Origin: Chryseotalea sanaruensis
GTDB taxonomy: Bacteria > Bacteroidota > Bacteroidia > Cytophagales > Cyclobacteriaceae
Direction: 5' to 3'
DNA: 64,000 nucleotides
NCBI RefSeq assembly: GCF_003990915.1
Contig: NZ_BHXQ01000003.1
Span: 248,001-312,000 of the forward strand
Below, piece after piece: positions 1-64,000 of the stretch. Below the pieces are notes generated by a model, which saw nothing but the letters and a program-made list of their open reading frames with translations, did no database searches and was not told where the DNA came from. Position numbers and translations under genes: made by a program. The first letter of the stretch is position 1; every line of letters begins with the position of its first letter.

Positions 1-645
1 GAAGAAAACAACAAAAACATTGAACGATTTGCGCAAGAACTTAATGCAGAAATCTTGCCGCTCGACATCAATCCAAACTGGGGCGTCCAAGCACTTGACC
101 ATGGCTATCAGTGTTTTCCTGATAAAGTAAAGGGAGAAGGTTTTTACATCGCTATACTTCGAAAAAAAGAAACCCAGTCAAGTGGACGTATGCGTGGAGG
201 AAAAACTGTTTTCACGAAAGTGCCTAATGCAGCAGTGCGTTATCAACAGTGGCTTAACACTAGTGAAGTAAAGCTTACACAGTTCAGAGAATTTTTATTG
301 ACTATTCCCTCAGAGCAGGAAGAAGCTATTACCTTTGTTTGTTCGAATTTAAAGACAGTTTCAGCAGGCACTACAATGGGCACACTTAAACATGACAAAC
401 TTATTCCAGATCATGCACTCGCTATGAGTACAGTATTGAACAAAGAAAATTTTCCACATGTTGAAGCGAGTTACGAAGAAGCGATTGCTTACTTACGAAA
501 AGATGTTTTCTGGCAAGAAGGGCTCACTAAAGGCTTTTCATTAATTCAATATGAAAACTTCACTTTAGGCTGGGCGAATGTTTTAGATAATCGACTTAAT
601 AATTTATATCCGGCTGACTGGAGAATAAGAATGGCCGGCAACTAA
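1..645 (+). CDS. RsmB/RsmF-type rRNA cytosine methyltransferase, C-terminal part (partial)
   Basis: The reading frame is open from base 1, so the gene starts outside the window and only about 214 C-terminal residues are present. They match the C-terminal part of NOL1/NOP2/Sun (RsmF-like) 16S rRNA m5C methyltransferases: the end of the methyltransferase domain (GFYIAILRKK, normally the last strand), then a basic linker and an RNA-binding tail with GWANVLDNRLNNLYPADWRI, where the GW(A/K)...NNLYP...RI pattern is typical. The catalytic cysteines would lie upstream of the window. The protein should be cytoplasmic and act on ribosomal RNA. Family assignment is fairly sure; the exact target base is not visible. 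Confidence 0.8.
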   Translation, partial: EENNKNIERFAQELNAEILPLDINPNWGVQALDHGYQCFPDKVKGEGFYIAILRKKETQSSGRMRGGKTVFTKVPNAAVRYQQWLNTSEVKLTQFREFLLTIPSEQEEAITFVCSNLKTVSAGTTMGTLKHDKLIPDHALAMSTVLNKENFPHVEASYEEAIAYLRKDVFWQEGLTKGFSLIQYENFTLGWANVLDNRLNNLYPADWRIRMAGN

Positions 646-811
646 AAAGCTGCTCGGCCATTCAACCAACCCGTAAACATTGGATTGTTTTTATCCTCCT
701 TACCATTTCCCCAAGATAGATAACGGAGGACAAAAGAATTTAGACTCTTTACAAATTTTAATCATGCCGTTTCAGTCTGTGAGGACACTGACCGAGGAGA
801 GCCACAACTTT

Positions 812-1933
812 TTATAATCCTTGAAAAATATCCATAATCGCTTCTACACCTTCTACCCCGGCAAAGAATACACCCACACAAAATACTTTTTGATAGTAGT
901 TAGCTTTACCAATAGCGAGTGGCAATGAGCTAACAGAAAGTGCTGTGAAGCCTATGGCGAAAATGGCTGTCATCAATAGCACTGCTAAAGGTGATTGCAA
1001 GAATAAAATACCTGCCAGACTTAGTAATACCAATATAAAGCTGATCCAGAAAGAACGCATCAAACCATAGTTGGTCACAAGCGTACTAAAAGGCAATGAT
1101 AACAGTGCTGATATGATCAAAATACCAACTGAAATAATACCTCCATTGTTACCCTTTAATACATCGGCCAGTTTTGCATCCATAATTGAAGGAAAAACAT
1201 TGAACAGACATGATGTAGCAACACCAAGGGCAATACCCATTAACAGTATAAAACCATATTGCGAAGGTTGAGAATCAATCTTATTTGCAACAGCATCTTT
1301 ATTGTCAGATTTCAAAAGAGAAGCGGCTGCATTTTTCTTAAGCGCATAACCAGAAACAAATACCACTACACCGCCCGTTATAAAAGTTGCAGGTGCGCCC
1401 AAGAAATCAATGATATCAACAATAACAGGTTCTAATGCATACAATAGATTACCCACAATGGTTAGAATTGCCATTGCTCTTGGTAATTTTTCAACCGGCA
1501 TAAATGACTCAATGGTAGAAAGCGCAGGGCTTGTAAAAATACTCATCGCCATCAACCATAATACAATTAGCACAGGCAAAATCCACTTAAATATCTCGCC
1601 TGGGTTACCTAATAAAGTAAAAGCAACTGCCATAAAAATCATGGCTGCAAATGAGATCCCCGCACTAATAATGGGCAATCTGTTGCCACGTTCAAAACGG
1701 TACCTATCGCCAATACGACCGGCAATCATGGGTGTAATGGTTAGGATAATACCCTGAACAGCAATAAGTAGAAAGGTGAAATCCGTAAATTCAAATTGTA
1801 CAAGTAGTTTAGGTTGGTAGCGTTGATAGGCAATCCATCCGATTACTACTGAACCATAAAGTGCTGCGAGGCTCCAGAGTTGTTTCCACTGAATTTCGTC
1901 CTGTTCACCTTGTTTTGAAATAGTTGCTTCCAT
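812..1933 (-). CDS. MFS transporter
   Basis: A 373-residue polytopic membrane protein with about ten to twelve hydrophobic segments. The loop after the second segment carries the MFS-type signature GRIGDRYRFERGNR (compare GxLaDrxGrr), repeated weakly in the second half. The protein would sit in the inner membrane; the substrate is not readable. It is convergent with the methyltransferase fragment and divergent from valS, so it is transcribed alone. It is slightly shorter than most MFS proteins (about 400-450 residues) because the loops are short. The ATG start is followed by a soluble N-terminal stretch of about 20 residues. Confidence 0.75.
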   Translation of the reverse strand: MEATISKQGEQDEIQWKQLWSLAALYGSVVIGWIAYQRYQPKLLVQFEFTDFTFLLIAVQGIILTITPMIAGRIGDRYRFERGNRLPIISAGISFAAMIFMAVAFTLLGNPGEIFKWILPVLIVLWLMAMSIFTSPALSTIESFMPVEKLPRAMAILTIVGNLLYALEPVIVDIIDFLGAPATFITGGVVVFVSGYALKKNAAASLLKSDNKDAVANKIDSQPSQYGFILLMGIALGVATSCLFNVFPSIMDAKLADVLKGNNGGIISVGILIISALLSLPFSTLVTNYGLMRSFWISFILVLLSLAGILFLQSPLAVLLMTAIFAIGFTALSVSSLPLAIGKANYYQKVFCVGVFFAGVEGVEAIMDIFQGL

Positions 1934-2034
1934 GTTTTTAGCTGTTTTTTGGGGTTAATGAATCAACTTACGAAGATGCTCATGCTTTTGGATTTTGTTC
2001 ACGCTTAAAAATCCTCCTTTCGGGCATTTTTCTG

Positions 2035-2042
2035 TATTTTTG
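2035..2042 (+). promoter_or_regulatory. Candidate -7 promoter box of valS
   Basis: TATTTTTG matches the Bacteroidota housekeeping -7 element TAnnTTTG exactly and lies 21 bases before the chosen valS ATG, leaving a short plausible leader. I see no good TTTG -33 element at the expected 17-23 base spacing, so this is only a candidate. Confidence 0.35.
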
Positions 2043-2063
2043 CCCTTTATTTATCGTTTTAGC

Positions 2064-4688
2064 ATGTCCTTATCTACAAAATACAATCCGTCAGAAGTTG
2101 AAAATAAGTGGTATCAGCTGTGGTTAGAGCGCGGTTTCTTTAAAGCCAAGCCTAATCCGGACAAAGAGCCTTATACTATAGTTATTCCGCCTCCAAATGT
2201 TACAGGTGTGCTCCACATGGGACACATGCTGAATAACACCATTCAGGATGTGCTAATCCGCAAGGCACGCATGGATGGAAAAGAAGCGCTTTGGGTAGCA
2301 GGAACGGATCATGCCTCGATTGCAACGGAGGCGAAGGTTGTAGCTATGCTGAGGGAGCGTGGTATTAAAAAGTCTGACCTGACCAGAGAAGAGTTTTTAA
2401 AATATGCATGGGAATGGAAAGAGAAATATGGTGGTATCATCCTTGAGCAATTAAAAAAACTTGGTGCTTCCTGCGATTGGGACCGTACTAAGTTTACCAT
2501 GGATGAAGATTATTATGAAGCTGTAATTGATGTATTCATCGACCTGCATAAAAAAGGTTATATCTACCGCGGGCTTCGTATGGTAAACTGGGATCCACTC
2601 GGAAAAACTGCTTTGGCTGATGATGAAGTAAACCACAAGGATGTTCAGTCAAAACTTTATTACATCCAGTATAAAATAGAAGGCAGTAATGAATTTGTAA
2701 CCATCGCTACTGTACGCCCGGAAACCATCATGGCGGATAGTGCTATTTGTATTAATCCGAAAGATGAAAGATACTCGCATCTAAAGGGTAAGCGTGCCAT
2801 CATCCCTTTAATCAACAAAAGCATTCCGATTATTGAGGATGATTACGTGACCATGGATTTTGGAACAGGCTGTTTGAAAGTAACGCCTGCCCACGATATG
2901 AATGACTACCAGCTTGGTCAGAAGCACAAGCTAGAAGTGATTGATATTTTAAATGATGACGGGACACTAAATGAAAAGGCACAGCTTTACATAGGGGAAG
3001 ACCGTTTCATTGCGCGTAAGAAGATTGCTAAAGAATTAGAGGAGAAAGGACACCTGGCAAAAGTTGAGGATTATAAAAGCAGTGTAGGTTTCTCCGAAAG
3101 AACAGATGCTGTTATTGAACCGCGTTTATCATTACAGTGGTTTCTGAAAATGGATACCATCACCAAGCCAGCGCTTGAGCATGTGATGAATGATGATATT
3201 CAGTTGATCCCACCAAAATTCAAAAATACTTACCATCATTGGATGGCCAACGTTCGCGACTGGTGTATTTCACGTCAGCTTTGGTGGGGGCATCGCATAC
3301 CGGCCTGGTATAATGAAGATGGAGAAATAGTGGTTGCAAAGACTGAGGCTGAAGCAAAAGAAAAATTCAAAATTCAAAATTTAAAATTTGAAATTGTTCG
3401 TCAGGACGAAGATGTGATGGACACCTGGTTCAGCAGCTGGCTCTGGCCGATTGCTGTATTCGATGCTTCTGTTTTTAAAGATGGTAACAAGGGTAATGCA
3501 GATTTGAATTACTTCTATCCTACCAATGATTTAGTAACGGCACCAGAAATTTTATTCTTCTGGGTAGCACGTATGATCATTGCCGGTTATGAGTACCGCA
3601 ACGAAATGCCTTTCAAGAATGTGTACCTGACCGGTATAGTTCGCGATAAACAAGGTCGCAAGATGTCCAAGTCATTAGGCAACTCACCAGACCCTTTAGA
3701 TTTAATTGCCAACTTCGGTGCTGATGCAGTTCGTACAGGTATGCTCTTTTCATCACCGGCAGGAAATGATTTATTATATGATGAGAAATTAGTAGAGCAA
3801 GGCAGAAACTTCTCTAACAAAATATGGAATGCCTTCCGCCTGGTAAAAGGATGGGAAGTGACTGATACACCCACACCAAAGGAAAATTTAGTAGCCATTG
3901 AATGGTTTGAATCAAAGCTGCACGCATCATTGACAGAACTGAATGATCACTTCAGTAAGTTCAGAATGTCCGATGCCTTGATGTGCATCTACAAACTAAT
4001 CTGGGATGATTTCTGTGCATGGTATTTAGAAATGGTAAAACCTGAATTTGGTAAACCTATTGACAAGACCAGCTATGAAAAAACAGTTCAGTACTTTGAA
4101 ACATTGCTAAAGGCATTACATCCTTTCATGCCGTTTATTACAGAAGAATTATGGCAGGAATTACGTGAGCGTACTAGCGACAATTATATCATTGTGGCAG
4201 AATGGCCAAAGGTAAAATCTTTTGATCCAGGTATTTTAGCTGAAGCTAATCTTGCTTTTGAAGTGATTGCAGAAATACGCAACATGCGCAATGCCAAAGG
4301 TATGTCGCCTAAACAAGCGCTGGCGTTACACGTTAAAAACAATGGTTCAGAAAAGCTGGATGTATTTTTACCAATCGTTAAAAAGCTGGCAAATTTGAAT
4401 GCAGTTGAGATGACAGCTGCAAGTGTAAGCAACTCAAGTTCTTTTGTAATTAGATCAATGGAGTTCTTCATTCCGATGGAAGGCAAAATTGACGCAGCCA
4501 AAGAGAAAGATACTTTGTTAAAAGATCTTGAGTATCAAAAAGGATTTTTGAACTCGATTGAGAAGAAACTGGCTAATGAAAAATTTGTAGGCAGTGCCAA
4601 ACCAGAAATTGTGGATAACGAAAGGAAGAAGAAGGCAGATGCAGAAGCGAAGATCAAAGCAATTGAAGAAAGTTTGAGTAGGTTGTAG
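2064..4688 (+). CDS. valS: Valyl-tRNA synthetase
   Basis: Charges tRNA-Val with valine in the cytoplasm. Class I synthetase of 874 residues, the usual bacterial length. The HIGH motif is HMGH near residue 51 ([13 protein letters not shown]), the KMSKS loop is [14 protein letters not shown] near residue 533, and the editing (CP1) domain lies between them. An anticodon-binding helical domain follows, and the last 60 or so residues form the Lys/Glu-rich coiled coil typical of ValS, ending in the usual [19 protein letters not shown] region. I place the start at the ATG at 2064. A longer frame from a TTG at 1995 adds 23 residues unlike any ValS N-terminus and would overlap the candidate promoter. 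Monocistronic by spacing. Confidence 0.97.
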
Positions 4689-4693
4689 TGCTG

Positions 4694-4739
4694 ACTCACC
4701 CCTGCCCCTCTCTACAAGTAGAGAGGGGCAGGGGTGAGT
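4694..4739. repeat. Perfect 22-bp-arm palindrome (REP-like hairpin)
   Basis: Two 22-base arms (4694-4715 and 4718-4739) are exact reverse complements separated by only AA. The arms are built of the repeated blocks CCCCT/AGGGG. No T-tract follows on either strand, so it is not a standard intrinsic terminator, although it lies 5 bases after the valS stop codon. Short high-GC palindromes of this CTCACCCCTGCCCC type resemble dispersed REP-like elements; here it sits 146 bases before a DUF559 gene. Confidence 0.85.
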
Positions 4740-4884
4740 AGAAATATTGTACATAGGTCAAATTCGTATGATAAAAGCTTAAATGAAATAAAGATTGATT
4801 ATATCCAAATGATCAACTAAAGCTTTTGGGTAATAATTAAACTAAAGAATTTCAAAAGTGTGTTGAAAATTATACTTTCAACGC

Positions 4885-5241
4885 TTGAGTATTACCTCGC
4901 TGGCCCGGTCCCTAAGAAAAAATCAAACTAAAGCAGAAGCTAAACTTTGGTATTTCATCAGGAATAGAAAATTAGGGGGTAAGAAGTTTACACGACAATA
5001 TCCTATTGTTTATAAAGTTGAAGGAACAAAACGCTATTCATATATAGCTGACTTCCACTGTGCAGAAAAGAAACTCATTATTGAGTTAGATGGTGGCATT
5101 CATGAACTTCCAGATCAGCGCAGGTACGATGAAGCACGCGATATAGTACTTCATGAACTGGGGTATAAAGTGATTAGATTTAAAAATGAGGAGCTAGAAG
5201 ATATCTCGCTGGTGCTAGACCAAATAAGAATGCATCTTTAA
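4885..5241 (+). CDS. DUF559 endonuclease-like protein
   Basis: A 118-residue protein of the DUF559 family, whose fold resembles very-short-patch-repair (Vsr) nucleases of the PD-(D/E)XK superfamily. Visible family motifs in order are LRKNQTKAEAKLW near the N-terminus, then KFTRQYPI, YIADFHCAEKKLIIELDGG (with the D...ExDG pattern expected for metal binding) and the C-terminal GYKVIRFKNEEL. The only start codon downstream of an in-frame stop (4864-4866) is the TTG at 4885, so the N-terminus may be a few residues shorter than in relatives. It stands alone, downstream of a perfect palindrome. Nuclease activity is inferred from the family and unproven here. Confidence 0.85.
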   Translation: MSITSLARSLRKNQTKAEAKLWYFIRNRKLGGKKFTRQYPIVYKVEGTKRYSYIADFHCAEKKLIIELDGGIHELPDQRRYDEARDIVLHELGYKVIRFKNEELEDISLVLDQIRMHL

Positions 5242-5266
5242 TGTAGCTTACATTTCATAAAACAAA

Positions 5267-6190
5267 CTAATAAGCCTCATACCATTCAAACTGCTCTTTC
5301 GCTATTCGAGTCTTTTCTGCTTTTAAATGCGTCAACAAAGCTTTGGCAACAGGAGAAAAGTTTTTGCCCTTAATCCAAATTAAATTCCATATAGATTTAA
5401 TTGGAAACCCTTTCACTGGAATGATTTGCAAATCACCATTTTGTAGTTCGTTCTTTATACCAATCAATGGCATAATTGAATACCCGAGCCCGGCCAATAC
5501 GGCTTGCTTCACGGCCTCGTTACTGGTCAACTCCATCTTCTTTCTCACAGGTAGATTATTCCGTTGAATAAATTTTTCCATAACATAACGCGTGCCCGAA
5601 CCTTCTTCCCTATAAATAAGTGGCAACAACTCAAAAATCTTTTTATCGTAAACTTTACTTTTAAATTTCTGTTCACTATTCCCTACCATGAAAAGTTTAT
5701 TCTGCAAAAGCTCAATTCTTTCTATTTGCAAATGTTGGGGAAGAACTGAAACCAACGAGAAGTCGACCGTGTTTTTTTCAAGGTCATCAATTACCTTACT
5801 TTTATTGGTTACATCCAACAATAATTCTACTGCGGGATTTGCTTTTAAAAAATCAGTAAGAAAATAGGGCATTACATATTTACCTGTGGACACGACAGAT
5901 ATTTTCAATCTCCCACTCAACTGACCTTTAAAAGCCACAGTCTTAAAATTAATGGCATTCACTTTATCTAAGATATCTTCTGCTGCTTTTGCAATCTCAC
6001 CACCAAAATCAGTCACATAAAGCTTTCTGCCCACCACTTCAGTTAAAGGCACGTCAAACTGGTCTTGAAAGTTTTTTAATTGAATAGAAACTGCTGGCTG
6101 CGTTAGGTGTAGTTCTTGTGCCGCTTTGGTAACGCTTTTCACTTGCGTAACCTTTAGAAAAACCTGAAGCTGATGAAGTGTATAATTCAT
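5267..6190 (-). CDS. LysR-family transcriptional regulator (CbbR/CmpR-like)
   Basis: 307 residues. The N-terminal winged helix-turn-helix is clear (QLQVFLKVTQVKSVTKAAQE, then LHLTQPAVSIQLKNFQ), followed by a periplasmic-binding-protein-like effector domain from about residue 90 to 295. It is divergent from the 105-aa gene and the SbtA-like transporter. LysR proteins usually regulate the adjacent divergent operon, and CbbR/CmpR members control inorganic-carbon genes, so control of the bicarbonate transporter is the simplest inference. The effector is not readable from the sequence. Confidence 0.88.
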   Translation of the reverse strand: MNYTLHQLQVFLKVTQVKSVTKAAQELHLTQPAVSIQLKNFQDQFDVPLTEVVGRKLYVTDFGGEIAKAAEDILDKVNAINFKTVAFKGQLSGRLKISVVSTGKYVMPYFLTDFLKANPAVELLLDVTNKSKVIDDLEKNTVDFSLVSVLPQHLQIERIELLQNKLFMVGNSEQKFKSKVYDKKIFELLPLIYREEGSGTRYVMEKFIQRNNLPVRKKMELTSNEAVKQAVLAGLGYSIMPLIGIKNELQNGDLQIIPVKGFPIKSIWNLIWIKGKNFSPVAKALLTHLKAEKTRIAKEQFEWYEAY

Positions 6191-6281
6191 AAATATTCTT
6201 TATACTAATCATTACAAATATATATAAAAATATATGTTTAAAGATTCTCAGTTTTGCAGCGTCAAACTAAAATAGACGCTT
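6191..6281. promoter_or_regulatory. Divergent promoter region with AT-rich dyad (candidate LysR operator)
   Basis: The 91-base gap between the LysR gene and the divergent 105-aa gene holds an AT-only dyad at 6218-6235 (ATATAT...AAAAATATAT), in keeping with the T-N11-A style of LysR sites. TTTTGC at about 6252-6257 may be part of a plus-strand -7 box but matches TAnnTTTG imperfectly. Function is inferred from position only. Confidence 0.35.
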
Positions 6282-6599
6282 ATGAACATTGAAGAACTTT
6301 TATCATCCATCGATCAGCAACGTGGTTCCAAAATCCACGAATTCAAACTTATTCATGGCACTTTTAAAGCAGAAGACGCAAAAAGAATTCTGCTGGAAAT
6401 GCTTAATAACAAAGTAAATTTTCATTGTAGACAAATTCACAGAATACAAGAACACTCGGGTGGCAATACCACACCATCTGAAATCAGGATGAATGAACTC
6501 CTGGATACCATTGAGGTACTGAAAAAAGTACTACTTCATGCAGAGAAAAACAACCTCGATATAAAAATTAATTGCCCTATCACCATCGAGCTAATTTAG
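6282..6599 (+). CDS. Hypothetical 105-aa protein, bicarbonate-transporter neighbour
   Basis: I do not recognise this family. The protein is small and soluble, with no membrane segment or signal peptide, rich in Lys and Glu, and mostly helical by composition. A central RQIHRIQEHSGG segment is followed by a Leu/Ile heptad-like helix (MNELLDTIEVLKKVLLHAEK). It lies 37 bases upstream of the SbtA-like transporter in the same direction, downstream of the divergent LysR gene, so it is probably the first gene of a two-gene operon. In cyanobacteria SbtA is paired with a PII-like regulator, SbtB; this protein shows no PII T-loop pattern, so a regulatory role is speculation from position. Confidence 0.7.
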   Translation: MNIEELLSSIDQQRGSKIHEFKLIHGTFKAEDAKRILLEMLNNKVNFHCRQIHRIQEHSGGNTTPSEIRMNELLDTIEVLKKVLLHAEKNNLDIKINCPITIELI

Positions 6600-6636
6600 T
6601 ACAGGTGGCATAAATTAAATCTTTTTAATAGGAAGC

Positions 6637-7602
6637 ATGATAGACTATAAGCTGCTCATTGACAACCTAACAAATCCCGCCTTACTTTTCTTCGTTTTAG
6701 GCATCCTTGCTGTAAGACTAAAGAGCGATCTTGAGATACCGCCCAACTCCTCTAAATTCATTTCTCTCTATCTTTTATTTTCAATAGGATTCAGGGGTGG
6801 CCAGGAATTAGCGCATAGCAATTTTTCTATTGGTATAGTCTGGTCCATTCTTTTTGGAATAGCCATTGCATGTCTGATTCCGCTTTATACTTTTCTAATT
6901 TTAAAGAAAAGATTAAGTACAGAAAATGCTGGGGCAATTGCTGCTGCCTATGGTTCGGTCAGTGCAGTTACTTTCGTTACTGCACTCTCCTTCCTTGAAA
7001 CTCAAAATCTAAAATCAAGTGGACACATGGTTGCCGTGATGGCCCTAATGGAGGCACCAGCCATTGTCATAGGTGTAATGCTGATACGGTTATGCAGTGA
7101 AAAGAATCAACAGACTCCCAAAATGCGCAGCATACTCAAACACTCTCTTACCAATGGTAGCGTACTGTTAATCTTGGGTAGTTTAGTCATTGGCTTGCTA
7201 GCAAACGATCAGCAAGCCGAAGGGATTAAACCCTTCACAACAGATTTATTCAAAGGATTTTTAGCGATCTTCTTACTTGACATGGGTATTGTGAGCGGCA
7301 AGAAACTAAGCGACTTTTTAAAAAGTGGGCGTTTCCTCACAGTTTTTGCTATTGTAATACCTCTATTGAATGGAGCCATTGTTGCAGCCATCAGCAGTTT
7401 TGTAACCAATCAAGATGCCGACAGGTTCATTCTTGCAGTCCTTGCAGCCAGCGCTTCTTACATCGCTGTGCCTGCCGCCATGAAGATTGCAGCGCCAAAA
7501 GCAAATCCAGGCATTTATTTTCCGATGGCACTTGCCATTACGTTCCCACTAAATATAACAATTGGTTTACCTGTTTACCTATCGCTCGTTCGTGCCTTTT
7601 AA
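6637..7602 (+). CDS. SbtA-like sodium-dependent bicarbonate transporter
   Basis: 321 residues, about ten transmembrane segments, inner membrane. It matches the sodium-dependent bicarbonate transport superfamily (SbtA): the N-terminal NLTNPALLFFVLGILAVRLK, then the first-repeat segment YLLFSIGFRGGQEL, the conserved AAAYGSVSAVTF around residue 110, and the second inverted repeat with LFKGFLAIFLLDMGIVSG and ASASYIAVPAAMKIA. Length is normal for the family (about 320-370). It forms an apparent operon with the 105-aa gene and faces a LysR regulator. Bicarbonate is the family substrate; in a heterotroph it would supply carboxylases. Substrate assignment is by family only. Confidence 0.85.
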   Translation: MIDYKLLIDNLTNPALLFFVLGILAVRLKSDLEIPPNSSKFISLYLLFSIGFRGGQELAHSNFSIGIVWSILFGIAIACLIPLYTFLILKKRLSTENAGAIAAAYGSVSAVTFVTALSFLETQNLKSSGHMVAVMALMEAPAIVIGVMLIRLCSEKNQQTPKMRSILKHSLTNGSVLLILGSLVIGLLANDQQAEGIKPFTTDLFKGFLAIFLLDMGIVSGKKLSDFLKSGRFLTVFAIVIPLLNGAIVAAISSFVTNQDADRFILAVLAASASYIAVPAAMKIAAPKANPGIYFPMALAITFPLNITIGLPVYLSLVRAF

Positions 7603-7808
7603 TTTGGGTATAGAGTCTATGGATTACGTCTTCAAAACTCATCTTCTCGATCTCCAGAAAGTGGAACAGTAAACATTTTAACCTAGCGACTATGACGTAG
7701 GGACATTCGTTCTAAATATGTTCAGCAATAGAACAGACCATTCCTGAAAATCCTCCTTATTTCTCAAACTTATTTAGATATATTACAGGCTCTAAACCCT
7801 GTTAATTC

Positions 7809-9266
7809 ATGTCTTCAAATAAATCGACCAACGTAGCACTCCTCACGCTAATTTCAGTATTCTTCTTCTGGGGCTTTGTAGCGGCCAGTAATGACATTCT
7901 GATTCCGGTTTTTAAAGAGAAATTAAACCTTGAGCAATGGCAATCTCAAATGATCTCGTTTGCTTTTTATGTTGCTTATACTGTAGGTTCTATTATCTAC
8001 TTCTTTGCTTCCAAAGCCTCTGGTGGTGATATTCTTAACCGCATCGGTTATAGAAATGGTATTGCCATCGGTCTGATCATATCTGCTTTAGGCACACTCT
8101 TGTTTTACCCAGCTGCGGAATCGGCTTCTTTTAATTTAATGATTACCGGACTTTTTGTGGTTGGTCTGGGATTCTCCTTACAACAAACAGCGGCTAACCC
8201 TCTGGCTATTGTTATGGGCGATCCTAAAAAAGGATCACAGCGACTAAGTCTGGCTGGTGGTATTAATAATATGGGTACAACAATTGGCCCACTCATTGTA
8301 AGCTTTGCCATATTCGGTAGTTTATCAACAACTGGTGTTGCTTCAGTTGCCAGTGTTGAAAGTGTAAAAACCCCTTACCTCATTTTGGGAGCAGCGTTTA
8401 TTATAGTCGCTGTTATCTTCAAATTTTCGAATATCCCCAATAAAATTCATGCAGTAACGGATGATATAAAAACCGGAGACATTCCTGTAGCAGCCGAGAA
8501 GTCGAGTGCTTTAAAATACCCTCAACTATGGATGGGTATGATCGCGATCTTTTTATATGTAGGTGTTGAAGTAGCCACAGCAAGTAATCTTCCTGAGTTT
8601 ATGCAGCAATATCTTAAGACACCAACTGATCGAATCGCACCTTTCGTTTCTTTGTATTGGGCAAGCTTAATGATTGGTCGTTTAACCGGATCGGTAGGTG
8701 CCTTTAACATTGGTGATGGTTTTAAGAAAGCACTACGTTTTATCATGCCTTATGTAGCTTTTGCCTTCTTCCTGGGCGTTATTAAAATAGCAAATCATGA
8801 CATTACGCCATTCTATGTTTATGCATTGGTTATCCTGGTTATGATTGTGGGTGATTACATGAGCAAGGGCAATCCGGCAACCCAATTACTTATATTTTCA
8901 CTAATGGGTATAACAGCATTATTTGTTGGTATGTTGACTGATGGTATGGTAAGTGTTTATGCATTTATAAGCGTGGGCTTGTTCTGTAGCACATTATGGC
9001 CATGTATCTTCACATTAGCGGTAGCTGGTTTGGGTAAACACACTAACGAAGGCTCAAGCTTTTTAATTATGATGATTATGGGAGGTGGTGTAATTAGTTT
9101 GTTACAAGGGGTAGTGTCTGATTATTTACTAGGCATTCAGTGGAGTTATCTGGTAGGTGTAGCCTGTTTTGCTTACCTCGCATACTATGCATGGAAAGTC
9201 AGTGGCATTTTAAAATCGCAAGGAATAGACTACGATGCAACAACAAGCACTGGTAGCGGGCATTGA
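7809..9266 (+). CDS. Sugar MFS permease, FucP/NagP-like
   Basis: 485 residues with about twelve transmembrane segments, inner membrane. The N-terminal region (VFFFWGFVAASNDILIPVFK) is the hallmark of the fucose:proton symporter (FHS) family, to which FucP and the GlcNAc transporter NagP belong. QQTAANPLAI in the first half is also family-typical. It leads an operon with a ROK kinase and GH20, GH2 and GH92 hydrolases, and overlaps the kinase gene by 32 bases, so GlcNAc or mannose released in the periplasm is the likely cargo. Which sugar it prefers cannot be read. Confidence 0.85.
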   Translation: MSSNKSTNVALLTLISVFFFWGFVAASNDILIPVFKEKLNLEQWQSQMISFAFYVAYTVGSIIYFFASKASGGDILNRIGYRNGIAIGLIISALGTLLFYPAAESASFNLMITGLFVVGLGFSLQQTAANPLAIVMGDPKKGSQRLSLAGGINNMGTTIGPLIVSFAIFGSLSTTGVASVASVESVKTPYLILGAAFIIVAVIFKFSNIPNKIHAVTDDIKTGDIPVAAEKSSALKYPQLWMGMIAIFLYVGVEVATASNLPEFMQQYLKTPTDRIAPFVSLYWASLMIGRLTGSVGAFNIGDGFKKALRFIMPYVAFAFFLGVIKIANHDITPFYVYALVILVMIVGDYMSKGNPATQLLIFSLMGITALFVGMLTDGMVSVYAFISVGLFCSTLWPCIFTLAVAGLGKHTNEGSSFLIMMIMGGGVISLLQGVVSDYLLGIQWSYLVGVACFAYLAYYAWKVSGILKSQGIDYDATTSTGSGH

Positions 9267-10158
9267 TATTGGAGGCACTAATGTTGCCCTTGGGCTTGTA
9301 AATAAGCAAGGCGAGATCATCTGGAAAGACAGTTTCTCAACGAAACAATTTGATGATTTCACCTTGCTTGTATCACATGCTGCTAAAGTAATAAAAACTG
9401 CTGTTCAGCAAATCAGTTCCGCTTACTTAATCGGTTGTGGTATTGGTGCACCTAACGGTAATTATTATTCCGGCTCAATTGAATATGCTCCCAATTTAGT
9501 CTGGAAAGGCATTGTGCCTGTTGCCGCACTTTTTAAACAAGCACTTCAGGTAAATAGTATTGTAACGAATGATGCTAATGCGGCCGCGCTTGGTGAAAAA
9601 TTATATGGTGCAGCTAAACCTTTCAATGATTTTATTTTAATCACACTTGGCACAGGCCTTGGCAGTGGTTTAGTAGTACATGGTCAATTGGTATATGGTC
9701 ATGACGGATTTGCAGGAGAATTAGGACACGTAATTGTAGAGAACGAAGGAAGGGCTTGCGGCTGTGGGCGTAAAGGTTGTTTGGAAACGTATTGTTCTGC
9801 TACCGGTATTGTTAAAACATATCAGGAGTTAAGTGGTGAAGAATCTTCATTAACTGCTCGTAAGGTTTATCAGCTAGCTAGCCTAGGAAATGAACTTGCA
9901 TTACAGGCTTTTGAATTAACAGGAAAGCGCTTAGGGCTTGCGTTAGCCAATGCAGTAGCCTACACCAGCCCGGAAGCTATTATTCTTTTTGGTGGGTTAG
10001 TAAGAGCTGGGGATTTGTTAATGAAGCCAACAGAGAAATATTTTGAAGCGAATTTACATAACCTTTATCGTGGAAAAGTAAAATTACTTACTTCAACACT
10101 CAATGAAAGCGATGCGGCTATATTAGGCGCTGCTTCACTTGTCTGGCAAAATGAATGA
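9235..10158 (+). CDS. ROK-family sugar kinase (glucokinase/GlcNAc kinase type)
   Basis: 307 residues, cytoplasmic. The ATP-binding motif is GIDIGGTNVALGLV near residue 10, the phosphate 2 loop is ITLGTGLGSGLVV, and the ROK zinc motif is complete (ELGHVIV followed by CGCGRKGCLE near residues 175-185). It would phosphorylate the hexose or N-acetylhexosamine imported by the permease whose 3' end it overlaps by 32 bases, implying translational coupling. Glucokinases, NagK and ManK share this architecture, so the substrate is inferred from the neighbouring hexosaminidase and mannosidases. Confidence 0.88.
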   Translation: MQQQALVAGIDIGGTNVALGLVNKQGEIIWKDSFSTKQFDDFTLLVSHAAKVIKTAVQQISSAYLIGCGIGAPNGNYYSGSIEYAPNLVWKGIVPVAALFKQALQVNSIVTNDANAAALGEKLYGAAKPFNDFILITLGTGLGSGLVVHGQLVYGHDGFAGELGHVIVENEGRACGCGRKGCLETYCSATGIVKTYQELSGEESSLTARKVYQLASLGNELALQAFELTGKRLGLALANAVAYTSPEAIILFGGLVRAGDLLMKPTEKYFEANLHNLYRGKVKLLTSTLNESDAAILGAASLVWQNE

Positions 10159-10201
10159 TAGTGGTTGGTTTTTTGTCCCTTACCCTTAAAATTATTTTCG
10201 T

Positions 10202-11803
10202 ATGAAAAAGATTGCATTGTTAGCCTCGTTACTTTGTTTAGTAATAGCGGCTTTAGCTCAGCAAAACATTAACATCATTCCTCAACCTGCTTCAGTTGTT
10301 GTACAAGAAGGTAACCTTATTTTTAACCAGGATTTCACAATAGTCGATCAGGATAATTTATTCAGTAATGAAATATCAATTTTTAATACACAAATAAACA
10401 AGGCTTTTGGTTTTACTTTAAAGACAGGTAAAAAACGTAAAAAGTCTGTACAGCTTTTGTTTGATGACAAGCTACCCCATGCCGAAGCTTACACACTCGA
10501 TATCTCGAAAAAGGGAATTGTTATCAGCGGTAAACCTGCAGGTATATTTTACGGCTTACAATCGCTTTATCAGTTAATGGTAAATAGTAAGGAATCAGCA
10601 TCCAATACAATAACACTAACATACCTGCAAATTAAAGATCAACCCTCTTTCCAATGGAGAGGTATGCACTTAGATGTAAGTCGGCATTTCTTCAGCAAAG
10701 AAGAAGTGATGAAGTATCTTGATTATCTGACATTGCATAAACTCAACACTTTCCATTGGCATTTAACGGATGATCAGGGTTGGAGAATTGAAATTAAAAA
10801 ATATCCGCTGCTTACCACCATTGGATCAAAACGTAGCGGAACAATTATTGGGCCCTATTCAACAACAGCTCCAAGTGACAATATTCCGTATGGAGGTTTT
10901 TATACACAAGCAGATATTCGTGAAGTGATCGCCTATGCAAAAGCACGCCACATAACTATAGTACCCGAAATAGAAATGCCAGGTCATGCATTGGCTGCTT
11001 TGTCAGCTTATCCTGAAATGGCATGTACAGATGGCACTTTCCAATCTGCTATAACATGGGGTGTTTTTGATGATGTGTTTTGTGCAGGCAAGGATGAGAC
11101 CTTTACTTTTCTCGAAAATGTTTTGGCTGAAGTAATTGACTTATTCCCGGGCAAGTACATTCACGTTGGCGGTGATGAATGTCCTAAAACAAGATGGAAG
11201 GAATGTAAGCAGTGTCAGCAAAGAATCAATGCGCTAAATTTAAAAGACGAACATGATTTGCAAAGCTATTTCATTACGCGTATAGAGAAGTTTGTGAATA
11301 GTAAAGGGAGACAAATTATTGGATGGGATGAAATACTCGAAGGAGGTCTTGCTCCCAATGCATCTGTAATGAGTTGGCGTGGTACAGAAGGTGGCATTGC
11401 TGCTGCCAGACTTAAACACCCTGTGGTGATGTCACCCGGTCAACCTTGCTACTTTGATCATTATCAGGTAAAGGAAAAAGATAAAGAACCACTCGCCTTT
11501 GGCGGTTACAATTCGTTGGAGGCTGTGTATACTTACAACCCTATGCCTGCAGAACTAAACCAAGAGGAGCAACAATATATACTAGGCGCTCAAGCTAATT
11601 TATGGACAGAATACATACCAGACTTTAAACAGGTAGAGTATATGGCTTTGCCACGTATGTGCGCTCTTTCAGAAACACTCTGGACAAACTCCGGCCAAAA
11701 AGATTATAATGCTTTTATGTTTCGCCTGCAAAAACATGCGAAAGTGCTGGATGTAGAAAAAGCTAATTATGCCAAACACTTTTTAAGCTACAGCAAGCCC
11801 TAA
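10202..11803 (+). CDS. Exported GH20 beta-N-acetylhexosaminidase
   Basis: 533 residues. An N-terminal signal peptide (MKKIALLASLLCLVIAALAQ) directs export. A GH20b-type N-terminal domain (residues about 25-145) precedes the TIM-barrel. The catalytic Asp-Glu pair is in HVGGDECPKTRW near residues 324-325, where substrate-assisted catalysis is expected. WHLTDDQGWRIE and VPEIEMPGH are further conserved GH20 motifs. It removes terminal beta-linked GlcNAc or GalNAc in the periplasm or at the cell surface. It is the third gene of the glycan operon, 43 bases after the kinase and 4 before the mannosidase. Confidence 0.95.
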   Translation: MKKIALLASLLCLVIAALAQQNINIIPQPASVVVQEGNLIFNQDFTIVDQDNLFSNEISIFNTQINKAFGFTLKTGKKRKKSVQLLFDDKLPHAEAYTLDISKKGIVISGKPAGIFYGLQSLYQLMVNSKESASNTITLTYLQIKDQPSFQWRGMHLDVSRHFFSKEEVMKYLDYLTLHKLNTFHWHLTDDQGWRIEIKKYPLLTTIGSKRSGTIIGPYSTTAPSDNIPYGGFYTQADIREVIAYAKARHITIVPEIEMPGHALAALSAYPEMACTDGTFQSAITWGVFDDVFCAGKDETFTFLENVLAEVIDLFPGKYIHVGGDECPKTRWKECKQCQQRINALNLKDEHDLQSYFITRIEKFVNSKGRQIIGWDEILEGGLAPNASVMSWRGTEGGIAAARLKHPVVMSPGQPCYFDHYQVKEKDKEPLAFGGYNSLEAVYTYNPMPAELNQEEQQYILGAQANLWTEYIPDFKQVEYMALPRMCALSETLWTNSGQKDYNAFMFRLQKHAKVLDVEKANYAKHFLSYSKP

Positions 11804-11807
11804 TGAG

Positions 11808-14321
11808 ATGAGACACATACTTATTCTGCTTTGTTATCTGCCGACAATTAGTGCCTTCTGCCAAGTAGAAAAAGTAAGTATTGATCAACAATGGAAATTC
11901 AGACAAACAGGCAAACAGGAATGGCTGCCTGCTACCGTGCCGGGAACTGTTCACACTGATTTATTAGCCAATAAAAAAATTGAAGATCCTTTCTTTGGAA
12001 CAAATGAAATGGCACTCCAATGGATTGATACCCTCAGCTGGGAATACCAGACAGCGTTTATTTACACATTTAATAAGAAACATAAAAAAGTGTACCTAAA
12101 CTTCGAAGGGCTTGATACCTATGCCACTATCTACCTCAACGACTCCCCTATTGGTAACACAGACAACATGTTTCGTACCTGGAAATTTGATGTCACTAAA
12201 AATATTAAAGCGGGCAAAAATACAATCCGTATAATTTTTCAACCTGCATCCAGCATTGGGAAAGCTGAAGTTAAAAAACTAAACTACACATTGCCGGGTG
12301 ATGAAAAAGTATTTACACGTAAAGCGGCTTATCATTATGGTTGGGATTGGGGACCGCGCTTTGTAACCTGCGGTATCTGGAAACCTGTAAGCCTTGAAAT
12401 CGAAAGTGACCACCCTATTATCGATCATCATCAATTTCTGATTCAGGAACTTACTGAAAAAGAAGCAAAAGCGTTTTTGAAATCTGCGGTTCGAATAAGT
12501 GAACCTTCAACAATAAAAATTTCTGTTTTTGATAAGGTTAACAATACGTTGTTGGGCATCAGTACGCACGCAGTAAGTAAGGACAGTATCGTTCAAACCA
12601 ATATTATCATAAGTAATCCTAAACTATGGTGGTGTAATGGTTATGGAGAACCGAATTTATATACACTTAAAATTGTAATAGAAAATCTGCCCACCAAAAC
12701 CAGGCAGGATCAGGAAATGCGCGTAGGCTTACGCACCATAACACTGGTACAAGAGCGGGATAGTCTGGGTAAAAGCTTTTATTTTAAATTGAACGGAAAA
12801 CCAATTTTTAGTAAAGGTGCCAATTATATTCCCCCGGATAATTTTCTGCCGCGCATTAAGAAAGGAAAGTATAAAGAAATTGTTGAGCGTGCCAAAGCAG
12901 CTAATATGAACATGTTGCGCGTTTGGGGCGGTGGTGTTTATGCTGATGATGCATTTTATGAAGCTTGCGATGAAGCAGGCATATTAGTATGGCAGGATTT
13001 TATGTTTGCTTGTGCTATGTATCCTGGTGACGATCATTTCATAGACAACGTAAGGCAGGAAGCCACTGAACAAGTTATCAGGTTACGCAACCATGCAAGT
13101 CTCGCTTTATGGTGTGGAAACAATGAGATAAGTGAAGGTTGGTACAATTGGGGATGGCAAAAACAATTGGGATATAGTAAAAACGACTCTTCAAAAATCT
13201 GGAACGATTATTTGAAGCTCTTTGAAAAAGTATTACCTGAAGTAGTCAATCAATATGATCAACCTGCAGTCTACTGGCCATCTTCTCCGAAGTATGGCTG
13301 GGGTCGTAAGCAAAGTCTGTTAGAGGGCGACATACATTACTGGGGTGTATGGTGGGGTATGCAACCTTTCTCCGTTTATGACGAAAAAATCGGGCGCTTC
13401 ATGAGCGAGTATGGATTTCAGGGAATGCCTTCACAAGAAGTTTATACTAACATCACCAACGAAAAAAATATTAACCTTCAGTCGCCTGTTGTAAAACATC
13501 ATCAAAAGCATCCGACTGGTTTTGAGACTATTGATCACTATTTGAGAGAATCTTACAAAGCACCTGAAGAATTTACTGACTATGGTTATGTCTCGCAATT
13601 AGTACAAGCGGATGGGATGAAAATCGCTATTGAAGCCCACAGAAGAAATCAGCCCTACTGCATGGGGAGCTTGTACTGGCAATTGAATGATTGCTGGCCT
13701 GTTACTTCCTGGAGCAGTATAGATCATCTGAATATTCCTAAAGCAAGCCATTATGCAATAACGCGCGCCTTCTCATCCAACATTACATCAATTCTTAAAG
13801 AAGAACATTATTATAAGGTTTACCTCATCACTGATCACTCAGAAGCGCTTTCATTAACCATATCATTGCTAAAATTAAATGGTGAAAAAATATGGGAAGA
13901 AACCAGCAAAATTAAATCTGAACCACTCTTTGCGAAGGTCGTGTATCAAAAAGATAGTGTAAGTTTATTACAAAACTACAATCTATCCGATTTGGTACTG
14001 ATAGCTAATGTATCGGATGCTAAAGGTAATATTGTTGACACAAATCATTTTTACTTTGTTGAACCGAAAGATTTAGAATTAAAGAAACCTCAACTCACTT
14101 GGTCACTTAACCTGAAGAAAAAAACCATCATTATCAAAAATGGTGATGCACTCGCTAAGAATGTACAAATTATGGCTAATCCATTGGTGGAATTCAGCAA
14201 AAACTATTTCGATTTAGGTGCTGGTAAGTCAATTCGTGTTAATTTTACTACATCGTCTCCCGTGCAAGAAATAAAAAAGCATCTTCAACTAAAGAGCCTT
14301 TACGATACTTATGAACACTAA
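11808..14321 (+). CDS. Exported GH2 beta-mannosidase
   Basis: 837 residues with an N-terminal signal peptide (ILILLCYLPTISAFCQ). Domains run as expected for GH2: a sugar-binding jelly roll (residues about 25-190, with WLPATVPGTVHTDLL typical of beta-mannosidases), an immunoglobulin-like domain, then the TIM barrel. The acid/base Glu is in LWCGNNEI near residue 440 and the nucleophile Glu in MSEYGFQGMPS near residue 533. It cleaves terminal beta-1,4-mannose, such as the Man-beta-GlcNAc linkage in the N-glycan core. It overlaps the next gene by 11 bases, so the two are translated from one message. Confidence 0.94.
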   Translation: MRHILILLCYLPTISAFCQVEKVSIDQQWKFRQTGKQEWLPATVPGTVHTDLLANKKIEDPFFGTNEMALQWIDTLSWEYQTAFIYTFNKKHKKVYLNFEGLDTYATIYLNDSPIGNTDNMFRTWKFDVTKNIKAGKNTIRIIFQPASSIGKAEVKKLNYTLPGDEKVFTRKAAYHYGWDWGPRFVTCGIWKPVSLEIESDHPIIDHHQFLIQELTEKEAKAFLKSAVRISEPSTIKISVFDKVNNTLLGISTHAVSKDSIVQTNIIISNPKLWWCNGYGEPNLYTLKIVIENLPTKTRQDQEMRVGLRTITLVQERDSLGKSFYFKLNGKPIFSKGANYIPPDNFLPRIKKGKYKEIVERAKAANMNMLRVWGGGVYADDAFYEACDEAGILVWQDFMFACAMYPGDDHFIDNVRQEATEQVIRLRNHASLALWCGNNEISEGWYNWGWQKQLGYSKNDSSKIWNDYLKLFEKVLPEVVNQYDQPAVYWPSSPKYGWGRKQSLLEGDIHYWGVWWGMQPFSVYDEKIGRFMSEYGFQGMPSQEVYTNITNEKNINLQSPVVKHHQKHPTGFETIDHYLRESYKAPEEFTDYGYVSQLVQADGMKIAIEAHRRNQPYCMGSLYWQLNDCWPVTSWSSIDHLNIPKASHYAITRAFSSNITSILKEEHYYKVYLITDHSEALSLTISLLKLNGEKIWEETSKIKSEPLFAKVVYQKDSVSLLQNYNLSDLVLIANVSDAKGNIVDTNHFYFVEPKDLELKKPQLTWSLNLKKKTIIIKNGDALAKNVQIMANPLVEFSKNYFDLGAGKSIRVNFTTSSPVQEIKKHLQLKSLYDTYEH

Positions 14322-17256
14322 GCATTATCACATATCATCCGTCATCATTTTGTTCACACTTTCATTGCTCAGCTATTCTGTTTCCGCACAAAGAAATCTT
14401 GCGCAATATGTAAATCCTTACATTGGCACTGGTGGTCATGGACATACTTTTCCTGGTGCCACTACACCATTCGGCATGGTGCAACTTTCACCCGACACAA
14501 GAATTGATGGCAGCTGGGATGGCTGCTCGGGATACCATTATTCCGATAGCATCATCTACGGTTTCTCGCACACACATTTAAGCGGAACGGGTGTAAGCGA
14601 TTACGGTGATGTTATGCTAATGCCCACAATAGGCAAGGCCAAATATTTTCCTGAAAACTATGCACAAGGTTTCAGTCACAAAAATGAAAAAGCAGAGGCA
14701 GGTTATTACAGTGTTCTGCTAGACAATAAAGTAAAAGTAGAACTAACCAGTACCACCCGCGTTGGTATGCATCAGTATTCTTTTCCCAAAACGGATAGTG
14801 CAAATCTTGTATTTGACCTTATGCACCGTGATCTGTGTATGGAAACCTTGTTAGTGGTACAGAGTAACTCCCGCATTGTTGGTTATAGAAAAAGCAAAGC
14901 CTGGGCTACTGACCAATACATTGCCTTTGTCATGGAGTTCTCTAAACCCTTTGAAGACTTTACAGTTACTAATAAAAAAGGAATATCAACTACAGAAAAA
15001 AGTATTTCAGATCCCAATGCCAAAATTAACTTCCGTTTCATTAGTGATGGCAAACCCATTTTAGTTAAAGTTGCCCTCTCTCCTGTTGGACCTGATGGAG
15101 CGCAAAAAAACCTGGAAGCAGAACTACCACACTGGAGTTTCAAAACTGTTCGACAAAACGCACAGATCAGTTGGAACATGGAGTTGAATAAAATTCTGGT
15201 GGAAAGTGAAAATAAAAATGATCTGATTAAATTTTATTCAGCGTTATACCATGTCATGATACACCCTAACGTTGCCAGTGATGTGGATGGCCGCTATCGT
15301 GGCATGGATAAAAAGATTTACAAAGCTGAGGGCTATACGCATTACTCCGTATTTTCTCTTTGGGATACATTCCGTGCTTTACACCCACTCCTTAGTATAA
15401 TTGATCGTGAACGCACTCGAAGCTTTGTACACACATTTCTGAACATGTACGAACAAGGTGGTCGCTTGCCTGTATGGGAATTGGCCAGCAATGAAACGGA
15501 TTGCATGATTGGCTACCACAGTGTAAGCGTTATTAATGATGCAATGAGTAAGGGCATAACTGACTTCGATAAGAAATTAGCATTAGAGGCTATGGTAAAA
15601 AGTGCAACATGGTCTCATTTAGGTTTACCTGCCTATATGGCCAATGGTGTAATCAGTATTGACGATGAACACGAATCTGTTTCTAAAACCTTAGAGTATG
15701 CGTATGACGATTGGTGTATTGCGCAGTTCGCAAAACAAATCGGCAATGAAGAAGTACATAAACAATTTCTGCAACGTTCGCTCAATTATAAAAACACACT
15801 TGATCCGGAAACAGGACTGATGCGTCCACGTAAAAATGGTGGTTGGCTCTCTCCTTTTGAACCACGAGAAGTCAACAATCATTTTACCGAAGCTAATTCA
15901 TGGCAATATTCATTCTTTGTACCACATGATATCAACGGGCACATTGCTATGTTGGGAGGCATTGAGCGTTTCGAAGCACAACTCGATAAATTATTTACAG
16001 AAAGCAGCGAGACTACTGGCCGAGATCAGGCAGACATAACAGGCTTGATTGGTCAATATGCACATGGCAATGAACCCAGCCATCACATGGCCTATTTATA
16101 CAACTATATAGGTAAACCAGAAAAAACACAGGTACGCATCAAACAGATTTTGACCGAACTCTATCACAACGCACCGGACGGATTATCCGGTAATGAAGAT
16201 TGCGGCCAAATGAGTGCCTGGTTTGTACTGAGTAGCCTTGGTATTTACCAGGTAACACCAGGTAAACCTGATTTTACTTTTGGTTATCCTCTCTTTAATA
16301 AAAGTACTATTAAGTTTGAAGATGGTGCCACACTCGTTATTGACAGACAAAGAACAAACGAACAAGATCAATACATTCAGCAAGTAAGTCTCAACAATCA
16401 GGCTTACACTAAAAGCTACATAAGCTACAAGCAATTGCTGAATGGTGGTAATCTAAGTTTTAAAATGAGTAGTCAACCCTCTTCACTATTTGGAAAAAAT
16501 AAACAAGACATACCCGCTACTGAGGTGGATATAAAAGATTGGGTAAGTCTGCCGGTTATTGAAGCAACTTCTAAAAGCTTCAAAGAAAACACACTTGTTA
16601 AGATCAGTGCTTCACCTGATTCCAAAATTTATTACACTGTAGATGGAACACAACCCAGTCTGCAATCATCGCGCTATCAAAAATCGATTGAAATTACCAA
16701 TACCACGTCTCTAAGAGCCATAGCAGTTAATGAGTCTAAGGTAGTGAGCGGTGTTGTAAAGGCTGATTTCTATAAAATGCCATCCAATAGAAAAGTCGAG
16801 ATAAAGTCAACCTATAGTGCACAATACGCTGCTGGTGGAGATGAAGGCATTATTGATGGTATACGTGGTGACGTAAACTGGCGCAAAGGTGAGTGGCAAG
16901 GTTATCAGAAGCAAGACTTTGAAGCCATTGTTGACTTGGGAAAATCACAAAAACTTAAAGAAGTAGGAGCAGGATTTTTACAAGACACCCGTGCATGGAT
17001 TTTAATGCCAACTTCGGTTGAATTCTTCATTTCAACTGATGGTAAAACTTTTAAAAAAATAGCTGAGGTAAAAAACATGGTTGCCGCTGACGATTATAAA
17101 GAGCAGACAAAAGACTTTAGCGCACTGGTATCAAAAGTAAAAGGCCGTTACTTAAAAGTAATTGCACATAACTATGGCAAGCTGCCAGCTTGGCATCAGG
17201 GTTATCCATTTTCAGGTGATGCTTATATTTTCACGGATGAGGTTTGGGTAAAGTAA
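14311..17256 (+). CDS. Exported GH92 alpha-mannosidase with C-terminal carbohydrate-binding domains
   Basis: 981 residues, signal peptide at the N-terminus (ending VSAQ). GH92 hallmarks follow in order: YVNPYIGTGGHGHTFPGAT, PFGMVQLSPDTR, GFSHTHLSGTG, WDTFRALHPL, GNEPSHHMAYLYN and GNEDCGQMSAWFVLSSLGIY. GH92 enzymes are calcium-dependent inverting alpha-mannosidases. After about residue 740 there is a chitobiase-like C-terminal domain (SKIYYTVDGTQPSLQSSRYQ), then an F5/8-type-C-like beta sandwich ending at EVWVK. It ends the operon; with GH20 and GH2 it covers alpha-Man, beta-Man and GlcNAc linkages of N-glycans. Confidence 0.95.
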   Translation: MNTKHYHISSVIILFTLSLLSYSVSAQRNLAQYVNPYIGTGGHGHTFPGATTPFGMVQLSPDTRIDGSWDGCSGYHYSDSIIYGFSHTHLSGTGVSDYGDVMLMPTIGKAKYFPENYAQGFSHKNEKAEAGYYSVLLDNKVKVELTSTTRVGMHQYSFPKTDSANLVFDLMHRDLCMETLLVVQSNSRIVGYRKSKAWATDQYIAFVMEFSKPFEDFTVTNKKGISTTEKSISDPNAKINFRFISDGKPILVKVALSPVGPDGAQKNLEAELPHWSFKTVRQNAQISWNMELNKILVESENKNDLIKFYSALYHVMIHPNVASDVDGRYRGMDKKIYKAEGYTHYSVFSLWDTFRALHPLLSIIDRERTRSFVHTFLNMYEQGGRLPVWELASNETDCMIGYHSVSVINDAMSKGITDFDKKLALEAMVKSATWSHLGLPAYMANGVISIDDEHESVSKTLEYAYDDWCIAQFAKQIGNEEVHKQFLQRSLNYKNTLDPETGLMRPRKNGGWLSPFEPREVNNHFTEANSWQYSFFVPHDINGHIAMLGGIERFEAQLDKLFTESSETTGRDQADITGLIGQYAHGNEPSHHMAYLYNYIGKPEKTQVRIKQILTELYHNAPDGLSGNEDCGQMSAWFVLSSLGIYQVTPGKPDFTFGYPLFNKSTIKFEDGATLVIDRQRTNEQDQYIQQVSLNNQAYTKSYISYKQLLNGGNLSFKMSSQPSSLFGKNKQDIPATEVDIKDWVSLPVIEATSKSFKENTLVKISASPDSKIYYTVDGTQPSLQSSRYQKSIEITNTTSLRAIAVNESKVVSGVVKADFYKMPSNRKVEIKSTYSAQYAAGGDEGIIDGIRGDVNWRKGEWQGYQKQDFEAIVDLGKSQKLKEVGAGFLQDTRAWILMPTSVEFFISTDGKTFKKIAEVKNMVAADDYKEQTKDFSALVSKVKGRYLKVIAHNYGKLPAWHQGYPFSGDAYIFTDEVWVK

Positions 17257-17327
17257 TTGACTCGTTGTTGAGTTTAAATTAAAGGAGATTAGTTAAAACA
17301 TTTTGTTCATCTTTAACAGGGATCAAC

Positions 17328-17359
17328 GTAATCGTATCTTCCGCTGCGTGATACGATAC
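17328..17359. repeat. Imperfect hairpin between convergent genes
   Basis: GTAATCGTATC (17328-17338) pairs with GATACGATAC (17350-17359) with one bulged base and an 11-base loop. It lies between the convergent GH92 and pentapeptide genes and may help end transcription, but no strong T-tract follows on either strand. Confidence 0.4.
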
Positions 17360-17450
17360 TTGAAGGTTTTGCATTTCATCACTCGCCCTCACACTTCGCG
17401 CATCTTCTCGGCAAGGACGATGCCGTTTTTGAAAAGCTTAGGCTAGACTT

Positions 17451-18026
17451 TTAAAGGTTATTCTCAATTATGATATCATATTGGTTTAACAGACCTGATA
17501 AACCTGAAAGAGAAAACTTAGCTTTCTTGATACGATTTATTGCAGGATCAATTGAATAATGATAAGCCGAAGTAAAGTCAACTTTTTCCAAAATAGTATT
17601 TTCAAATAATGTCCTGGTAAGATCACAATTATCAAACACAGCAGCTGTTAAATCACTCTCGGTGAAATCACACTCTTGAATCTTAGTGTCTTTAAAAACT
17701 GTCTTTTTAATTTTAAGCTTATAAAAAGAAGTGTGATTAAGCTGGCAATTTTCGAAATTAAAAGAAAGACCAAACTCATTACAGTTTTCGAAATGCAAAC
17801 CTAATATTTTACATTCCTTAAATGTCACATCCTGAATAGCAGTTTTATTCAATTTAACCAAGCTTAAATTACAAGCCGTAAAAACACATTCAGTAAACCT
17901 GCAATTTGAAAGATCTGTATTCGATAAATCGCACTGAATGAAGTGACATTTTTCATATTCGCCTTTCAAAAACTGTTCAGTTTGGAAATTAATCTTTTCA
18001 AAAGTCTGGTCTTCGATATACTTCAT
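17451..18026 (-). CDS. Pentapeptide-repeat protein
   Basis: About 191 residues made largely of pentapeptide repeats of the A(D/N)LxX type, for example CDLSNTDLSNCRF, CNLSLVKL and CDFTESDLTAAVFDNCDLTR. These should fold as a right-handed quadrilateral beta helix like QnrB or MfpA. I chose the ATG at 18026 (MKYIEDQTFEKINF). A longer in-frame start at 18122 would add 32 unrelated residues and overlap the upstream MepB-like gene. Some family members protect DNA gyrase from quinolones, but most have unknown roles and nothing here decides. It lies 43 bases downstream of the MepB-like gene. Confidence 0.85.
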   Translation of the reverse strand: MKYIEDQTFEKINFQTEQFLKGEYEKCHFIQCDLSNTDLSNCRFTECVFTACNLSLVKLNKTAIQDVTFKECKILGLHFENCNEFGLSFNFENCQLNHTSFYKLKIKKTVFKDTKIQECDFTESDLTAAVFDNCDLTRTLFENTILEKVDFTSAYHYSIDPAINRIKKAKFSLSGLSGLLNQYDIIIENNL

Positions 18027-18069
18027 CGTAGTCTTTGTTGAAACCTTCTTTAATACATTATTTTGGATT

Positions 18070-18597
18070 CTATCCGAATAATGTCTCCATCCTATTTTGA
18101 TCGAACTCATTATTGGGTTCAATATTTACAAAATGTTTCGTTTGCCAGGTTTGCGTATCATTAGCTTGTTTACTGGTTACAACAGACCAGGGTGGATAAA
18201 CGCGTATACCACGCTTGCCTGACTTGCCGCTATTTGCCAATATATCTTTGGTAAGTAGTATAGCTTTTGGAAAAATGAATTGACCAAAGTTTTTACCATC
18301 TCGTGAACTGATTATAACAAAATCTATTGCATCGGATTCATCAAAGGGTTGCGTGATTCCTTTGCTATTCCTCTTCCAAATTGCTACAAATTGCCCTGTT
18401 TTTGTTGGTGTGGTCTTGGCCGATCTGAATATAATATGTTTGTCTTTAATCATGAAGCGACAAGCATCATATTCCTTACTTTCGTTTTCTCTTCTAATTT
18501 CAGTTATGCTTAAGCCATATTTATTATAGCATAGATCAATAGCAGTCGCCAATTCATAGGGAATAGTATCACCAACATCAGCGTTCTTCATGTTCAT
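18070..18597 (-). CDS. MepB-family protein
   Basis: About 175 residues. It resembles MepB, the third gene of the staphylococcal mepRAB multidrug-resistance operon, whose function is not well established. Typical segments are ESKEYDACRFMI, FRSAKTTPTKTGQFVAIWKR, DFVIISSRDGKNFGQFIFPK and GKRGIRVYPPWS. Start is uncertain: ATGs at 18597 and 18591 are likelier than the GTG at 18606. It is transcribed with the downstream pentapeptide gene. No MepA-type efflux pump is adjacent, so resistance should not be assumed. Confidence 0.8.
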   Translation of the reverse strand: MNMKNADVGDTIPYELATAIDLCYNKYGLSITEIRRENESKEYDACRFMIKDKHIIFRSAKTTPTKTGQFVAIWKRNSKGITQPFDESDAIDFVIISSRDGKNFGQFIFPKAILLTKDILANSGKSGKRGIRVYPPWSVVTSKQANDTQTWQTKHFVNIEPNNEFDQNRMETLFG

Positions 18598-18807
18598 TAG
18601 TGCCACGAATCAATTTGTGCTTTCAATAATACGAAAAATCAAATCTTCTAACACGACACATTTTGTGTTATTGAGTCAATTAACTTTAAATTTTACCCGC
18701 CTTTCTAGATTATATTCACAACTAAAGCTGAATCAAGTACTTTACCATTTTTATCCAAAATTTTATACTTTATAAGGGCACAAACTGCTGTTTGTAACAG
18801 TAATTCC

Positions 18808-19299
18808 TTAATTACTTGAATGCAATCCCAATTTATTGCCTTCTGTATCAATGAATAGTGCAAAGAATCCCATCTCTGGACTGATTTCAGTTTTAGGAAC
18901 AATTACCTCTCCACCATTTTTTTCTATTTTCTCTATCATAGGCTGTAAATCTTTACCAGCATTCAGGTAAATAACAACTCCGTCAGTAGTTGGTATGTAG
19001 TCACTTCCTTTTACCAATACAACATTAACAGTACCAACATCATTTGGCAGCACGCCCATTTGCGTACCTCCCATATCCACTTCTTCAATAACTGTATTTA
19101 ATACATTCTTGTAAAATGTAGTAGCTCTGGCAAAATCAATTACCGGTATTTCCACGATTGAAACTAAATTATTCATCTGATTTTCACTTTTGGTTATACT
19201 TGCTACATTTTGTGCTTGTTCATCCGATTTATCTGCATTTGTACAAGCTATAAAACCCAGACCAAATAACATGACTATGCTAATGAATACTCTTCTCAT
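18808..19299 (-). CDS. VOC (glyoxalase-fold) lipoprotein
   Basis: 163 residues. The first 20 form a lipoprotein signal with the lipobox GFIAC followed by a Ser/Asp/Gln-rich spacer; the VOC domain then starts where stand-alone members usually start (MNNLVSIVEIPVIDFARATT) and runs to GNKLGLHSSN. VOC proteins bind metals and catalyse isomerisation, epoxide-opening or dioxygenase reactions; this type is usually cytoplasmic and uncharacterised. A lipid anchor puts this copy in the envelope, which is unusual. An AraC-type regulator lies 74 bases upstream in the same direction. Confidence 0.8.
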   Translation of the reverse strand: MRRVFISIVMLFGLGFIACTNADKSDEQAQNVASITKSENQMNNLVSIVEIPVIDFARATTFYKNVLNTVIEEVDMGGTQMGVLPNDVGTVNVVLVKGSDYIPTTDGVVIYLNAGKDLQPMIEKIEKNGGEVIVPKTEISPEMGFFALFIDTEGNKLGLHSSN

Positions 19300-19373
19300 A
19301 ACTATTGCTATTTAAATTAATGCAATAAAGTTATTGCTAGTTGCAATGTTTTTATTGTACAAATGCGACACAA

Positions 19374-20195
19374 CTAATCATTTTTGTAAATCAGAGAAGA
19401 AAGCGCCATGTTTTTATCGTTCAAAAACGCAGTTGGGCTTGTCCCTGTGAACTCCTTAAAATCTCTATTAAAGTGCGCCTGATCATAATACTCACCCTCG
19501 TAGGCAATATTGGAAAGCTTATCAGATTTCTCGCTTAACAACATTTTCAGGGACGCCTGCAACCTTAATACTTTCCCCAATTGTTTTGGGCTAAGTCCTA
19601 TCTGCTTGACAAACTTTCTTTCAAGTTGTCTCCTCTTAGTCGAATCACTTTTTACTAGACTATTAATAGATGTATTCCCACTGCTTGATATAAGTGAATC
19701 AACGGTGTCCCTAACAATTTTGTCAATAGTTTTTTTATTATTCAGCGTATTTAATAGAAAATCTTCTGCAATGGCTATTCGCTCTTTTGTATCGGATGCT
19801 TGTACAATTTTTTGCTCTAATTCTTGGGATACCTTCTCGCCAAATAATGAGGCTAGCGGTGTTTCTTTATCTGATAAATCTTTTATTGGTGTGTTTACGA
19901 AATTAGCAAATCCGTAAGGGTAAAACCGTATGGCAAAGGTATTAACATACCCAATAGGTTGAATAAAAAACGGTTCAATGATTTGACCTATTACCATAGA
20001 TCGCGGCTGGAGAATAAATGTCGTTTCCGATGTATATCGCTTTATTTCGTCTCCAAGCAAAAATGCCATTTCAAGACAACCATCTGAAACTATTCTTTGT
20101 TTTGGGGCATCAAATTCTACCGGAACTTCTAAGGTCCAATAGCATTTTATAAGTGCTTCTAAATTTGGATGGGGTTGGAATGTTTGATAGTTCAT
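19374..20195 (-). CDS. AraC-family transcriptional regulator
   Basis: 273 residues. The N-terminal two thirds resemble the DUF6597-type sensor domain of Bacteroidota AraC regulators (begins YQTFQPHPNLEALIKCYWTLE). The C-terminal AraC HTH spans about residues 165-265: ERKFVKQIGLSPKQLGKVLR for the first helix-turn-helix, and YYDQAHFNRDFKEFTGTSP for the conserved second half. It is cytoplasmic and probably controls the VOC lipoprotein downstream, as such pairs are common. No operator could be picked out. Confidence 0.88.
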   Translation of the reverse strand: MNYQTFQPHPNLEALIKCYWTLEVPVEFDAPKQRIVSDGCLEMAFLLGDEIKRYTSETTFILQPRSMVIGQIIEPFFIQPIGYVNTFAIRFYPYGFANFVNTPIKDLSDKETPLASLFGEKVSQELEQKIVQASDTKERIAIAEDFLLNTLNNKKTIDKIVRDTVDSLISSSGNTSINSLVKSDSTKRRQLERKFVKQIGLSPKQLGKVLRLQASLKMLLSEKSDKLSNIAYEGEYYDQAHFNRDFKEFTGTSPTAFLNDKNMALSSLIYKND

Positions 20196-20282
20196 TGATG
20201 AGATTCAATTTTTGCTTACGTATCTTAAAGTGAAGTTATTTTGTAAGTGCAAGCGCTTTACTAGCCAAAAATACATTTTCTT

Positions 20283-20540
20283 TCAGAAGTCATCTGATCT
20301 GTTGTTCTTAATCCAACGTCTTCCGTATACCCAAAGTGTTATTGTCAATGCAAAATGAAGCACCCAATAAATCAATTTTCCTATAACCCTCCCGATTTCG
20401 TAGTTATCCAATGACCCGTTGAAGATTTTGAAAAATCCAATAATCGCACCAAGCAGTTTAGGAATTAGTGCTACCGTTACCAACGTCAAAAAGATGGCAA
20501 CAACTATAAAAATATAACCAAATACTTTCTTTGCAGTCAT
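20283..20540 (-). CDS. Small two-segment membrane protein
   Basis: 85 residues, not recognised. Two strongly hydrophobic segments (about residues 8-38 and 58-72) are joined by a short acidic loop, and the C-terminus is basic (GRRWIKNN). Inner-membrane location is expected. It stands alone on the minus strand at the downstream end of the small-gene region. No hairpin of the type found further along follows its stop codon closely. Confidence 0.6.
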   Translation of the reverse strand: MTAKKVFGYIFIVVAIFLTLVTVALIPKLLGAIIGFFKIFNGSLDNYEIGRVIGKLIYWVLHFALTITLWVYGRRWIKNNRSDDF

Positions 20541-20914
20541 TGTCTTTGTTAAGTTTATAAATCAAATTCATTAGGTCATCGCAATAATGAACATTATTAT
20601 TTCAAGGCTCTTTAAGAGTTTATATCAATTAACTCTAGTCTTTGTTAACTTAGATAAGTACCTCCTCTACATTTTCCTTTCAACCTATACTGTACATTGC
20701 TTTTACTAATATCAAAATATTTTACACACTTATCCAAATAGGTAAAAGGTTCAGCAAAACAAAAAAGCATCTACTATACGTAAAATGCAGTTAAGCTCCA
20801 TATTAAATTTTCTTCATTTCTTTGACAAGTTCGCTTTTAGCACAATCGAAACGCTTGCGCCTGTAGGGTGCAACTGTTGTTGTCCGAAGAGCAAATACTT
20901 GTCCACTTGCATTA
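20541..20914. other. 374-base gap without a convincing gene
   Basis: AT-rich and without a credible reading frame on either strand. Near its end (20864-20882) GTAGGGTGCAACTGTTGTTG carries the GTTG edge seen in the cassette-like hairpins to the right, but I cannot find a matching left arm. It could be a decayed site after the 20915-21229 gene. Confidence 0.4.
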
Positions 20915-21229
20915 TTAAAAGTCCCAAGATTCTCCGATTATAAAAAAATTCACATAATCGAATATGAAGGTTATAACTCCAACGATCACACTAATCCTGT
21001 ATTTAGCAAAATAATAAAATGTCCATGAAGTAATTGTAGCAAGAATTGCAACAATTGTCGCCACGAGATAAGGTCTGGAAGCTTGGACCATAACCCATTC
21101 AGGAATTATTGGACTAAGATTGAGATACCTATAATGATAATAATTTAAAGCATTAGTGATTATACTTAATAGCAGGATAACCGTGATAACCAAAGCCAGT
21201 AATTTCCAATTTGTACTTTTCAAATTCAT
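20915..21229 (-). CDS. Hypothetical membrane protein (small-gene array)
   Basis: 104 residues, unrecognised, with about three transmembrane segments (residues about 9-28, 52-74 and 77-98) and no other domain. It is the last gene, in reading direction, of a run of minus-strand genes separated by hairpin sites. A CAAC...GTTG-bounded hairpin (21243-21327) lies just upstream of its ATG. Function cannot be inferred. Confidence 0.6.
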   Translation of the reverse strand: MNLKSTNWKLLALVITVILLLSIITNALNYYHYRYLNLSPIIPEWVMVQASRPYLVATIVAILATITSWTFYYFAKYRISVIVGVITFIFDYVNFFIIGESWDF

Positions 21230-21242
21230 ACATCTCTTGTTT

Positions 21243-21327
21243 CAACTGCATTAAGCTGGGCTATGAAGCATTACTTTTATCCTTTTAAAAATAATTAATT
21301 AAAAGTAATGCATTATAGCCGTTGTTG
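21243..21327 (-). repeat. Cassette-boundary-like hairpin site 1
   Basis: A 21-base arm (21259-21279) pairs with 21300-21320 at 19 of 21 positions around a 20-base loop. CAAC flanks it on the left (21243-21246) and GTTGTTG on the right (21321-21327). Read in gene direction it sits 13 bases after the stop codon of the 21341 gene and before the ATG of the next, where an integron attC site would lie. The two mismatches and the unpaired extra bases on one side also resemble attC, but the canonical GTTRRRY core is not met. Confidence 0.55.
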
Positions 21328-21340
21328 TGTGCTGGCCGCA

Positions 21341-21871
21341 TCACTCATCCTTTTTCGTTGTCCCATTTCCTACTAGCCTTTTAAACAGCCGCTTATTATG
21401 TCTTCTATCGCGAATTTTACTTCCGATGATCCACCACATCGCAATTCCCCATAAAATTGTAACAATCAATGAAGCAATGTGAACTTTGAAAAATGCGGCA
21501 ATAAATATTAAAGTCATTGTAAGCATGAATTCAATATAATAAGTCTCTCTCTCGGAAATTCGTTGTCGGATAATGATTTTATTACCTCTCACGTTTCCAA
21601 TTCGTTCTTTTGTCTTTAATACAAAATTTTGTACACTATAAAATCTGTCTTGGTCTGATAATGTGAAGCATATTCCAAACGCTTGTTCAACGGCCTCAAA
21701 AAACATATAATACTTTCGGACTCCCTTGAATGAATTTTTAATGTTGTCTTTTGTCGCTGGAGGAGTAATTAGGTAGTCGAGAAAATGATTCCTGTCATAA
21801 GTTGATTTCGGCTTTTGTCGTGTCCGCTCAAAGATGTTCAGTATAATTTTCTCAATTTCTTCAGTTGTCAT
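21341..21871 (-). CDS. Hypothetical membrane-anchored protein (small-gene array)
   Basis: About 176 residues, unrecognised. The N-terminal 115 residues are soluble and charged (MTTEEIEKIILNIFERTRQK at the start); two hydrophobic segments near residues 118-155 are followed by a very basic tail (DRRHNKRLFKRL). I chose the ATG at 21871; a GTG at 21892 would add seven residues and touch the neighbouring hairpin. It is bracketed by site 1 on its 3' side and site 2 on its 5' side, giving a one-gene cassette-like unit. Confidence 0.6.
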   Translation of the reverse strand: MTTEEIEKIILNIFERTRQKPKSTYDRNHFLDYLITPPATKDNIKNSFKGVRKYYMFFEAVEQAFGICFTLSDQDRFYSVQNFVLKTKERIGNVRGNKIIIRQRISERETYYIEFMLTMTLIFIAAFFKVHIASLIVTILWGIAMWWIIGSKIRDRRHNKRLFKRLVGNGTTKKDE

Positions 21872-21893
21872 ACTTTTTTTTGCGGCTTTCACA

Positions 21894-22016
21894 CAACACT
21901 GGGCTACATGCCGTGCCGCTTAGCGAAGCACGATTGTTTCCAGCGTTGCAAAGCCAATTTAGTAGTTTGTGCGTAATTGGCAAACTGTCCCGCGGCATGA
22001 CAGGTGGCTATTGTTG
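21894..22016 (-). repeat. Cassette-boundary-like hairpin site 2
   Basis: Outer ends CAAC (21894-21897) and GTTG (22013-22016) pair. CATGCCG (21907-21913) pairs with CGGCATG (21993-21999), and an inner stem GCCAATT (21953-21959) with AATTGGC (21975-21981). In gene direction the site follows the stop codon of the 22039 gene by 22 bases. It is longer than site 1 and more branched, as in variable-length attC sites. It shares TAGCCCAG followed by GTTG with site 1. Confidence 0.55.
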
Positions 22017-22038
22017 GTGATAGTTTTTGTCTACACTT

Positions 22039-22599
22039 TTATTGTTTCCCTTTGTCAACCGTATCGTAATTTTCAAGAATTTCGTACCCATAAAGTCCTT
22101 TTCTAATAGTCAAAATTACTTTTTCTGCTCTTTCAACTTTTTCTGTTTCTGAGTTTTTAAATACTAATTCCTTATTCAAGCCGTAATACTTTATTTGAAT
22201 GGTTGGCTTCCTTGCGGACCTATGCATTCTTCGTCCTGGTAGAGAACTCTTTGATTTTATTTCAAATCCTTCAATTTTAAGTTCAGTGTCGGCAAAGTAG
22301 TAATTTGTCGCCATAAACAAATAGCATGTAATAAATACCCAAGAACATGTGTTTTGAAGTAATGCATAAAATACTACACTTGTGTTATTAGTCTTGTTAA
22401 AATGATTTCGATTGATGAGAAATGTAACTACCCCCACTGTCATTATTATGGCTATTGGAATGGAGATGTTAATAATTGTCTTTCGATAAATAAATATCTG
22501 AAGTGTCAATAATACGAGTCCTACTATGAATGTCAGCTTATACAATGATTTCCATTGATTCGTTTTTTTGTCAGATTTTACGTTGAGTTTCCTTGTCAT
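22039..22599 (-). CDS. Hypothetical membrane protein (small-gene array)
   Basis: 186 residues, unrecognised. The N-terminus is basic, followed by three or four transmembrane segments (residues about 22-105); the C-terminal 75 residues are soluble and basic-rich (SSLPGRRMHRSARKP), with a predicted beta region after them. ATG start. It lies between hairpin sites 2 and 3, in the same direction as its neighbours, and has no shared promoter region beyond the hairpins. Confidence 0.6.
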   Translation of the reverse strand: MTRKLNVKSDKKTNQWKSLYKLTFIVGLVLLTLQIFIYRKTIINISIPIAIIMTVGVVTFLINRNHFNKTNNTSVVFYALLQNTCSWVFITCYLFMATNYYFADTELKIEGFEIKSKSSLPGRRMHRSARKPTIQIKYYGLNKELVFKNSETEKVERAEKVILTIRKGLYGYEILENYDTVDKGKQ

Positions 22600-22610
22600 A
22601 AAAAATTACC

Positions 22611-22687
22611 GCCAACGTTTGTGTATGCGCAGTTTAAATTTCCTATATAATATTAACAAATTTAAATTGCGCATACACTTTGTTGGC
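22611..22687 (-). repeat. Cassette-boundary-like hairpin site 3
   Basis: The best-formed site. GCCAAC (22611-22616) pairs with GTTGGC (22682-22687); after unpaired spacers of four and three bases, GTGTATGCGCA (22621-22631) pairs with TGCGCATACAC (22668-22678), and TTTAAATTT (22633-22641) with AAATTTAAA (22658-22666) around a 16-base loop. The nested boxes with unequal spacers copy the R/L box layout of attC sites. It follows the DUF6090-like gene by 40 bases. Confidence 0.65.
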
Positions 22688-22727
22688 AGTAGTGTCTCTA
22701 TATTAACAATCCTTTCTTTGTAATCAC

Positions 22728-23477
22728 TTAGTTATAGTTATTTTCAATATGTTGAATCATTTCTCGAGCAACGCGTTTAATATCTTGAAATTCGTATATC
22801 GTAGAAGTGCTTATAAATCGAATTGAAGTCAGCATTCCTTTGAATTCAGTCACGTCATCTGGGTTTAATAATGGCACTCCTTTCCCGTTCGGTATAATTC
22901 TCGGGGTAGTAATAAAATCCCTATTTATATTGTGTCGGTATGTCTTACGCAAAATATCTGGATCGGTAACACGATTAATACTTTGCATATATTTTAATTG
23001 ATACGACATTTCAAGATTCTTAATACCTAAATAATCTTCAAATAAGCTATCATACTTTACCACTAAGTGGAAAAGCTGTTGGTCATTTAACACGTCTAAA
23101 AGTCCGAGTTCTTTTAAATTGGAGGCTGAGATTCCAGATGGTTTAAAAAAAGTTGTCCCAGTCATAGATCGGATTGCCATGTAGTATTGACTTTGATCAA
23201 TTTGTTCTAGATTACTAGCAATCATGCTAAACAGGCTGTCGTTAATTGTTATACGCTTAAATTGAAAATCAATTAGGTTATCAATTATAATTGTGTCTTT
23301 TACAAGGTCTTGCTTCATAGATATAGCTAATTCATTCGCCCTGCTTCTTTGTCCAAGAGATTCACGCATATTATCGGCAAAAAAGCCTAGAGTTATTGCA
23401 AGGAAAATCATTAACCCTTCAAATAAGTATTGTTTGAATTGTTTCCGTTGTTTACCTTCATCAGTATTTTTTTCCAT
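22728..23477 (-). CDS. DUF6090-like membrane-anchored protein
   Basis: 249 residues. The N-terminal motif (RKQFKQYLFEGLMIFLAITL, then GFFADNMRE) is typical of the Bacteroidota DUF6090 family: one transmembrane segment (about residues 18-35) followed by a long helical domain. The remaining 210 residues are predicted extracytoplasmic or cytoplasmic helices with no catalytic motif I can name. It is the first gene of the hairpin-separated series in reading direction. Function unknown in the family. Confidence 0.75.
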   Translation of the reverse strand: MEKNTDEGKQRKQFKQYLFEGLMIFLAITLGFFADNMRESLGQRSRANELAISMKQDLVKDTIIIDNLIDFQFKRITINDSLFSMIASNLEQIDQSQYYMAIRSMTGTTFFKPSGISASNLKELGLLDVLNDQQLFHLVVKYDSLFEDYLGIKNLEMSYQLKYMQSINRVTDPDILRKTYRHNINRDFITTPRIIPNGKGVPLLNPDDVTEFKGMLTSIRFISTSTIYEFQDIKRVAREMIQHIENNYN

Positions 23478-23797
23478 AGATATTAACTCAATTATGGGGA
23501 ATGTACAATGTCTGTTTATTCTTTTTCAGAGGTCTAATTGGTCAGGCAACATTACTACCAACGCTCGGCTATATACATACTTTTTCATTTACTTCGATTG
23601 TATAGTCCTTCCATTGTATATACTCACCAATATTATCTGCTTTTGTGCTACACGTATCTATAAGCCCATTGTTTCTCGCTTTACTAATGTAAATATTTTT
23701 CCTTCACATCTCCAAACACTTCAATAAAACAAAACTGCACCCTACTCTCGTAAGGTGCAGTTCGCAGCCAAGTTACTAGCTTTTATTTTTAGAAATT
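23478..23797. other. 320-base gap holding a degenerate hairpin site and a terminator
   Basis: At 23558-23624 CCAACGCTCGGCTATATAC is followed by TGTATAGTCC (23599-23608), an imperfect partner. The order TATAGCC-GAG-CGTTGG on the minus strand matches the 3' edge of sites 1 and 2, so this may be a decayed fourth site upstream of the DUF6090 gene. A terminator for the FtsX-like gene occupies 23722-23760. No gene is visible. Confidence 0.4.
23722..23760 (-). terminator. Intrinsic terminator of the FtsX-like gene
   Basis: CTGCACC (23735-23741) and GGTGCAG (23754-23760) form a 7-bp stem with a 12-base loop; on the minus strand it is followed by TTTTGTTTTATTG. It lies 38 bases after the stop codon of the permease gene. 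Confidence 0.75.
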
Positions 23798-26233
23798 TTA
23801 TTCCGAGCGCAAGGTCTTAGCCGGATTAATGTTGGCACCACGGTATATCTGTAAGCTAACAGTACCTATTGCTAATACACTGAGTACTACAATGGGCACT
23901 ACAAACATATCCCATTGCACGCCTATGCGAAAAGCAAAGTTGTCTAACCATGAGTCTATTCCGTACCAGGTGAGTGGTATGGCCAGCACACTGGCAATTA
24001 ATACCAGTTTAAAAAACTGCCACGATAGCAGCGACATAATACTACTCACGGATGCACCTAATACTTTACGTATGCCAATCTCTTTTAATTTTTGTGAAGT
24101 CGTGAAAGAAGCCAGACCCCACAACCCTAGGCAGGCAATCAGTATAGCCAGTATGGCAAACAAACTGAAGATGCTTGCAAACTGCTGGTCGTCTTTATAT
24201 TGTTTGTTAAAGAAGTCATCAAGGAAATAATAATCGAATGGATTACCCGGGAAAGCTTCTTTGTATTTAGCCTCTACCTGTCGTATAGTTTCCGGCATGT
24301 TATCACTACTCAAGTGCAGAGAAAAACTTCTGCGTGAAATACTATCCGCCTTCAACAACCAGGGAGAATGCTCAGTCTTTAGTGAGTTCCAATGATAATT
24401 TTTAAGTACACCTACAATGGCCACTGTGTCGCCACCTAGAATTATCCGTTCCTCTAATGCTTGTTCTGGCGTACCTAATCCAAAAGCAGTTAAAGCTGCC
24501 TCATTCACCAACACCGATTCCATATCCGAAACAATTGCTGGATTAAATGACCTGCCAGCCAATACCGTAATGCCATAGGTTGGCACAAAATCAGGATCTA
24601 CCCACACCACACTTCCGGTTTTGCTTTCTTCAGCAGCAGCACCATCTTTGCGCATACCTGTTCCCCAGTTATAACCACCACCAGGTATGGCACCCGATGT
24701 TGCTACATTTTTTACACCAGGAATTTCCTTAAACTCATTTTTCAATGAGATGAGTCGCTGCCTCGCTCCTTGCCGCTCGAGTACACTGGGACCATTCACC
24801 ACCAGCATCTGTTCCATGGTAAGTCCCTTATCCTGACTGCGCATAAACATTACTTGTCGGTAGATGGCAAATGTGCCGGCTATCAAAATCAGTGAGGAAG
24901 CAAATTGAAACACAACCAACACCTTGCGCAATGAAAAACCTCCACCCACTTTTTCAACTTTTCCTTTAATTACTTCTGTAATATTAAAAGATGATAATAT
25001 AAAGGCCGGATAAGCTCCAGAAATAAATGAGCCTACTAAAAACAATCCGGTAAGAACCATCCAAAAACGAGGGTCACTAAAATTGAAATAGAAATCCTTC
25101 CCAACAATTTCACCTAGCGTAGGCAACAAACCTAAGGCTATAAGCACCGCCAGCACTACACCAAAAAAATTAACCAAAACCGATTCAAAAATAAACTGCA
25201 TCATCAATTGTGTGCGGTGTGCACCAATGGATTTTTTTATACCTACTTCGCGAGCTCTCTCTAATGCGCGAGCCGTAGAAAGATTGATGTAGTTAACCCA
25301 GGCTATGGCGAGAATGAAAATTGAAATGATAATGAAGAAATAAATTGTATTAACGCTAATTGTAGCACTTGATTCATGTCGGAGTCCGGGACTCAAATGG
25401 ATATCGCGAATAGGTTGGAATGCTAAAACATTCTTGCTGTTCGATTCTGCTAAATCTTTTCCTTGATATTTATCTACAAAAGCAGGAAGCTTCTCTTCTG
25501 CTTTTTTTACATCAGCATTTTCGTGCAGTTCTACATAGGTGATGAAATTATTCCAACCCCAACCATCATCTTGTTGATACTGGCCGCCTTCTAATAAATT
25601 ATGTGTTGGTAAAAGTATCTCGAATGGGAAATGTGAGTTCTGTGGCACGCCTTCCAGTACTGCAGTTACTTCATATTCGCCATCAGCCCAGCCACCGGAT
25701 ATCTGTACAATCTTTCCAAGCGGATCTTCATCACGTTTAAAATACTTTTCCACCATCTTTTTAGTGAGTACAATGGACTTAGGATTGTCTAATGCCGTAC
25801 TCAGATCGCCTTGAATAGCCTTGTAAGTAAAAATGTCGAGAAAGGTAGAGTCAACGAACTGCATGTTCTCTTCAAAGAATGTGGAAGGGTCGCCCGTCTC
25901 GCGTTTGTAACTCACCACTGCGCCACCGTACATAGGGTGTGTCCGCACATACGATTTTACTTCCGGTATGTCGGCCAACATTGCCGGCCCTTGTGCGTAA
26001 CCGGACACTATACCCGAGCCCCTGAATTCTCCTGCTTGATAATAAGAACTTGTAGTGCGGTAGATGCGCTCCGCCTTGGTATGATAGCTATCGTAACTCA
26101 GCTCAAAATCTACATATTGAAGGATAACCAGACAGACTGCTACACCTAAGGCAAGCCCGAAAATATTAATAAAAGAATAGAGCTTCCGTTTCAGGAGGTT
26201 ACGAATAGCAAGTGTAAGATAGTTTTGTAGCAT
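23798..26233 (-). CDS. FtsX/MacB-type ABC transporter permease
   Basis: 811 residues. Two copies of the FtsX-like permease unit: N-terminal transmembrane segment (YSFINIFGLALGVAVCLVIL), a MacB-type periplasmic domain (residues about 45-280), three segments near 290-420, then a second segment at about 440, a second periplasmic domain and three final segments. ALERAREVGIKKSIGAHR and LKEIGIRKVLGAS are the conserved cytoplasmic loops. Such 800-residue permeases are abundant in Bacteroidota and export peptides, lipoproteins or signals with a MacB-like ATPase; no ATPase gene lies beside this one. Its terminator is at 23722-23760. Confidence 0.92.
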   Translation of the reverse strand: MLQNYLTLAIRNLLKRKLYSFINIFGLALGVAVCLVILQYVDFELSYDSYHTKAERIYRTTSSYYQAGEFRGSGIVSGYAQGPAMLADIPEVKSYVRTHPMYGGAVVSYKRETGDPSTFFEENMQFVDSTFLDIFTYKAIQGDLSTALDNPKSIVLTKKMVEKYFKRDEDPLGKIVQISGGWADGEYEVTAVLEGVPQNSHFPFEILLPTHNLLEGGQYQQDDGWGWNNFITYVELHENADVKKAEEKLPAFVDKYQGKDLAESNSKNVLAFQPIRDIHLSPGLRHESSATISVNTIYFFIIISIFILAIAWVNYINLSTARALERAREVGIKKSIGAHRTQLMMQFIFESVLVNFFGVVLAVLIALGLLPTLGEIVGKDFYFNFSDPRFWMVLTGLFLVGSFISGAYPAFILSSFNITEVIKGKVEKVGGGFSLRKVLVVFQFASSLILIAGTFAIYRQVMFMRSQDKGLTMEQMLVVNGPSVLERQGARQRLISLKNEFKEIPGVKNVATSGAIPGGGYNWGTGMRKDGAAAEESKTGSVVWVDPDFVPTYGITVLAGRSFNPAIVSDMESVLVNEAALTAFGLGTPEQALEERIILGGDTVAIVGVLKNYHWNSLKTEHSPWLLKADSISRRSFSLHLSSDNMPETIRQVEAKYKEAFPGNPFDYYFLDDFFNKQYKDDQQFASIFSLFAILAILIACLGLWGLASFTTSQKLKEIGIRKVLGASVSSIMSLLSWQFFKLVLIASVLAIPLTWYGIDSWLDNFAFRIGVQWDMFVVPIVVLSVLAIGTVSLQIYRGANINPAKTLRSE

Positions 26234-26730
26234 GGGATTAATAATAATTAGTGTAGCCTTAAATTAATTGTGCGCATTTTAAATTGACAAGACTTGGAGA
26301 ATTTACATCAGTGCTGCACATTTTCCCTATGTCACATACAGTGGGATGTTACAAAACTAATTTCTCATACCACCAGATGCACAAGAGAAGTAATTAGTTC
26401 TATTGCGCAGAAAATAATAACAGGAATACCGCAGGAAAGGGTAAAGGTTACAGAAAATGGTCGATTGATCAGAATTAGTTGATTGTAATTCGTTGATCGT
26501 TGGTGGTTGTTCGTTAGTGGCAGATAGTTGATAGGGTGATGGGATTCTGACCCACCCCGGCTTTTTTACCAAAGGCACCTTTATAGCCTGAGTCGTTAAA
26601 TAAAAGCTTAGTCGGCTAATTTAAGCATTTAACCCTATGCCTAAAACAATTGTCAATTGTACACTGTAAATTATCAATTCCTATTAAACTTGTAACAAGC
26701 TGAACAGAGCTTAACAATTGAGAATTCCCT
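26234..26730. other. 497-base gap without a convincing gene
   Basis: Holds the upstream region of the FtsX-like gene and the downstream region of the RsmB-like gene. Short reading frames are present on both strands but have no recognisable content. CAATTGTCAATTGT-type low-complexity sequence occurs near 26650. I see no RNA gene, terminator or repeat strong enough to report. Confidence 0.5.
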
Positions 26731-27921
26731 TTAGGCTTTTCTCACCACCCTGGCCATATAAAAACCATCAAAGCCTTCACTCGGCCAAATGTGTTTTTCT
26801 TCTTCTAGTGTAAAATCAGGATTATTGGTTAAAAACTTTGCTACCTGTTTTTCATTTTCTGTTGGCATCAAACTGCAGGTGGAGTATACCAGTTTGCCAC
26901 CGGGCTTCACCATCATACTATAATCGTGCAAAATATTTTGCTGCAGGTCTATTACTTTTTCGATAAACTCAGTGGACAATTTCCATTTTGCATCCGGGTT
27001 TCTCCTAAGTACACCAAGTCCCGAACAAGGCACATCCAGCAACACACGATCGCCCATCTTTTCCATGCGCTTGATGGTTTTAGTAGACTCAATCACTCTA
27101 GTTTCTACATTGCCAACACCAGCACGTCTCGCACGCAATTTCAGCTCTGTCAATTTCCATTCTTCCGTATCCATAGAAATAATACGTCCCTTATTTTGCA
27201 TCAGGGCAGCCAGGTGAAGTGTCTTCCCTCCTGCTCCGGCACAGGCATCGATCACACGCATACCTGGTTCCACTTGTAGAAAAGGGGCAATAGCCTGCGA
27301 GCCGGCATCCTGCACTTCAAATAAACCTTCTTTAAATTGTGGGAGCTTAAAAACATTTTGTCGCTGTGCCAAAATCAAGGCCTCAGGATAACGTTCATCC
27401 AACGTTACCTCTACCTCTACTTCGGAGAATTCCCTGTATAACTTCTTAACATTCGTTTTCAAGCTATTCACACGCAACACTACACGCGCTTCTTCGTTCA
27501 GGGCTTTAAGCTCATCATGCCAGATTCTGCCCAATTCTTTTTCCCCTTGCTCGTCCATCCAATCCGGAATAGATTCTGCGATTTTTCTCACGGTTTTTAC
27601 TTCCTCCCACTTGCGCAAAATTGCCTTCCTGTTCAAGCCTTCAAACTCTACCCAATCCGGCAATTCCTGCTCGTTCATGGCGCACCAACCGCCCAACAAC
27701 TTCCAGTAGTCGTGCGGTCCACAAGGCGTAACTTCCATCAGCAAACGGTACCAGCGTACGATATCGTAGGTTGTTTCAGCAATAAAGCGCCTGTCGCGTG
27801 CACCCCACTTAGAATTTTGCTTCAGAATCTTCTCAATTACTTTATCGGCATATTTCTTGTCACCAAAAATCTGTGTCAGCGAGTCAATAACGGCCTGGGT
27901 GGTATTTTTATACAATTTCAC
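26731..27921 (-). CDS. RsmB/NOP-family rRNA m5C methyltransferase
   Basis: 396 residues, cytoplasmic. An N-terminal NusB-like helical region (residues 1-140, YKNTTQAVIDSL, then ARDRRFIAETTYDIVRWYR) precedes a class I methyltransferase domain. The SAM site is VIDACAGAGGKTLHLA. Both catalytic cysteines are present, in LDVPCSGLGVLRRNPD (motif IV) and YSTCSLMPTENE (motif VI). The start is a GTG at 27921, 57 bases from the divergent TPR-CHAT gene frame. It methylates a cytosine in rRNA, probably 16S; the exact position is not visible. It is a different gene from the fragment at the window start, which has an RsmF-type tail. Confidence 0.9.
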   Translation of the reverse strand: MKLYKNTTQAVIDSLTQIFGDKKYADKVIEKILKQNSKWGARDRRFIAETTYDIVRWYRLLMEVTPCGPHDYWKLLGGWCAMNEQELPDWVEFEGLNRKAILRKWEEVKTVRKIAESIPDWMDEQGEKELGRIWHDELKALNEEARVVLRVNSLKTNVKKLYREFSEVEVEVTLDERYPEALILAQRQNVFKLPQFKEGLFEVQDAGSQAIAPFLQVEPGMRVIDACAGAGGKTLHLAALMQNKGRIISMDTEEWKLTELKLRARRAGVGNVETRVIESTKTIKRMEKMGDRVLLDVPCSGLGVLRRNPDAKWKLSTEFIEKVIDLQQNILHDYSMMVKPGGKLVYSTCSLMPTENEKQVAKFLTNNPDFTLEEEKHIWPSEGFDGFYMARVVRKA

Positions 27922-27990
27922 GCTGCAAGATAGAAATAGTAATTGTGCTTTGTTTCATAACTTTACCATCGAATTTATATGTTTCTTAAA

Positions 27991-30831
27991 ATGAAATACC
28001 TATTCATCCTCTTATTTCCCGTTTGTGTGGTTGCACAAAGTCCGCTGCAAGGTTTAAAAAAAGCAGCCCTGGATAAAGCCAAAGGACTTGCCAGTAAAGA
28101 AAACCTGAACAAGGCTACTACCCTGTTGCTTAATGACCTCGATAAAACAAGGGCACAATTCGACTCAACAGACTTCGATTATTCTATCATTGTCACAGAC
28201 AACTCGGGGCTATTCGATGTAAAGGAAAAAGGTGAAAGAAATGCCAAGCTGATTACCAGCGCCAATCTTTATAATAAGTTCATGCAAAATGATGAGCTTA
28301 CTGAAATTGAAAAAGCACGAGCCCATCTGGAGTTCGGTGAAATCTTCTATGCACAAAATAAATACACTACGGCTGAAAACCGATTTACCTCAGCGCGTGA
28401 ATTATTTGAAAGCGGAAGCGGCACAGATGATATTGGATATCTGAAAACCATTGCCAATCAGGGTTTGCTATATGCTACCATGGGGCGCTTCACTCAGGCT
28501 GAAACTTATACTGCTGAAGCTTTAGATTTGCGTAAAACCAAACTTGGTGAAACCAACGCAGGTGTAGCAGCTTCTTATAACAACTATGCTGTACTGCGTT
28601 ATAATTTGGGTAAATACAATGAAGCAGAAAAAGATATAGAACAAGCATTGGCCATTTTAACGCAAAACAATTTAAAAGATGCCATGCAATATGCCATTGC
28701 GCTTAACAACCTGGCCATGCTTAAACAAACCATCGGGCGCTTTGATGATGCCATCAAAGATCTGAAAGAAGTGTTGAGCATTTCTGAAAAATTACAAAGC
28801 AGCAAATCTAAAAACCATTTGAAGTTTGTTTCAAATCTCGCACTACTCTACCAACAAACAGGCAAATACCCAGAGGCAGAAGCACTTTATCTAAGTGCGC
28901 AAAGTAGAATCAGCAAGACCAGTCCAGACTATGCAGCGCTCCTGAATAATTTGGCATTGTTATATCGTGCAATGGGGCAAGATGAAAAAGTTGAAGACCC
29001 ATTGGTAAAGGCATTGGCCATTTATAAAAGTAATGTAGGCGATGAAAGTCCGGTATATGCCAAAACACTTAACGACTTAGGAAACTTCTACAGAAGTAAA
29101 GAGCGCTATGCAGAGGCAGAACCACTTTTAACTAAGGCTTTAAGTATTCGTGAAAAAGCATTGGGTACAACGCATCCCTTATATGCCCAGTCGCAGGAGG
29201 ACCTGGCTATACACTATTGGAAAAAAGGCGAAATTGATAAAGCCTATACTTTGTATAAAGTGGTGATGGATCAATCGCTTGAGTTTATTAATCAATACTT
29301 TCCACCCATGAGCGAAGCGGAAAAAACCAAGTATTGGGATGTGCTTTCACCGCGTTTTCAACGTTTCTACAATTTTGCCAATGCATCTGCAGCCACCAAC
29401 AAAGAAGTGGTGAAAGATTTATACGATTACCATATCGCTACTAAAGCACTTTTACTAAGTTCCACCAATAAAATTAAGCAGAGTATTATTGCCAGTAAAG
29501 ATGCAGTGCTAATAACAGACTATTTCAAATGGCTCGATCAAAAAGAAACGCTGGCCCGTTATTATGCTTATACAAAAGAAGAACTGAAAGAGCAGAAAAT
29601 TAACCTCGACTCCACCGAGCGTGCAGCCAATACGTTGGAGAAGAGAATTTCTGAACGTTCTAAAGATTTTTCAGCAGGGTTTAGCAACCAAAAAATTACC
29701 CATGCTCAATTAAGTACTCTACTAAACGATCAAGAGGCCATTGTAGAAATTGTACGTGTGCGTATTTACAACCAAAGCTTTACCGATCAGGTTGCCTACC
29801 TGGCACTTGTGTTAACCAGGGGAGCAAAGGAACCCGTTTTAATTACACTTAATAATGGGAATCAACTCGAAACGCGTTATGCTAAATACTACCGAAACAC
29901 TATTCAACAAAAGCAGCCAGACAATGTCTCCTACGAACAATACTGGAGTAAAATAGAACCGGCATTGGCCGGTAAGAAAATTCTGTACTTGTCGTTAGAT
30001 GGCGCTTACAACCAACTGAATCTAAACACACTTAAGAAAGCTGATGGTGATTATTTAGTTAAGAAGTACGAGATGATCTTGTTGGGTAATTCCAAAGACC
30101 TGATCGCGATTAAAAGTCGTAAAGCAAGTACACCTAAAAAGAATGCCTTCCTGATTGGCTTCCCCGACTATGGCGGTCCGGAACTAACAAGCTTACCAGG
30201 AACCAAAACAGAACTCGATGGCATCAATAAAATGCTGAAGTTAAATGGCTACCAGGTTATACAGTTTACGCAAAAGGAAGCAAGCGAGAAAAACTTAAAA
30301 AACATCAAAGCACCGGAATTACTACACATTGCCACGCATGGTTATTTCTTGCAAGATGTAGAAGGTAAAGACGATGCCTATGGCATTAGTGCTGAAAATG
30401 CATTAGAGAATCCACTGCTGCGTTCAGGTTTGATGCTGGCCGGTGCCAGTAAAACAGTAAGCGGTGCAAGTGCACCTAGTTTGGAAAGTAACGACAATGG
30501 AGTGCTTACTGCCTACGAGGCCATGAACTTGAATTTAGAAGGCACACAATTAATAATCTTGAGTGCCTGCGAAACAGGTTTAGGCGATGTTAAGAATGGC
30601 GAGGGCGTTTACGGTTTACAACGTGCTTTTTTAGTGGCCGGTGCGGACGCCTTGATTATGAGCTTGTGGAAAGTAGATGATGCCGCAACCCAACTGCTGA
30701 TGACTAACTTCTACACAAACTGGATAAAGCTACGTGATAAACAAAAAGCATTTAAGCAGGCACAACTACAGCTCATGACTAAATACAAAGAACCATATTA
30801 TTGGGGTGCTTTTATTATGATTGGTAACTAA
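27991..30831 (+). CDS. Exported TPR-CHAT protein
   Basis: About 946 residues. A signal peptide (MKYLFILLFPVCVVAQ) is followed by at least seven tetratricopeptide-type repeats (residues about 95-440, for example YNNYAVLRYNLGKYNEAEKD and LLYRAMGQDEKVEDPL), a helical linker, and a C-terminal CHAT (caspase HetF-associated with TPR) domain. The presumed His is in LLHIATHGYF near residue 782 and the Cys in LSACETGLGD near residue 860, so the clan CD peptidase dyad is intact. I chose the ATG at 27991; another at 27979 adds four residues. Substrate unknown. The next gene's frame overlaps its end, and the two may be co-transcribed. Confidence 0.92.
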   Translation: MKYLFILLFPVCVVAQSPLQGLKKAALDKAKGLASKENLNKATTLLLNDLDKTRAQFDSTDFDYSIIVTDNSGLFDVKEKGERNAKLITSANLYNKFMQNDELTEIEKARAHLEFGEIFYAQNKYTTAENRFTSARELFESGSGTDDIGYLKTIANQGLLYATMGRFTQAETYTAEALDLRKTKLGETNAGVAASYNNYAVLRYNLGKYNEAEKDIEQALAILTQNNLKDAMQYAIALNNLAMLKQTIGRFDDAIKDLKEVLSISEKLQSSKSKNHLKFVSNLALLYQQTGKYPEAEALYLSAQSRISKTSPDYAALLNNLALLYRAMGQDEKVEDPLVKALAIYKSNVGDESPVYAKTLNDLGNFYRSKERYAEAEPLLTKALSIREKALGTTHPLYAQSQEDLAIHYWKKGEIDKAYTLYKVVMDQSLEFINQYFPPMSEAEKTKYWDVLSPRFQRFYNFANASAATNKEVVKDLYDYHIATKALLLSSTNKIKQSIIASKDAVLITDYFKWLDQKETLARYYAYTKEELKEQKINLDSTERAANTLEKRISERSKDFSAGFSNQKITHAQLSTLLNDQEAIVEIVRVRIYNQSFTDQVAYLALVLTRGAKEPVLITLNNGNQLETRYAKYYRNTIQQKQPDNVSYEQYWSKIEPALAGKKILYLSLDGAYNQLNLNTLKKADGDYLVKKYEMILLGNSKDLIAIKSRKASTPKKNAFLIGFPDYGGPELTSLPGTKTELDGINKMLKLNGYQVIQFTQKEASEKNLKNIKAPELLHIATHGYFLQDVEGKDDAYGISAENALENPLLRSGLMLAGASKTVSGASAPSLESNDNGVLTAYEAMNLNLEGTQLIILSACETGLGDVKNGEGVYGLQRAFLVAGADALIMSLWKVDDAATQLLMTNFYTNWIKLRDKQKAFKQAQLQLMTKYKEPYYWGAFIMIGN

Positions 30832-30862
30832 ACAGAAATGGTTGCAACAGTCTCGTGTATTC

Positions 30863-31411
30863 ATGAATAATAAAGTCCAGCATTACCGTAACAGACTAGG
30901 CCTCACGCAATCTGAACTTGCACAGAAGTCTGGTTTATCGCTAAGAACAATACAACGCATCGAAGCCGGGTTGGAGCCCAAAGGTTTTACGCTAAAAAGT
31001 ATTACTAAGGCATTGGAGATAGAAAGCACTGATCTATTGGAAGAGCACACTACTGATACCAGTGTTGATATTGCACAAGCGAAACTGATAAACATTGCGT
31101 CATTGGCCTATTGGGTATTGCCTTTCGGAAACATTATTGTGCCATCAATCCTGATCTACAAACAATCTGGCAGCGATACGCGGAAAATCGGATTGAACAT
31201 GTTGAGTATCCAAATACTCTGGACGCTTTTAACGTCAGCCTTGCTTTTGCTTAGTCCGGCTATACAAGTCAGGCTTGCAACAACTGTCCCCATTATTTTC
31301 GTGGTTCTCTTTTCTATGTTTTGCTTAAATGCTTTCATCATCATATTAAATGCCATCGAGTTGAACAGAAGCGGCAAACCTTACATACTGCTGAAATACA
31401 GCTTGTTGTGA
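30863..31411 (+). CDS. XRE-type HTH protein with membrane domain
   Basis: 182 residues. An N-terminal lambda-repressor-like HTH (VQHYRNRLGLTQSELAQKSG then LSLRTIQRIEAGLEPKGFT) is followed by about four hydrophobic segments (residues about 85-180). This HTH plus DUF4870-like membrane-tail layout is frequent in Bacteroidota and suggests a membrane-tethered regulator. The ATG at 30863 puts it 31 bases after the TPR-CHAT stop; an upstream TTG would overlap that gene but is less likely. No catalytic or ligand motif is visible. Confidence 0.8.
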   Translation: MNNKVQHYRNRLGLTQSELAQKSGLSLRTIQRIEAGLEPKGFTLKSITKALEIESTDLLEEHTTDTSVDIAQAKLINIASLAYWVLPFGNIIVPSILIYKQSGSDTRKIGLNMLSIQILWTLLTSALLLLSPAIQVRLATTVPIIFVVLFSMFCLNAFIIILNAIELNRSGKPYILLKYSLL

Positions 31412-31494
31412 ATCTGGCGTAAAACTGGCGCTTAATTGACGCAACGGTTTTGCTCTCAAAACAATTTCTTTTGATGAGCATTGCCAAAAAAAGT

Positions 31495-32448
31495 ATGAAA
31501 ATCATCAAAAGGATCTTAATTGCTGTGGCAGGCCTTATTGTGCTGTCACTATTCGGAGGGTATTTCTATTTCGAGAAGAAGTTTACACCCAAAATCAATA
31601 ACCTCACAGTAGAGAATAGTAGTGGTTACATTCCCATTTTTTGGGAGCGTAGTCAGGATAGTGATATGTCAGCCTTGCTTTTACCTGTTAAAATTAAGGG
31701 CGTAAACATTCCTTTGTATATGCAGTTGGACTGTGGTTCGCCTAATACAATATTTTATTCCCGAGCAATGGAGTCCCTTATGCTAAACTTTCCAGCATCA
31801 ATTCAACCAGCAGATAGTCTACACCACATATCATTATCCTATACACTAGGCAATTTAATTATTTCATCCAATCAGTTTGCTATGATAGAATATGGTCAAG
31901 CCATAAATGCAGACACTCCTGATTCTATACACATTATTGGAACTATTGGTACTGATCTGATGGAAAAGCGAATCACCATACTGGATTTCAAAAACAATAA
32001 TTGTGCGTTCACAACTGCCATGCCTGATGGTATTGAAGAAGCAGAACTTCAACAGTTTACGTTCAAAAAAAGAAGAATTATGTTACCTGGAAAAATCGAT
32101 CAGGAAGAAATGTCATTTCTTTTTGATACAGGAACCAGTGCATACTCACTGATTACCAGTCAGAATCTTTTTGAAAAATATTCAACTAAAAACGGTAATG
32201 AAGTTTTAAGCACTGGCAATTCGTGGGGCAATACATTAACTGTTCATACTAAGGAGTCAAATAAAGTAATTGACTTTGGCTCTACCATCACACCAATAGC
32301 AAACGTTACTTTTATTGAAGGAACTTCATTCTTGCAAAATTTACTCATGCGATTTTCCGAAATGGATGGAATGATTGGTAACAAACTTTTCAAAGACAAA
32401 GTAGTTGTGTTGAATTGTGCGCATGAGAAATTTGCCATTATTGAATAA
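31495..32448 (+). CDS. Membrane-anchored aspartic-protease-like protein
   Basis: About 317 residues. A basic N-terminus and one transmembrane segment (RILIAVAGLIVLSLFGGYFY) anchor a periplasmic domain. Two aspartyl-protease-type motifs occur, LQLDCGSPNT-like (read as MQLDCGSPNTIFYS, near residue 80) and FLFDTGTSAYSLIT (near residue 210), so it looks like a two-lobed pepsin-type arrangement rather than a single retropepsin lobe. In the first motif Cys replaces the usual Thr after Asp. I chose the ATG at 31495; in-frame ATG 31474 and TTG 31450 exist. Activity is unproven. Confidence 0.65.
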   Translation: MKIIKRILIAVAGLIVLSLFGGYFYFEKKFTPKINNLTVENSSGYIPIFWERSQDSDMSALLLPVKIKGVNIPLYMQLDCGSPNTIFYSRAMESLMLNFPASIQPADSLHHISLSYTLGNLIISSNQFAMIEYGQAINADTPDSIHIIGTIGTDLMEKRITILDFKNNNCAFTTAMPDGIEEAELQQFTFKKRRIMLPGKIDQEEMSFLFDTGTSAYSLITSQNLFEKYSTKNGNEVLSTGNSWGNTLTVHTKESNKVIDFGSTITPIANVTFIEGTSFLQNLLMRFSEMDGMIGNKLFKDKVVVLNCAHEKFAIIE

Positions 32449-32490
32449 TTTACAATAGTAGCGCCAATTTCTAAAAATCATTTCTCACTC

Positions 32491-32528
32491 AAGTCTCTGG
32501 TATATCTGGTATTATACCAGAGACTTTT
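32491..32528. terminator. Bidirectional intrinsic terminator
   Basis: A perfect 14-bp stem (AAGTCTCTGGTATA at 32491-32504 with its complement at 32513-32526), an 8-base loop and trailing T residues on the plus strand. It lies between the convergent aspartic-protease-like gene and the ABC permease gene and could end both transcripts. Confidence 0.85.
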
Positions 32529-32548
32529 AACATTCAGTGATTCATTAA

Positions 32549-33652
32549 TTACTCAATCTTCGGCTGATAACGGTAGTAGTAATGATGAAAAGAGAAAAAT
32601 GAAATACTTACTAAACAAACCGCCAATGGCACAATCAGCTTGCTAAGAACCATCATAAAACAAAAAATAAACAGCACCATTATAAAATGAATCAGATAGT
32701 CCGGATTTCGGTTGCTTTTATAAAGGTATGTATGGAAACATAGTAGAAAGCAAGACGATAATAGAGCCAGCAATGGCAGTTGAAAGAGATTAATACCTCG
32801 CCCAAGTGTACCTACCAACAAGATTACTTCCGGTATAAAAAGAATAGTATAAAGTAAAAAGTACGATGAATAGGTTCTAAACCTTGATATTGGCAGGTTC
32901 CTTGTCCATGTAAGTTTCAGATCTTCATATGATTTCAGTTTAATCGCAATAAAAGTATGTGAAAGTACAGCAAAGAGCCATGCAAGAGCGATAATACGAA
33001 AGTCATCTCCTTCCACTAATGTTTCTTTTACTACATAAATCAAAGCGATGGAGAAAAACTTACTCAATGCAATAGCCATCTTCTCTTTGTGCAATAGATA
33101 ATTCCAATAAATGCCCGACAGTCCTTTTAAAAATGTAAAAGAGAAAACCGGAAGCTTGATAAAGGGAGGAATATGCTTTCTATGAAAAAATGAAGTTAAA
33201 CTGTAGGCAGTGATTGCAAGAAGACAAATTTGAAATGAAAAAATAGTCAGACACTGCCAATAAAATCCATTTACAAGTGCAATAGAAAAAATGGCAATGC
33301 TATAAAGAAATACCGGCAAAAACGTGAGGGAACATAAGATAAAGAAGTATAGGAAGTTTTTTGTTTTTGATAATAGGGCCAGTTCATTCAATATCTGGTA
33401 ATCATTTTGATTAAGGAGTTTTAGGAAAAATAATAATACTTTTACTTGATACAGCAGCCATAATGCCAATACTACTAGTAAAAATATTGTGGATGTGAGC
33501 ACACCATAGATCAGGGATTGGTGATAATACACTACCTGCGATGATTCGACCACCCCGAACATGATAAAAAATACAAAAAAGAAAATGCCAGCATGGCTTT
33601 TATAAAAAGGAGTTGCCAGACTCCTGATCAATAGATGCAACACCATATTCAT
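32549..33652 (-). CDS. ABC-type exporter membrane subunit (putative)
   Basis: 367 residues with about ten hydrophobic segments and no signature I can assign to a named family. Its start overlaps the stop of the preceding ABC ATPase gene by four bases (ATGA type), which makes it the membrane partner of that ATPase. Such ATPase plus unclassified permease pairs occur across Bacteroidota; the substrate is unknown. The bidirectional terminator at 32491-32528 follows it. Confidence 0.7.
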   Translation of the reverse strand: MNMVLHLLIRSLATPFYKSHAGIFFFVFFIMFGVVESSQVVYYHQSLIYGVLTSTIFLLVVLALWLLYQVKVLLFFLKLLNQNDYQILNELALLSKTKNFLYFFILCSLTFLPVFLYSIAIFSIALVNGFYWQCLTIFSFQICLLAITAYSLTSFFHRKHIPPFIKLPVFSFTFLKGLSGIYWNYLLHKEKMAIALSKFFSIALIYVVKETLVEGDDFRIIALAWLFAVLSHTFIAIKLKSYEDLKLTWTRNLPISRFRTYSSYFLLYTILFIPEVILLVGTLGRGINLFQLPLLALLSSCFLLCFHTYLYKSNRNPDYLIHFIMVLFIFCFMMVLSKLIVPLAVCLVSISFFSFHHYYYRYQPKIE

Positions 33653-34281
33653 AGCAATGTAAAATTTGCGCTGTGGTTTTCAATTTTTAAAACACCTTTA
33701 CAGACAAAATGAGTCTCCGGCAATTGTTGATGCGAACTGATGATGAAGGATACACCAGCCTCGCACCGTTGACTAATTAAAGAAAGCAGTTTCGGCATAA
33801 ACTCATCATCTATGGTTATTAATGGTTCATCAAGCAGAATCAGCTTCATATCACCAATGAAAGTCATTAGCAAAGAAAGTTTTTTTAGCATACCGCTTGA
33901 ATAAGTTCCCACCGGATACTTGATAAAGTCAGCGATGTCAAGGTGAGCCAGTAAATCGTCCACTTGTTGATTAGAAGCTTGTCGTGTCTGCTGTACAAAG
34001 CGGATCAATTCAGTTCCTGTTAAAAATTCTGGAAACAGCGGTTCAGCTTCGGCATAAGAAACCAACTTTCGATAGGCAATGGGTTTGCTCTTTAAGTTTA
34101 CGCTATCGACACTAACTTCACCATCAAAGGGATTAATTCCGGCTATGATTTTCATCAAAGTGGTTTTACCTGACCCATTACCACCTTTCAACCAATGAAT
34201 ACCTTCAGGTATTTCAAGATGAGCAAAGTTTAGAATGGTTCTTGAACTATAATCTTTTTTAATATGACTAAGAATAATCAT
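33649..34281 (-). CDS. ABC transporter ATP-binding protein
   Basis: 210 residues, cytoplasmic ATPase. Walker A is LKGGNGSGKTTLMKI near residue 37, the signature motif is YSSGMLKKLSLL, Walker B is LILLDEPLITID and the switch His is in FIISSHQQ. The family is that of CcmA/antibiotic-exporter type single-domain ATPases. ATG at 34281; a TTG one codon earlier is possible. It is co-translated with the permease-like gene downstream. Confidence 0.92.
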   Translation of the reverse strand: MIILSHIKKDYSSRTILNFAHLEIPEGIHWLKGGNGSGKTTLMKIIAGINPFDGEVSVDSVNLKSKPIAYRKLVSYAEAEPLFPEFLTGTELIRFVQQTRQASNQQVDDLLAHLDIADFIKYPVGTYSSGMLKKLSLLMTFIGDMKLILLDEPLITIDDEFMPKLLSLISQRCEAGVSFIISSHQQLPETHFVCKGVLKIENHSANFTLL

Positions 34282-34406
34282 CAACTTATCGTATTTCCTA
34301 AAAATACTAAAAGATAGCTGTTCGTATAGTTAAGCAGGCAGCGCACAAAAGTGTAATGGATGTATTCAACCATTCGTTTTGGAAGGCATATCTAGGTTTA
34401 AGGCAA

Positions 34407-34438
34407 TAAAAAAAGCCTCATCGGACAGATGAGGCTTT
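34407..34438 (-). terminator. Intrinsic terminator of tRNA-Leu
   Basis: On the minus strand AAAGCCTCATC and GATGAGGCTTT form an 11-bp stem with a 5-base loop, followed by a run of T residues. It begins 2 bases after the tRNA 3' end. Confidence 0.9.
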
Positions 34439-34439
34439 G

Positions 34440-34521
34440 TGCCCAGGACTGGACTCGAACCAGCACACCTTACGGAACCACCCCCTCAAAGTGGCGTGTC
34501 TACCAATTTCACCACCTGGGC
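34440..34521 (-). tRNA. tRNA-Leu (anticodon GAG)
   Basis: 82 nucleotides on the minus strand. The acceptor arm GCCCAGG pairs with CCTGGGC, discriminator base A. The anticodon stem CCACT/GGTGG encloses the loop TTGAGGG, giving anticodon GAG. A long variable arm (GTTCCGTAAGGTGT region) and the T arm CTGGTTCGAGTCCAG complete a class II leucine tRNA. The CCA end is not encoded. Its first 13 bases also encode the last residues and stop codon of the GIY-YIG protein upstream. Confidence 0.95.
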
Positions 34522-34760
34522 AATGTTTTTAAATTTTTCAAAAACTCCTTTCCTATCCCACTTTTCAAATATATCTCACGCTTCCTAGCTTCTACTCTTG
34601 TTGGAAAACTTTCTACAAAAACTACATCGAATGGTCGATAAGCTTTCGTTGTCCTATTTTGGCCAGTATTATGTTCTCCCACCCTCCTATCAACATCGTT
34701 TGTTAACCCTACATAAATGTAAGCCCGCGACAAACTCTTTAATGCATAAACAAAAAACAT
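34509..34760 (-). CDS. GIY-YIG endonuclease-like protein fused into tRNA-Leu
   Basis: 83 residues, a complete single-domain GIY-YIG protein: VYALKS for GIY, YIYVGLT for YIG, then the conserved Arg in DRRVGEHNTGQN and the metal-binding Glu in RVEARKREIYLKSG. I chose the ATG at 34760; a TTG two codons earlier is also open. The last codons (LPRW and the TGA stop) are read from the first 13 bases of tRNA-Leu. The protein resembles single-domain UvrC-N-like nucleases that are common beside RNA genes in Bacteroidota. A second, broken copy of the tRNA 5' half flanks its other end. Confidence 0.9.
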   Translation of the reverse strand: MFFVYALKSLSRAYIYVGLTNDVDRRVGEHNTGQNRTTKAYRPFDVVFVESFPTRVEARKREIYLKSGIGKEFLKNLKTLPRW

Positions 34761-34802
34761 ATGCAAAAGATATATATTCTGTTTATCAAATCACATTCCC
34801 CT

Positions 34803-34866
34803 ACCCCCTCAAAGTGGCGTGTCTACCAATCCTGCCTGCCGGCAGGCAGGTTCACCCCTGGGCAAA
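34803..34866 (-). pseudogene. tRNA-Leu 5'-half remnant, interrupted by a palindrome
   Basis: 34803-34830 is identical to 28 bases of the intact tRNA-Leu (34480-34507), covering D arm to anticodon stem. After a 20-base insertion, 34851-34866 continues as the D-arm/acceptor 5' sequence with one base deleted. The similarity stops at the 3' side of the anticodon stem, so only the 5' half of a former tRNA-Leu gene is left. Confidence 0.85.
34831..34850. repeat. 20-bp perfect palindrome inserted in the tRNA remnant
   Basis: CCTGCCTGCCGGCAGGCAGG is its own reverse complement. It is inserted cleanly between two bases that are adjacent in the intact tRNA, with no target duplication. It resembles a dispersed REP-like palindrome; a half copy (GGCAGG) adjoins the second remnant at 34911-34916. 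Confidence 0.85.
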
Positions 34867-34910
34867 TACAATTCAAAACAAACTCTTCTAAAATCAAGTA
34901 TCAGCAAAAA

Positions 34911-34930
34911 GGCAGGTTCACCACCTGAGT
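34911..34930 (-). pseudogene. Second, shorter tRNA-Leu remnant
   Basis: GGCAGG, the second half of the palindrome, is followed by TTCACCACCTG (34917-34927), the acceptor/D-arm 5' end of tRNA-Leu. It keeps the A that remnant 1 lost. It suggests an earlier rearrangement at the same place. Confidence 0.55.
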
Positions 34931-35059
34931 CTATGCTAAAACTCCATTTTAGCGGGTCGCAAATGTAAAAAGCTTTACAGAGATAAACAATTACTTAACT
35001 CAGGATAAACTTTTCTTAATATCACTTGACTTTATGAAAAAGATATCCATACCTTAGTG

Positions 35060-35140
35060 TTCCGCATTTAGGAGCCCATCTAAATTTTCCTAATTGCTGC
35101 ACAACGAGTGTAAAAGCTGTCTCAGGCGGAGGCAGCTTTT
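35060..35140 (+). ncRNA. Candidate small RNA ending in a strong terminator
   Basis: Between the tRNA remnants and the Rrf2 gene a terminator-type hairpin (35112-35140, AAAAGCTGTCTC with GAGGCAGCTTTT) ends in a T-rich run, although no plus-strand gene precedes it. A second stem TTAGGA/TCCTAA lies upstream at about 35066-35094. A TTGAC at about 35028 and TACCTTAG near 35051 could be promoter elements. Together they outline a possible 80-base transcript. No family is recognised; the terminator is firm, the RNA is inferred. Confidence 0.35.
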
Positions 35141-35210
35141 ATAATTTACGGCCCTCCCCAGAATCCTTCAAAACTTTTACTATTCTAAGCTAAAGCCTAT
35201 CTTGCCAAGC

Positions 35211-35642
35211 ATGCTTTCTAAAAAATGTAAATACGCCATTCACGCATTGATATACCTGGCTGAGCGCTACGAGCAAGGTCCAGTACATATTCAAGAGATT
35301 TCCGAGAAACAAAAAATACCCAAGAAGTTCCTCGAAGCCATTTTACTTGAACTTCGCAACGCCAAAATTCTACAAAGTAAGAAGGGTAAAGGTGGTGGTT
35401 ACTACCTCTACAAAAAGCCTGAAGATGTTAATATGATCGATATCATCCGCCACATGGATGGAGCCATTGCTATGTTGTCGTGCGTTTCGCTAAACTATTA
35501 CGAACGCTGTGATGAGTGTCAGAATGAACCCACTTGTGGTATACGAGATGCGTTTATCCAAGTGCGTGACCAAACCCTTAAGGTACTCGAGAAAAGTACA
35601 CTGGCACACATTCTCAAAAGACAAAAACAGCTTGGTATCTGA
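35211..35642 (+). CDS. Rrf2-family transcriptional regulator
   Basis: 143 residues, cytoplasmic. Winged HTH from the N-terminus (KCKYAIHALIYLAERYEQGP, then IPKKFLEAILLELRNAKIL and the wing SKKGKGGGYYL). The C-terminal part has clustered cysteines (CVSLNYYERCDECQNEPTC), as in members that bind an iron-sulfur cluster or sense cysteine metabolism. The ATG at 35211 is preferred to a TTG three codons earlier. In Bacteroidota close relatives often control sulfate or cysteine genes, but none lies here. Confidence 0.92.
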   Translation: MLSKKCKYAIHALIYLAERYEQGPVHIQEISEKQKIPKKFLEAILLELRNAKILQSKKGKGGGYYLYKKPEDVNMIDIIRHMDGAIAMLSCVSLNYYERCDECQNEPTCGIRDAFIQVRDQTLKVLEKSTLAHILKRQKQLGI

Positions 35643-35736
35643 GTCCAAACCATAAAAGTAAATCACCGTCCGTCAAGGGCTGTTTTTATTATCCGATTCT
35701 AGTTCTATCTTGCGCGGCTTTAGCAAAATAGATTAC

Positions 35737-36240
35737 ATGGCATTTCTTGAAAAGAAGTTATTGGTAAAAAAGTCAACCCTGCCCGGAGCCGGTAAAGGCT
35801 TGTTTACGACTGTAGACATCCCAAAAGGTAAACGCATTGTCGAATACAAAGGTACAAGAACAACCTGGACTGAGGTAGAGGATGATGACGGAAAAAACGG
35901 CTACATTTTTTACATCACCAGAAACAATGTGATTGATGCCCTACCCCATAAAGAAGCACTAGGCCGTTATGCCAATGACGCACGTGGCATGTCTAAGGTA
36001 GATGGCATTCGTAACAATGCAGAATATATCATCAGCAAGGGACGTTGCTACATCGATGCCATGAAGGACATTGAAGCAGGTTCTGAGATTTTGGTGAGCT
36101 ATAGCGCTGATTACTGGAAAACCATTAAAGACAATATCAAGCTTGAAGAGAGAAAGACAAAAAACAAGAAAGTCAAAAGCAAGAAAGTCAAGAGTGAAAA
36201 GAAGAATACTGGCAAAAAATCTTCGAAGAAGAAAAAATAG
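35737..36240 (+). CDS. SET-domain protein with lysine-rich tail
   Basis: About 167 residues. A SET domain (putative protein-lysine methyltransferase) covers residues 5-130: LPGAGKGLFTTVDIPKGKRI near the N-terminus, RYANDA for the RFxNH-type motif, then NNAEYI and ILVSYSADYW, where E-I-L-V-S-Y-S corresponds to the GEELxxDY end motif. The last 40 residues are nearly half lysine. The ATG at 35737 is preferred; an upstream TTG adds nine residues. Cytoplasmic; substrate unknown. The basic tail could bind nucleic acid or be a self-methylation substrate, which is inference. Confidence 0.88.
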   Translation: MAFLEKKLLVKKSTLPGAGKGLFTTVDIPKGKRIVEYKGTRTTWTEVEDDDGKNGYIFYITRNNVIDALPHKEALGRYANDARGMSKVDGIRNNAEYIISKGRCYIDAMKDIEAGSEILVSYSADYWKTIKDNIKLEERKTKNKKVKSKKVKSEKKNTGKKSSKKKK

Positions 36241-36335
36241 TTTGAGGATAGAGCAAATTTAATCCATAGGTTGCTCACTAATTTTTTTCAGCTCATTACT
36301 TATTAAAATCAAAAAGCCATCAGAAAGCATCAGAT

Positions 36336-37943
36336 CTACTCCTCTGTCTGCATATTTTCTACCATTTCCTTTTTTGCTAAAATCTTTTGAAGTGCAATAA
36401 CAACACCATTAGTCCATCCGAAACCATCTTGCAGTGGGTATTCGCCTCCTCCAGCAAAAAGCATAGTGTCCATTACATTATATTTCTCCATCATTTTACC
36501 AGTGGCTTTATAAACGTCTATGTTACGATTGAGCCATCTTTCAGCAGCCGCATTGCCCTCTTTTCCATAACCATAATTATACAATCCATTTATGGTGATC
36601 CACTGCAGGGGAGCCCATCCGTTGGGTGAATCCCATTGTTCACCTGTTTCATTTAGAGTAGTAACGAATCCTCCGGGTTTTAAAAAATCTGATAATAACC
36701 TCGCTACCACCGATTTTGCTTGGGCTTTAGATGAGAGGCTGAAGAATAAAGGATATGCTCCTGCCAATGATAAAACCCCAGTGGGTTGGAGCATTTTATA
36801 GTCATAGTCTACATAATAATTCTCGTGTTTATCCCACAGATATTTATCAATGGCATATTTTCTTTCTCCTGCTTTGCAAAGGTAGTATTCCGATTTTTGT
36901 AGATCATCAACCCAATTATACCCTTGGGCAATTTTCAACTCCAGGTGGTACAACAATGCGTTCAAATCAATTGGTACAATATCTGTAGTATGAATGGTCT
37001 CAAGAGATTTATGATCTTTAAACCATCTGCTACTATAGTCCCAGCCCGATTCGGCTCCGGCTCGTAAGTGCCTATAAGTACTAGATGGGTCCAAATTATT
37101 ATTGTTCACTAACTCATAATCCTGTTTAAATGATTCAGGTCTGGGGAAGTCATAGTTATCCCAATACCTGTTTAAAACCTCGCCATCCGCCATACGAACC
37201 ACCATATTAAATGTAGGAGATTCAGCATTTAGGGAATCTGCTCCATGCATCCAAAAGTTATATTCACGAACCAACCTTGGCAAATACTGATTATAAAGAT
37301 CTCTTTGGTCGGACGCCACCAAATCTACCATTAGGGAGAAGAAAGGCGGTTGAGACCTCCCTACATAATAATTTCTATTCCCATTGGGAATAAAGCCAAG
37401 GGAGTCGATCAGAAATGAAAAATTATCAACCATATTTATCGCCATTTCACGCTGGGAAGACTCCATCAATCCTTCCATGGTAAAGTAGCTGTCCCAGTAA
37501 TAAATTTCGCGAAATCGGCCTCCAGGCACAATGTAAGGCTTAGGAAGAGGCATTAATGAAGACCGTGGATCATACTCATCAGGTTGCCTTGTCAGCACAG
37601 GCCAAAGAGACATGATATGCTGAAATACATTTTTGGTGGCATCTGTGTTAAAACCTGTAGCCGGAGTCACCGGCAGCTCAAAGTGTTCGGCTACAAAATC
37701 TTCAAGGCTAAAGCCAGTCTGATCTTTTTTTTGGTGATAGAGTTGGAGGATAGTGGTGAGCTTACGCTTAGGTATACAGTCCACAAACGTTTTTGAATCT
37801 GGATAAATACCCGAAAGCTGCACCTCTTTAAAAATAGCTGATGCATAAAAATTAAAATTTGAATTATTTTCTCCAGAAGGTTGGCTACAGGTTGAAAATA
37901 CAACCAAAGCAATGATTAATATATTTGAGGTTTTAAACTTCAT
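36336..37943 (-). CDS. treA: GH37 trehalase, lipoprotein
   Basis: 535 residues. The N-terminal signal ends in a lipobox-like VVFSTCSQ, so it is probably lipid-anchored in the periplasm. Both GH37 signatures are present: PGGRFREIYYWDSYF near residue 140 and QWDSPNGWAPLQW near residue 435. The general acid Asp is expected in GAESGWDYSSRW and the base Glu in GGGEYPLQDGFGW. It hydrolyses trehalose to two glucose. Monocistronic by spacing on both sides; no trehalose transporter or phosphorylase is adjacent. Assignment is firm. Confidence 0.95.
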   Translation of the reverse strand: MKFKTSNILIIALVVFSTCSQPSGENNSNFNFYASAIFKEVQLSGIYPDSKTFVDCIPKRKLTTILQLYHQKKDQTGFSLEDFVAEHFELPVTPATGFNTDATKNVFQHIMSLWPVLTRQPDEYDPRSSLMPLPKPYIVPGGRFREIYYWDSYFTMEGLMESSQREMAINMVDNFSFLIDSLGFIPNGNRNYYVGRSQPPFFSLMVDLVASDQRDLYNQYLPRLVREYNFWMHGADSLNAESPTFNMVVRMADGEVLNRYWDNYDFPRPESFKQDYELVNNNNLDPSSTYRHLRAGAESGWDYSSRWFKDHKSLETIHTTDIVPIDLNALLYHLELKIAQGYNWVDDLQKSEYYLCKAGERKYAIDKYLWDKHENYYVDYDYKMLQPTGVLSLAGAYPLFFSLSSKAQAKSVVARLLSDFLKPGGFVTTLNETGEQWDSPNGWAPLQWITINGLYNYGYGKEGNAAAERWLNRNIDVYKATGKMMEKYNVMDTMLFAGGGEYPLQDGFGWTNGVVIALQKILAKKEMVENMQTEE

Positions 37944-38137
37944 CTTGATCTTTTCTAAATTAATAGAGACTTATTCTTATTTACCAGCTGCTGCTCACAC
38001 TCTATCCAAAATATTTTTGATCCCAACTTTCCTAAACTGAGGGTCCAGTTAATGTCCTAAGTAAATTGAAATTTAGAACGATTTACCACATCTAGCAGCT
38101 CACAACCAAACCCACCTATTCAGTAAACCTTAATATT

Positions 38138-41080
38138 TTATTTCAACATCAACCGCTGAAGCGATATTCTCGCATCGGCTGCATAATCATCGTAACCCAG
38201 TCTGAGTGCTTCGCCTATATAAGCTTTCCATAAACGAACAGAAGATTTATTCACCTGAACTGCCTCCGAAAGAATAGCATAGGCTTCTCCATTGTCCTTC
38301 GAAAATTTCCGCGCATATTCTGCAGCTGTAATCACACCTTCTTCAAAGAAAGGATTGGCATGTGCTAATTGTGCAAATGCTTTATCTGCCAAAGCTTTCT
38401 CTCCACCTGCATCATTCAGTAAACCTTCGTAATACATTTTATCTAATTTACGGTTCAATGAGAAGGTAACATCACTCAATTGCGTTGCTAATGCATCCAA
38501 TTCGCCAAGAGATGCCAACACCCTTAGTTGTGTAAACTGTCTGAAGGTTCTAACCGCAGGACTATTAACGCTAAGGCTAAGCGCCTCTTGTATATAACGC
38601 TGCGCTGTAGCAGGTCTGTCTGCTTCAAGTTGTCGTACTGCCATCTCTGTAAGGCTTTGCGCTTTGTAATTTGCCTCCTCCATGCTATTGACCAACACAG
38701 TAAGCATGGTAGTATCTCTGGTACTTAATCTGTAGCGACTGTATTGGTATTTGATGGCGTCAGTACTTTTGATGGCCTCCTGTAAATTCATGCTTAACAC
38801 TTGTGTTATGGTATTCGCCAGACTTCTCTCACCTTCATCCGCAGCACTCAGCAATTTTTCCCATAAGATGAGGGCATCACCCAGGTTACCACTTTCTGTT
38901 TCGGCTATAGCCATATAGAATTGGGCATCTTTATAATTATAATTGAAGGCATAACGGAAAGCGAGTGCTGCCGCCTCAGGATCTCCTTGCTCCAATAACC
39001 ACAAGCCAATCACAAAATTGTATTTCCCTTGATTGGAGGCACTCACAAATGATAACTCACTCATCAGTTGTAAAGCCCTTGCTACATTGCCCTGTAAGTA
39101 ATGCGCATGTGCCAAGGCTACTTTTAAGGCTTCAGCATAATCTAAGTTTACACTATCTCGCGCCAGCACCTCAGCTTTATCAAGTTCTGTAGCTGTGATG
39201 GTTAATGATTTGGCCAAAATAAAGTTGTGGAGTAAGGTTGCCTCATGCAAGGTTAAGACTCCCTCTTTCATAACATTTATTTCCTTGTTTAAAGGCATGC
39301 GTGTTATAGCAGACAGCCCCAACAAATTTGCATTCACACCTTTATTTTCAGTTTTAAAAAGTGATGCGAGCGAATCTGGTGAAATTGGTAGGAGCTCTGT
39401 TGCAACTATACCGGTAAAATTAGTTTCAGCTGCATTCTTTGTTTTTGCATAATTGCGTGAGGCGCCCAATAAAAAGAAGGAAGAATCCAACTCATGTATT
39501 TTACCTTTAAAAAGTCCTAAATTATTGGTCAGGTAAGGATCATCAGGCAACTGCTTCAATGCATCCTTTAGGCTGAAAATGGATTTAAAATTATTCTCTT
39601 CCCAATTATATACATTGGCATCATTGGCCAAGGCATAAGCAGAAGGGCGTTTTAAATTGGCGCGTGTATAGTAATCATGACTTTGTTGCCACTGAAACTC
39701 ACCTGAATAATAATAACCTTTAGCATAATTAGCATGATGGTTGGCATAACCATAGGTTCTACCTTGTTCATAATAGAGTTGCGCCACATCCTCCTCTCCT
39801 ATGGCTACATATAAATCTGCCATGGAAGTCCAAAATCCTGAAAAAGAATTATTCACATAACTTTTCCAGTCATTGTAGATCATTAAACTCACCACTACAA
39901 TAATACCTCCTAGTCTGAAAGTTTCGTAAGGCATTCTATTGGGCCTGTACAAAACTTTCCACGCGGATAAATCCCGATCAATAAGTTTTAAAAAGTTTGA
40001 AAAAACGTATAAAAGCAAAATCAAACCAAAACCCAGGTGACAAAATACAAGGATGTCTCGTAACGCTTCCAGTGGTGCATCATTGGAGGTTCCAAATAAA
40101 AAAGCAAAAGTGATGAGCGCAATACTTGCCATCGCCAGGTAGAAGTAAGCACCGAAGGGATAAAAAGGCATTAGTCCCTGATACAAAACTTCTCTGTGCT
40201 TCCAGCCCCAAAAACCAATGAATACGGTAACACTAAAGATTAAATAAATATCCAGGTAAAGAATATTCCATGTAATGAAACCCTGATCATTACCGTAAAT
40301 CAAGACAAGGTTTAACAAATAAATAATAGTGATGACTAAAAAATGTTTGAGGCCTGTTGATGCTTGCGCTTGTGTAGTAAGGTATAAGAAACCTGCAGGC
40401 ACTTCATGCGCCACCATTACAATGAAAATCACTGTAAGCACCATTGCCGGTACATATGCCGTTACACTCAAATACATGAATGGCAGTTTTACACCGGCCA
40501 TGAAATAAATTACAATGGACACCAATAATGTAATCAATGCAAAAATTAGTAGTCTGAACTGGAATGTTGCTGTTTTATTAAAGGCATTGAAATAAAAACT
40601 GGGCAGCAGAAAGACAGCAATGGTACCTATTGTAAACCAACTGTTACCTAAACCTGCTACTTGCAACACATCTAACCTAAGGCTTACTAAAAAAAGAATT
40701 ACTAAACCACTGGCAATAAAGTACCAGAATTTTTCGAGCGCAGAAAAAATGGTAACCAGGTAAACAAAAGCTATGGTCAATACTAATACAAATACATATG
40801 AAATGTAAAGATTAGGCTGAAGCTTACCTCCCTGAAAAAATTCAAAAAGTAAATACACATTTACAGGAACAGTAATTTCGAAAGGACCCAACTGAAATTC
40901 GTGGATACTGGTTTCTACAATTTTCTGTTCTTGGAAATTTTCCCAACCGATTACGCTGTCAACACCTTTGAAATAATAAAATGCAAAAAACACGAATGAG
41001 ATAACCATTAGAGTCATCAACAAATAGGTATGTTGCTTATAGGATGTATTCCAGGTTTTCCAAAACCAAAGCTTATTCAT
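38138..41080 (-). CDS. Large membrane protein with C-terminal TPR-like repeats
   Basis: 980 residues. The first 420 hold about eleven hydrophobic segments. The rest is soluble and helical with tetratricopeptide-type repeats, for example EDVAQLYYEQGRTYGYANHH, LALAHAHYLQGNVARALQLM and AALAFRYAFNYNYKDAQFYM. No catalytic motif is visible and I do not recognise a named family. Such proteins occur in Bacteroidota as single genes of unknown role, with the repeats probably a protein-binding platform at the membrane. It is separated from the gatC gene upstream by 66 bases containing that gene's terminator. Confidence 0.8.
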   Translation of the reverse strand: MNKLWFWKTWNTSYKQHTYLLMTLMVISFVFFAFYYFKGVDSVIGWENFQEQKIVETSIHEFQLGPFEITVPVNVYLLFEFFQGGKLQPNLYISYVFVLVLTIAFVYLVTIFSALEKFWYFIASGLVILFLVSLRLDVLQVAGLGNSWFTIGTIAVFLLPSFYFNAFNKTATFQFRLLIFALITLLVSIVIYFMAGVKLPFMYLSVTAYVPAMVLTVIFIVMVAHEVPAGFLYLTTQAQASTGLKHFLVITIIYLLNLVLIYGNDQGFITWNILYLDIYLIFSVTVFIGFWGWKHREVLYQGLMPFYPFGAYFYLAMASIALITFAFLFGTSNDAPLEALRDILVFCHLGFGLILLLYVFSNFLKLIDRDLSAWKVLYRPNRMPYETFRLGGIIVVVSLMIYNDWKSYVNNSFSGFWTSMADLYVAIGEEDVAQLYYEQGRTYGYANHHANYAKGYYYSGEFQWQQSHDYYTRANLKRPSAYALANDANVYNWEENNFKSIFSLKDALKQLPDDPYLTNNLGLFKGKIHELDSSFFLLGASRNYAKTKNAAETNFTGIVATELLPISPDSLASLFKTENKGVNANLLGLSAITRMPLNKEINVMKEGVLTLHEATLLHNFILAKSLTITATELDKAEVLARDSVNLDYAEALKVALAHAHYLQGNVARALQLMSELSFVSASNQGKYNFVIGLWLLEQGDPEAAALAFRYAFNYNYKDAQFYMAIAETESGNLGDALILWEKLLSAADEGERSLANTITQVLSMNLQEAIKSTDAIKYQYSRYRLSTRDTTMLTVLVNSMEEANYKAQSLTEMAVRQLEADRPATAQRYIQEALSLSVNSPAVRTFRQFTQLRVLASLGELDALATQLSDVTFSLNRKLDKMYYEGLLNDAGGEKALADKAFAQLAHANPFFEEGVITAAEYARKFSKDNGEAYAILSEAVQVNKSSVRLWKAYIGEALRLGYDDYAADARISLQRLMLK

Positions 41081-41091
41081 AAGTACTTCTT

Positions 41092-41120
41092 AGTAAAAAT
41101 AAAGCCCCTGTTTTCGGGGC
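41092..41120 (-). terminator. Intrinsic terminator after gatC
   Basis: GCCCC (41104-41108) and GGGGC (41116-41120) form a short GC-rich stem with a 7-base loop, followed on the minus strand by TTTATTTTTA. It lies 27 bases after the gatC stop codon. Confidence 0.8.
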
Positions 41121-41146
41121 AGTTCAATCAATTCAAGTATGACAGA

Positions 41147-41434
41147 CTATTCTAACATTTTGGGTACCCGAAAGAAATCTGCATCTTTTGAGGGCGCCTG
41201 TTTTAATGCATCTTCCTTGCTGATGTCTGTTTTTACAACATCCTCTCTCATTACATTAAATTCATGACTCATATTGGTTAAGGGTTCTACACCGTCAGTA
41301 TTGACTTCATTTAGCTTTCCTACCCAGTTTAAAATATTCGACATGTCCTCCATCATCTTCTCTGCATCCTTTTCCTCAACATGCAGACGAGAAAGGTGCG
41401 CCATTTTATCCAAGGTTTCGCGATCAACTTTCAT
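41147..41434 (-). CDS. gatC: Asp/Glu-tRNA amidotransferase subunit C
   Basis: 95 residues, the normal GatC size. Typical segments are the N-terminal KMAHLSRLHVEEKDAEKM, LNWVGKLNEVNTDGVEPLTN and the C-terminal FFRVPKMLE. It stabilises the GatA-GatB complex that converts misacylated Glu-tRNA(Gln) or Asp-tRNA(Asn) to the amidated form. gatA and gatB are not in the window. It overlaps the end of the upstream acyltransferase gene by 11 bases and ends in an intrinsic terminator. Confidence 0.95.
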   Translation of the reverse strand: MKVDRETLDKMAHLSRLHVEEKDAEKMMEDMSNILNWVGKLNEVNTDGVEPLTNMSHEFNVMREDVVKTDISKEDALKQAPSKDADFFRVPKMLE

Positions 41435-42149
41435 GCTTAAGTTTTTTATCGATAGTGTTAAAAATATCTTCTTTCAGTTTGGTCAAATTATCCAATGTCA
41501 TCCCTTTGGTTTCGATTGGTTCATGAAAGACAACCTTCATTACTCCCCAACGCAATAACAATGGATTTTGATCTGGTAAAATTATCCAATTATTCGGAAT
41601 GGTAACGGGTACTATGGCTATTTGCTTTTCGATAGCTACCCTGAAGGCTCCATCCTTAAACCTCGTCATATGGGGCGCCTGATGCGTTAAAATTCCTCCT
41701 TCCGGAAAAATAACCAGACTCTTTCCGTCATCTATGGCTTGCATAGAACGCTTCAAGGTATTTACCCTACTCGAAAGACTACCTCGGTTTACAGTTATGT
41801 GAAGTTTCTTATACATAAAACCGAATAAGGGTACACTTTCCATATCGTTTTTACCAACAAAAACAGCGTTAACAGGATTAAAGCCCATGCTGGCGATATC
41901 CAAATAAGAAAAATGATTAGCTACGAAAATATATTGCCGATTGCGATCTAGTCGTTTTTTCCCTTCCAAGCTGAAAGGCATAGCAATCAACGTAAAGAAG
42001 AAGTAAGCCCAAACGCGGTTAAGCACACCTGTTAAAGCGTGAAGCCTGGGAAAAAATATTGGGATTAGAAAAAAGGGAAACAATAAGATAAAAAGCAGTA
42101 CAAAGAGTACAGAAACGTAAGCAGTATACAGCCAGCGAAGAAAGGTCAT
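41424..42149 (-). CDS. plsC: 1-acyl-sn-glycerol-3-phosphate acyltransferase
   Basis: 241 residues. One or two N-terminal hydrophobic segments (VSVLFVLLFILLFPFFLIPI) anchor it in the inner membrane. The acyltransferase motifs are complete: HX4D as NHFSYLD, then the FVGKNDMESVPLFGFMYKK region, FPEGG, and the P of VPVTIPN. It acylates lysophosphatidic acid to phosphatidic acid in phospholipid synthesis. It is translated with gatC, whose start it overlaps by 11 bases. Several PlsC-like proteins often coexist, so the exact acceptor is not certain. Confidence 0.88.
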   Translation of the reverse strand: MTFLRWLYTAYVSVLFVLLFILLFPFFLIPIFFPRLHALTGVLNRVWAYFFFTLIAMPFSLEGKKRLDRNRQYIFVANHFSYLDIASMGFNPVNAVFVGKNDMESVPLFGFMYKKLHITVNRGSLSSRVNTLKRSMQAIDDGKSLVIFPEGGILTHQAPHMTRFKDGAFRVAIEKQIAIVPVTIPNNWIILPDQNPLLLRWGVMKVVFHEPIETKGMTLDNLTKLKEDIFNTIDKKLKHES

Positions 42150-42286
42150 GTCAGGGTAAATACCAAAGATCGGAATATTTTACACTTATTGCTTCAATAT
42201 GATTTAGTTAAGTTTCCTTTGTCATCATCTCCTTTGAAGAGGACTAGAGGTGAGGCCAATACGGAAGCTTAACTAAACAAAATTGA

Positions 42287-43618
42287 TTATTGTCTATTAA
42301 TTGAGCTGGGAGTTTGCACGAGTAATAGCTCTTTCTGTCTCCCATCGATGTACCTAAAGCCACTCTCGTCAAAGTAGCCGTCTTCTTCAAGCTTTATCTG
42401 TATCTCTTTATTCCACTCCGTTATTTTTACTGTAGCATTTAATTCTATAGAGTAAGCTGTTTTGTAGTGTAAGGTATAATCGCCATTGTGTGGCACACCT
42501 TGCTGCATATCCCACATGCCAATGGTGGTGCCAGCCGCATGTCCATGAAAACCAATCGGGTGAGTATAAATGCTGGGTACGATGCTTTCGTGTATGGCTT
42601 GTGCACGCGCAGCGGCCAATACTTCATTTCCACTTTTACCAAGTGCAAACTGACCTGTTAGTATATCTTGTAGTCTGTTACCTATGGCCAGTGCCTTCTT
42701 CAAATAATCTGGAGCATCAGTTTCACCAGGTTTTAACACATAGGCATGTTGTTGTGTATCGGTATTTAATCTGAGGTAGGTAATGCCAAAATCAACATGC
42801 AATAAATCGCCCGGCTGTATCACTACAGGTGTAGGTCGTTTTGTAAAAATGGCGTCAGACTCGTTACGCGATATAGAAACTGAGGGTTGAAACCATGTAT
42901 CTAATTTTAGTTCCTTAATTTTCTCGCGGTACCACCATACTACATCATCGGTAGTGGTTATGCCGGGATGAATTACTTTTTCAGAAAAACCTTCTTGTAT
43001 AATGTTGTGTGCAATACGACAAATCTGCGGATAGATGGCCATCTCCTTTTCTGATCTTGTTTCCAGCCAGGCCACAGACAATGGTTCAGCAGAAACAACT
43101 TTTCCTTGAAAGTTTTTCTTCAATGATTTTAGCAATTGCTCATAATCATTTGCGGTAATACCATCCGCCAGACCAACATGAACCGATTTATTAACAGCAA
43201 TTTTTTTCGGATTACGTTCTTCAATAATCTTAGCCAGTTGCAACCACTGATCGGGTTGTGCATCCGGATCCCAGGCGCGTTTAAAAACTTTACCTACATC
43301 GTAACGGGCAACTGCCAAATACTCAAGCTCAGCACCATTCCCTCTATCAAACATAACCAACATGGTAGTGCGTCTGGCTGCAAACCAGGTAGCAGGCAAC
43401 AAGGTCTCTATTATGGGATCTTCATTGTACTCACGTGAAATTACCACCCACATATCAATACCTGTATTGCGCATTAAGCCCGGCAATACATTTCTTAAAC
43501 GATCCTCAAGTAATTCGTCAATAACACGAGCCTGCTCGCGTTGAGAAAGTATAACAGGATACTGAGCAAAAGAAATTTGCACCAGTAGTAATAAAAGGAA
43601 GAGTAATTTAAATTTCAT
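42287..43618 (-). CDS. Exported M24-family (Xaa-Pro-type) peptidase
   Basis: About 443 residues. A signal peptide (MKFKLLFLLLLLVQISFAQ) precedes a creatinase-like N-terminal domain and a pita-bread M24 domain. The five metal-ligand positions can be seen: Asp in LLHVDFGITY, Asp in LNTDTQQH, His in HPIGFHGHAAG, Glu in YSIELNATV and Glu in EEDGYFDESG. It would remove N-terminal residues, probably before proline, from peptides in the periplasm. The ATG at 43618 is preferred to one four codons earlier. Transcribed alone. Confidence 0.88.
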   Translation of the reverse strand: MKFKLLFLLLLLVQISFAQYPVILSQREQARVIDELLEDRLRNVLPGLMRNTGIDMWVVISREYNEDPIIETLLPATWFAARRTTMLVMFDRGNGAELEYLAVARYDVGKVFKRAWDPDAQPDQWLQLAKIIEERNPKKIAVNKSVHVGLADGITANDYEQLLKSLKKNFQGKVVSAEPLSVAWLETRSEKEMAIYPQICRIAHNIIQEGFSEKVIHPGITTTDDVVWWYREKIKELKLDTWFQPSVSISRNESDAIFTKRPTPVVIQPGDLLHVDFGITYLRLNTDTQQHAYVLKPGETDAPDYLKKALAIGNRLQDILTGQFALGKSGNEVLAAARAQAIHESIVPSIYTHPIGFHGHAAGTTIGMWDMQQGVPHNGDYTLHYKTAYSIELNATVKITEWNKEIQIKLEEDGYFDESGFRYIDGRQKELLLVQTPSSINRQ

Positions 43619-43670
43619 AAGATTTAACATGTTATTAAATAGGTCCTTTGTTATTTTCTAAAATCCATCT

Positions 43671-43700
43671 GACCGCTGTTTGCTATGCAACAGAGCGGTC
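43671..43700. repeat. Hairpin upstream of the M24 peptidase gene
   Basis: GACCGCTGTT (43671-43680) pairs with the complement at 43689-43700 with a two-base bulge and an 8-base loop. It lies 53 bases before the M24 start in an otherwise empty 200-base gap. There is no T-tract, so it is not a classical terminator; a leader structure is possible. Confidence 0.4.
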
Positions 43701-43832
43701 TGGCGGATAGTCAAGCGGGTTAAGTTTTTTGTTACTTCACGCTTAGTTGAATAGAAACGGATTAACATTGAATTATTTAAGTGGGAAGATACAAGGTTTG
43801 TTAGAAACAAGTATACCGCTTATCAAGAGAAA

Positions 43833-45269
43833 TCACATCGATTGCACAATAAGCTTACCCAATGTTTTTATTCCTTGTTCAATTCTGTCACTCCACGGTT
43901 CGCCATAACTCATTCTAAAACAATTGCTGAAGCGAGCCTGGGAAGAAAAAATTTGTCCGGGGGCAATTCCTATCGTTTGCTTCAACGCTTTCTTATGCAA
44001 CTTATATGCATCCACACGCGGATTCATTTCTATCCATAACGCGAAACCTCCCTGCGGCCTGGTCATGCGTGTATCTTCGGGAAAGTATTCGCATACCGCT
44101 TGTATGTAGCGCAACGATTGGGTGTGTAATGCTTTACGCAAATGCCTTAAGTGTAACTCAAATCTTCCGTTTTCTAAAAAGTGTGCAATGGCTGCTTGAG
44201 TCAGCGTGTTGGTAGAAACAGTGTGCATTCTTTTCAGTTGGATAATCTTCTCCTTAAATCTTCCCGGAATAGTCCAGCCAATACGATAACCCGGTGCCAG
44301 TGTTTTCGAAAAAGATGAACAATAAAGAACCAATCCTTTTTTATCGTAAGTCTTACAAGTCTTTGGTCTGGTTTTGCCAAAGTACATTTCACCATAAATA
44401 TCATCTTCTATTAATGGTATTTCTTTTTTAGCCAACATCTCAACCAGTTGTTTCTTCTTTTCATCTGGTATACAACTGCCCAAAGGATTATTAAAGTTTG
44501 TTACAAAAAGACAAGCCTTTACATCAAATCGAGGAATAGCTTTTTCTAAATAGGCAAGATCAATTCCCGTGAGAGGATCCGTTGGTATCTCTACAACTTT
44601 TAATCCATGACTTTCTAATACCTGAAAAATGGCAAAGTAAGTCGGACTCTCAATCGCTACAGCATCACCGGGCTTAGTAATGGCCTTAATACAAAGTGAT
44701 AAAGCTTCTACACAACCCGCAGTTACCACCACCTCCTCTTCAGAGGGCGTTCCTCCCCAATTAAATGCTTGCCTTGCTATCTGCCTGCGCAACGATGCAT
44801 TGCCCTGAACGTGTTCATAATTCAGGCAACTGCTTTTTGAGTCGCGTGTAACATGCAGCAATGATTTATTAAGTCGTGCTACCGGCAGCAAAGAAATAGA
44901 AGGTACACCTAATGAAAAGTGAATCAGTTTTTCATTATTCAAATCGCTATAAACGCTGTCAATCATTTCGTCAACGCTTACGGGTACAGCATCATTTACG
45001 GGACTACTTACTTTGGGCAAGTCTAATACATGCAAGGGTGAGAATTTTACATAGTAACCCGACTGCGGTCTTGCTTCAATAAGACCTTTACTCTCTAATT
45101 GGTAGTAAGCCTGAAAAGCTGTACTCACACTAATGCCTTGCTCTTTACTTAGTGCCCGAACCGACAATAGCTTATTCCCCACCTTTAAAGCACCATTTTC
45201 AATAAGCCTTTCAATACGATCGGCCACTTCAACATATTTATGATCTTCCTTTATTAATACCTCTTCCAT
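43833..45269 (-). CDS. MocR-type (GntR/aminotransferase) transcriptional regulator
   Basis: 478 residues. A GntR winged HTH (residues 10-80: YVEVADRIERLIENG, then EQGISVSTAFQAYYQLESKG) is joined to a fold-type I aminotransferase domain. The PLP lysine is in YCSSFSKTLAPGYRIGW near residue 320, and the cofactor-binding NFNNPLGS, DDIYGE and TAGCVEAL motifs are intact. MocR proteins use PLP or an amino-compound adduct as effector. It is divergent from the DMT exporter and the genes that follow, which it probably regulates. The intergenic region is about 107 bases. Confidence 0.92.
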   Translation of the reverse strand: MEEVLIKEDHKYVEVADRIERLIENGALKVGNKLLSVRALSKEQGISVSTAFQAYYQLESKGLIEARPQSGYYVKFSPLHVLDLPKVSSPVNDAVPVSVDEMIDSVYSDLNNEKLIHFSLGVPSISLLPVARLNKSLLHVTRDSKSSCLNYEHVQGNASLRRQIARQAFNWGGTPSEEEVVVTAGCVEALSLCIKAITKPGDAVAIESPTYFAIFQVLESHGLKVVEIPTDPLTGIDLAYLEKAIPRFDVKACLFVTNFNNPLGSCIPDEKKKQLVEMLAKKEIPLIEDDIYGEMYFGKTRPKTCKTYDKKGLVLYCSSFSKTLAPGYRIGWTIPGRFKEKIIQLKRMHTVSTNTLTQAAIAHFLENGRFELHLRHLRKALHTQSLRYIQAVCEYFPEDTRMTRPQGGFALWIEMNPRVDAYKLHKKALKQTIGIAPGQIFSSQARFSNCFRMSYGEPWSDRIEQGIKTLGKLIVQSM

Positions 45270-45376
45270 AATGACAGGTGGCTAATCGACACACTAAACT
45301 GATATGGTTAAAATTAATAAAACTGAAACTGTTTTTTACACGTATTATCCACAAATTTGTTCATCATTTTTACAAC

Positions 45377-46291
45377 ATGAGAAAAGATTTCCTCGCTTAT
45401 CTGGCTTTAGCCGCTGTTTGCATTATTTGGGGCACTACTTATCTGGCGCTTCGCATAGCAGTTACACATTTTCCGCCTTTTCTGTTTTCTGGCATACGAC
45501 AAACAACAGCGGGCCTCATTCTTTTGGCCTTTATGTTAACGCTGGGCAAGCAAAAGCTTCCTTCTACATCTATACTCTGGCAACAAGCTATTGCCGGTTT
45601 CTTAATGATGACGCTTGGAAACGGTTTAGTCGCCTGGGCAGAAATGCATATTCCTAGTGGTATTGCCGCCATTTTATGCTCGTTAATGCCCATCTGGGTT
45701 ATTCTTATAAATGTTTCTATTGATAAAGGCGAAAAACCAACCCTACCCATACTAGCGGGAACAGTACTTGGTTTACTTGGTATTGTACTCATTTTTGGAA
45801 ATAACCTGAGTGACCTAACAAACAGCAACTACTTATTGGGTATTGGTATGACCTTATTGGCAACAGCTGGTTGGGCCTGTGGAAGCGTGTGGATTAAAAA
45901 GCAACACATTAATACCAATCCATTTGTCAATGCTGGCTTGCAAATGTTTTTTGGCGGTTTGTTTATGTTAATCTTAAGCCCTCTAACAGATGACTTAAGC
46001 AATGTTCACTGGTCGCAAGAGGCCTTTTACGCTATGCTCTACCTCGTTATCTTCGGATCATTAATCGCATATACCTGTTATGCCTACGCAATTCGCAAAC
46101 TCCCCATGACAATTGTATCGATGTATGCCTACATTAATCCTCTGGTTGCTGTAGTATTAGGTTGGTTGGTTTTGGATGAAGTGTTGAACATAAGAATAGG
46201 TATAGCTATGCTCATTACCATTGCAGGAATTTATTTAGTTAATAGAGGATATCAATTGAAAAATCTATGGAAGGCCCAGTTCTCGAAATAA
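45377..46291 (+). CDS. DMT-family exporter (EamA type)
   Basis: 304 residues with ten transmembrane segments in two EamA repeats (AAVCIIWGTTYLALRIAVTH opens the first; LIAYTCYAYAIRKLPM, then YINPLVAVVLGWLVLDE, is in the second). Inner-membrane metabolite exporter; relatives export amino acids or their derivatives. The ATG at 45377 begins at the usual place. An in-frame start at 45278 would add 33 residues that are not typical and would run into the promoter region shared with the MocR gene. It overlaps the next gene by 25 bases. Confidence 0.88.
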   Translation: MRKDFLAYLALAAVCIIWGTTYLALRIAVTHFPPFLFSGIRQTTAGLILLAFMLTLGKQKLPSTSILWQQAIAGFLMMTLGNGLVAWAEMHIPSGIAAILCSLMPIWVILINVSIDKGEKPTLPILAGTVLGLLGIVLIFGNNLSDLTNSNYLLGIGMTLLATAGWACGSVWIKKQHINTNPFVNAGLQMFFGGLFMLILSPLTDDLSNVHWSQEAFYAMLYLVIFGSLIAYTCYAYAIRKLPMTIVSMYAYINPLVAVVLGWLVLDEVLNIRIGIAMLITIAGIYLVNRGYQLKNLWKAQFSK

Positions 46292-46779
46292 TTGATTACC
46301 AATCGGAACATCAACCCTGGTTTGAACAGCTTAACCGCAGTTGGATCGAAAGATACTTCTGGATGGAACCCATCGACTTTGAAGTACTGCAAGAACCAGA
46401 AGTACATATTTTACGTAGTAGAGGTAAGATCTTAATGGCACGTTACCAAGGACAGATTGTTGGAACTGTTGCACTAAAATTTGTAGAGGAAGGTTTGTAC
46501 GAGTTTACCAAAATGGCGGTTGATGAAAAGTATCAAGGCCTGAAAATTGGGAGAGCTTTATCTGAAGCCGCTATCAAAAAAGCAAAAGAAGAAAAGGCAC
46601 AAGCCATTATTCTGTATTCCAACACTGCTTTGAAAAATGCCATAGAGCTTTACAGAAAACTTGGCTTCGTTGAAGTACCCCTGGATGGACCTTATAAACG
46701 AAGCAACATAAAAATGAAATTGACGCTTTTAAACAATGACTTTACAAAATCCACTCACGCTCTTGGCATCAGGAATTAA
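46267..46779 (+). CDS. GNAT-family N-acetyltransferase (first of two)
   Basis: 170 residues. A GNAT fold with the acetyl-CoA pyrophosphate loop in MAVDEKYQGLKIGRALSEAA (QGLKIG) and the C-terminal NAIELYRKLGFVEV. Cytoplasmic acetylation of a small molecule is likely. It overlaps the exporter gene by 25 bases and the second GNAT gene by 44, so all are co-translated. Sequence similarity to its neighbour is limited to the family core, so it is not a recent duplicate. Confidence 0.88.
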   Translation: MEGPVLEIIDYQSEHQPWFEQLNRSWIERYFWMEPIDFEVLQEPEVHILRSRGKILMARYQGQIVGTVALKFVEEGLYEFTKMAVDEKYQGLKIGRALSEAAIKKAKEEKAQAIILYSNTALKNAIELYRKLGFVEVPLDGPYKRSNIKMKLTLLNNDFTKSTHALGIRN

Positions 46780-47287
46780 CATTCGAAAAGCAGGTGCAAA
46801 TGATGCCGCAAAATTAGCCGCTATTGGTAAGATGACATTCGCGGAGACTTTCGCGCATGCCAACACAAAGGAAGACATGCAACAATATGTGAGCAAAGCC
46901 TTTACCGAAAAACAATTATTGATCGAATTAGAAGAACCAGGAACTATATTTTTAATGGCCTTTGAGCGCGATCGTTTGGCAGGCTATGCCAAATTGCGCT
47001 CTTCTAAAAATCCATCTGGACTGAATAGCAATAAAGCCCTTGAGCTTCAACGTATTTACGCCAGACAATCTTATCAAGGTAAAAAAGTTGGTAAACAATT
47101 AATGGAGTACAGTTTAGAAATGGCCAAAGCTATGGGTTTTGATACGCTATGGCTAGGTGTATGGGAATACAACCCAAGGGCTATTGCCTTTTATGAAAAA
47201 TGGGGATTTGAAAAATTTGGCGAACAATCTTTCACGTTGGGATATGATACACAGACAGATATTTTAATGAAGAAGAGGATTGAATAA
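46736..47287 (+). CDS. GNAT-family N-acetyltransferase (second of two)
   Basis: 183 residues. The GNAT core starts at INIRKAGANDAAKLAAIGKM, the CoA-binding loop is YARQSYQGKKVGKQLMEYSL (QGKKVG) and the end motif is NPRAIAFYEKWGFEKFG. It resembles the PhnO/TTHA-like ribosomal-or-small-molecule acetyltransferases; substrate not readable. It overlaps the preceding gene by 44 bases and is followed 30 bases later by the DinB-like gene. Confidence 0.9.
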   Translation: MTLQNPLTLLASGINIRKAGANDAAKLAAIGKMTFAETFAHANTKEDMQQYVSKAFTEKQLLIELEEPGTIFLMAFERDRLAGYAKLRSSKNPSGLNSNKALELQRIYARQSYQGKKVGKQLMEYSLEMAKAMGFDTLWLGVWEYNPRAIAFYEKWGFEKFGEQSFTLGYDTQTDILMKKRIE

Positions 47288-47317
47288 ATTATTTCAAATT
47301 TCAAATTTTAAGTTAAA

Positions 47318-47767
47318 ATGCTAATACAAACCCTCCAACAAATCCTACTGCGCGACTTGCTTAAGCTTCGCCAAGAAATTACGCTTTACAAAAAAGAAGA
47401 AAATATCTGGGCAGTTGTTCCAAACATCAGTAATCCGGCAGGCAATCTCGTACTTCACCTGGTTGGTAATCTAAACACCTACATCGGTGCAACATTGGGT
47501 AATACTGGTTATGTCCGTCACCGTGATTTAGAATTTTCATTAAAGAATATATCACGAACGGAGTTGCTTGATAAAATTGATGGCACGAGTAAAATGATCA
47601 GTGATGTTATGGATACATTAGATGACAGTATCTTACCTAAAAATTATCCACTTATTGTACTTGAAAAGGAAATGACAACTGAGTTTTTTCTGGTTCATCT
47701 TACCGCACACTTCAGTTATCACTTAGGGCAAATCAATTATCACAGAAGATTACTTGATAAGGAATAA
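47318..47767 (+). CDS. DinB-like (DUF1572) four-helix protein
   Basis: 149 residues, helical. The metal-binding histidines expected for the DinB/YfiT superfamily are at HLVGNLNTYIG (about residue 49) and HLTAHFSYHLGQINYH (about residues 128-143). Some members are thiol- or mycothiol-dependent transferases or isomerases; most are uncharacterised. In the same orientation as, and with short spacing to, the GNAT and decarboxylase genes. Confidence 0.85.
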   Translation: MLIQTLQQILLRDLLKLRQEITLYKKEENIWAVVPNISNPAGNLVLHLVGNLNTYIGATLGNTGYVRHRDLEFSLKNISRTELLDKIDGTSKMISDVMDTLDDSILPKNYPLIVLEKEMTTEFFLVHLTAHFSYHLGQINYHRRLLDKE

Positions 47768-47768
47768 A

Positions 47769-49160
47769 ATGCACGAGCTGTTACAAAGCGATCTTGAAAA
47801 ACTCTCAACACTTTTAGGTGAAGTGAAAAAAATTGCCATCGATCATTTTAATAAGATCGAAATTGCAAGGCCAGGTCGTTATGTTGACAAAATTGAAAAC
47901 GAACCGTTAAACAATAAAGGTGCAGGCACAGAAAACGTGTTGCAGTATTTTAAAGAAAACATTATTCCAAAACTGGCTCACTCCACCGGCCCCAACTATT
48001 TTGGTTTTGTAACAGGTGGCTCAACGCCTGCTTCAGTCATTGGCGATCAGCTGGTAAGTATTTTCGATCAAAATGCTTTTGGTAGTCATGACTCCATTGC
48101 ACCCTTAATCGAACACCAAACCATAGCCTTCTTAAAACAACTTTTTGATCTTGATGCAAGTTTTGATGGCAGCTTTGTTACTGGTGCAACCATGTCAAAT
48201 TTTGTGAGCCTTGCCATTGCCAGACAATGGGCAGGCGAACAACAAGGCAAAGATGTAAGCCAGGATGGAGCCACAACCCTATCCCTACAGGTTGTAAGTG
48301 CCACGGCACATTCCAGCAGCATCAAAGCACTCTCTATGCTGGGTATAGGTCGTAAGAATTGGAAAAGCATTGATACACTACCTGAACGTGAGGCTATTGA
48401 TGTGGACAAACTCGAAAGCTTTTTAAGCAGTCATACAAAGCAATCCATAATAGTAATTGCCAATGCCGGCACCGTTAACACAGGCGATTTTGATGACCTG
48501 ATTGCATTGGGCAAGCTTAAAGAAAAATATAACTTCTGGTTACATGTCGATGCTGCCTTTGGAGGATTTGCTGTACTTTCTGAAAAGCATAAGCATTTCA
48601 TGCAAGGTATTAACTATGCCGACAGCATTACCATTGATGCGCACAAGTGGCTCAACGTACCCTACGATGCTGCTATGCAGTTTACCAAGTACAAAAAATT
48701 ACAAGGAAAAGTATTTCAAAATACTGCTGCTTACCTTAGCGATGCGAGTGTCAGTCCTGACTTCTTTCATTACACACCTGAAAATTCAAGACGTTGGCGA
48801 GCACTACCTACCTGGTTTACTTTAATGGCATATGGTAGAGAAGGTCATGCTGAAATTGTTAAACGAAATTGCGAAGCCGCAGAACATTTTGGAGAATTAC
48901 TTAAACAATCGTTTGAATTTAAACTGCTTGCACCTGTACGCCTTAACATAGTTTGTTTCACACTTAATGAAGAGAATTTAAGTTCTCAGGGCATCAACCA
49001 TTTCCTGAGTCAGGTGCGAGACCATGGCAAAGTATTTTTTACGCCTACTGTATACAAAGGTACACCTGCCATCCGAGCTGCTATTTCTAATTGGTTGACT
49101 GACAATAATCATATGGATAAGGCATTCCATGTTTTACAAGAAGTCGTTAAAAAAATGTGA
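47769..49160 (+). CDS. PLP-dependent group II decarboxylase
   Basis: 463 residues, cytoplasmic. Features of the aromatic-L-amino-acid/glutamate decarboxylase family: NYFGFVTGGSTPASVIGDQL near residue 85, the His that stacks on PLP in SATAHSSSIKA, the Asp in HVDAAFGG, and the PLP lysine in TIDAHKWLNVPYD near residue 293. It starts 2 bases after the DinB-like gene stop. Family members decarboxylate aromatic amino acids, glutamate, diaminobutyrate or aspartate; which one is not visible. Some close homologues act as aminotransferases or lyases. Confidence 0.88.
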   Translation: MHELLQSDLEKLSTLLGEVKKIAIDHFNKIEIARPGRYVDKIENEPLNNKGAGTENVLQYFKENIIPKLAHSTGPNYFGFVTGGSTPASVIGDQLVSIFDQNAFGSHDSIAPLIEHQTIAFLKQLFDLDASFDGSFVTGATMSNFVSLAIARQWAGEQQGKDVSQDGATTLSLQVVSATAHSSSIKALSMLGIGRKNWKSIDTLPEREAIDVDKLESFLSSHTKQSIIVIANAGTVNTGDFDDLIALGKLKEKYNFWLHVDAAFGGFAVLSEKHKHFMQGINYADSITIDAHKWLNVPYDAAMQFTKYKKLQGKVFQNTAAYLSDASVSPDFFHYTPENSRRWRALPTWFTLMAYGREGHAEIVKRNCEAAEHFGELLKQSFEFKLLAPVRLNIVCFTLNEENLSSQGINHFLSQVRDHGKVFFTPTVYKGTPAIRAAISNWLTDNNHMDKAFHVLQEVVKKM

Positions 49161-49214
49161 GTACCAGTAGTTTAAAAACAAGAGAATAGTTTACCTTCAT
49201 TAAAATAAATCTCC

Positions 49215-50285
49215 ATGGAAACTATGTCAAACTCCATACGTGTTCAACGTACCAGTCAATCAAGATTAAAAGAAATCGATTTCAGTAATCTTGCCTTTGG
49301 CCAACACATTGCCGATCACATGATTGTGGCCGAATATGCTGATGGTAAATGGGGGGAAGCATCGGTACTTCCTTACGGAGAAATGACTATGTCGCCCGCT
49401 ATTCTTTCGCTTCATTATGGTCAGGCCATTTTCGAAGGCATGAAAGCGTATAAAACTTCATCAGGTGTTATTACCATCTTCAGACTTAAACGCCACCACG
49501 AGCGCATGAACAGATCGCTTGAGCGTATGTGTATGCCTCCTATACCTTACAACTTATTTGAACAAAGTCTGACCACTTTAATTGATGTGGACCGTGACTG
49601 GATTCCAACCAGCGAAGGTGCCTCACTCTATATTCGTCCTGTGGTATTTGCATCAGAGGCACGATTGGGTGTGAAAGTTTCAGATCAATACAAGTTTGTA
49701 ATCATGACCAGTCCGGTTGGGCCTTATTACAGCAAACCGCTGCGCGTTAAAGTAGAAGAAACCTATGTGCGCGCTGCCGAAGGTGGAGCAGGTTTTGCAA
49801 AATGTGCCGGTAACTACGGAGTGTCTTTCTACCCTACACAAATGGCAAGAAAAGAAGGCTTCGATCAGGTACTCTGGACTGACGCCAAAGAACATAAGTA
49901 TATTGATGAAGCCGGAACCATGAATGTAATGTTCGTGATTGATGGTAAACTCGTTACTCCTCGACTAACCACTGCTATACTGGACGGCATTACGCGCGAC
50001 TCTATTCTTACGCTTGCCAAAGAAATGGATATAGTGGTGGAAGAGCGAAAAGTAAGTGTTGAAGAATTAATTGAAACACATAAGCAAGGTTCACTAACCG
50101 AAGCCTTTGGCGCAGGCACTGCCGCCATTGTAGCACCCATTGCTACTATTAATATTCATGGTAAAGATTACACCCTCCCTCCTACCTCAGAAGGAAGTAT
50201 TCAAGCACGCGTAAAAAAGAAACTCACCAACATGCGTTTGGGTTTGGAGAAAGATAACCATGAATGGAATTTTACACTGCGGTAG
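49215..50285 (+). CDS. ilvE: Branched-chain-amino-acid aminotransferase
   Basis: 356 residues, the usual length of the long-form (fold type IV) enzyme. Motifs: SLHYGQAIFEGMKAYKT, RLKRHHERMNRSLERMCMPP, the PLP lysine in GGAGFAKCAGNYG (about residue 196), EAGTMNVMFV and TEAFGAGTAAIVAPI. It transfers the amino group between Leu, Ile or Val and 2-oxoglutarate. The ATG at 49215 is preferred, with a second ATG three codons in. It lies 54 bases after the decarboxylase and might be part of the same transcript or have its own promoter. Confidence 0.93.
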   Translation: METMSNSIRVQRTSQSRLKEIDFSNLAFGQHIADHMIVAEYADGKWGEASVLPYGEMTMSPAILSLHYGQAIFEGMKAYKTSSGVITIFRLKRHHERMNRSLERMCMPPIPYNLFEQSLTTLIDVDRDWIPTSEGASLYIRPVVFASEARLGVKVSDQYKFVIMTSPVGPYYSKPLRVKVEETYVRAAEGGAGFAKCAGNYGVSFYPTQMARKEGFDQVLWTDAKEHKYIDEAGTMNVMFVIDGKLVTPRLTTAILDGITRDSILTLAKEMDIVVEERKVSVEELIETHKQGSLTEAFGAGTAAIVAPIATINIHGKDYTLPPTSEGSIQARVKKKLTNMRLGLEKDNHEWNFTLR

Positions 50286-50364
50286 ATAATTCAAAAACTC
50301 CTGAATAGTGCTTCGGGATTATATATCTTTGAGAGTAGAGGTTTAAGGAGTTGGTACATAAAAA

Positions 50365-51237
50365 TCAGGAGATTATCCTGTAATTTTTATATTCACCTAT
50401 ACGCCATCCAAATGCACGCTCTATTGCAAAAGAAATTTTCTCCAGGAGAGACAGTTTTTTTTGATCAAGGTCAAAATCAAAATTCCAGCTATGTAAAGCA
50501 ACACGCTTCTTCATCACTTCAGGATGGGTACCTGTAAACTTACTCAGCGAATCAATCTCAGCATAATTATAGTTTCTTGAATCACTCAAATTAGTATCGA
50601 CCCATTCATCACTATGCCATAATTTGTTAAAGGACCTCTGCTTAATCTGCTGTTTTTCGGGTGACTTAACCCAACCATAGTGATAAATGAAAGCATCGAT
50701 CTGTCTAACCAATAATTTCTTATCGCTTTTCCTGAAGCCCTGCGCATCGCGGTAAGAACGGATACGCTTATCGTTCCTTATAACACGAATTTCTTTTCTG
50801 TACCACTTTCTTGAATCTGCCAGAAAATGATACGATCCATAAAAGTGTGCATAGTGAAACAATAAGCCCTCTGTAAGACTATCGTCTTTGTATTGCAACA
50901 TTGCTGCCTTGATTGTTTCCAGATATTGTTCATGCACAACCTCATCTGCCTGCAAATAAAAAGCCCAATCTGCTTTTGGGGAGATATGCGCAAATGCCTT
51001 AATTGTTTCTTTAGCCAAAACTCTTCCTCCTACACGAATCGAATCATCCCATGTACTATGGTGTATCTTAATCTTCTCATTATTAATACCTCTGATCAAT
51101 TGCTCTGTTTCGTCATCGGAATTACCAACAAGTACAATAAATTCATCACAGATATCAATAATTGAATTAATAGACTCCACCACTGGGTAATCCAACTTGA
51201 CAGCATTGCGAATAAAAGTAAAACCACTTACAAACAT
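50365..51237 (-). CDS. Glycosyltransferase family 2 protein
   Basis: 290 residues. A GT-A fold with an atypical beginning (VSGFTFIRNAVKLDYPVVES), the nucleotide-sugar site QADEVVH in place of the usual DxD (FYLQADEVVHEQYLE) and a basic C-terminal region. No transmembrane segment. It would transfer a sugar onto a surface glycan or lipid; donor and acceptor unknown. It is a single gene, convergent with the aminotransferase gene. Confidence 0.8.
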   Translation of the reverse strand: MFVSGFTFIRNAVKLDYPVVESINSIIDICDEFIVLVGNSDDETEQLIRGINNEKIKIHHSTWDDSIRVGGRVLAKETIKAFAHISPKADWAFYLQADEVVHEQYLETIKAAMLQYKDDSLTEGLLFHYAHFYGSYHFLADSRKWYRKEIRVIRNDKRIRSYRDAQGFRKSDKKLLVRQIDAFIYHYGWVKSPEKQQIKQRSFNKLWHSDEWVDTNLSDSRNYNYAEIDSLSKFTGTHPEVMKKRVALHSWNFDFDLDQKKLSLLEKISFAIERAFGWRIGEYKNYRIIS

Positions 51238-52024
51238 CTACCTGAAAAATTTAACTCTCTGAATTTAATTACCAACTATGGAATTTGATCAAATGTAAAT
51301 AAAATTGAACTTTCTATACTAGTCGTATTGGGCTAACTAGAAATTAATGTCAATAGTGTTTAGTTAACAATGTCAAAAATTCATTACTCTACCGATAGGC
51401 ATACGTTATAAGGACTAAGCCTGCAACCTGCGTACCGCAGCACCTAGGCAGCGCTTGGTCTATTTCCCCTGAATGTTTACAACTGTAGCAAAGCCGCCAT
51501 GCCATTGAGATGTAAGCGCAGCAGGCAACATTAATTACACCTGCAACAATGGTGACTGTTGTGATCCTAAAAAGTGTGTATTTCCATCATCACAATCCCC
51601 AAAAACTCAAATAATTTTGCTAGTTGTAAATTCATACTTTAGTAAAAAGTTAATTGCGTATCGAGCACATAAGATCTGTTGCTGCTTATCGTCAATTATT
51701 GCAAACCAGGTTTTTAATGAAAAAGGATTCAACAAATATAGACTTGCAAAGAGGAATTATCGTTGACATAGATTGTACGGCTGACAATGTCTTTTTAGCA
51801 ATAGCTGACAAAGGTAATGCTGTCAGGTCTTTTGATAGCTTAGCATAAAAATTGAATAGATATTTGATTCCCCAATAATCAGACTCTTTGATAAGTATAA
51901 ATTTTAATTACCGACTCAAGAGATATAAGTCCATTAACAATTGTTTTACCAACTACTTCAAAGGAAATCTATTAATGTATATATTGGAAACATCTAAAAT
52001 ATACTAAGATCATAACCAACAACC
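51238..52024. other. 787-base gap with degenerate repeat-like structures
   Basis: No convincing gene. At 51413-51462 a branched inverted structure is visible (GGACTAAGCCTG, then CTGCG-TAC-CGCAG, then CTAGGCAG, GCGCTTGGTC), preceded by CATACGTTATAAGG. GTAGCAAAGCC-type sequence follows at about 51487 and recalls site 2 of the small-gene array. An open frame at 51654-51848 (64 codons, TTG start) has no recognisable content. The region may be a decayed cassette-like insertion. Confidence 0.4.
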
Positions 52025-52675
52025 ATGACCATCAAAAAGACCGACAAGACTTCCATTACACGCTTATCCAAGCGTGGTGTATATGATGAAGCCAGTATCT
52101 ATGCAATTTTAGATGATGCCCTCGTCTGCACTATTGCCTTTGTGCAAGACAATGAGCCTTTCCAGATTCCTACAGGCTTTTGCAGAATCGGTGATCAACT
52201 CTACATTCATGGCTCTGTAGGTAGTCACTACATGCGCCACTTAGCAGAGCACAAATCGAAAGTGTGCATCAGTGTTATGCACATCGATGGATTAGTGTTG
52301 GCGCGTTCTGCTTTTCATCATTCGGTTAACTATCGCTCAGTAGTTATGTTTAGTGAGGCTGTTCGTGTTGACGATAAAGAGGAGATCTATCAATCGCTTG
52401 AAGTGTTTACCAATAAAATGCAACCTGGCCGTTGGGCTGATGTACGCAAGCCAACCGACAATGAATGGAAGGCAACCATGGTGCTTAAGTTTAAGATTGA
52501 AGAAGCTTCGGCCAAGGTAAGAACAGGTGCCCCAAAAGATGATGAGGAAGATTACAACTTGCCCATATGGGCGGGCGTAGTGCCATTACAAGTCGAGAGA
52601 AAAGCACCAATTGTTGATCCTGAAATGAAATTAAGTGTACCTTTACCAGAGTACCTCAAATATGCACGCGATTAA
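52025..52675 (+). CDS. Flavin-binding pyridoxamine-5'-phosphate-oxidase-family protein
   Basis: 216 residues, a split beta-barrel protein of the Pyridox_ox_2 type (NimA-like). Typical parts are ITRLSKRGVYDEASIYAILD at the N-terminus, then IPTGFCRIGDQLYIHGSVGS and VCISVMHIDGLVLARSAFHH. It probably binds FMN or heme and acts as a reductase in the cytoplasm, but it is not the classical PdxH. Its end overlaps a 34-codon membrane ORF by 14 bases. Confidence 0.88.
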   Translation: MTIKKTDKTSITRLSKRGVYDEASIYAILDDALVCTIAFVQDNEPFQIPTGFCRIGDQLYIHGSVGSHYMRHLAEHKSKVCISVMHIDGLVLARSAFHHSVNYRSVVMFSEAVRVDDKEEIYQSLEVFTNKMQPGRWADVRKPTDNEWKATMVLKFKIEEASAKVRTGAPKDDEEDYNLPIWAGVVPLQVERKAPIVDPEMKLSVPLPEYLKYARD

Positions 52676-52766
52676 ATTTTTAACCCTTGGTAACACCATT
52701 GCCCTATGTGTCGGTCTGGTAGTTTTCATATTGGTTTATAGGGCAATCTTCAAAGAAAAGAGATAA
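52662..52766 (+). CDS. Small single-pass membrane protein (34 aa)
   Basis: An ATG at 52662, overlapping the last 14 bases of the upstream gene, opens a 34-codon frame ending at a TAA. The product starts MHAIKF, has one continuous hydrophobic segment (LGNTIALCVGLVVFILVY) and ends in a basic tail (RAIFKEKR). The composition and topology are those of a real bitopic small protein, positive inside. There is no homology to go on, so it is provisional. Confidence 0.45.
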   Translation: MHAIKFLTLGNTIALCVGLVVFILVYRAIFKEKR

Positions 52767-52841
52767 ACCGTCTTTTTTATCGATAAATTCCGGTTTCCTT
52801 TTACCGTTAAACTGTAATTTAACCATATGAATCATTCGACT

Positions 52842-53564
52842 ATGAAAACAAAAACCATCCTCCTATTTCTTTTGTTGCCCATACTTGGTTTGGCACAAGT
52901 AACCAAGAAAACCCTTGAGTTACCAGAGTTTAAAAGCATCGCTGTTAATTCCAACTACACTGTTTACTTAAAGCAAACCAACAAGCAGGAAGTAACAGTT
53001 GAAGCCCTTACAGAAATTTATGACCTCACCGATATTAAAGTAGAAAATGGTGTGCTCCTTATTAACATTGAACGCAAACCAGAGGCACCTAACAAAAGCA
53101 TCTGGGCAAAAATTGATGATATAAAAGTTAATCCCACTATGAAGGTTTATGTTAGTGTAAAAAGCATTAGCGAACTACAAGTAAATGGTGGCGGAAAAAT
53201 TATTTCTGAAAATTCCATCGCAGCAACCAATATTACTTTGGCAGTTTCTGGTAGCGGTAGCATTGATGTTGATGTAAAAGGTGATCAGGTAAAAGCGGAA
53301 GTAAGCGGCTCAGGCAAATTGACTTTAAAAGGTTACGCCACTAACCTTGATGCCGTTATTAGTGGCTCAGGTAATATCTATGCATTTGATTGCCCCCTGG
53401 AAACAGCCAAGGCAAAACTTAGCGGTTCTGGTAGTTGTGAACTTAATGTAACCACTACCTTAGATGCGCAGGTGTTGGGCAGCGGCAGTCTGAAGCATAA
53501 AGGCAATACAAAAAATACCACTAAAAAGATTTACGGCTCAGGTGCTGTAGAAAGAGCTTATTAA
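52842..53564 (+). CDS. DUF2807 (head-GIN) exported protein
   Basis: About 240 residues. A signal peptide (MKTKTILLFLLLPILGLAQ) is followed by a DUF2807 right-handed beta-helix-like domain with the repeated SGSG turns (VSGSGSIDV, VSGSGKLTL, ISGSGNIY, LSGSGSCEL, GSGSLKHK, GSGAVERAY). Located in the periplasm or outer membrane; function in the family is not known. The ATG at 52842 is preferred to 52827 because it begins the signal peptide. An intrinsic terminator follows. Confidence 0.88.
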   Translation: MKTKTILLFLLLPILGLAQVTKKTLELPEFKSIAVNSNYTVYLKQTNKQEVTVEALTEIYDLTDIKVENGVLLINIERKPEAPNKSIWAKIDDIKVNPTMKVYVSVKSISELQVNGGGKIISENSIAATNITLAVSGSGSIDVDVKGDQVKAEVSGSGKLTLKGYATNLDAVISGSGNIYAFDCPLETAKAKLSGSGSCELNVTTTLDAQVLGSGSLKHKGNTKNTTKKIYGSGAVERAY

Positions 53565-53897
53565 AAAACTTCTTAGTTATTGAAAATAAAGTCTTCGGAC
53601 TAACTGGTAACAGAATAGTTCGAAGGCTTTTTAGTGTTGCTAAAGTTGAATTTCCTATGTTTCCTCAAAGCATGCTCAGCCAAGACCATGCGGCCTGAGA
53701 GCAAAAAATCAGCTATTAATATTTATTCGAGTGATTTTAAACTATTCTCTTATTATAAACACGACATCTATCCGTCCTCTAATCGGGAGACGATACTTGA
53801 AAGGAAAGCAACCTGGCTTCATTAAATACCTCGTACTATTTTATTATCACAAACAAAAAATTAGCTTGCATTAGAAATAGCCATAATTTTTTTTACC
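53565..53897. other. 333-base gap after the DUF2807 gene
   Basis: It contains the DUF2807 terminator (53588-53632) and the upstream region of the glutamine-cyclotransferase gene. A short frame at 53634-53825 has no recognisable content. I see nothing else. Confidence 0.5.
53588..53632 (+). terminator. Intrinsic terminator of the DUF2807 gene
   Basis: AAAGTCTTCGGACTA pairs with TAGTTCGAAGGCTTT over about 15 bp with two wobble positions, a 13-base loop, and trailing T residues. Confidence 0.85.
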
Positions 53898-54704
53898 ATG
53901 TTAAATCGTCTCTTCGCATTAGTTTTTCTCTCTACATGGATACTAGGTGCCTGTTCGTCCTCCGATAAAGAAAAGAAGGAGACCATTACAACAAACCAAA
54001 CACCTCGAATAGCCTACAGCGTTCAACGTAGTTTCCCTCACGACACAAAATCTTTTACGCAAGGTTTTACCATTCACAAAGGTAAGCTGTACGAAAGCAC
54101 AGGGCAGAATAATTCATGGATAGGGATTGTCAATATTACCACAGGTGAAGCAGAAAAAAAGATAACATTACCGAGCACTTATTTTGGAGAAGGAATTACC
54201 ATTCTAAACAATAAAATATATCAGCTAACCTGGCAGAGTAAGTTAGGCTTTGTTTATGATCTAAATACATTCGAAAAAATAAGAGACTTTAACTACGCGA
54301 CAGAAGGTTGGGGTATCACACACAACAATGAGCATCTTATTATGAGTGATGGTAGTGACAAATTATATTTTCTGGATACCGTTAATTTAAGTTTGGTGAA
54401 ATCATTACCGGTTACTTACGAAGGCAAAGTACTAAACCAATTAAATGAGTTGGAATATATTGATGGTTTTGTCTTTGCAAATGTATGGCAAACCAGCAGC
54501 ATTGTAAAAATTGATATTAGCAATGGCAAAGTAGTGGGGCTTATGGATCTGTCTGACTTAGTGTCACAAGCCAGTATGGTTAATCCTTCTATGGATGTAT
54601 TAAATGGAATAGCCTGGCATGCAGGTACTAAGTCTATGCTGGTTACCGGTAAGTACTGGCCATTTATTTATTCTCTAAAATTCAAGGAGACAGAAAACCT
54701 ATAG
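53898..54704 (+). CDS. Glutaminyl-peptide cyclotransferase, lipoprotein
   Basis: 268 residues. A lipoprotein signal with the lipobox LGACSS puts it in the envelope. The family (plant/bacterial-type glutamine cyclotransferase, a five-bladed beta-propeller) is recognisable from SFPHDTKSFTQGFTIHKGKL, YESTGQNN, YFGEGITILNNKIYQLTW, ATEGWGITHNNEHLIMSDGS and LNELEYIDGFVFANVW. It converts N-terminal glutamine of peptides or proteins to pyroglutamate, as required for some T9SS substrates after signal-peptide cleavage. Confidence 0.93.
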   Translation: MLNRLFALVFLSTWILGACSSSDKEKKETITTNQTPRIAYSVQRSFPHDTKSFTQGFTIHKGKLYESTGQNNSWIGIVNITTGEAEKKITLPSTYFGEGITILNNKIYQLTWQSKLGFVYDLNTFEKIRDFNYATEGWGITHNNEHLIMSDGSDKLYFLDTVNLSLVKSLPVTYEGKVLNQLNELEYIDGFVFANVWQTSSIVKIDISNGKVVGLMDLSDLVSQASMVNPSMDVLNGIAWHAGTKSMLVTGKYWPFIYSLKFKETENL

Positions 54705-54781
54705 GGTATTGTCTCTTCAAATCCACATTAACTAGAGCATAAAATTTTCAATAAGCGTTTTACGTTTGAAATGGAGACAGC

Positions 54782-55687
54782 TTAATTCTTTACAGCAGAG
54801 GGCTGAAATAATCTACTAAGGCTTGAATAATTAAACAGTATCAAAGCCAGTAAAATTGTAGAATAACCAATAATTTGAATAAGGCTGAGTTTTTCATCAA
54901 AAACTGTTACAGCTATGGTAAAGTTCAACAAAGGATTAATATACATGATAATACCAATCGTTGCCGCATCTACTTTATTTAACGCAAAGAGGTTTAAAAA
55001 AAGTGGTAACACTGTAAAGCCTGCCGCTACAATAAAGATGATCAGGTAAAAATCAGTAGTGAATGGAACTTCAGTCAGTAAGTATGGTAGCATTGCGCTA
55101 AGCACCAATAAAGAGAAAGCAACTTGTATAGCTAAAGTAATCATCCGATCAAAGCCCTGGTTTCTACGCTGTGAGATTAGGTAGAGGGCATACGTAATAG
55201 CAGTGAGAAAACTATAACCAAGCTCCAGAGCCGAACCAAGCCCGATTAACACGCAGCTCAGCGCACATAAGCCAACGGCCACCCATTTTCTTTGAGTTAA
55301 TGATTCATTCAAAAGTAAACTCCCCAGTACGGCTGTAATAACCGGACAAATAAGATAGGAGAAGGATGCTGTCTTAATGTTAATATTATTAACAATGTAG
55401 ATAAAGGTGAGCCAGTTAATAGTCAGTAACAGGCCTCCACCAAGAGTAAGTAAAATAACCAACCAGCGTTTTCGCTTAGAGAAACTATTGAGCAGTTGCA
55501 ACGCCTCCCCTACTTGTTTACGTCTGAATCCTGCCACCACTACAATGAGAATGGCAAGTGATAATAGGATGCGGAAATACAAAATTTGTCCAGCAGAATA
55601 ATCGCTTAGTGCCCGTAAAGGAATGGCAAAAAAGCCCCAAATAAGAAAGGCAGCGACACCTGACGCTACATGTTTTGAACTCTGCAT
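54782..55687 (-). CDS. rarD: RarD-like EamA transporter
   Basis: 301 residues, ten transmembrane segments, inner membrane. The N-terminus (KHVASGVAAFLIWGFFAIPL, then the first helix) and the conserved WLTFIYIVNN, NIKTASFSYLICPVITAVL, YALYLISQRR and DAATIGIIMYINPLLNFTIA match RarD. The substrate is unknown; RarD was named for a chloramphenicol-sensitivity phenotype. It is convergent with the cyclotransferase gene. Confidence 0.85.
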   Translation of the reverse strand: MQSSKHVASGVAAFLIWGFFAIPLRALSDYSAGQILYFRILLSLAILIVVVAGFRRKQVGEALQLLNSFSKRKRWLVILLTLGGGLLLTINWLTFIYIVNNINIKTASFSYLICPVITAVLGSLLLNESLTQRKWVAVGLCALSCVLIGLGSALELGYSFLTAITYALYLISQRRNQGFDRMITLAIQVAFSLLVLSAMLPYLLTEVPFTTDFYLIIFIVAAGFTVLPLFLNLFALNKVDAATIGIIMYINPLLNFTIAVTVFDEKLSLIQIIGYSTILLALILFNYSSLSRLFQPSAVKN

Positions 55688-55727
55688 AGATTGGGGCGAA
55701 TATACGGCTTTAGATTATGCCTAACAC

Positions 55728-55770
55728 TTAAGACAAAAAACAAAAGCCACCTCCTGATGGAGATGGCTTT
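55728..55770 (-). terminator. Intrinsic terminator of the beta-barrel gene
   Basis: On the minus strand AAAGCCATCTCC and GGAGGTGGCTTT form a 12-bp stem with one imperfect pair and a 4-base loop, followed by TTTGTTTTTTGTC. It lies 23 bases after the PorT-like gene stop. Confidence 0.88.
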
Positions 55771-55793
55771 AAAATTCATCCTGTAGTTTACTT

Positions 55794-56624
55794 CTATTTA
55801 TTTTTAAATGAACGTAGTGTTCCAAAGTACCAATGTAAACCCATTTGTACACCTACTAACAAGTTTGCTCTAGATCCAAAAATATCACCTGCGTTGCCTG
55901 CTTTAATCCTGTCTATTACATCGCCATTACGCATATCTGTTAAGCTATAGTTGGCGCGTACCTGAGCAGACAAATATAAGTGCTTACTTAAATCCAGATC
56001 AAAACCAAAAGCCATAGCTAATTGAAATTCAGCATTACGAAAATCATTAGCTTCTTTAGATAATAAATCTTTAGGATTTGATGACCCCTGAGGCATACTG
56101 TAGGTACCATCTCCATTATTGATTGCTCCCTCAAAATCCGCCTCCACATCTTCAAAAGCAAGTCCTTCAGGAATTGTAAACGTACTGCCTCCATCAGCTT
56201 GTAAGGTTTCTTTAGCCTTGCTTAATAAGGAAAGCTGAGGGCCAAAATTAAAATTAGTTCTTGCCTTGCCATTGCCTCCTCCCATAAATTTCATCATCAT
56301 AGGAATGCTAATATACTGCAGATCGATTTTACGTTCACCTGCTATCTTTCCGGCAACATCAACCAACTCATAAATCTGACCTTGATTTGATAGAATGGAT
56401 TCCAGTTGTAAACCGAATTTTTTTCCGAAATCTACACCAAAATTGAAACCCACGGGCGCTAACTGATAGGTATACGTTGAGTTATAGCGGGGGTCTTCGC
56501 TCAAGCCTTTATCCAATACAAAAGTTGCATTGTAAGCGGAGGTAGCGCCCAAATGTATCTGGGCGTATACAGGTACCGTTGCGAGGCAAATAAAAAGTGC
56601 TAAAATGTAAAGGGGTTTAGTCAT
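55794..56624 (-). CDS. PorT-like outer-membrane beta-barrel protein
   Basis: About 276 residues. A signal peptide (MTKPLYILALFICLATVPVY) is followed by repeated amphipathic beta strands; IHLGATSAYNATFVLD, GVDFGKKFGLQLESILSNQG, YISIPMMMKF and the terminal GLHWYFGTLRSF fit the outer-membrane beta-barrel (PorT/OmpW-like) family. PorT itself belongs to type IX secretion, but this copy is unassigned within the family. The ATG at 56624 is preferred to a TTG ten codons upstream. Confidence 0.83.
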   Translation of the reverse strand: MTKPLYILALFICLATVPVYAQIHLGATSAYNATFVLDKGLSEDPRYNSTYTYQLAPVGFNFGVDFGKKFGLQLESILSNQGQIYELVDVAGKIAGERKIDLQYISIPMMMKFMGGGNGKARTNFNFGPQLSLLSKAKETLQADGGSTFTIPEGLAFEDVEADFEGAINNGDGTYSMPQGSSNPKDLLSKEANDFRNAEFQLAMAFGFDLDLSKHLYLSAQVRANYSLTDMRNGDVIDRIKAGNAGDIFGSRANLLVGVQMGLHWYFGTLRSFKNK

Positions 56625-56740
56625 AGGTTTAAATCGTTTAGCCTTGATGCGCAAGATCTAAAAGTGGTAACCATTCTAAAAGTAGATGCATGTTATTCGG
56701 TCAAAAAAAAGAATTTCAATAGAATGAAACCGCTAAAACA

Positions 56741-57217
56741 CTATTTTTTTAGCTTCTTTTTTGAAGTTTTTGCCACTTTTTCTTTACCCTTATCCGACAT
56801 CGCAAAGGAGCGTGTCATGGTTTTAATATCCTTTGCTTTGCGAAACCGCAACGCACTCCAGTCTTCATTAATAGCAACCATACGCACACCTTCAAACCCT
56901 AGCTTACCTAATACTTTCCAGCCATTATCGCGATTAAATTCGCAAGTATACTTCTTAGAAGTCCCTTTGGGGTAGGCAAACCAAATCACCTCATCTGCTT
57001 TCACTAACTTTCCAATCAACACTGCTAAATCATCGACCTCCTTTTGTTTAGTGACAAAGGCTATTAGAAAAGGAATAGTTTTAGCCCCCTTCATAGAAGT
57101 TTTAACACTAGCCAATTGGCCCATTTCTTTTAACTCAGGTAAAAAGCTCTCTGGCGCTTGAATAGCAAAAATGGCTTCGTGATCTTTAAAGTTCATTTTT
57201 TTGAAAAGTGAAGTCAT
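56741..57217 (-). CDS. DUF3052-like protein with basic tail
   Basis: 158 residues, cytoplasmic. ADEVIWFAYPKGTSKKYTCE and VAINEDWSALRFRKAKD resemble the conserved strands of DUF3052. The last 30 residues are lysine-rich (KVAKTSKKKLKK at the end). No catalytic motif. Function unknown. It is transcribed alone, 86 bases upstream of the PorT-like gene frame and divergent from the RidA-like gene. Confidence 0.65.
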   Translation of the reverse strand: MTSLFKKMNFKDHEAIFAIQAPESFLPELKEMGQLASVKTSMKGAKTIPFLIAFVTKQKEVDDLAVLIGKLVKADEVIWFAYPKGTSKKYTCEFNRDNGWKVLGKLGFEGVRMVAINEDWSALRFRKAKDIKTMTRSFAMSDKGKEKVAKTSKKKLKK

Positions 57218-57345
57218 GGCATAGATTTTTCTTACTCTAAAGTATAATTTTATGTTTAAACAAGGAAGGATACATTAATGCATACATTCGATTTATATAA
57301 AAGCTCAACTATCAAAAGACTATGATTTTAATTAAAAATACAGCT

Positions 57346-57813
57346 ATGAAATACTTAATAACCATAATATTCATAACCATCGTAAATACTACATTCGCGC
57401 AACAGGTTGATAAAGAATTCATCAATCCTTTCAGAATAAAGCCCAGTGGCTACACACATACTGTAGTGAGTGCATCTGGAAGAACCATTTATATTTCAGG
57501 ACAAGTACCTGTTAATGAAGCCGGACAAGTAGTTGGTGAAGGTGATTTAAAGGCACAAACAAAACAGGTTTATGATAACCTTTTGTATTGCTTACGATTT
57601 GCTGGTGCCCGATTTGAGGATGTGGTAAAAATGACAACTTATGTGGTTAATTATAAACCAAGCGATATTGACATTGTGCGTGAAGTAAGGAAGGGTTACT
57701 TATCTAAAGAAAATCCTCCAGCCAGTACATTGGTTGGTGTGCAGGCACTCGCTCATCCCGATTACATGATTGAGATTGAGGCGATAGCTGTTATCCCTGA
57801 TAAAGGGAATTGA
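57346..57813 (+). CDS. Exported RidA-like (YjgF/Rid) protein
   Basis: About 155 residues. An N-terminal signal peptide (MKYLITIIFITIVNTTFAQ) is followed by a Rid domain: TIYISGQVPVNEAGQVVGEG, then FEDVVKMTTYVV and IEIEAIAVIP. Rid proteins trimerise and in RidA hydrolyse enamine/imine intermediates through an Arg in a PARS motif; here the corresponding segment reads NPPASTLVGV, without that Arg, so classical imine deaminase activity is doubtful. Export is also unusual for the family. The ATG at 57346 begins the signal peptide; 57322 adds eight residues. Confidence 0.88.
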   Translation: MKYLITIIFITIVNTTFAQQVDKEFINPFRIKPSGYTHTVVSASGRTIYISGQVPVNEAGQVVGEGDLKAQTKQVYDNLLYCLRFAGARFEDVVKMTTYVVNYKPSDIDIVREVRKGYLSKENPPASTLVGVQALAHPDYMIEIEAIAVIPDKGN

Positions 57814-58051
57814 TAATTATTTTACTTGCCAGTTTGTTTCACCAAATAATTTATTCATTGGACTTGATACACTTGTACAGAAAAAACTTCACAACAATGA
57901 ATGATTAAGTAATATAGGTTCTGATGTGATTGAACATTTTCAGTTGGTTAATTAAGGAATAGGTTTGTCAAATTTTTTATAAGTTATAGTGCCAAGCAGG
58001 AGGCAAGGCAGGTTTCTTCATAGCTTTAAATTTACTAAGGCCGCACAGTAA

Positions 58052-58687
58052 TTAAATAACATATCGAACAATATCGTCTTTCACTTCAACGCGATAGTTT
58101 GCATTTTTACTTTTTATATAATTAGTTAATTGATCAATGGTTGGGTAATCGCCTTCTCCACTAAAACATCTTGCATCATCAATAAGCAAAATATGATTGA
58201 ATTTCTTACTACTAAAAATGGCTGCTAATTCTTCCACTATAGGACATTCCTTTTCTCCTTTTGCTGTTGTACCTGAAGAATAATGACCATCCAACCAAAA
58301 TATGGCTGGCTCAGTAATTTTTAATAAAACTTTGGTAAGTTCCTTACCACTATCACCCAGAAGAATGGTAACATTCTTATCATTCTTAAATCGTGTAGTG
58401 GCCTTTTTATATAAATCCACACCGAGCTCTATCGAAAAAATTCTCTTGAATCTTTTCTTTTGTGCCTCCACCATTTCACCCGAATAGGTTCCTGTTTCCA
58501 CCAGAATATTATAGTGATATCGATTTTGATATTCTCGTATCGTCATTTGTTTTACAATATGAGGGGGAGGCAAAAGTGCACCGTTACTTTTCCATTTGTA
58601 AATCTTGATTTTAGCATACATCTCTTTCGCTATAGTAAACATCCAGTGAGGCATCATTAACTTCAGCGTTCTTTTCAACTTCATCAT
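58052..58687 (-). CDS. SAM-dependent methyltransferase-like protein
   Basis: 211 residues. The segment NILVETGTYSGEMVEAQKK (residues about 60-80) matches a motif I in a Rossmann-type methyltransferase, followed by IFSIELG for motif II and ILLGDSGKEL for motif III; LDGHYSSG and ILLIDDARCF follow. Similar proteins occur in surface-polysaccharide regions. The N-terminal 30 residues are basic and hydrophobic. The substrate is unknown. It stands alone. Confidence 0.75.
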   Translation of the reverse strand: MMKLKRTLKLMMPHWMFTIAKEMYAKIKIYKWKSNGALLPPPHIVKQMTIREYQNRYHYNILVETGTYSGEMVEAQKKRFKRIFSIELGVDLYKKATTRFKNDKNVTILLGDSGKELTKVLLKITEPAIFWLDGHYSSGTTAKGEKECPIVEELAAIFSSKKFNHILLIDDARCFSGEGDYPTIDQLTNYIKSKNANYRVEVKDDIVRYVI

Positions 58688-59110
58688 ATCAACTTCATTT
58701 TTTAAACATACTCCTACGCTCTTTTAATCTAAAAACGTTTTTTAAACATAAGTAATAGGGTTTCAGGGAGTATCAATAGTCGACTATTTGGTATCGGCTG
58801 GAGTTAATGGATTCAATAAACTCCTAAGCCTGCCCTCGCAAACAGACAGTTGTCGAACCGTTAGTAAAACTTCAACGGCATTCTAATACTCTATCAAGTT
58901 AATGAAAGTATCTATTGAGTAAGATTCTTACTCGTTAAAACAGGGCTTTATCAGGCGGACGTGTCTTTAATTGGGCTGATTGACGCTTTGAAGTAAAAGA
59001 CGTCAAAAAAAATTCTCCTAATGTTCCGCCCGATCACTATCGAGGACCATTTACAGTACCACATAGATCGGCAAGTATTCTCAACCTCCTTTTGAAGATT
59101 GCAACGTAAA
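58688..59110. other. 423-base gap without a convincing gene
   Basis: AT-rich near the left end with a repeated CGTTTTTTAAACATA-like segment. No credible gene, terminator or RNA structure is visible. Confidence 0.5.
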
Positions 59111-60538
59111 TTATTTCTGACTCTCCAATGTGTTTCTGCCAACATTATATGCATATATCGAGGCGGGCAAATACTGAATTTGAATGTTATTGTATTCTTT
59201 AACTCCCGATTTGTCAATAGTGGTGGCCAAGGCCATGGCTAATTTATTTTCCTGGCAAAAGGTGGTGAGGCTTTTTAACTCGTTAGGCGCTTCGAAATAG
59301 CGGTTACTCCACTTAATTTCCACTGCCCAATCGGGGCGGTTTGTTTTACGACTGATATTTATCAAGTCTACCTCACCGTTTTTCCACCGGGCATAGTACG
59401 GTATAAACTGCGTGCGTTGCATCCACTGGCTAAAGATAGCGGTTTCCACAATGGCACCCATACCATCAGCCTCGGCTGTGATTGGTGCAAAGAGCGCGCT
59501 TCGAAGGCTGGGGTTGGTTAAATAAATTTTAAAGAAGTTGTCTCGCTGAAAACGTCCTGCTTTTTGATCAACACGTTTTACAATGTGCACTAAAAAGGCC
59601 GCCTCCAAGTATGAGAGGTATTGCCGCAATATTGTTTTTTTAACGCCACTGCTTTTGCTCAACTCATCGATGCTGCACTCCTGACCACTATTCCAGGCAA
59701 TAGTAGTAAATAATGAGTTCAACTCTTGAACATCTTGTATACCGTACAAACCAGGCAAGTCGCGAAGCAATACTTTGTCGATAATGTCTGCACGCATAAA
59801 TCGACCAGGGTTGCTTTGTATCTCCTGATTAAAGATCACTTCCGGATAACCGCCAAAATTCACATATGTAATGAAGTGTTTGTTTAATTCGGTAATGTTA
59901 GTAGCAGATGAAAAGAGCGCTATGTTTCCCTTCCAGTTAATGGTGTCGGGCTTGATGAGTGTATCCAGGTTTTTGAGGTGAATGAACTCGTAGAAGGTGA
60001 GCGGTGGCAACATAAAATCGGTGAAACGGCCTGCACCACTTTCATTGCTTTTCAGTCTCAAGGCAGCTGCCGCAGAACCGCTGGCGATAAATTTTGTTTC
60101 GCGGTGGCTATCTACCAATGTTTTTAGGTGCACTTCCCAGTCTTTTAAGTATTGCACTTCGTCAAAGAAAACATACCAACCCGAAGTCTCGGCCTGACCC
60201 GATGCTTTTCTGGCCATGGCAAAAAGATCTTCCAGCGCAATGTTGTTGTAGATGGGTGTTTCTATGCTGGCATATAAAATTTTTTGTGGTGGCACACCTT
60301 CAGCAATCAACTGCTGAATAGTGTGATATAACATCACGGTTTTGCCAACACGCCTTGGCCCCATCAATACTGTGGCGCGATGCACAGTGGTATTTTTAAC
60401 GAGCGGGTAGAAAAGATTAAAGTAGAGCCGAGGGCGGAACGTTTTATAGTACGTCTCCAAACTGCCACTTGCCCACCAGGGATTTTCGAACTGGAGACGC
60501 GCAATAATTTGATCTTCCGAAAAAGGGTTTAATGCCAT
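59111..60538 (-). CDS. AAA ATPase with DUF4143 domain
   Basis: 475 residues. The N-terminal AAA_14 ATPase has Walker A MGPRRVGKTVMLYH near residue 65 and Walker B YVFFDEVQYL near residue 120. The C-terminal DUF4143 domain carries the PD-(D/E)XK-like nuclease signature at GEVDLINIS and AVEIKWSNRY. Such proteins are widespread, often horizontally acquired, and of uncertain function. Not linked to other genes. Confidence 0.88.
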   Translation of the reverse strand: MALNPFSEDQIIARLQFENPWWASGSLETYYKTFRPRLYFNLFYPLVKNTTVHRATVLMGPRRVGKTVMLYHTIQQLIAEGVPPQKILYASIETPIYNNIALEDLFAMARKASGQAETSGWYVFFDEVQYLKDWEVHLKTLVDSHRETKFIASGSAAAALRLKSNESGAGRFTDFMLPPLTFYEFIHLKNLDTLIKPDTINWKGNIALFSSATNITELNKHFITYVNFGGYPEVIFNQEIQSNPGRFMRADIIDKVLLRDLPGLYGIQDVQELNSLFTTIAWNSGQECSIDELSKSSGVKKTILRQYLSYLEAAFLVHIVKRVDQKAGRFQRDNFFKIYLTNPSLRSALFAPITAEADGMGAIVETAIFSQWMQRTQFIPYYARWKNGEVDLINISRKTNRPDWAVEIKWSNRYFEAPNELKSLTTFCQENKLAMALATTIDKSGVKEYNNIQIQYLPASIYAYNVGRNTLESQK

Positions 60539-60756
60539 ATAATACTAAAAATAGAAAAATAAGGTAAAATAAAAAACCTTATTTGACTAAAATATGGATA
60601 TTAAGCATTATTTTTAATAAAAATTATCTTATTTACCTCAGCGCAGCATCCGGCTCGGCAGCCATATCCAGCACTGAGAATTCTTTATTAAGATGCTCGA
60701 CTAACAATTTTCCGTTGATGAGGAAGTATACCTGTTTAAGGGAAGTGGATTAAATA

Positions 60757-60784
60757 AAAAAGACTTTCAGCTGAAAGTCTTTTT
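60757..60784 (-). terminator. Intrinsic terminator of tRNA-Arg
   Basis: A 28-base perfect palindrome (AAAAAGACTTTCAG paired with CTGAAAGTCTTTTT) ends in T residues on the minus strand and begins one base after the tRNA 3' end. Confidence 0.9.
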
Positions 60785-60785
60785 G

Positions 60786-60857
60786 TAGTCCCGGCAGGAA
60801 TCGAACCTGCATCTTCAGAATCGGAATCTGAAATACTATCCATTGTACTACGGAACC
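60786..60857 (-). tRNA. tRNA-Arg (anticodon CCG)
   Basis: 72 nucleotides on the minus strand. The acceptor stem pairs GGTTCCG with CGGGACT (with wobble pairs), discriminator A. The anticodon stem TCAGA/TCTGA encloses TTCCGAT, giving anticodon CCG. The T arm is GCAGGTTCGATTCCTGC. CCA is not encoded. Confidence 0.93.
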
Positions 60858-60914
60858 AGGTAATGTAATCTTATAAACAAGATCGTGTTTCAAAAGTAAA
60901 GCTTTTCGCTTACA

Positions 60915-60946
60915 TCAAATAAAAAAGATGGCTCTCGCCATCTTTT
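60915..60946 (-). terminator. Intrinsic terminator of the cupin gene
   Basis: AAAAGATGGC (60923-60932) and GCCATCTTTT (60937-60946) form a perfect 10-bp stem with a 4-base loop, followed by TTATTTGATG on the minus strand. It lies 11 bases after the cupin stop. Confidence 0.88.
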
Positions 60947-60957
60947 GTTGTCTTCGA

Positions 60958-61473
60958 TTATCTTCCAAAATCGTCCTGAACCCTGACGATGTCATTCTCG
61001 TCAGAGGGAGCTGTAGCGTCAGTATGCTGCCAGATTTCGGCCAATACTCCCCATTCTTTGCGCCCCACCAAACGGTGACGCTGGCCTTGTGCCAGTCGAA
61101 TCTCATCCCCCGGATTTAAGATATGCTCTTCACTTTCCACATCGGTAAGGCTGGTAACCACACCTACAACACCTGCCACACTTCTCCAGATTTCTGCACG
61201 TCTATGATGGTACTGCCACGATAATCGTTTACCGGGTTCTACCACTAAAATTTTAGGGCTCAACTTACCGCTTATACGCAAAGACGCTAGCGCCACATTA
61301 GGGAAAAACAACTTGGCAAAAAGTTCTGCCTGCGTTTCATCTAACACAAAAAAACCACCCCACGGTCTTGTAAAGTCTTTGGCGACAACATTGAGTTTGA
61401 GGCTGGTTAAACAGTCTTGTATTTCTGTGAATACGTCTTCACGGTTTGTCGTGGTGAGTTTAAGGTCAATCAT
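60958..61473 (-). CDS. Cupin sugar-phosphate isomerase-like protein
   Basis: 171 residues, a single cupin domain. PWGGFFVLDE near residue 40, LVVEPGKRLSWQYHHRRAE (with two adjacent His and a Glu for metal binding), LNPGDEIRLAQGQRHRL and EIWQ match the type II mannose-6-phosphate isomerase or phosphoheptose/mannose-type cupin. It is the last gene of a three-gene operon behind the ROK kinase (17-base gap) and ends in a terminator. Interconverting mannose-6-phosphate and fructose-6-phosphate would fit the neighbouring kinase; the activity is inferred. Confidence 0.75.
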   Translation of the reverse strand: MIDLKLTTTNREDVFTEIQDCLTSLKLNVVAKDFTRPWGGFFVLDETQAELFAKLFFPNVALASLRISGKLSPKILVVEPGKRLSWQYHHRRAEIWRSVAGVVGVVTSLTDVESEEHILNPGDEIRLAQGQRHRLVGRKEWGVLAEIWQHTDATAPSDENDIVRVQDDFGR

Positions 61474-61490
61474 TGTTTATCTAATACTAT

Positions 61491-62357
61491 TTATTGAAAA
61501 AGATTTGCAGCACCCAACAAAGCAGCCTCTTCTCCAAGTGCTGCACACACTATGGTGACTGCTATACCATGTTGGGACAAGTTAGCCATAACCTGTGGTA
61601 AAAATAACGAAGCGGCTTGGGAAATGTTTCCTCCCATTATAATCAACTCCGGGTTTTCTTTTTGTATAAAATCTTTAAGGAAGAGGGTCATATTAGAAGT
61701 AAAGTCTGCAAATAGTTGTGAAACATGCATATCCGATGAATGTAGGGTGAGCAGTTCTTTTACATCTTTAACCTGTTTGCCACTTCGCTGATAGTATTGA
61801 TTAACAAACCAACGTGTAGAAAAATAATTATCTGCAATACTATCCATAAAAGGTGACGGGCCAAGGTTGGCATCCTTTGTAATACCATTGTGATAGGTTG
61901 CAGTGCCTGTACCCGTTCCAAGCGTCAAGCCGATTACATGTTGATAACCAATTCCTGCACCTGCTGCTACTTCACCTTTTAGAAAACACGCTGCATCATT
62001 CATCATGCGTATGTTATCCATTTCAATTTTCAATCGTCCGGCCAGGAACTCTTTAACTGGTAAATCATAGAGTGCCTCATATTTATCCAGACCTGTAATT
62101 TTTGATATACCTCTTTCGTAATCAAAAGGACCGGGCATGGCAAATCCTACTTTTAATGATGCCTGAGGAAATTTTTCAAAGATTGATTCAATAGCTTCGC
62201 ACCATGTATTAAGTATTTCGTAAGCTGAACCTTTGCTGTTTACCCGAATGCGCACATAACTTGGTTGCAGCAGTTCATTACTTTCCATATCAATTAGTGC
62301 TGCAGTAAGGTGTGAACCTCCAATATCAACCCCTAATACGTGTGTAGCGTTTTTCAT
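61491..62357 (-). CDS. ROK-family sugar kinase without zinc motif
   Basis: 288 residues. The N-terminal LGVDIGGSHLTAALIDM is the ROK ATP-binding motif, VGFAMPGPFDY and MMNDAACFLKGEVAAGAG are conserved, and LTLGTGTGTATY is the phosphate 2 loop. The usual CxCGxxGCxE zinc cluster is missing. It therefore differs from the kinase at 9235. Start: ATG at 62357; a TTG at 62360 is also possible. It lies between the secreted LamG protein and the cupin isomerase, so phosphorylation of a released hexose is inferred. Confidence 0.85.
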   Translation of the reverse strand: MKNATHVLGVDIGGSHLTAALIDMESNELLQPSYVRIRVNSKGSAYEILNTWCEAIESIFEKFPQASLKVGFAMPGPFDYERGISKITGLDKYEALYDLPVKEFLAGRLKIEMDNIRMMNDAACFLKGEVAAGAGIGYQHVIGLTLGTGTGTATYHNGITKDANLGPSPFMDSIADNYFSTRWFVNQYYQRSGKQVKDVKELLTLHSSDMHVSQLFADFTSNMTLFLKDFIQKENPELIIMGGNISQAASLFLPQVMANLSQHGIAVTIVCAALGEEAALLGAANLFQ

Positions 62358-62362
62358 CAAAC

Positions 62363-64000
62363 TTATTGTATTAAAAGTTTTATCGTTTTAAGCTGTTCAC
62401 CTGTATTAACCTTTAGCAAATACATGCCTGTTGATAATTGAGGCAAGGTAATAGCAAATTTATCATCTATTAATTTTGATTCAATGGAAATAAAATTTCC
62501 GTTAAGATCAGTTAGATTAAATGAACTATTTAATGAAGCACCTAATACATAAAAAATAGTTTTAGCAGGATTAGGAAAAACTGTGAGTGTTATAGATTGT
62601 TCATCAATGGCAGTTACCGGAGTCCACATTTCAGGAAGTTGCTGAATTACTTGGGGCGAAAGTGCAGCCTGGTATAAGCGTACCTCATCTAATATTCCCC
62701 TGAGAAAATAATTACTCTCCCCTTCTTCCTTTCGACCAAAGGTTAAAGATTTATTGGTTTGAGCAATAGCACCTATGTGTGCAGTAAAAGTATCCAGTAT
62801 TCCATCAACATAAACCTCCATTGAAAAACCAGTATAGGCCACTGTTATATGGTAGAAGCGACCGAGTTGAAGTGGTGAAGAGCTGTCCAGGTCTTTAGTA
62901 CCTGTACTTGTTTTAATTGTCCACCTTAAATATTTGTCAGGTGTAATAGACACTTTCCAGCGCTGCTCCCAACTCCCGTGCGAGAGGAGGAATACTTCCT
63001 CTGGTACACTTTGCAAGTAAACCCACAGTGATGCTGTGACTTTGTCTTGAAAATTTAACCGACTATCCGCAGGAACAAAAATGATATCATCTCCTGCATT
63101 GAATAAGTAAGCCTTATCAGATTCACTGCGTGCATCATCGGTTAATGTTACGCCTGATGCGGTGGCGTGAAAGCCATTGCCGCTGTAGTCAAGGGTGTTT
63201 CCATCTAATGGAAAGTAAGCAAGTGCTGATGTATCTTCAACGTCCACACTTTTCACCAATACATCTTTGCTGATTTGAGTCGTAAGCAAATCCTGATCCG
63301 TCACAACACAAATAATAGTAAAGATGCCTTCTGTAGCAGGTAGCTGCCAGTTGACTGAAGCACTATTTTGATTGCTTAATGTCCCGCCATTGACTGACCA
63401 TTCGTATGTTAACACTTCTGTATCATCATCTGTAGCCAGGCATTGAAATATTTCACTCGCTGATACAGTGAATATTTTCTGCTCTGGAAGAATGGCACTA
63501 GCAACAGGGGGCTCAGGTATATTTTCTACTACTTTAAGCAGAAGACTGTCACGTATTGTAATACCATCGGCCATTATCTCTAACCGTAATTTTTTAATTC
63601 CTGCCACTGCGGGAATAATAAAGTCCAGTTCACTGGTATTTTCTGAAGAAATTAATTCATCATCATAGTGCCAATTGTATGCGGCTTCAACCGGTATGTT
63701 TTCTGTAGTTACAAAAAATGAAAGTGCTTCATTAAACTCAACTGTAGTATTATTCGTACTCAGGGCTTTTATGCGCATCTTGGTTGTGTAATCATAGCCG
63801 TAATGATGGTCTACTACTTCATCATTGGCAAAGAGTTTTCCATTCTTCTCCTCTAATGCAATCTCAGTCGGAACAAATGTCAGCAACTTGACCTGATCCG
63901 CCTCAATATCAATCACTACCGTTCCGGTAGCGTTTGTTGCCAGTACCGACTCCGTTATTGCATCATAAACTGTAAAAGAACCAGCGGGTAAAGTTAAACT
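62363..64000 (-). CDS. Secreted LamG-domain protein with T9SS sorting signal (partial)
   Basis: Open to the window edge on the minus strand, so the N-terminal part is missing; a GTG at 63916 is not a real start because the frame stays open upstream of it. In order the visible part has a short beta region (SLTLPAGSFTVYDAITE), an Ig-like/PKD-type domain, a LamG lectin-like domain (ALAYFPLDGNTLDYSGNGFH through GILDEVRLYQAALSP) and a C-terminal type IX secretion sorting domain (TLTVFPNPAKTIFYV to TIKLLIQ). It is exported across the outer membrane and probably degrades or binds a polysaccharide; the catalytic domain, if any, would be upstream. Confidence 0.88.
   Translation of the reverse strand, partial: SLTLPAGSFTVYDAITESVLATNATGTVVIDIEADQVKLLTFVPTEIALEEKNGKLFANDEVVDHHYGYDYTTKMRIKALSTNNTTVEFNEALSFFVTTENIPVEAAYNWHYDDELISSENTSELDFIIPAVAGIKKLRLEIMADGITIRDSLLLKVVENIPEPPVASAILPEQKIFTVSASEIFQCLATDDDTEVLTYEWSVNGGTLSNQNSASVNWQLPATEGIFTIICVVTDQDLLTTQISKDVLVKSVDVEDTSALAYFPLDGNTLDYSGNGFHATASGVTLTDDARSESDKAYLFNAGDDIIFVPADSRLNFQDKVTASLWVYLQSVPEEVFLLSHGSWEQRWKVSITPDKYLRWTIKTSTGTKDLDSSSPLQLGRFYHITVAYTGFSMEVYVDGILDTFTAHIGAIAQTNKSLTFGRKEEGESNYFLRGILDEVRLYQAALSPQVIQQLPEMWTPVTAIDEQSITLTVFPNPAKTIFYVLGASLNSSFNLTDLNGNFISIESKLIDDKFAITLPQLSTGMYLLKVNTGEQLKTIKLLIQ

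What the first reader, a model, noticed from the sequence alone, without database searches (positions are those of the whole stretch)
34440..34866. GIY-YIG gene fused into tRNA-Leu, with the displaced 5' half of the old tRNA left behind
The GIY-YIG gene's last codons and stop lie in the first 13 bases of intact tRNA-Leu(GAG). On the far side, 28 bases identical to the tRNA from D arm to anticodon stem, plus the acceptor start, remain as a remnant whose match ends within the 3' side of the anticodon stem. The simplest reading is a roughly 320-base element that inserted at the anticodon arm, supplied a new 5' half, and left the old half upstream. That is how tRNA-targeting elements preserve their host gene, but with a single nuclease gene and no integrase.
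Basis: partly seen in the sequence, partly recalled or inferred. Interest (0 to 1): 0.78.

Follow-up and report, generated by a model that had tools for sequence, protein, structure and literature searches.

The report
tRNA-gene-dwelling nuclease elements with palindromes
In Bacteroidota and many other bacterial phyla, a tiny GIY-YIG nuclease gene typically sits beside an intact tRNA gene, on the same strand, with a broken tRNA copy (often carrying an inserted palindrome) on its other side, and it likely spreads by cutting tRNA genes and being copied in during repair, which would make it one of the smallest mobile elements able to live in essential genes without killing the host.

Summary
In the window an 83-aa GIY-YIG gene ends inside tRNA-Leu(GAG); upstream lies a displaced copy of tRNA positions 1-42 with a 20-nt palindrome in its D-loop. 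Three of four same-genus genomes have the empty site. Relatives of the protein are tRNA-linked: 90 of 113 loci from the same order have a tRNA/tmRNA within 300 nt, against 0 of 15 other GIY-YIG loci from the same search; 69 of 77 GTDB-wide loci have a tRNA within 150 nt. All 200 GIY-tRNA pairs are on one strand. Either GIY precedes the tRNA and a 5' tRNA copy lies upstream, or GIY follows it and a 3' copy lies downstream. Nuclease clade predicts tRNA isotype and palindrome type. I read it as a tRNA-gene homing-type element related in style to phage SegB and fungal mobile ORFs, with a host-derived duplication and a clade-specific palindrome that neither is known for. Cutting and mobility are inferred, not shown.

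The parts
34439..34521 (-). Intact tRNA-Leu(GAG)
   Evidence: ARAGORN, Rfam RF00005 49.1 bits at 34440-34521
34509..34760 (-). GIY-YIG nuclease gene, 83 aa from ATG (TTG start possible at 34766); last codons and TGA stop inside the tRNA
   Evidence: ORF, PF01541 58.2 bits; in a 25-sequence alignment Y6, Y17, G19, R27, H31, E63 are invariant
34803..34830 (-). Displaced tRNA copy, positions 15-42, identical to the intact tRNA
   Evidence: 28/28 direct repeat
34831..34850 (.). Palindrome CCTGCCTGCCGGCAGGCAGG inserted in the D-loop of the displaced copy
   Evidence: Sequence, alignment; only exact copy in the genome
34851..34863 (-). Displaced tRNA copy, positions 1-14 with one base missing
   Evidence: Alignment; occupies the place of the native tRNA 5' end of the empty sites
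34910..34927 (-). Older fragment: tRNA positions 4-14 plus the first 7 nt of the palindrome, a likely trace of an earlier round
   Evidence: Sequence; 13-nt repeat D2
34960..34990 (-). Promoter-like TTG-N20-TACATTTG upstream of remnant, GIY and tRNA; likely the native tRNA promoter
   Evidence: The TAnnTTTG part is kept at the same place in G001, G003 and G004; the Bacteroidota promoter consensus is recalled, not from a call

Best explanation
This is a one-gene mobile element that likely spreads by cutting tRNA genes with its GIY-YIG nuclease, so that repair would leave the nuclease gene between one intact tRNA gene and one broken copy. Shown: the occupied and empty sites, the intact tRNA, the broken copy at the native flank, the fixed co-orientation, the host origin of the duplicated tRNA segment, the palindromes in the broken copies and their tie to the nuclease clade, the tandem arrays, and purifying selection on the nuclease. 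Inferred: the nuclease cuts or nicks the target tRNA gene in a loop (D-loop, anticodon loop or T-loop, where the palindromes sit); recombination or gap repair duplicates the host tRNA segment around the incoming gene; the palindrome ends up at the cut site of the displaced copy and would stop it being cut again or recombining the element out; the gene is read from the tRNA's own promoter; renewed cutting of the intact copy would produce the tandem arrays.
For: Empty site against occupied site at two tRNA genes of this genus: tRNA-Leu(GAG) and tRNA-Pro(AGG), where G002 and G004 are empty, G003 has a decayed relic and the own genome has an array. tRNA link: 90 of 113 type I loci within 300 nt against 0 of 15 type II/III loci of the same search; 69 of 77 GTDB-wide loci within 150 nt. 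Co-orientation 200 of 200 pairs after removing one duplicate. Remnant on the predicted side: of 169 significant remnants, A reaches the tRNA 3' end in 77 of 90, B the 5' end in 75 of 79. Isotype follows the protein tree: 38 changes, lowest of 200 shuffles 102. Window-type palindrome within 2 mismatches in 53 of 91 Leu, Arg-B and Lys loci and 0 of 107 others. Host-derived copy. dN/dS median 0.09 in 11 pairs. Precedent: the GIY-YIG homing endonuclease SegB cuts inside phage tRNA genes and drives tandem amplification by recombination; its motif RAWTSGAAC is the reverse complement of the T-loop GTTCSAWTY (PMC13096335, sections 9 and 10), and 15 of 26 T-loop palindromes here lie right after GGTTC.
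Against: No cleavage or transfer was measured. The intact tRNA stays cuttable in this model, so some control of self-cutting must exist and is unknown. The protein is little more than the catalytic domain, so how it would pick one isotype is unclear. Palindromes also occur away from GIY genes, once in a genome with no GIY match (G008), and the genome encodes Y1 transposases that could move them. 23 of 113 type I loci have no RNA gene within 300 nt; 11 of these have a clear tRNA fragment (E < 1e-4) and 9 have none at E <= 0.01. 26 of 195 pairs show no significant remnant, and 74 of 136 insertions do not fold better than all their shuffles. The scan of viral contigs found no relative.
Confidence: 0.6

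Rival explanations
1. Carried-half model: the element brings its own tRNA half, as tRNA-targeting integrative elements and fungal mobile ORFs do, and the native half is displaced.
For: Displaced copy at the native flank and regenerated intact tRNA; fungal mobile ORFs do this with protein genes (PMC3630166, passages).
Against: Remnant and intact copy agree with each other and with the host, even where nearly related nucleases sit in different phyla; acceptor stems of occupied tRNAs pair as well as controls (182 of 198 perfect, controls 70 of 85).
Confidence: 0.1
2. Plain tandem duplication: an ordinary GIY-YIG gene beside a tRNA is duplicated with part of the tRNA and kept for tRNA dosage or repair, with no mobility.
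For: Arrays of 2 to 6 units in 51 of 265 loci, a sample biased towards arrays; host-derived copies; amplification needs only a break and recombination in the SegB case (PMC13096335).
Against: Presence/absence within a genus; one Leu-linked clade found in several phyla; at least 15 isotypes; broken copies do not raise tRNA dosage; single-unit loci are the majority (214 of 265).
Confidence: 0.15
3. The palindromes are independent REP-like repeats moved by Y1 (RAYT-type) transposases into hairpin loops; the GIY gene has nothing to do with them.
For: The own genome has four Y1_Tnp matches; palindromes also lie in other hairpin repeats; G008 has the palindrome but no GIY match.
Against: The window's palindrome lies beyond GIY in 53 of 91 Leu, Arg-B and Lys loci and 0 of 107 other loci, and in 5 of 199 stretches on the other side of the tRNA; an independent repeat would not follow the nuclease clade.
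Confidence: 0.12
4. Assembly or binning artefact.
For: Many genomes are MAGs; the own tRNA-Pro array breaks at a contig end.
Against: The same structures stand in genomes with the contig count given as 1 (G375, G431, G328, G365, G310, G096) and in many genomes from different sources.
Confidence: 0.01

Closest known systems
SegB, free-standing GIY-YIG homing endonuclease of T-even phages (PMC13096335, sections 9 and 10 and passages; PMC2988022, passages)
   Same: GIY-YIG nuclease gene among tRNA genes; cuts inside tRNA genes; causes tandem tRNA-plus-nuclease arrays; the paper notes microhomology between the segB 3' end and a tRNA 5' end, and segB-tRNA co-localisation across phages.
   Different: Here the genes are in cellular genomes of many phyla, have little beyond the catalytic domain, sit next to a displaced tRNA copy, are tied to one isotype per clade (the SegB paper reports no isotype preference), and go with clade-specific palindromes. 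Cutting has not been shown.
Mobile ORF elements of fungal mitochondria with carboxy-terminal duplication (Allomyces atp6, Glomus atp6/atp9/cox2/nad3; PMC3630166, passages)
   Same: A nuclease gene lies between a regenerated gene end and the displaced native end.
   Different: Target is a tRNA gene; the duplicated part is host-derived, not foreign; palindrome in the displaced copy.
tRNA-targeting integrative elements with tyrosine recombinases (recalled)
   Same: tRNA gene as target, gene kept intact, remnant at the far end.
   Different: No integrase at the window locus; about 0.4 kb; a 5' copy can be the one displaced; no carried tRNA end.
REP/RAYT palindromes (recalled)
   Same: Short palindromes tied to a small nuclease.
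   Different: Palindrome type goes with GIY-YIG clades here; Y1 transposases are present in the genome but not at the locus.
UPF0213 proteins (1zg2, 1ywl) and SLX1 structure-specific nucleases
   Same: Closest solved sequences of the catalytic domain.
   Different: No tRNA link known to me; the type II relatives in the same genomes have none (0 of 12).

Membership tests
Free-standing GIY-YIG homing endonuclease (SegB-like) | GIY-YIG catalytic domain with active-site residues | tested here: met
   PF01541 58.2 bits; Y6, Y17, G19, R27, H31, E63 invariant in 25 sequences
Free-standing GIY-YIG homing endonuclease (SegB-like) | Not inside an intron or intein | tested here: met
   No Rfam intron match in window 30000-40000; the tRNA is intact
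Free-standing GIY-YIG homing endonuclease (SegB-like) | Alleles without the gene exist | tested here: met
   Empty sites in G001, G003, G004 and, for the tRNA-Pro element, G002 and G004
Free-standing GIY-YIG homing endonuclease (SegB-like) | Cuts its target DNA and is preferentially inherited | not testable with these tools
   Needs protein and crosses
Free-standing GIY-YIG homing endonuclease (SegB-like) | Separate DNA-binding domain for target choice (as in I-TevI; recalled) | tested here: not met
   83 aa; the Pfam match covers residues 3-69 of the 85-aa reading. Not filed as a SegB family member; it works like one
Fungal mobile ORF with replaced gene end | Nuclease gene between regenerated and displaced gene ends | tested here: met
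Fungal mobile ORF with replaced gene end | Inserted gene end is foreign | tested here: not met
   Copy is host-like: 96% to own tRNA against 69% to others
tRNA-targeting integrative element | Integrase gene | tested here: not met
   Between the ABC transporter and Rrf2 genes no ORF of 50 aa or more other than GIY-YIG is a recognisable gene; the rest are overlapping frames
Group I intron with homing nuclease in a tRNA | Intron interrupts the functional tRNA | tested here: not met
   tRNA uninterrupted; no Rfam group I match in window 30000-40000
REP/RAYT system | Palindromes tied to a Y1 transposase | tested here: inconclusive
   Four Y1 matches in the genome, the nearest on contig C3 about 5.5 kb from a one-mismatch palindrome copy; palindrome type follows the GIY clade

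The most novel reading that the evidence does not exclude
A new kind of minimal mobile system: an 80-90 aa nuclease plus its own palindrome that recognises the hairpin arms of one tRNA isotype, duplicates the host tRNA around itself so that the essential gene survives, and writes its clade's palindrome into the dead copy at the cut loop as a mark of occupied DNA. In effect it would be a natural home-and-rescue drive on essential RNA genes, shared by Bacteroidota, Patescibacteria, Omnitrophota, Ignavibacteriota and Nitrospirota.
Probability: 0.3. Interest if true: 0.93.

Novelty: new variant of a known kind. Interest (0 to 1): 0.85.

Why it matters
tRNA genes are classic insertion targets, but the known users carry integrases, introns or phage context. 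A single-gene element that leaves the essential gene intact, is tuned to one isotype and keeps that tuning across phyla is a testable case of how the smallest mobile elements live in essential genes. It would explain many small GIY-YIG genes and tRNA-like relics in genome annotations, and the palindrome link offers a handle on how short palindromes spread. The next experiment is simple: does the protein cut the tRNA gene and spare the palindrome-bearing copy?

Tried and rejected
NCBIfam has no model hit. For 40 loci without an ARAGORN tRNA I tried Rfam: two tmRNA and one tRNA; the rest stay unexplained apart from fragments. Raw pairwise identity of the 20-nt insertions among class-B Leu loci (0.75) hardly exceeded that of tRNA positions 1-13 (0.73); some are out of register and one is another insertion, so I used best-match counts instead. 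I considered that the GIY-tRNA overlap is universal and rejected it: the stop codon lies in or touches the tRNA in 37 of 90 class-B cases. Counts of arrays (51 of 265 loci) are biased upward, because 40 phylum regions were chosen by hand from the printed matches with arrays and complete genomes favoured. The type II motif was chosen after seeing the sequences; a few loci left in type I (L106, L112, L125, L129) look like type II, and they count against the tRNA link. The first mismatched-pair control (median 8.5, 95% at 15.5, maximum 78.5) is contaminated by arrays and neighbouring tRNAs; one search uses shuffled flanks. Late check: L279 is the same contig stretch as L018; I give and 53 counts without it, while counts still hold it. 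The presence of the exact palindrome only in genomes with GIY matches (23 of 23 in the phylum set) looked like a link, but G008 breaks it and in some genomes the remnant itself is the copy, so I do not use it.

Full report
WHAT IS IN THE WINDOW. On the minus strand the order is: promoter-like sequence (34990-34960), an old fragment (34927-34910), a displaced tRNA copy (34863-34803) interrupted by a 20-nt palindrome (34850-34831), a GIY-YIG gene (34760-34509) and the intact tRNA-Leu(GAG) (34521-34439). The displaced copy is tRNA 1-14 (one base lost), palindrome CCTGCCTGCCGGCAGGCAGG, then tRNA 15-42 exactly. The old fragment is tRNA 4-14 followed by the first 7 nt of the same palindrome, so at least two rounds seem to have happened here (inference).

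EMPTY SITE. G004, G003 and G001 (same genus) have the tRNA, the neighbouring Rrf2 gene and 268-290 bases between the two matches, against 695 in the window genome (coordinates). The alignment shows their upstream flank running directly into tRNA position 1, with no GIY gene and no remnant. In the window that flank leads into the remnants. The fourth relative, G002, has no close tRNA-Leu(GAG) match.

A SECOND ELEMENT IN THE SAME GENOME. At the end of contig C3 a tRNA-Pro(AGG) is followed by a terminator-like hairpin, a GIY gene, a tRNA-Pro copy whose anticodon arm is replaced by a TCCCGACAGAGTCGGGA hairpin, the same terminator and a second GIY gene, unit 383 nt; a further 5' fragment with the same hairpin lies upstream. 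Contig C8 begins with the end of the same GIY gene and a last broken tRNA, followed by different flank DNA; that C3 and C8 are the two ends of one array is inferred. G002 and G004 have tRNA-Ala and tRNA-Pro with no GIY; G003 has a decayed GIY relic there. Here GIY follows the tRNA and the broken copy is downstream: the mirror image of the window.

SURVEY. A search with the window protein found matches in 87 of 146 relatives; the match list was cut, and I took every printed match. Of 128 loci with a hit of 20 bits or more, 113 are the window's kind (type I), 12 have a W..L-type C-terminus (type II) and 3 are long proteins. Type I: 78 with a tRNA or tmRNA within 120 nt, 90 within 300 nt; of the other 23, 14 have a tRNA fragment within 400 nt at E <= 0.01, 11 of them at E < 1e-4. 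Types II and III: 0 of 15 with an RNA gene within 300 nt; 4 of 15 with a 13-nt match near E 1e-3 and 0 below 1e-4. In a phylum-wide search 200 of 296 genomes match a profile of the family; of 60 distinct loci taken from it (30 given by the tool, the rest picked by hand), 51 have a tRNA within 150 nt. GTDB-wide, 69 of 77 loci do, in Bacteroidota, Ignavibacteriota, Chlorobiota, Nitrospirota, Omnitrophota, Saganbacteria and many Patescibacteria lineages. UvrC-like and epsilon-like long GIY matches of the own genome (L004, L005) have no tRNA in their loci.

GEOMETRY. After removing duplicates there are 200 GIY-tRNA pairs within 150 nt: 110 with GIY after the tRNA (A), 90 with GIY before it (B), none on opposite strands. 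On the far side of GIY a tRNA copy scores above shuffled flanks in 169 of 195; in A it reaches the tRNA 3' end in 77 of 90 (5' end in 8), in B the 5' end in 75 of 79 (3' end in 3). In B the stop codon lies in or touches the tRNA in 37 of 90; 14 use a TAG at tRNA 21-23 and 9 the TAG at 8-10. The window's overlap is thus common, not universal. Sixteen isotype labels occur (the one 'SeC' call, L061, is an ARAGORN call on a Met-like sequence), and two loci sit by tmRNA. Arrays of two to six units occur in 51 of 265 loci, spacing median 359 nt (biased upward).

PALINDROMES. Of 169 remnants 120 have an insertion of 10 nt or more. Of 136 insertions up to 60 nt, 80% lie in the D-loop, anticodon-loop or T-loop regions (46% expected from the aligned spans), 62 fold better than all of 100 shuffles, and 41 are 20-mers within four mismatches of the window's palindrome. 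In others the palindrome replaces the anticodon arm. The window's palindrome within two mismatches lies on the far side of GIY in 35 of 46 Leu-B, 8 of 22 Leu-A, 9 of 22 Arg-B and the one Lys locus (whose protein is in the Leu clade), and in 0 of the other 107, Arg-A included; on the other side of the tRNA it is found in 5 of 199, and in shuffled far flanks in 0 of 198. It also occurs elsewhere in genomes: four one-mismatch copies in the own genome inside a repeated hairpin, and 23 of 292 phylum genomes have an exact copy. Of eight such copies whose surroundings I looked at, one lies by a tRNA fragment. G008 has a copy but no GIY match. The palindrome is therefore tied to the nuclease clade but not confined to the element.

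SPECIFICITY AND DESCENT. On a tree of 181 proteins (79 columns, weakly resolved at depth) isotype needs 38 changes, lowest of 200 shuffles 102; side (A/B) 29 against 48; palindrome type (116 rows) 26 against 42. Shuffles ignore relatedness of hosts, but the Leu clade (62 rows, support 100/97; 61 Leu and one Lys) mixes Bacteroidota, Patescibacteria, Ignavibacteriota and Omnitrophota, so target choice stays while hosts change. dN/dS in 11 related pairs is 0.06-0.23, median 0.09: the protein is used.

WHERE THE EXTRA tRNA PIECE COMES FROM. In 35 class-B Leu loci the remnant's first 13 nt match their own tRNA at 96% and other loci's at 69%. Among four Leu elements with proteins about 73-80% identical in the pairs measured, the acceptor stems differ from host to host, yet remnant and intact gene agree within each host. 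Acceptor stems of occupied tRNAs pair perfectly in 182 of 198, controls 70 of 85; three class-A tRNAs have two mismatches. In L264 the native terminator is duplicated with the tRNA, in L290 about 30 nt of leader with a few mismatches. So the duplicated segment is host DNA. A carried half would give chimaeric tRNAs after a jump between phyla.

MECHANISM. Committed reading: a homing-type element. The nuclease likely cuts the tRNA gene in a loop; repair inserts the gene and duplicates host tRNA sequence; one copy stays intact and the other, at the native flank, is left with a palindrome at the probable cut site. Support from outside: SegB cuts inside tRNA genes with a preferred motif RAWTSGAAC, and its activity with phage recombination makes tandem repeats of tRNA plus segB (PMC13096335, sections 9 and 10 read). 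The reverse complement, GTTCSAWTY, is the T-loop; 15 of 26 T-loop palindromes here lie right after GGTTC. What remains open: how host DNA is duplicated (staggered nicks or recombination), what puts the palindrome there, and why the intact tRNA is not destroyed. Possible reasons for the last are low expression, because the gene is read through the tRNA unit, and, where the ORF ends inside the tRNA, removal of the stop codon by RNase P; both are untested.

LITERATURE. Searches in the held library showed no description of chromosomal GIY-YIG genes with displaced half-tRNAs in the titles and abstract starts that they listed; only free-licence papers are held and most lists were cut. The GIY-YIG survey PMC1564403, searched for tRNA, COG2827, UPF0213, YhbQ, Bacteroid and palindrom, mentions tRNA only in another context. 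PMC4162613 (passages) reports truncated atp6 copies in fungal mtDNA. PMC10293859 (passages) reports a GIY-YIG gene in Tsy transposons, a different system. PMC3630166 (passages) describes the mobile ORFs. PMC2988022 (passages) lists SegB's place between tRNA genes.

Noticed in passing
window 35060-35148: A block of about 90 nt between the tRNA locus and the Rrf2 gene, ending in a terminator-like hairpin, is nearly identical in four species of the genus while its surroundings diverge; no Rfam match. Possibly an unknown small RNA.
   Followed up: partly
L008, L009, L010, L011 (own genome, contigs C2, C3, C4, C5): A repeated hairpin unit of about 150 nt in four copies, each with a one-mismatch copy of the window's palindrome near its hairpin loop.
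   Followed up: partly
G152 contig C2, 1200428-1232703: Eight of the twelve exact copies of the palindrome in this genome lie within about 32 kb; reason unknown.
   Followed up: no
L015 1480-1523 (own genome, contig C16): A fragment joining what looks like a tRNA-Met 3' part to the 3' end of the tRNA-Leu (24 nt, 96%), with no intact tRNA called there.
   Followed up: no
L113 and L136: GIY-YIG genes 217 and 135 nt downstream of tmRNA genes on the same strand; remnants there were not examined.
   Followed up: no
L339 and L345: The window's palindrome sits inside sequences that I recall as common dispersed hairpin repeats; it may enter hairpin loops generally.
   Followed up: no
L247: A tRNA-Ser(GGA) stands between two near-identical GIY genes, with partial copies of it on both outer sides.
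   Followed up: no
L018 and L279: The G063 contig stretch is identical to a record titled Cyclobacteriaceae bacterium, so the window's family is probably Cyclobacteriaceae (inference).
   Followed up: no
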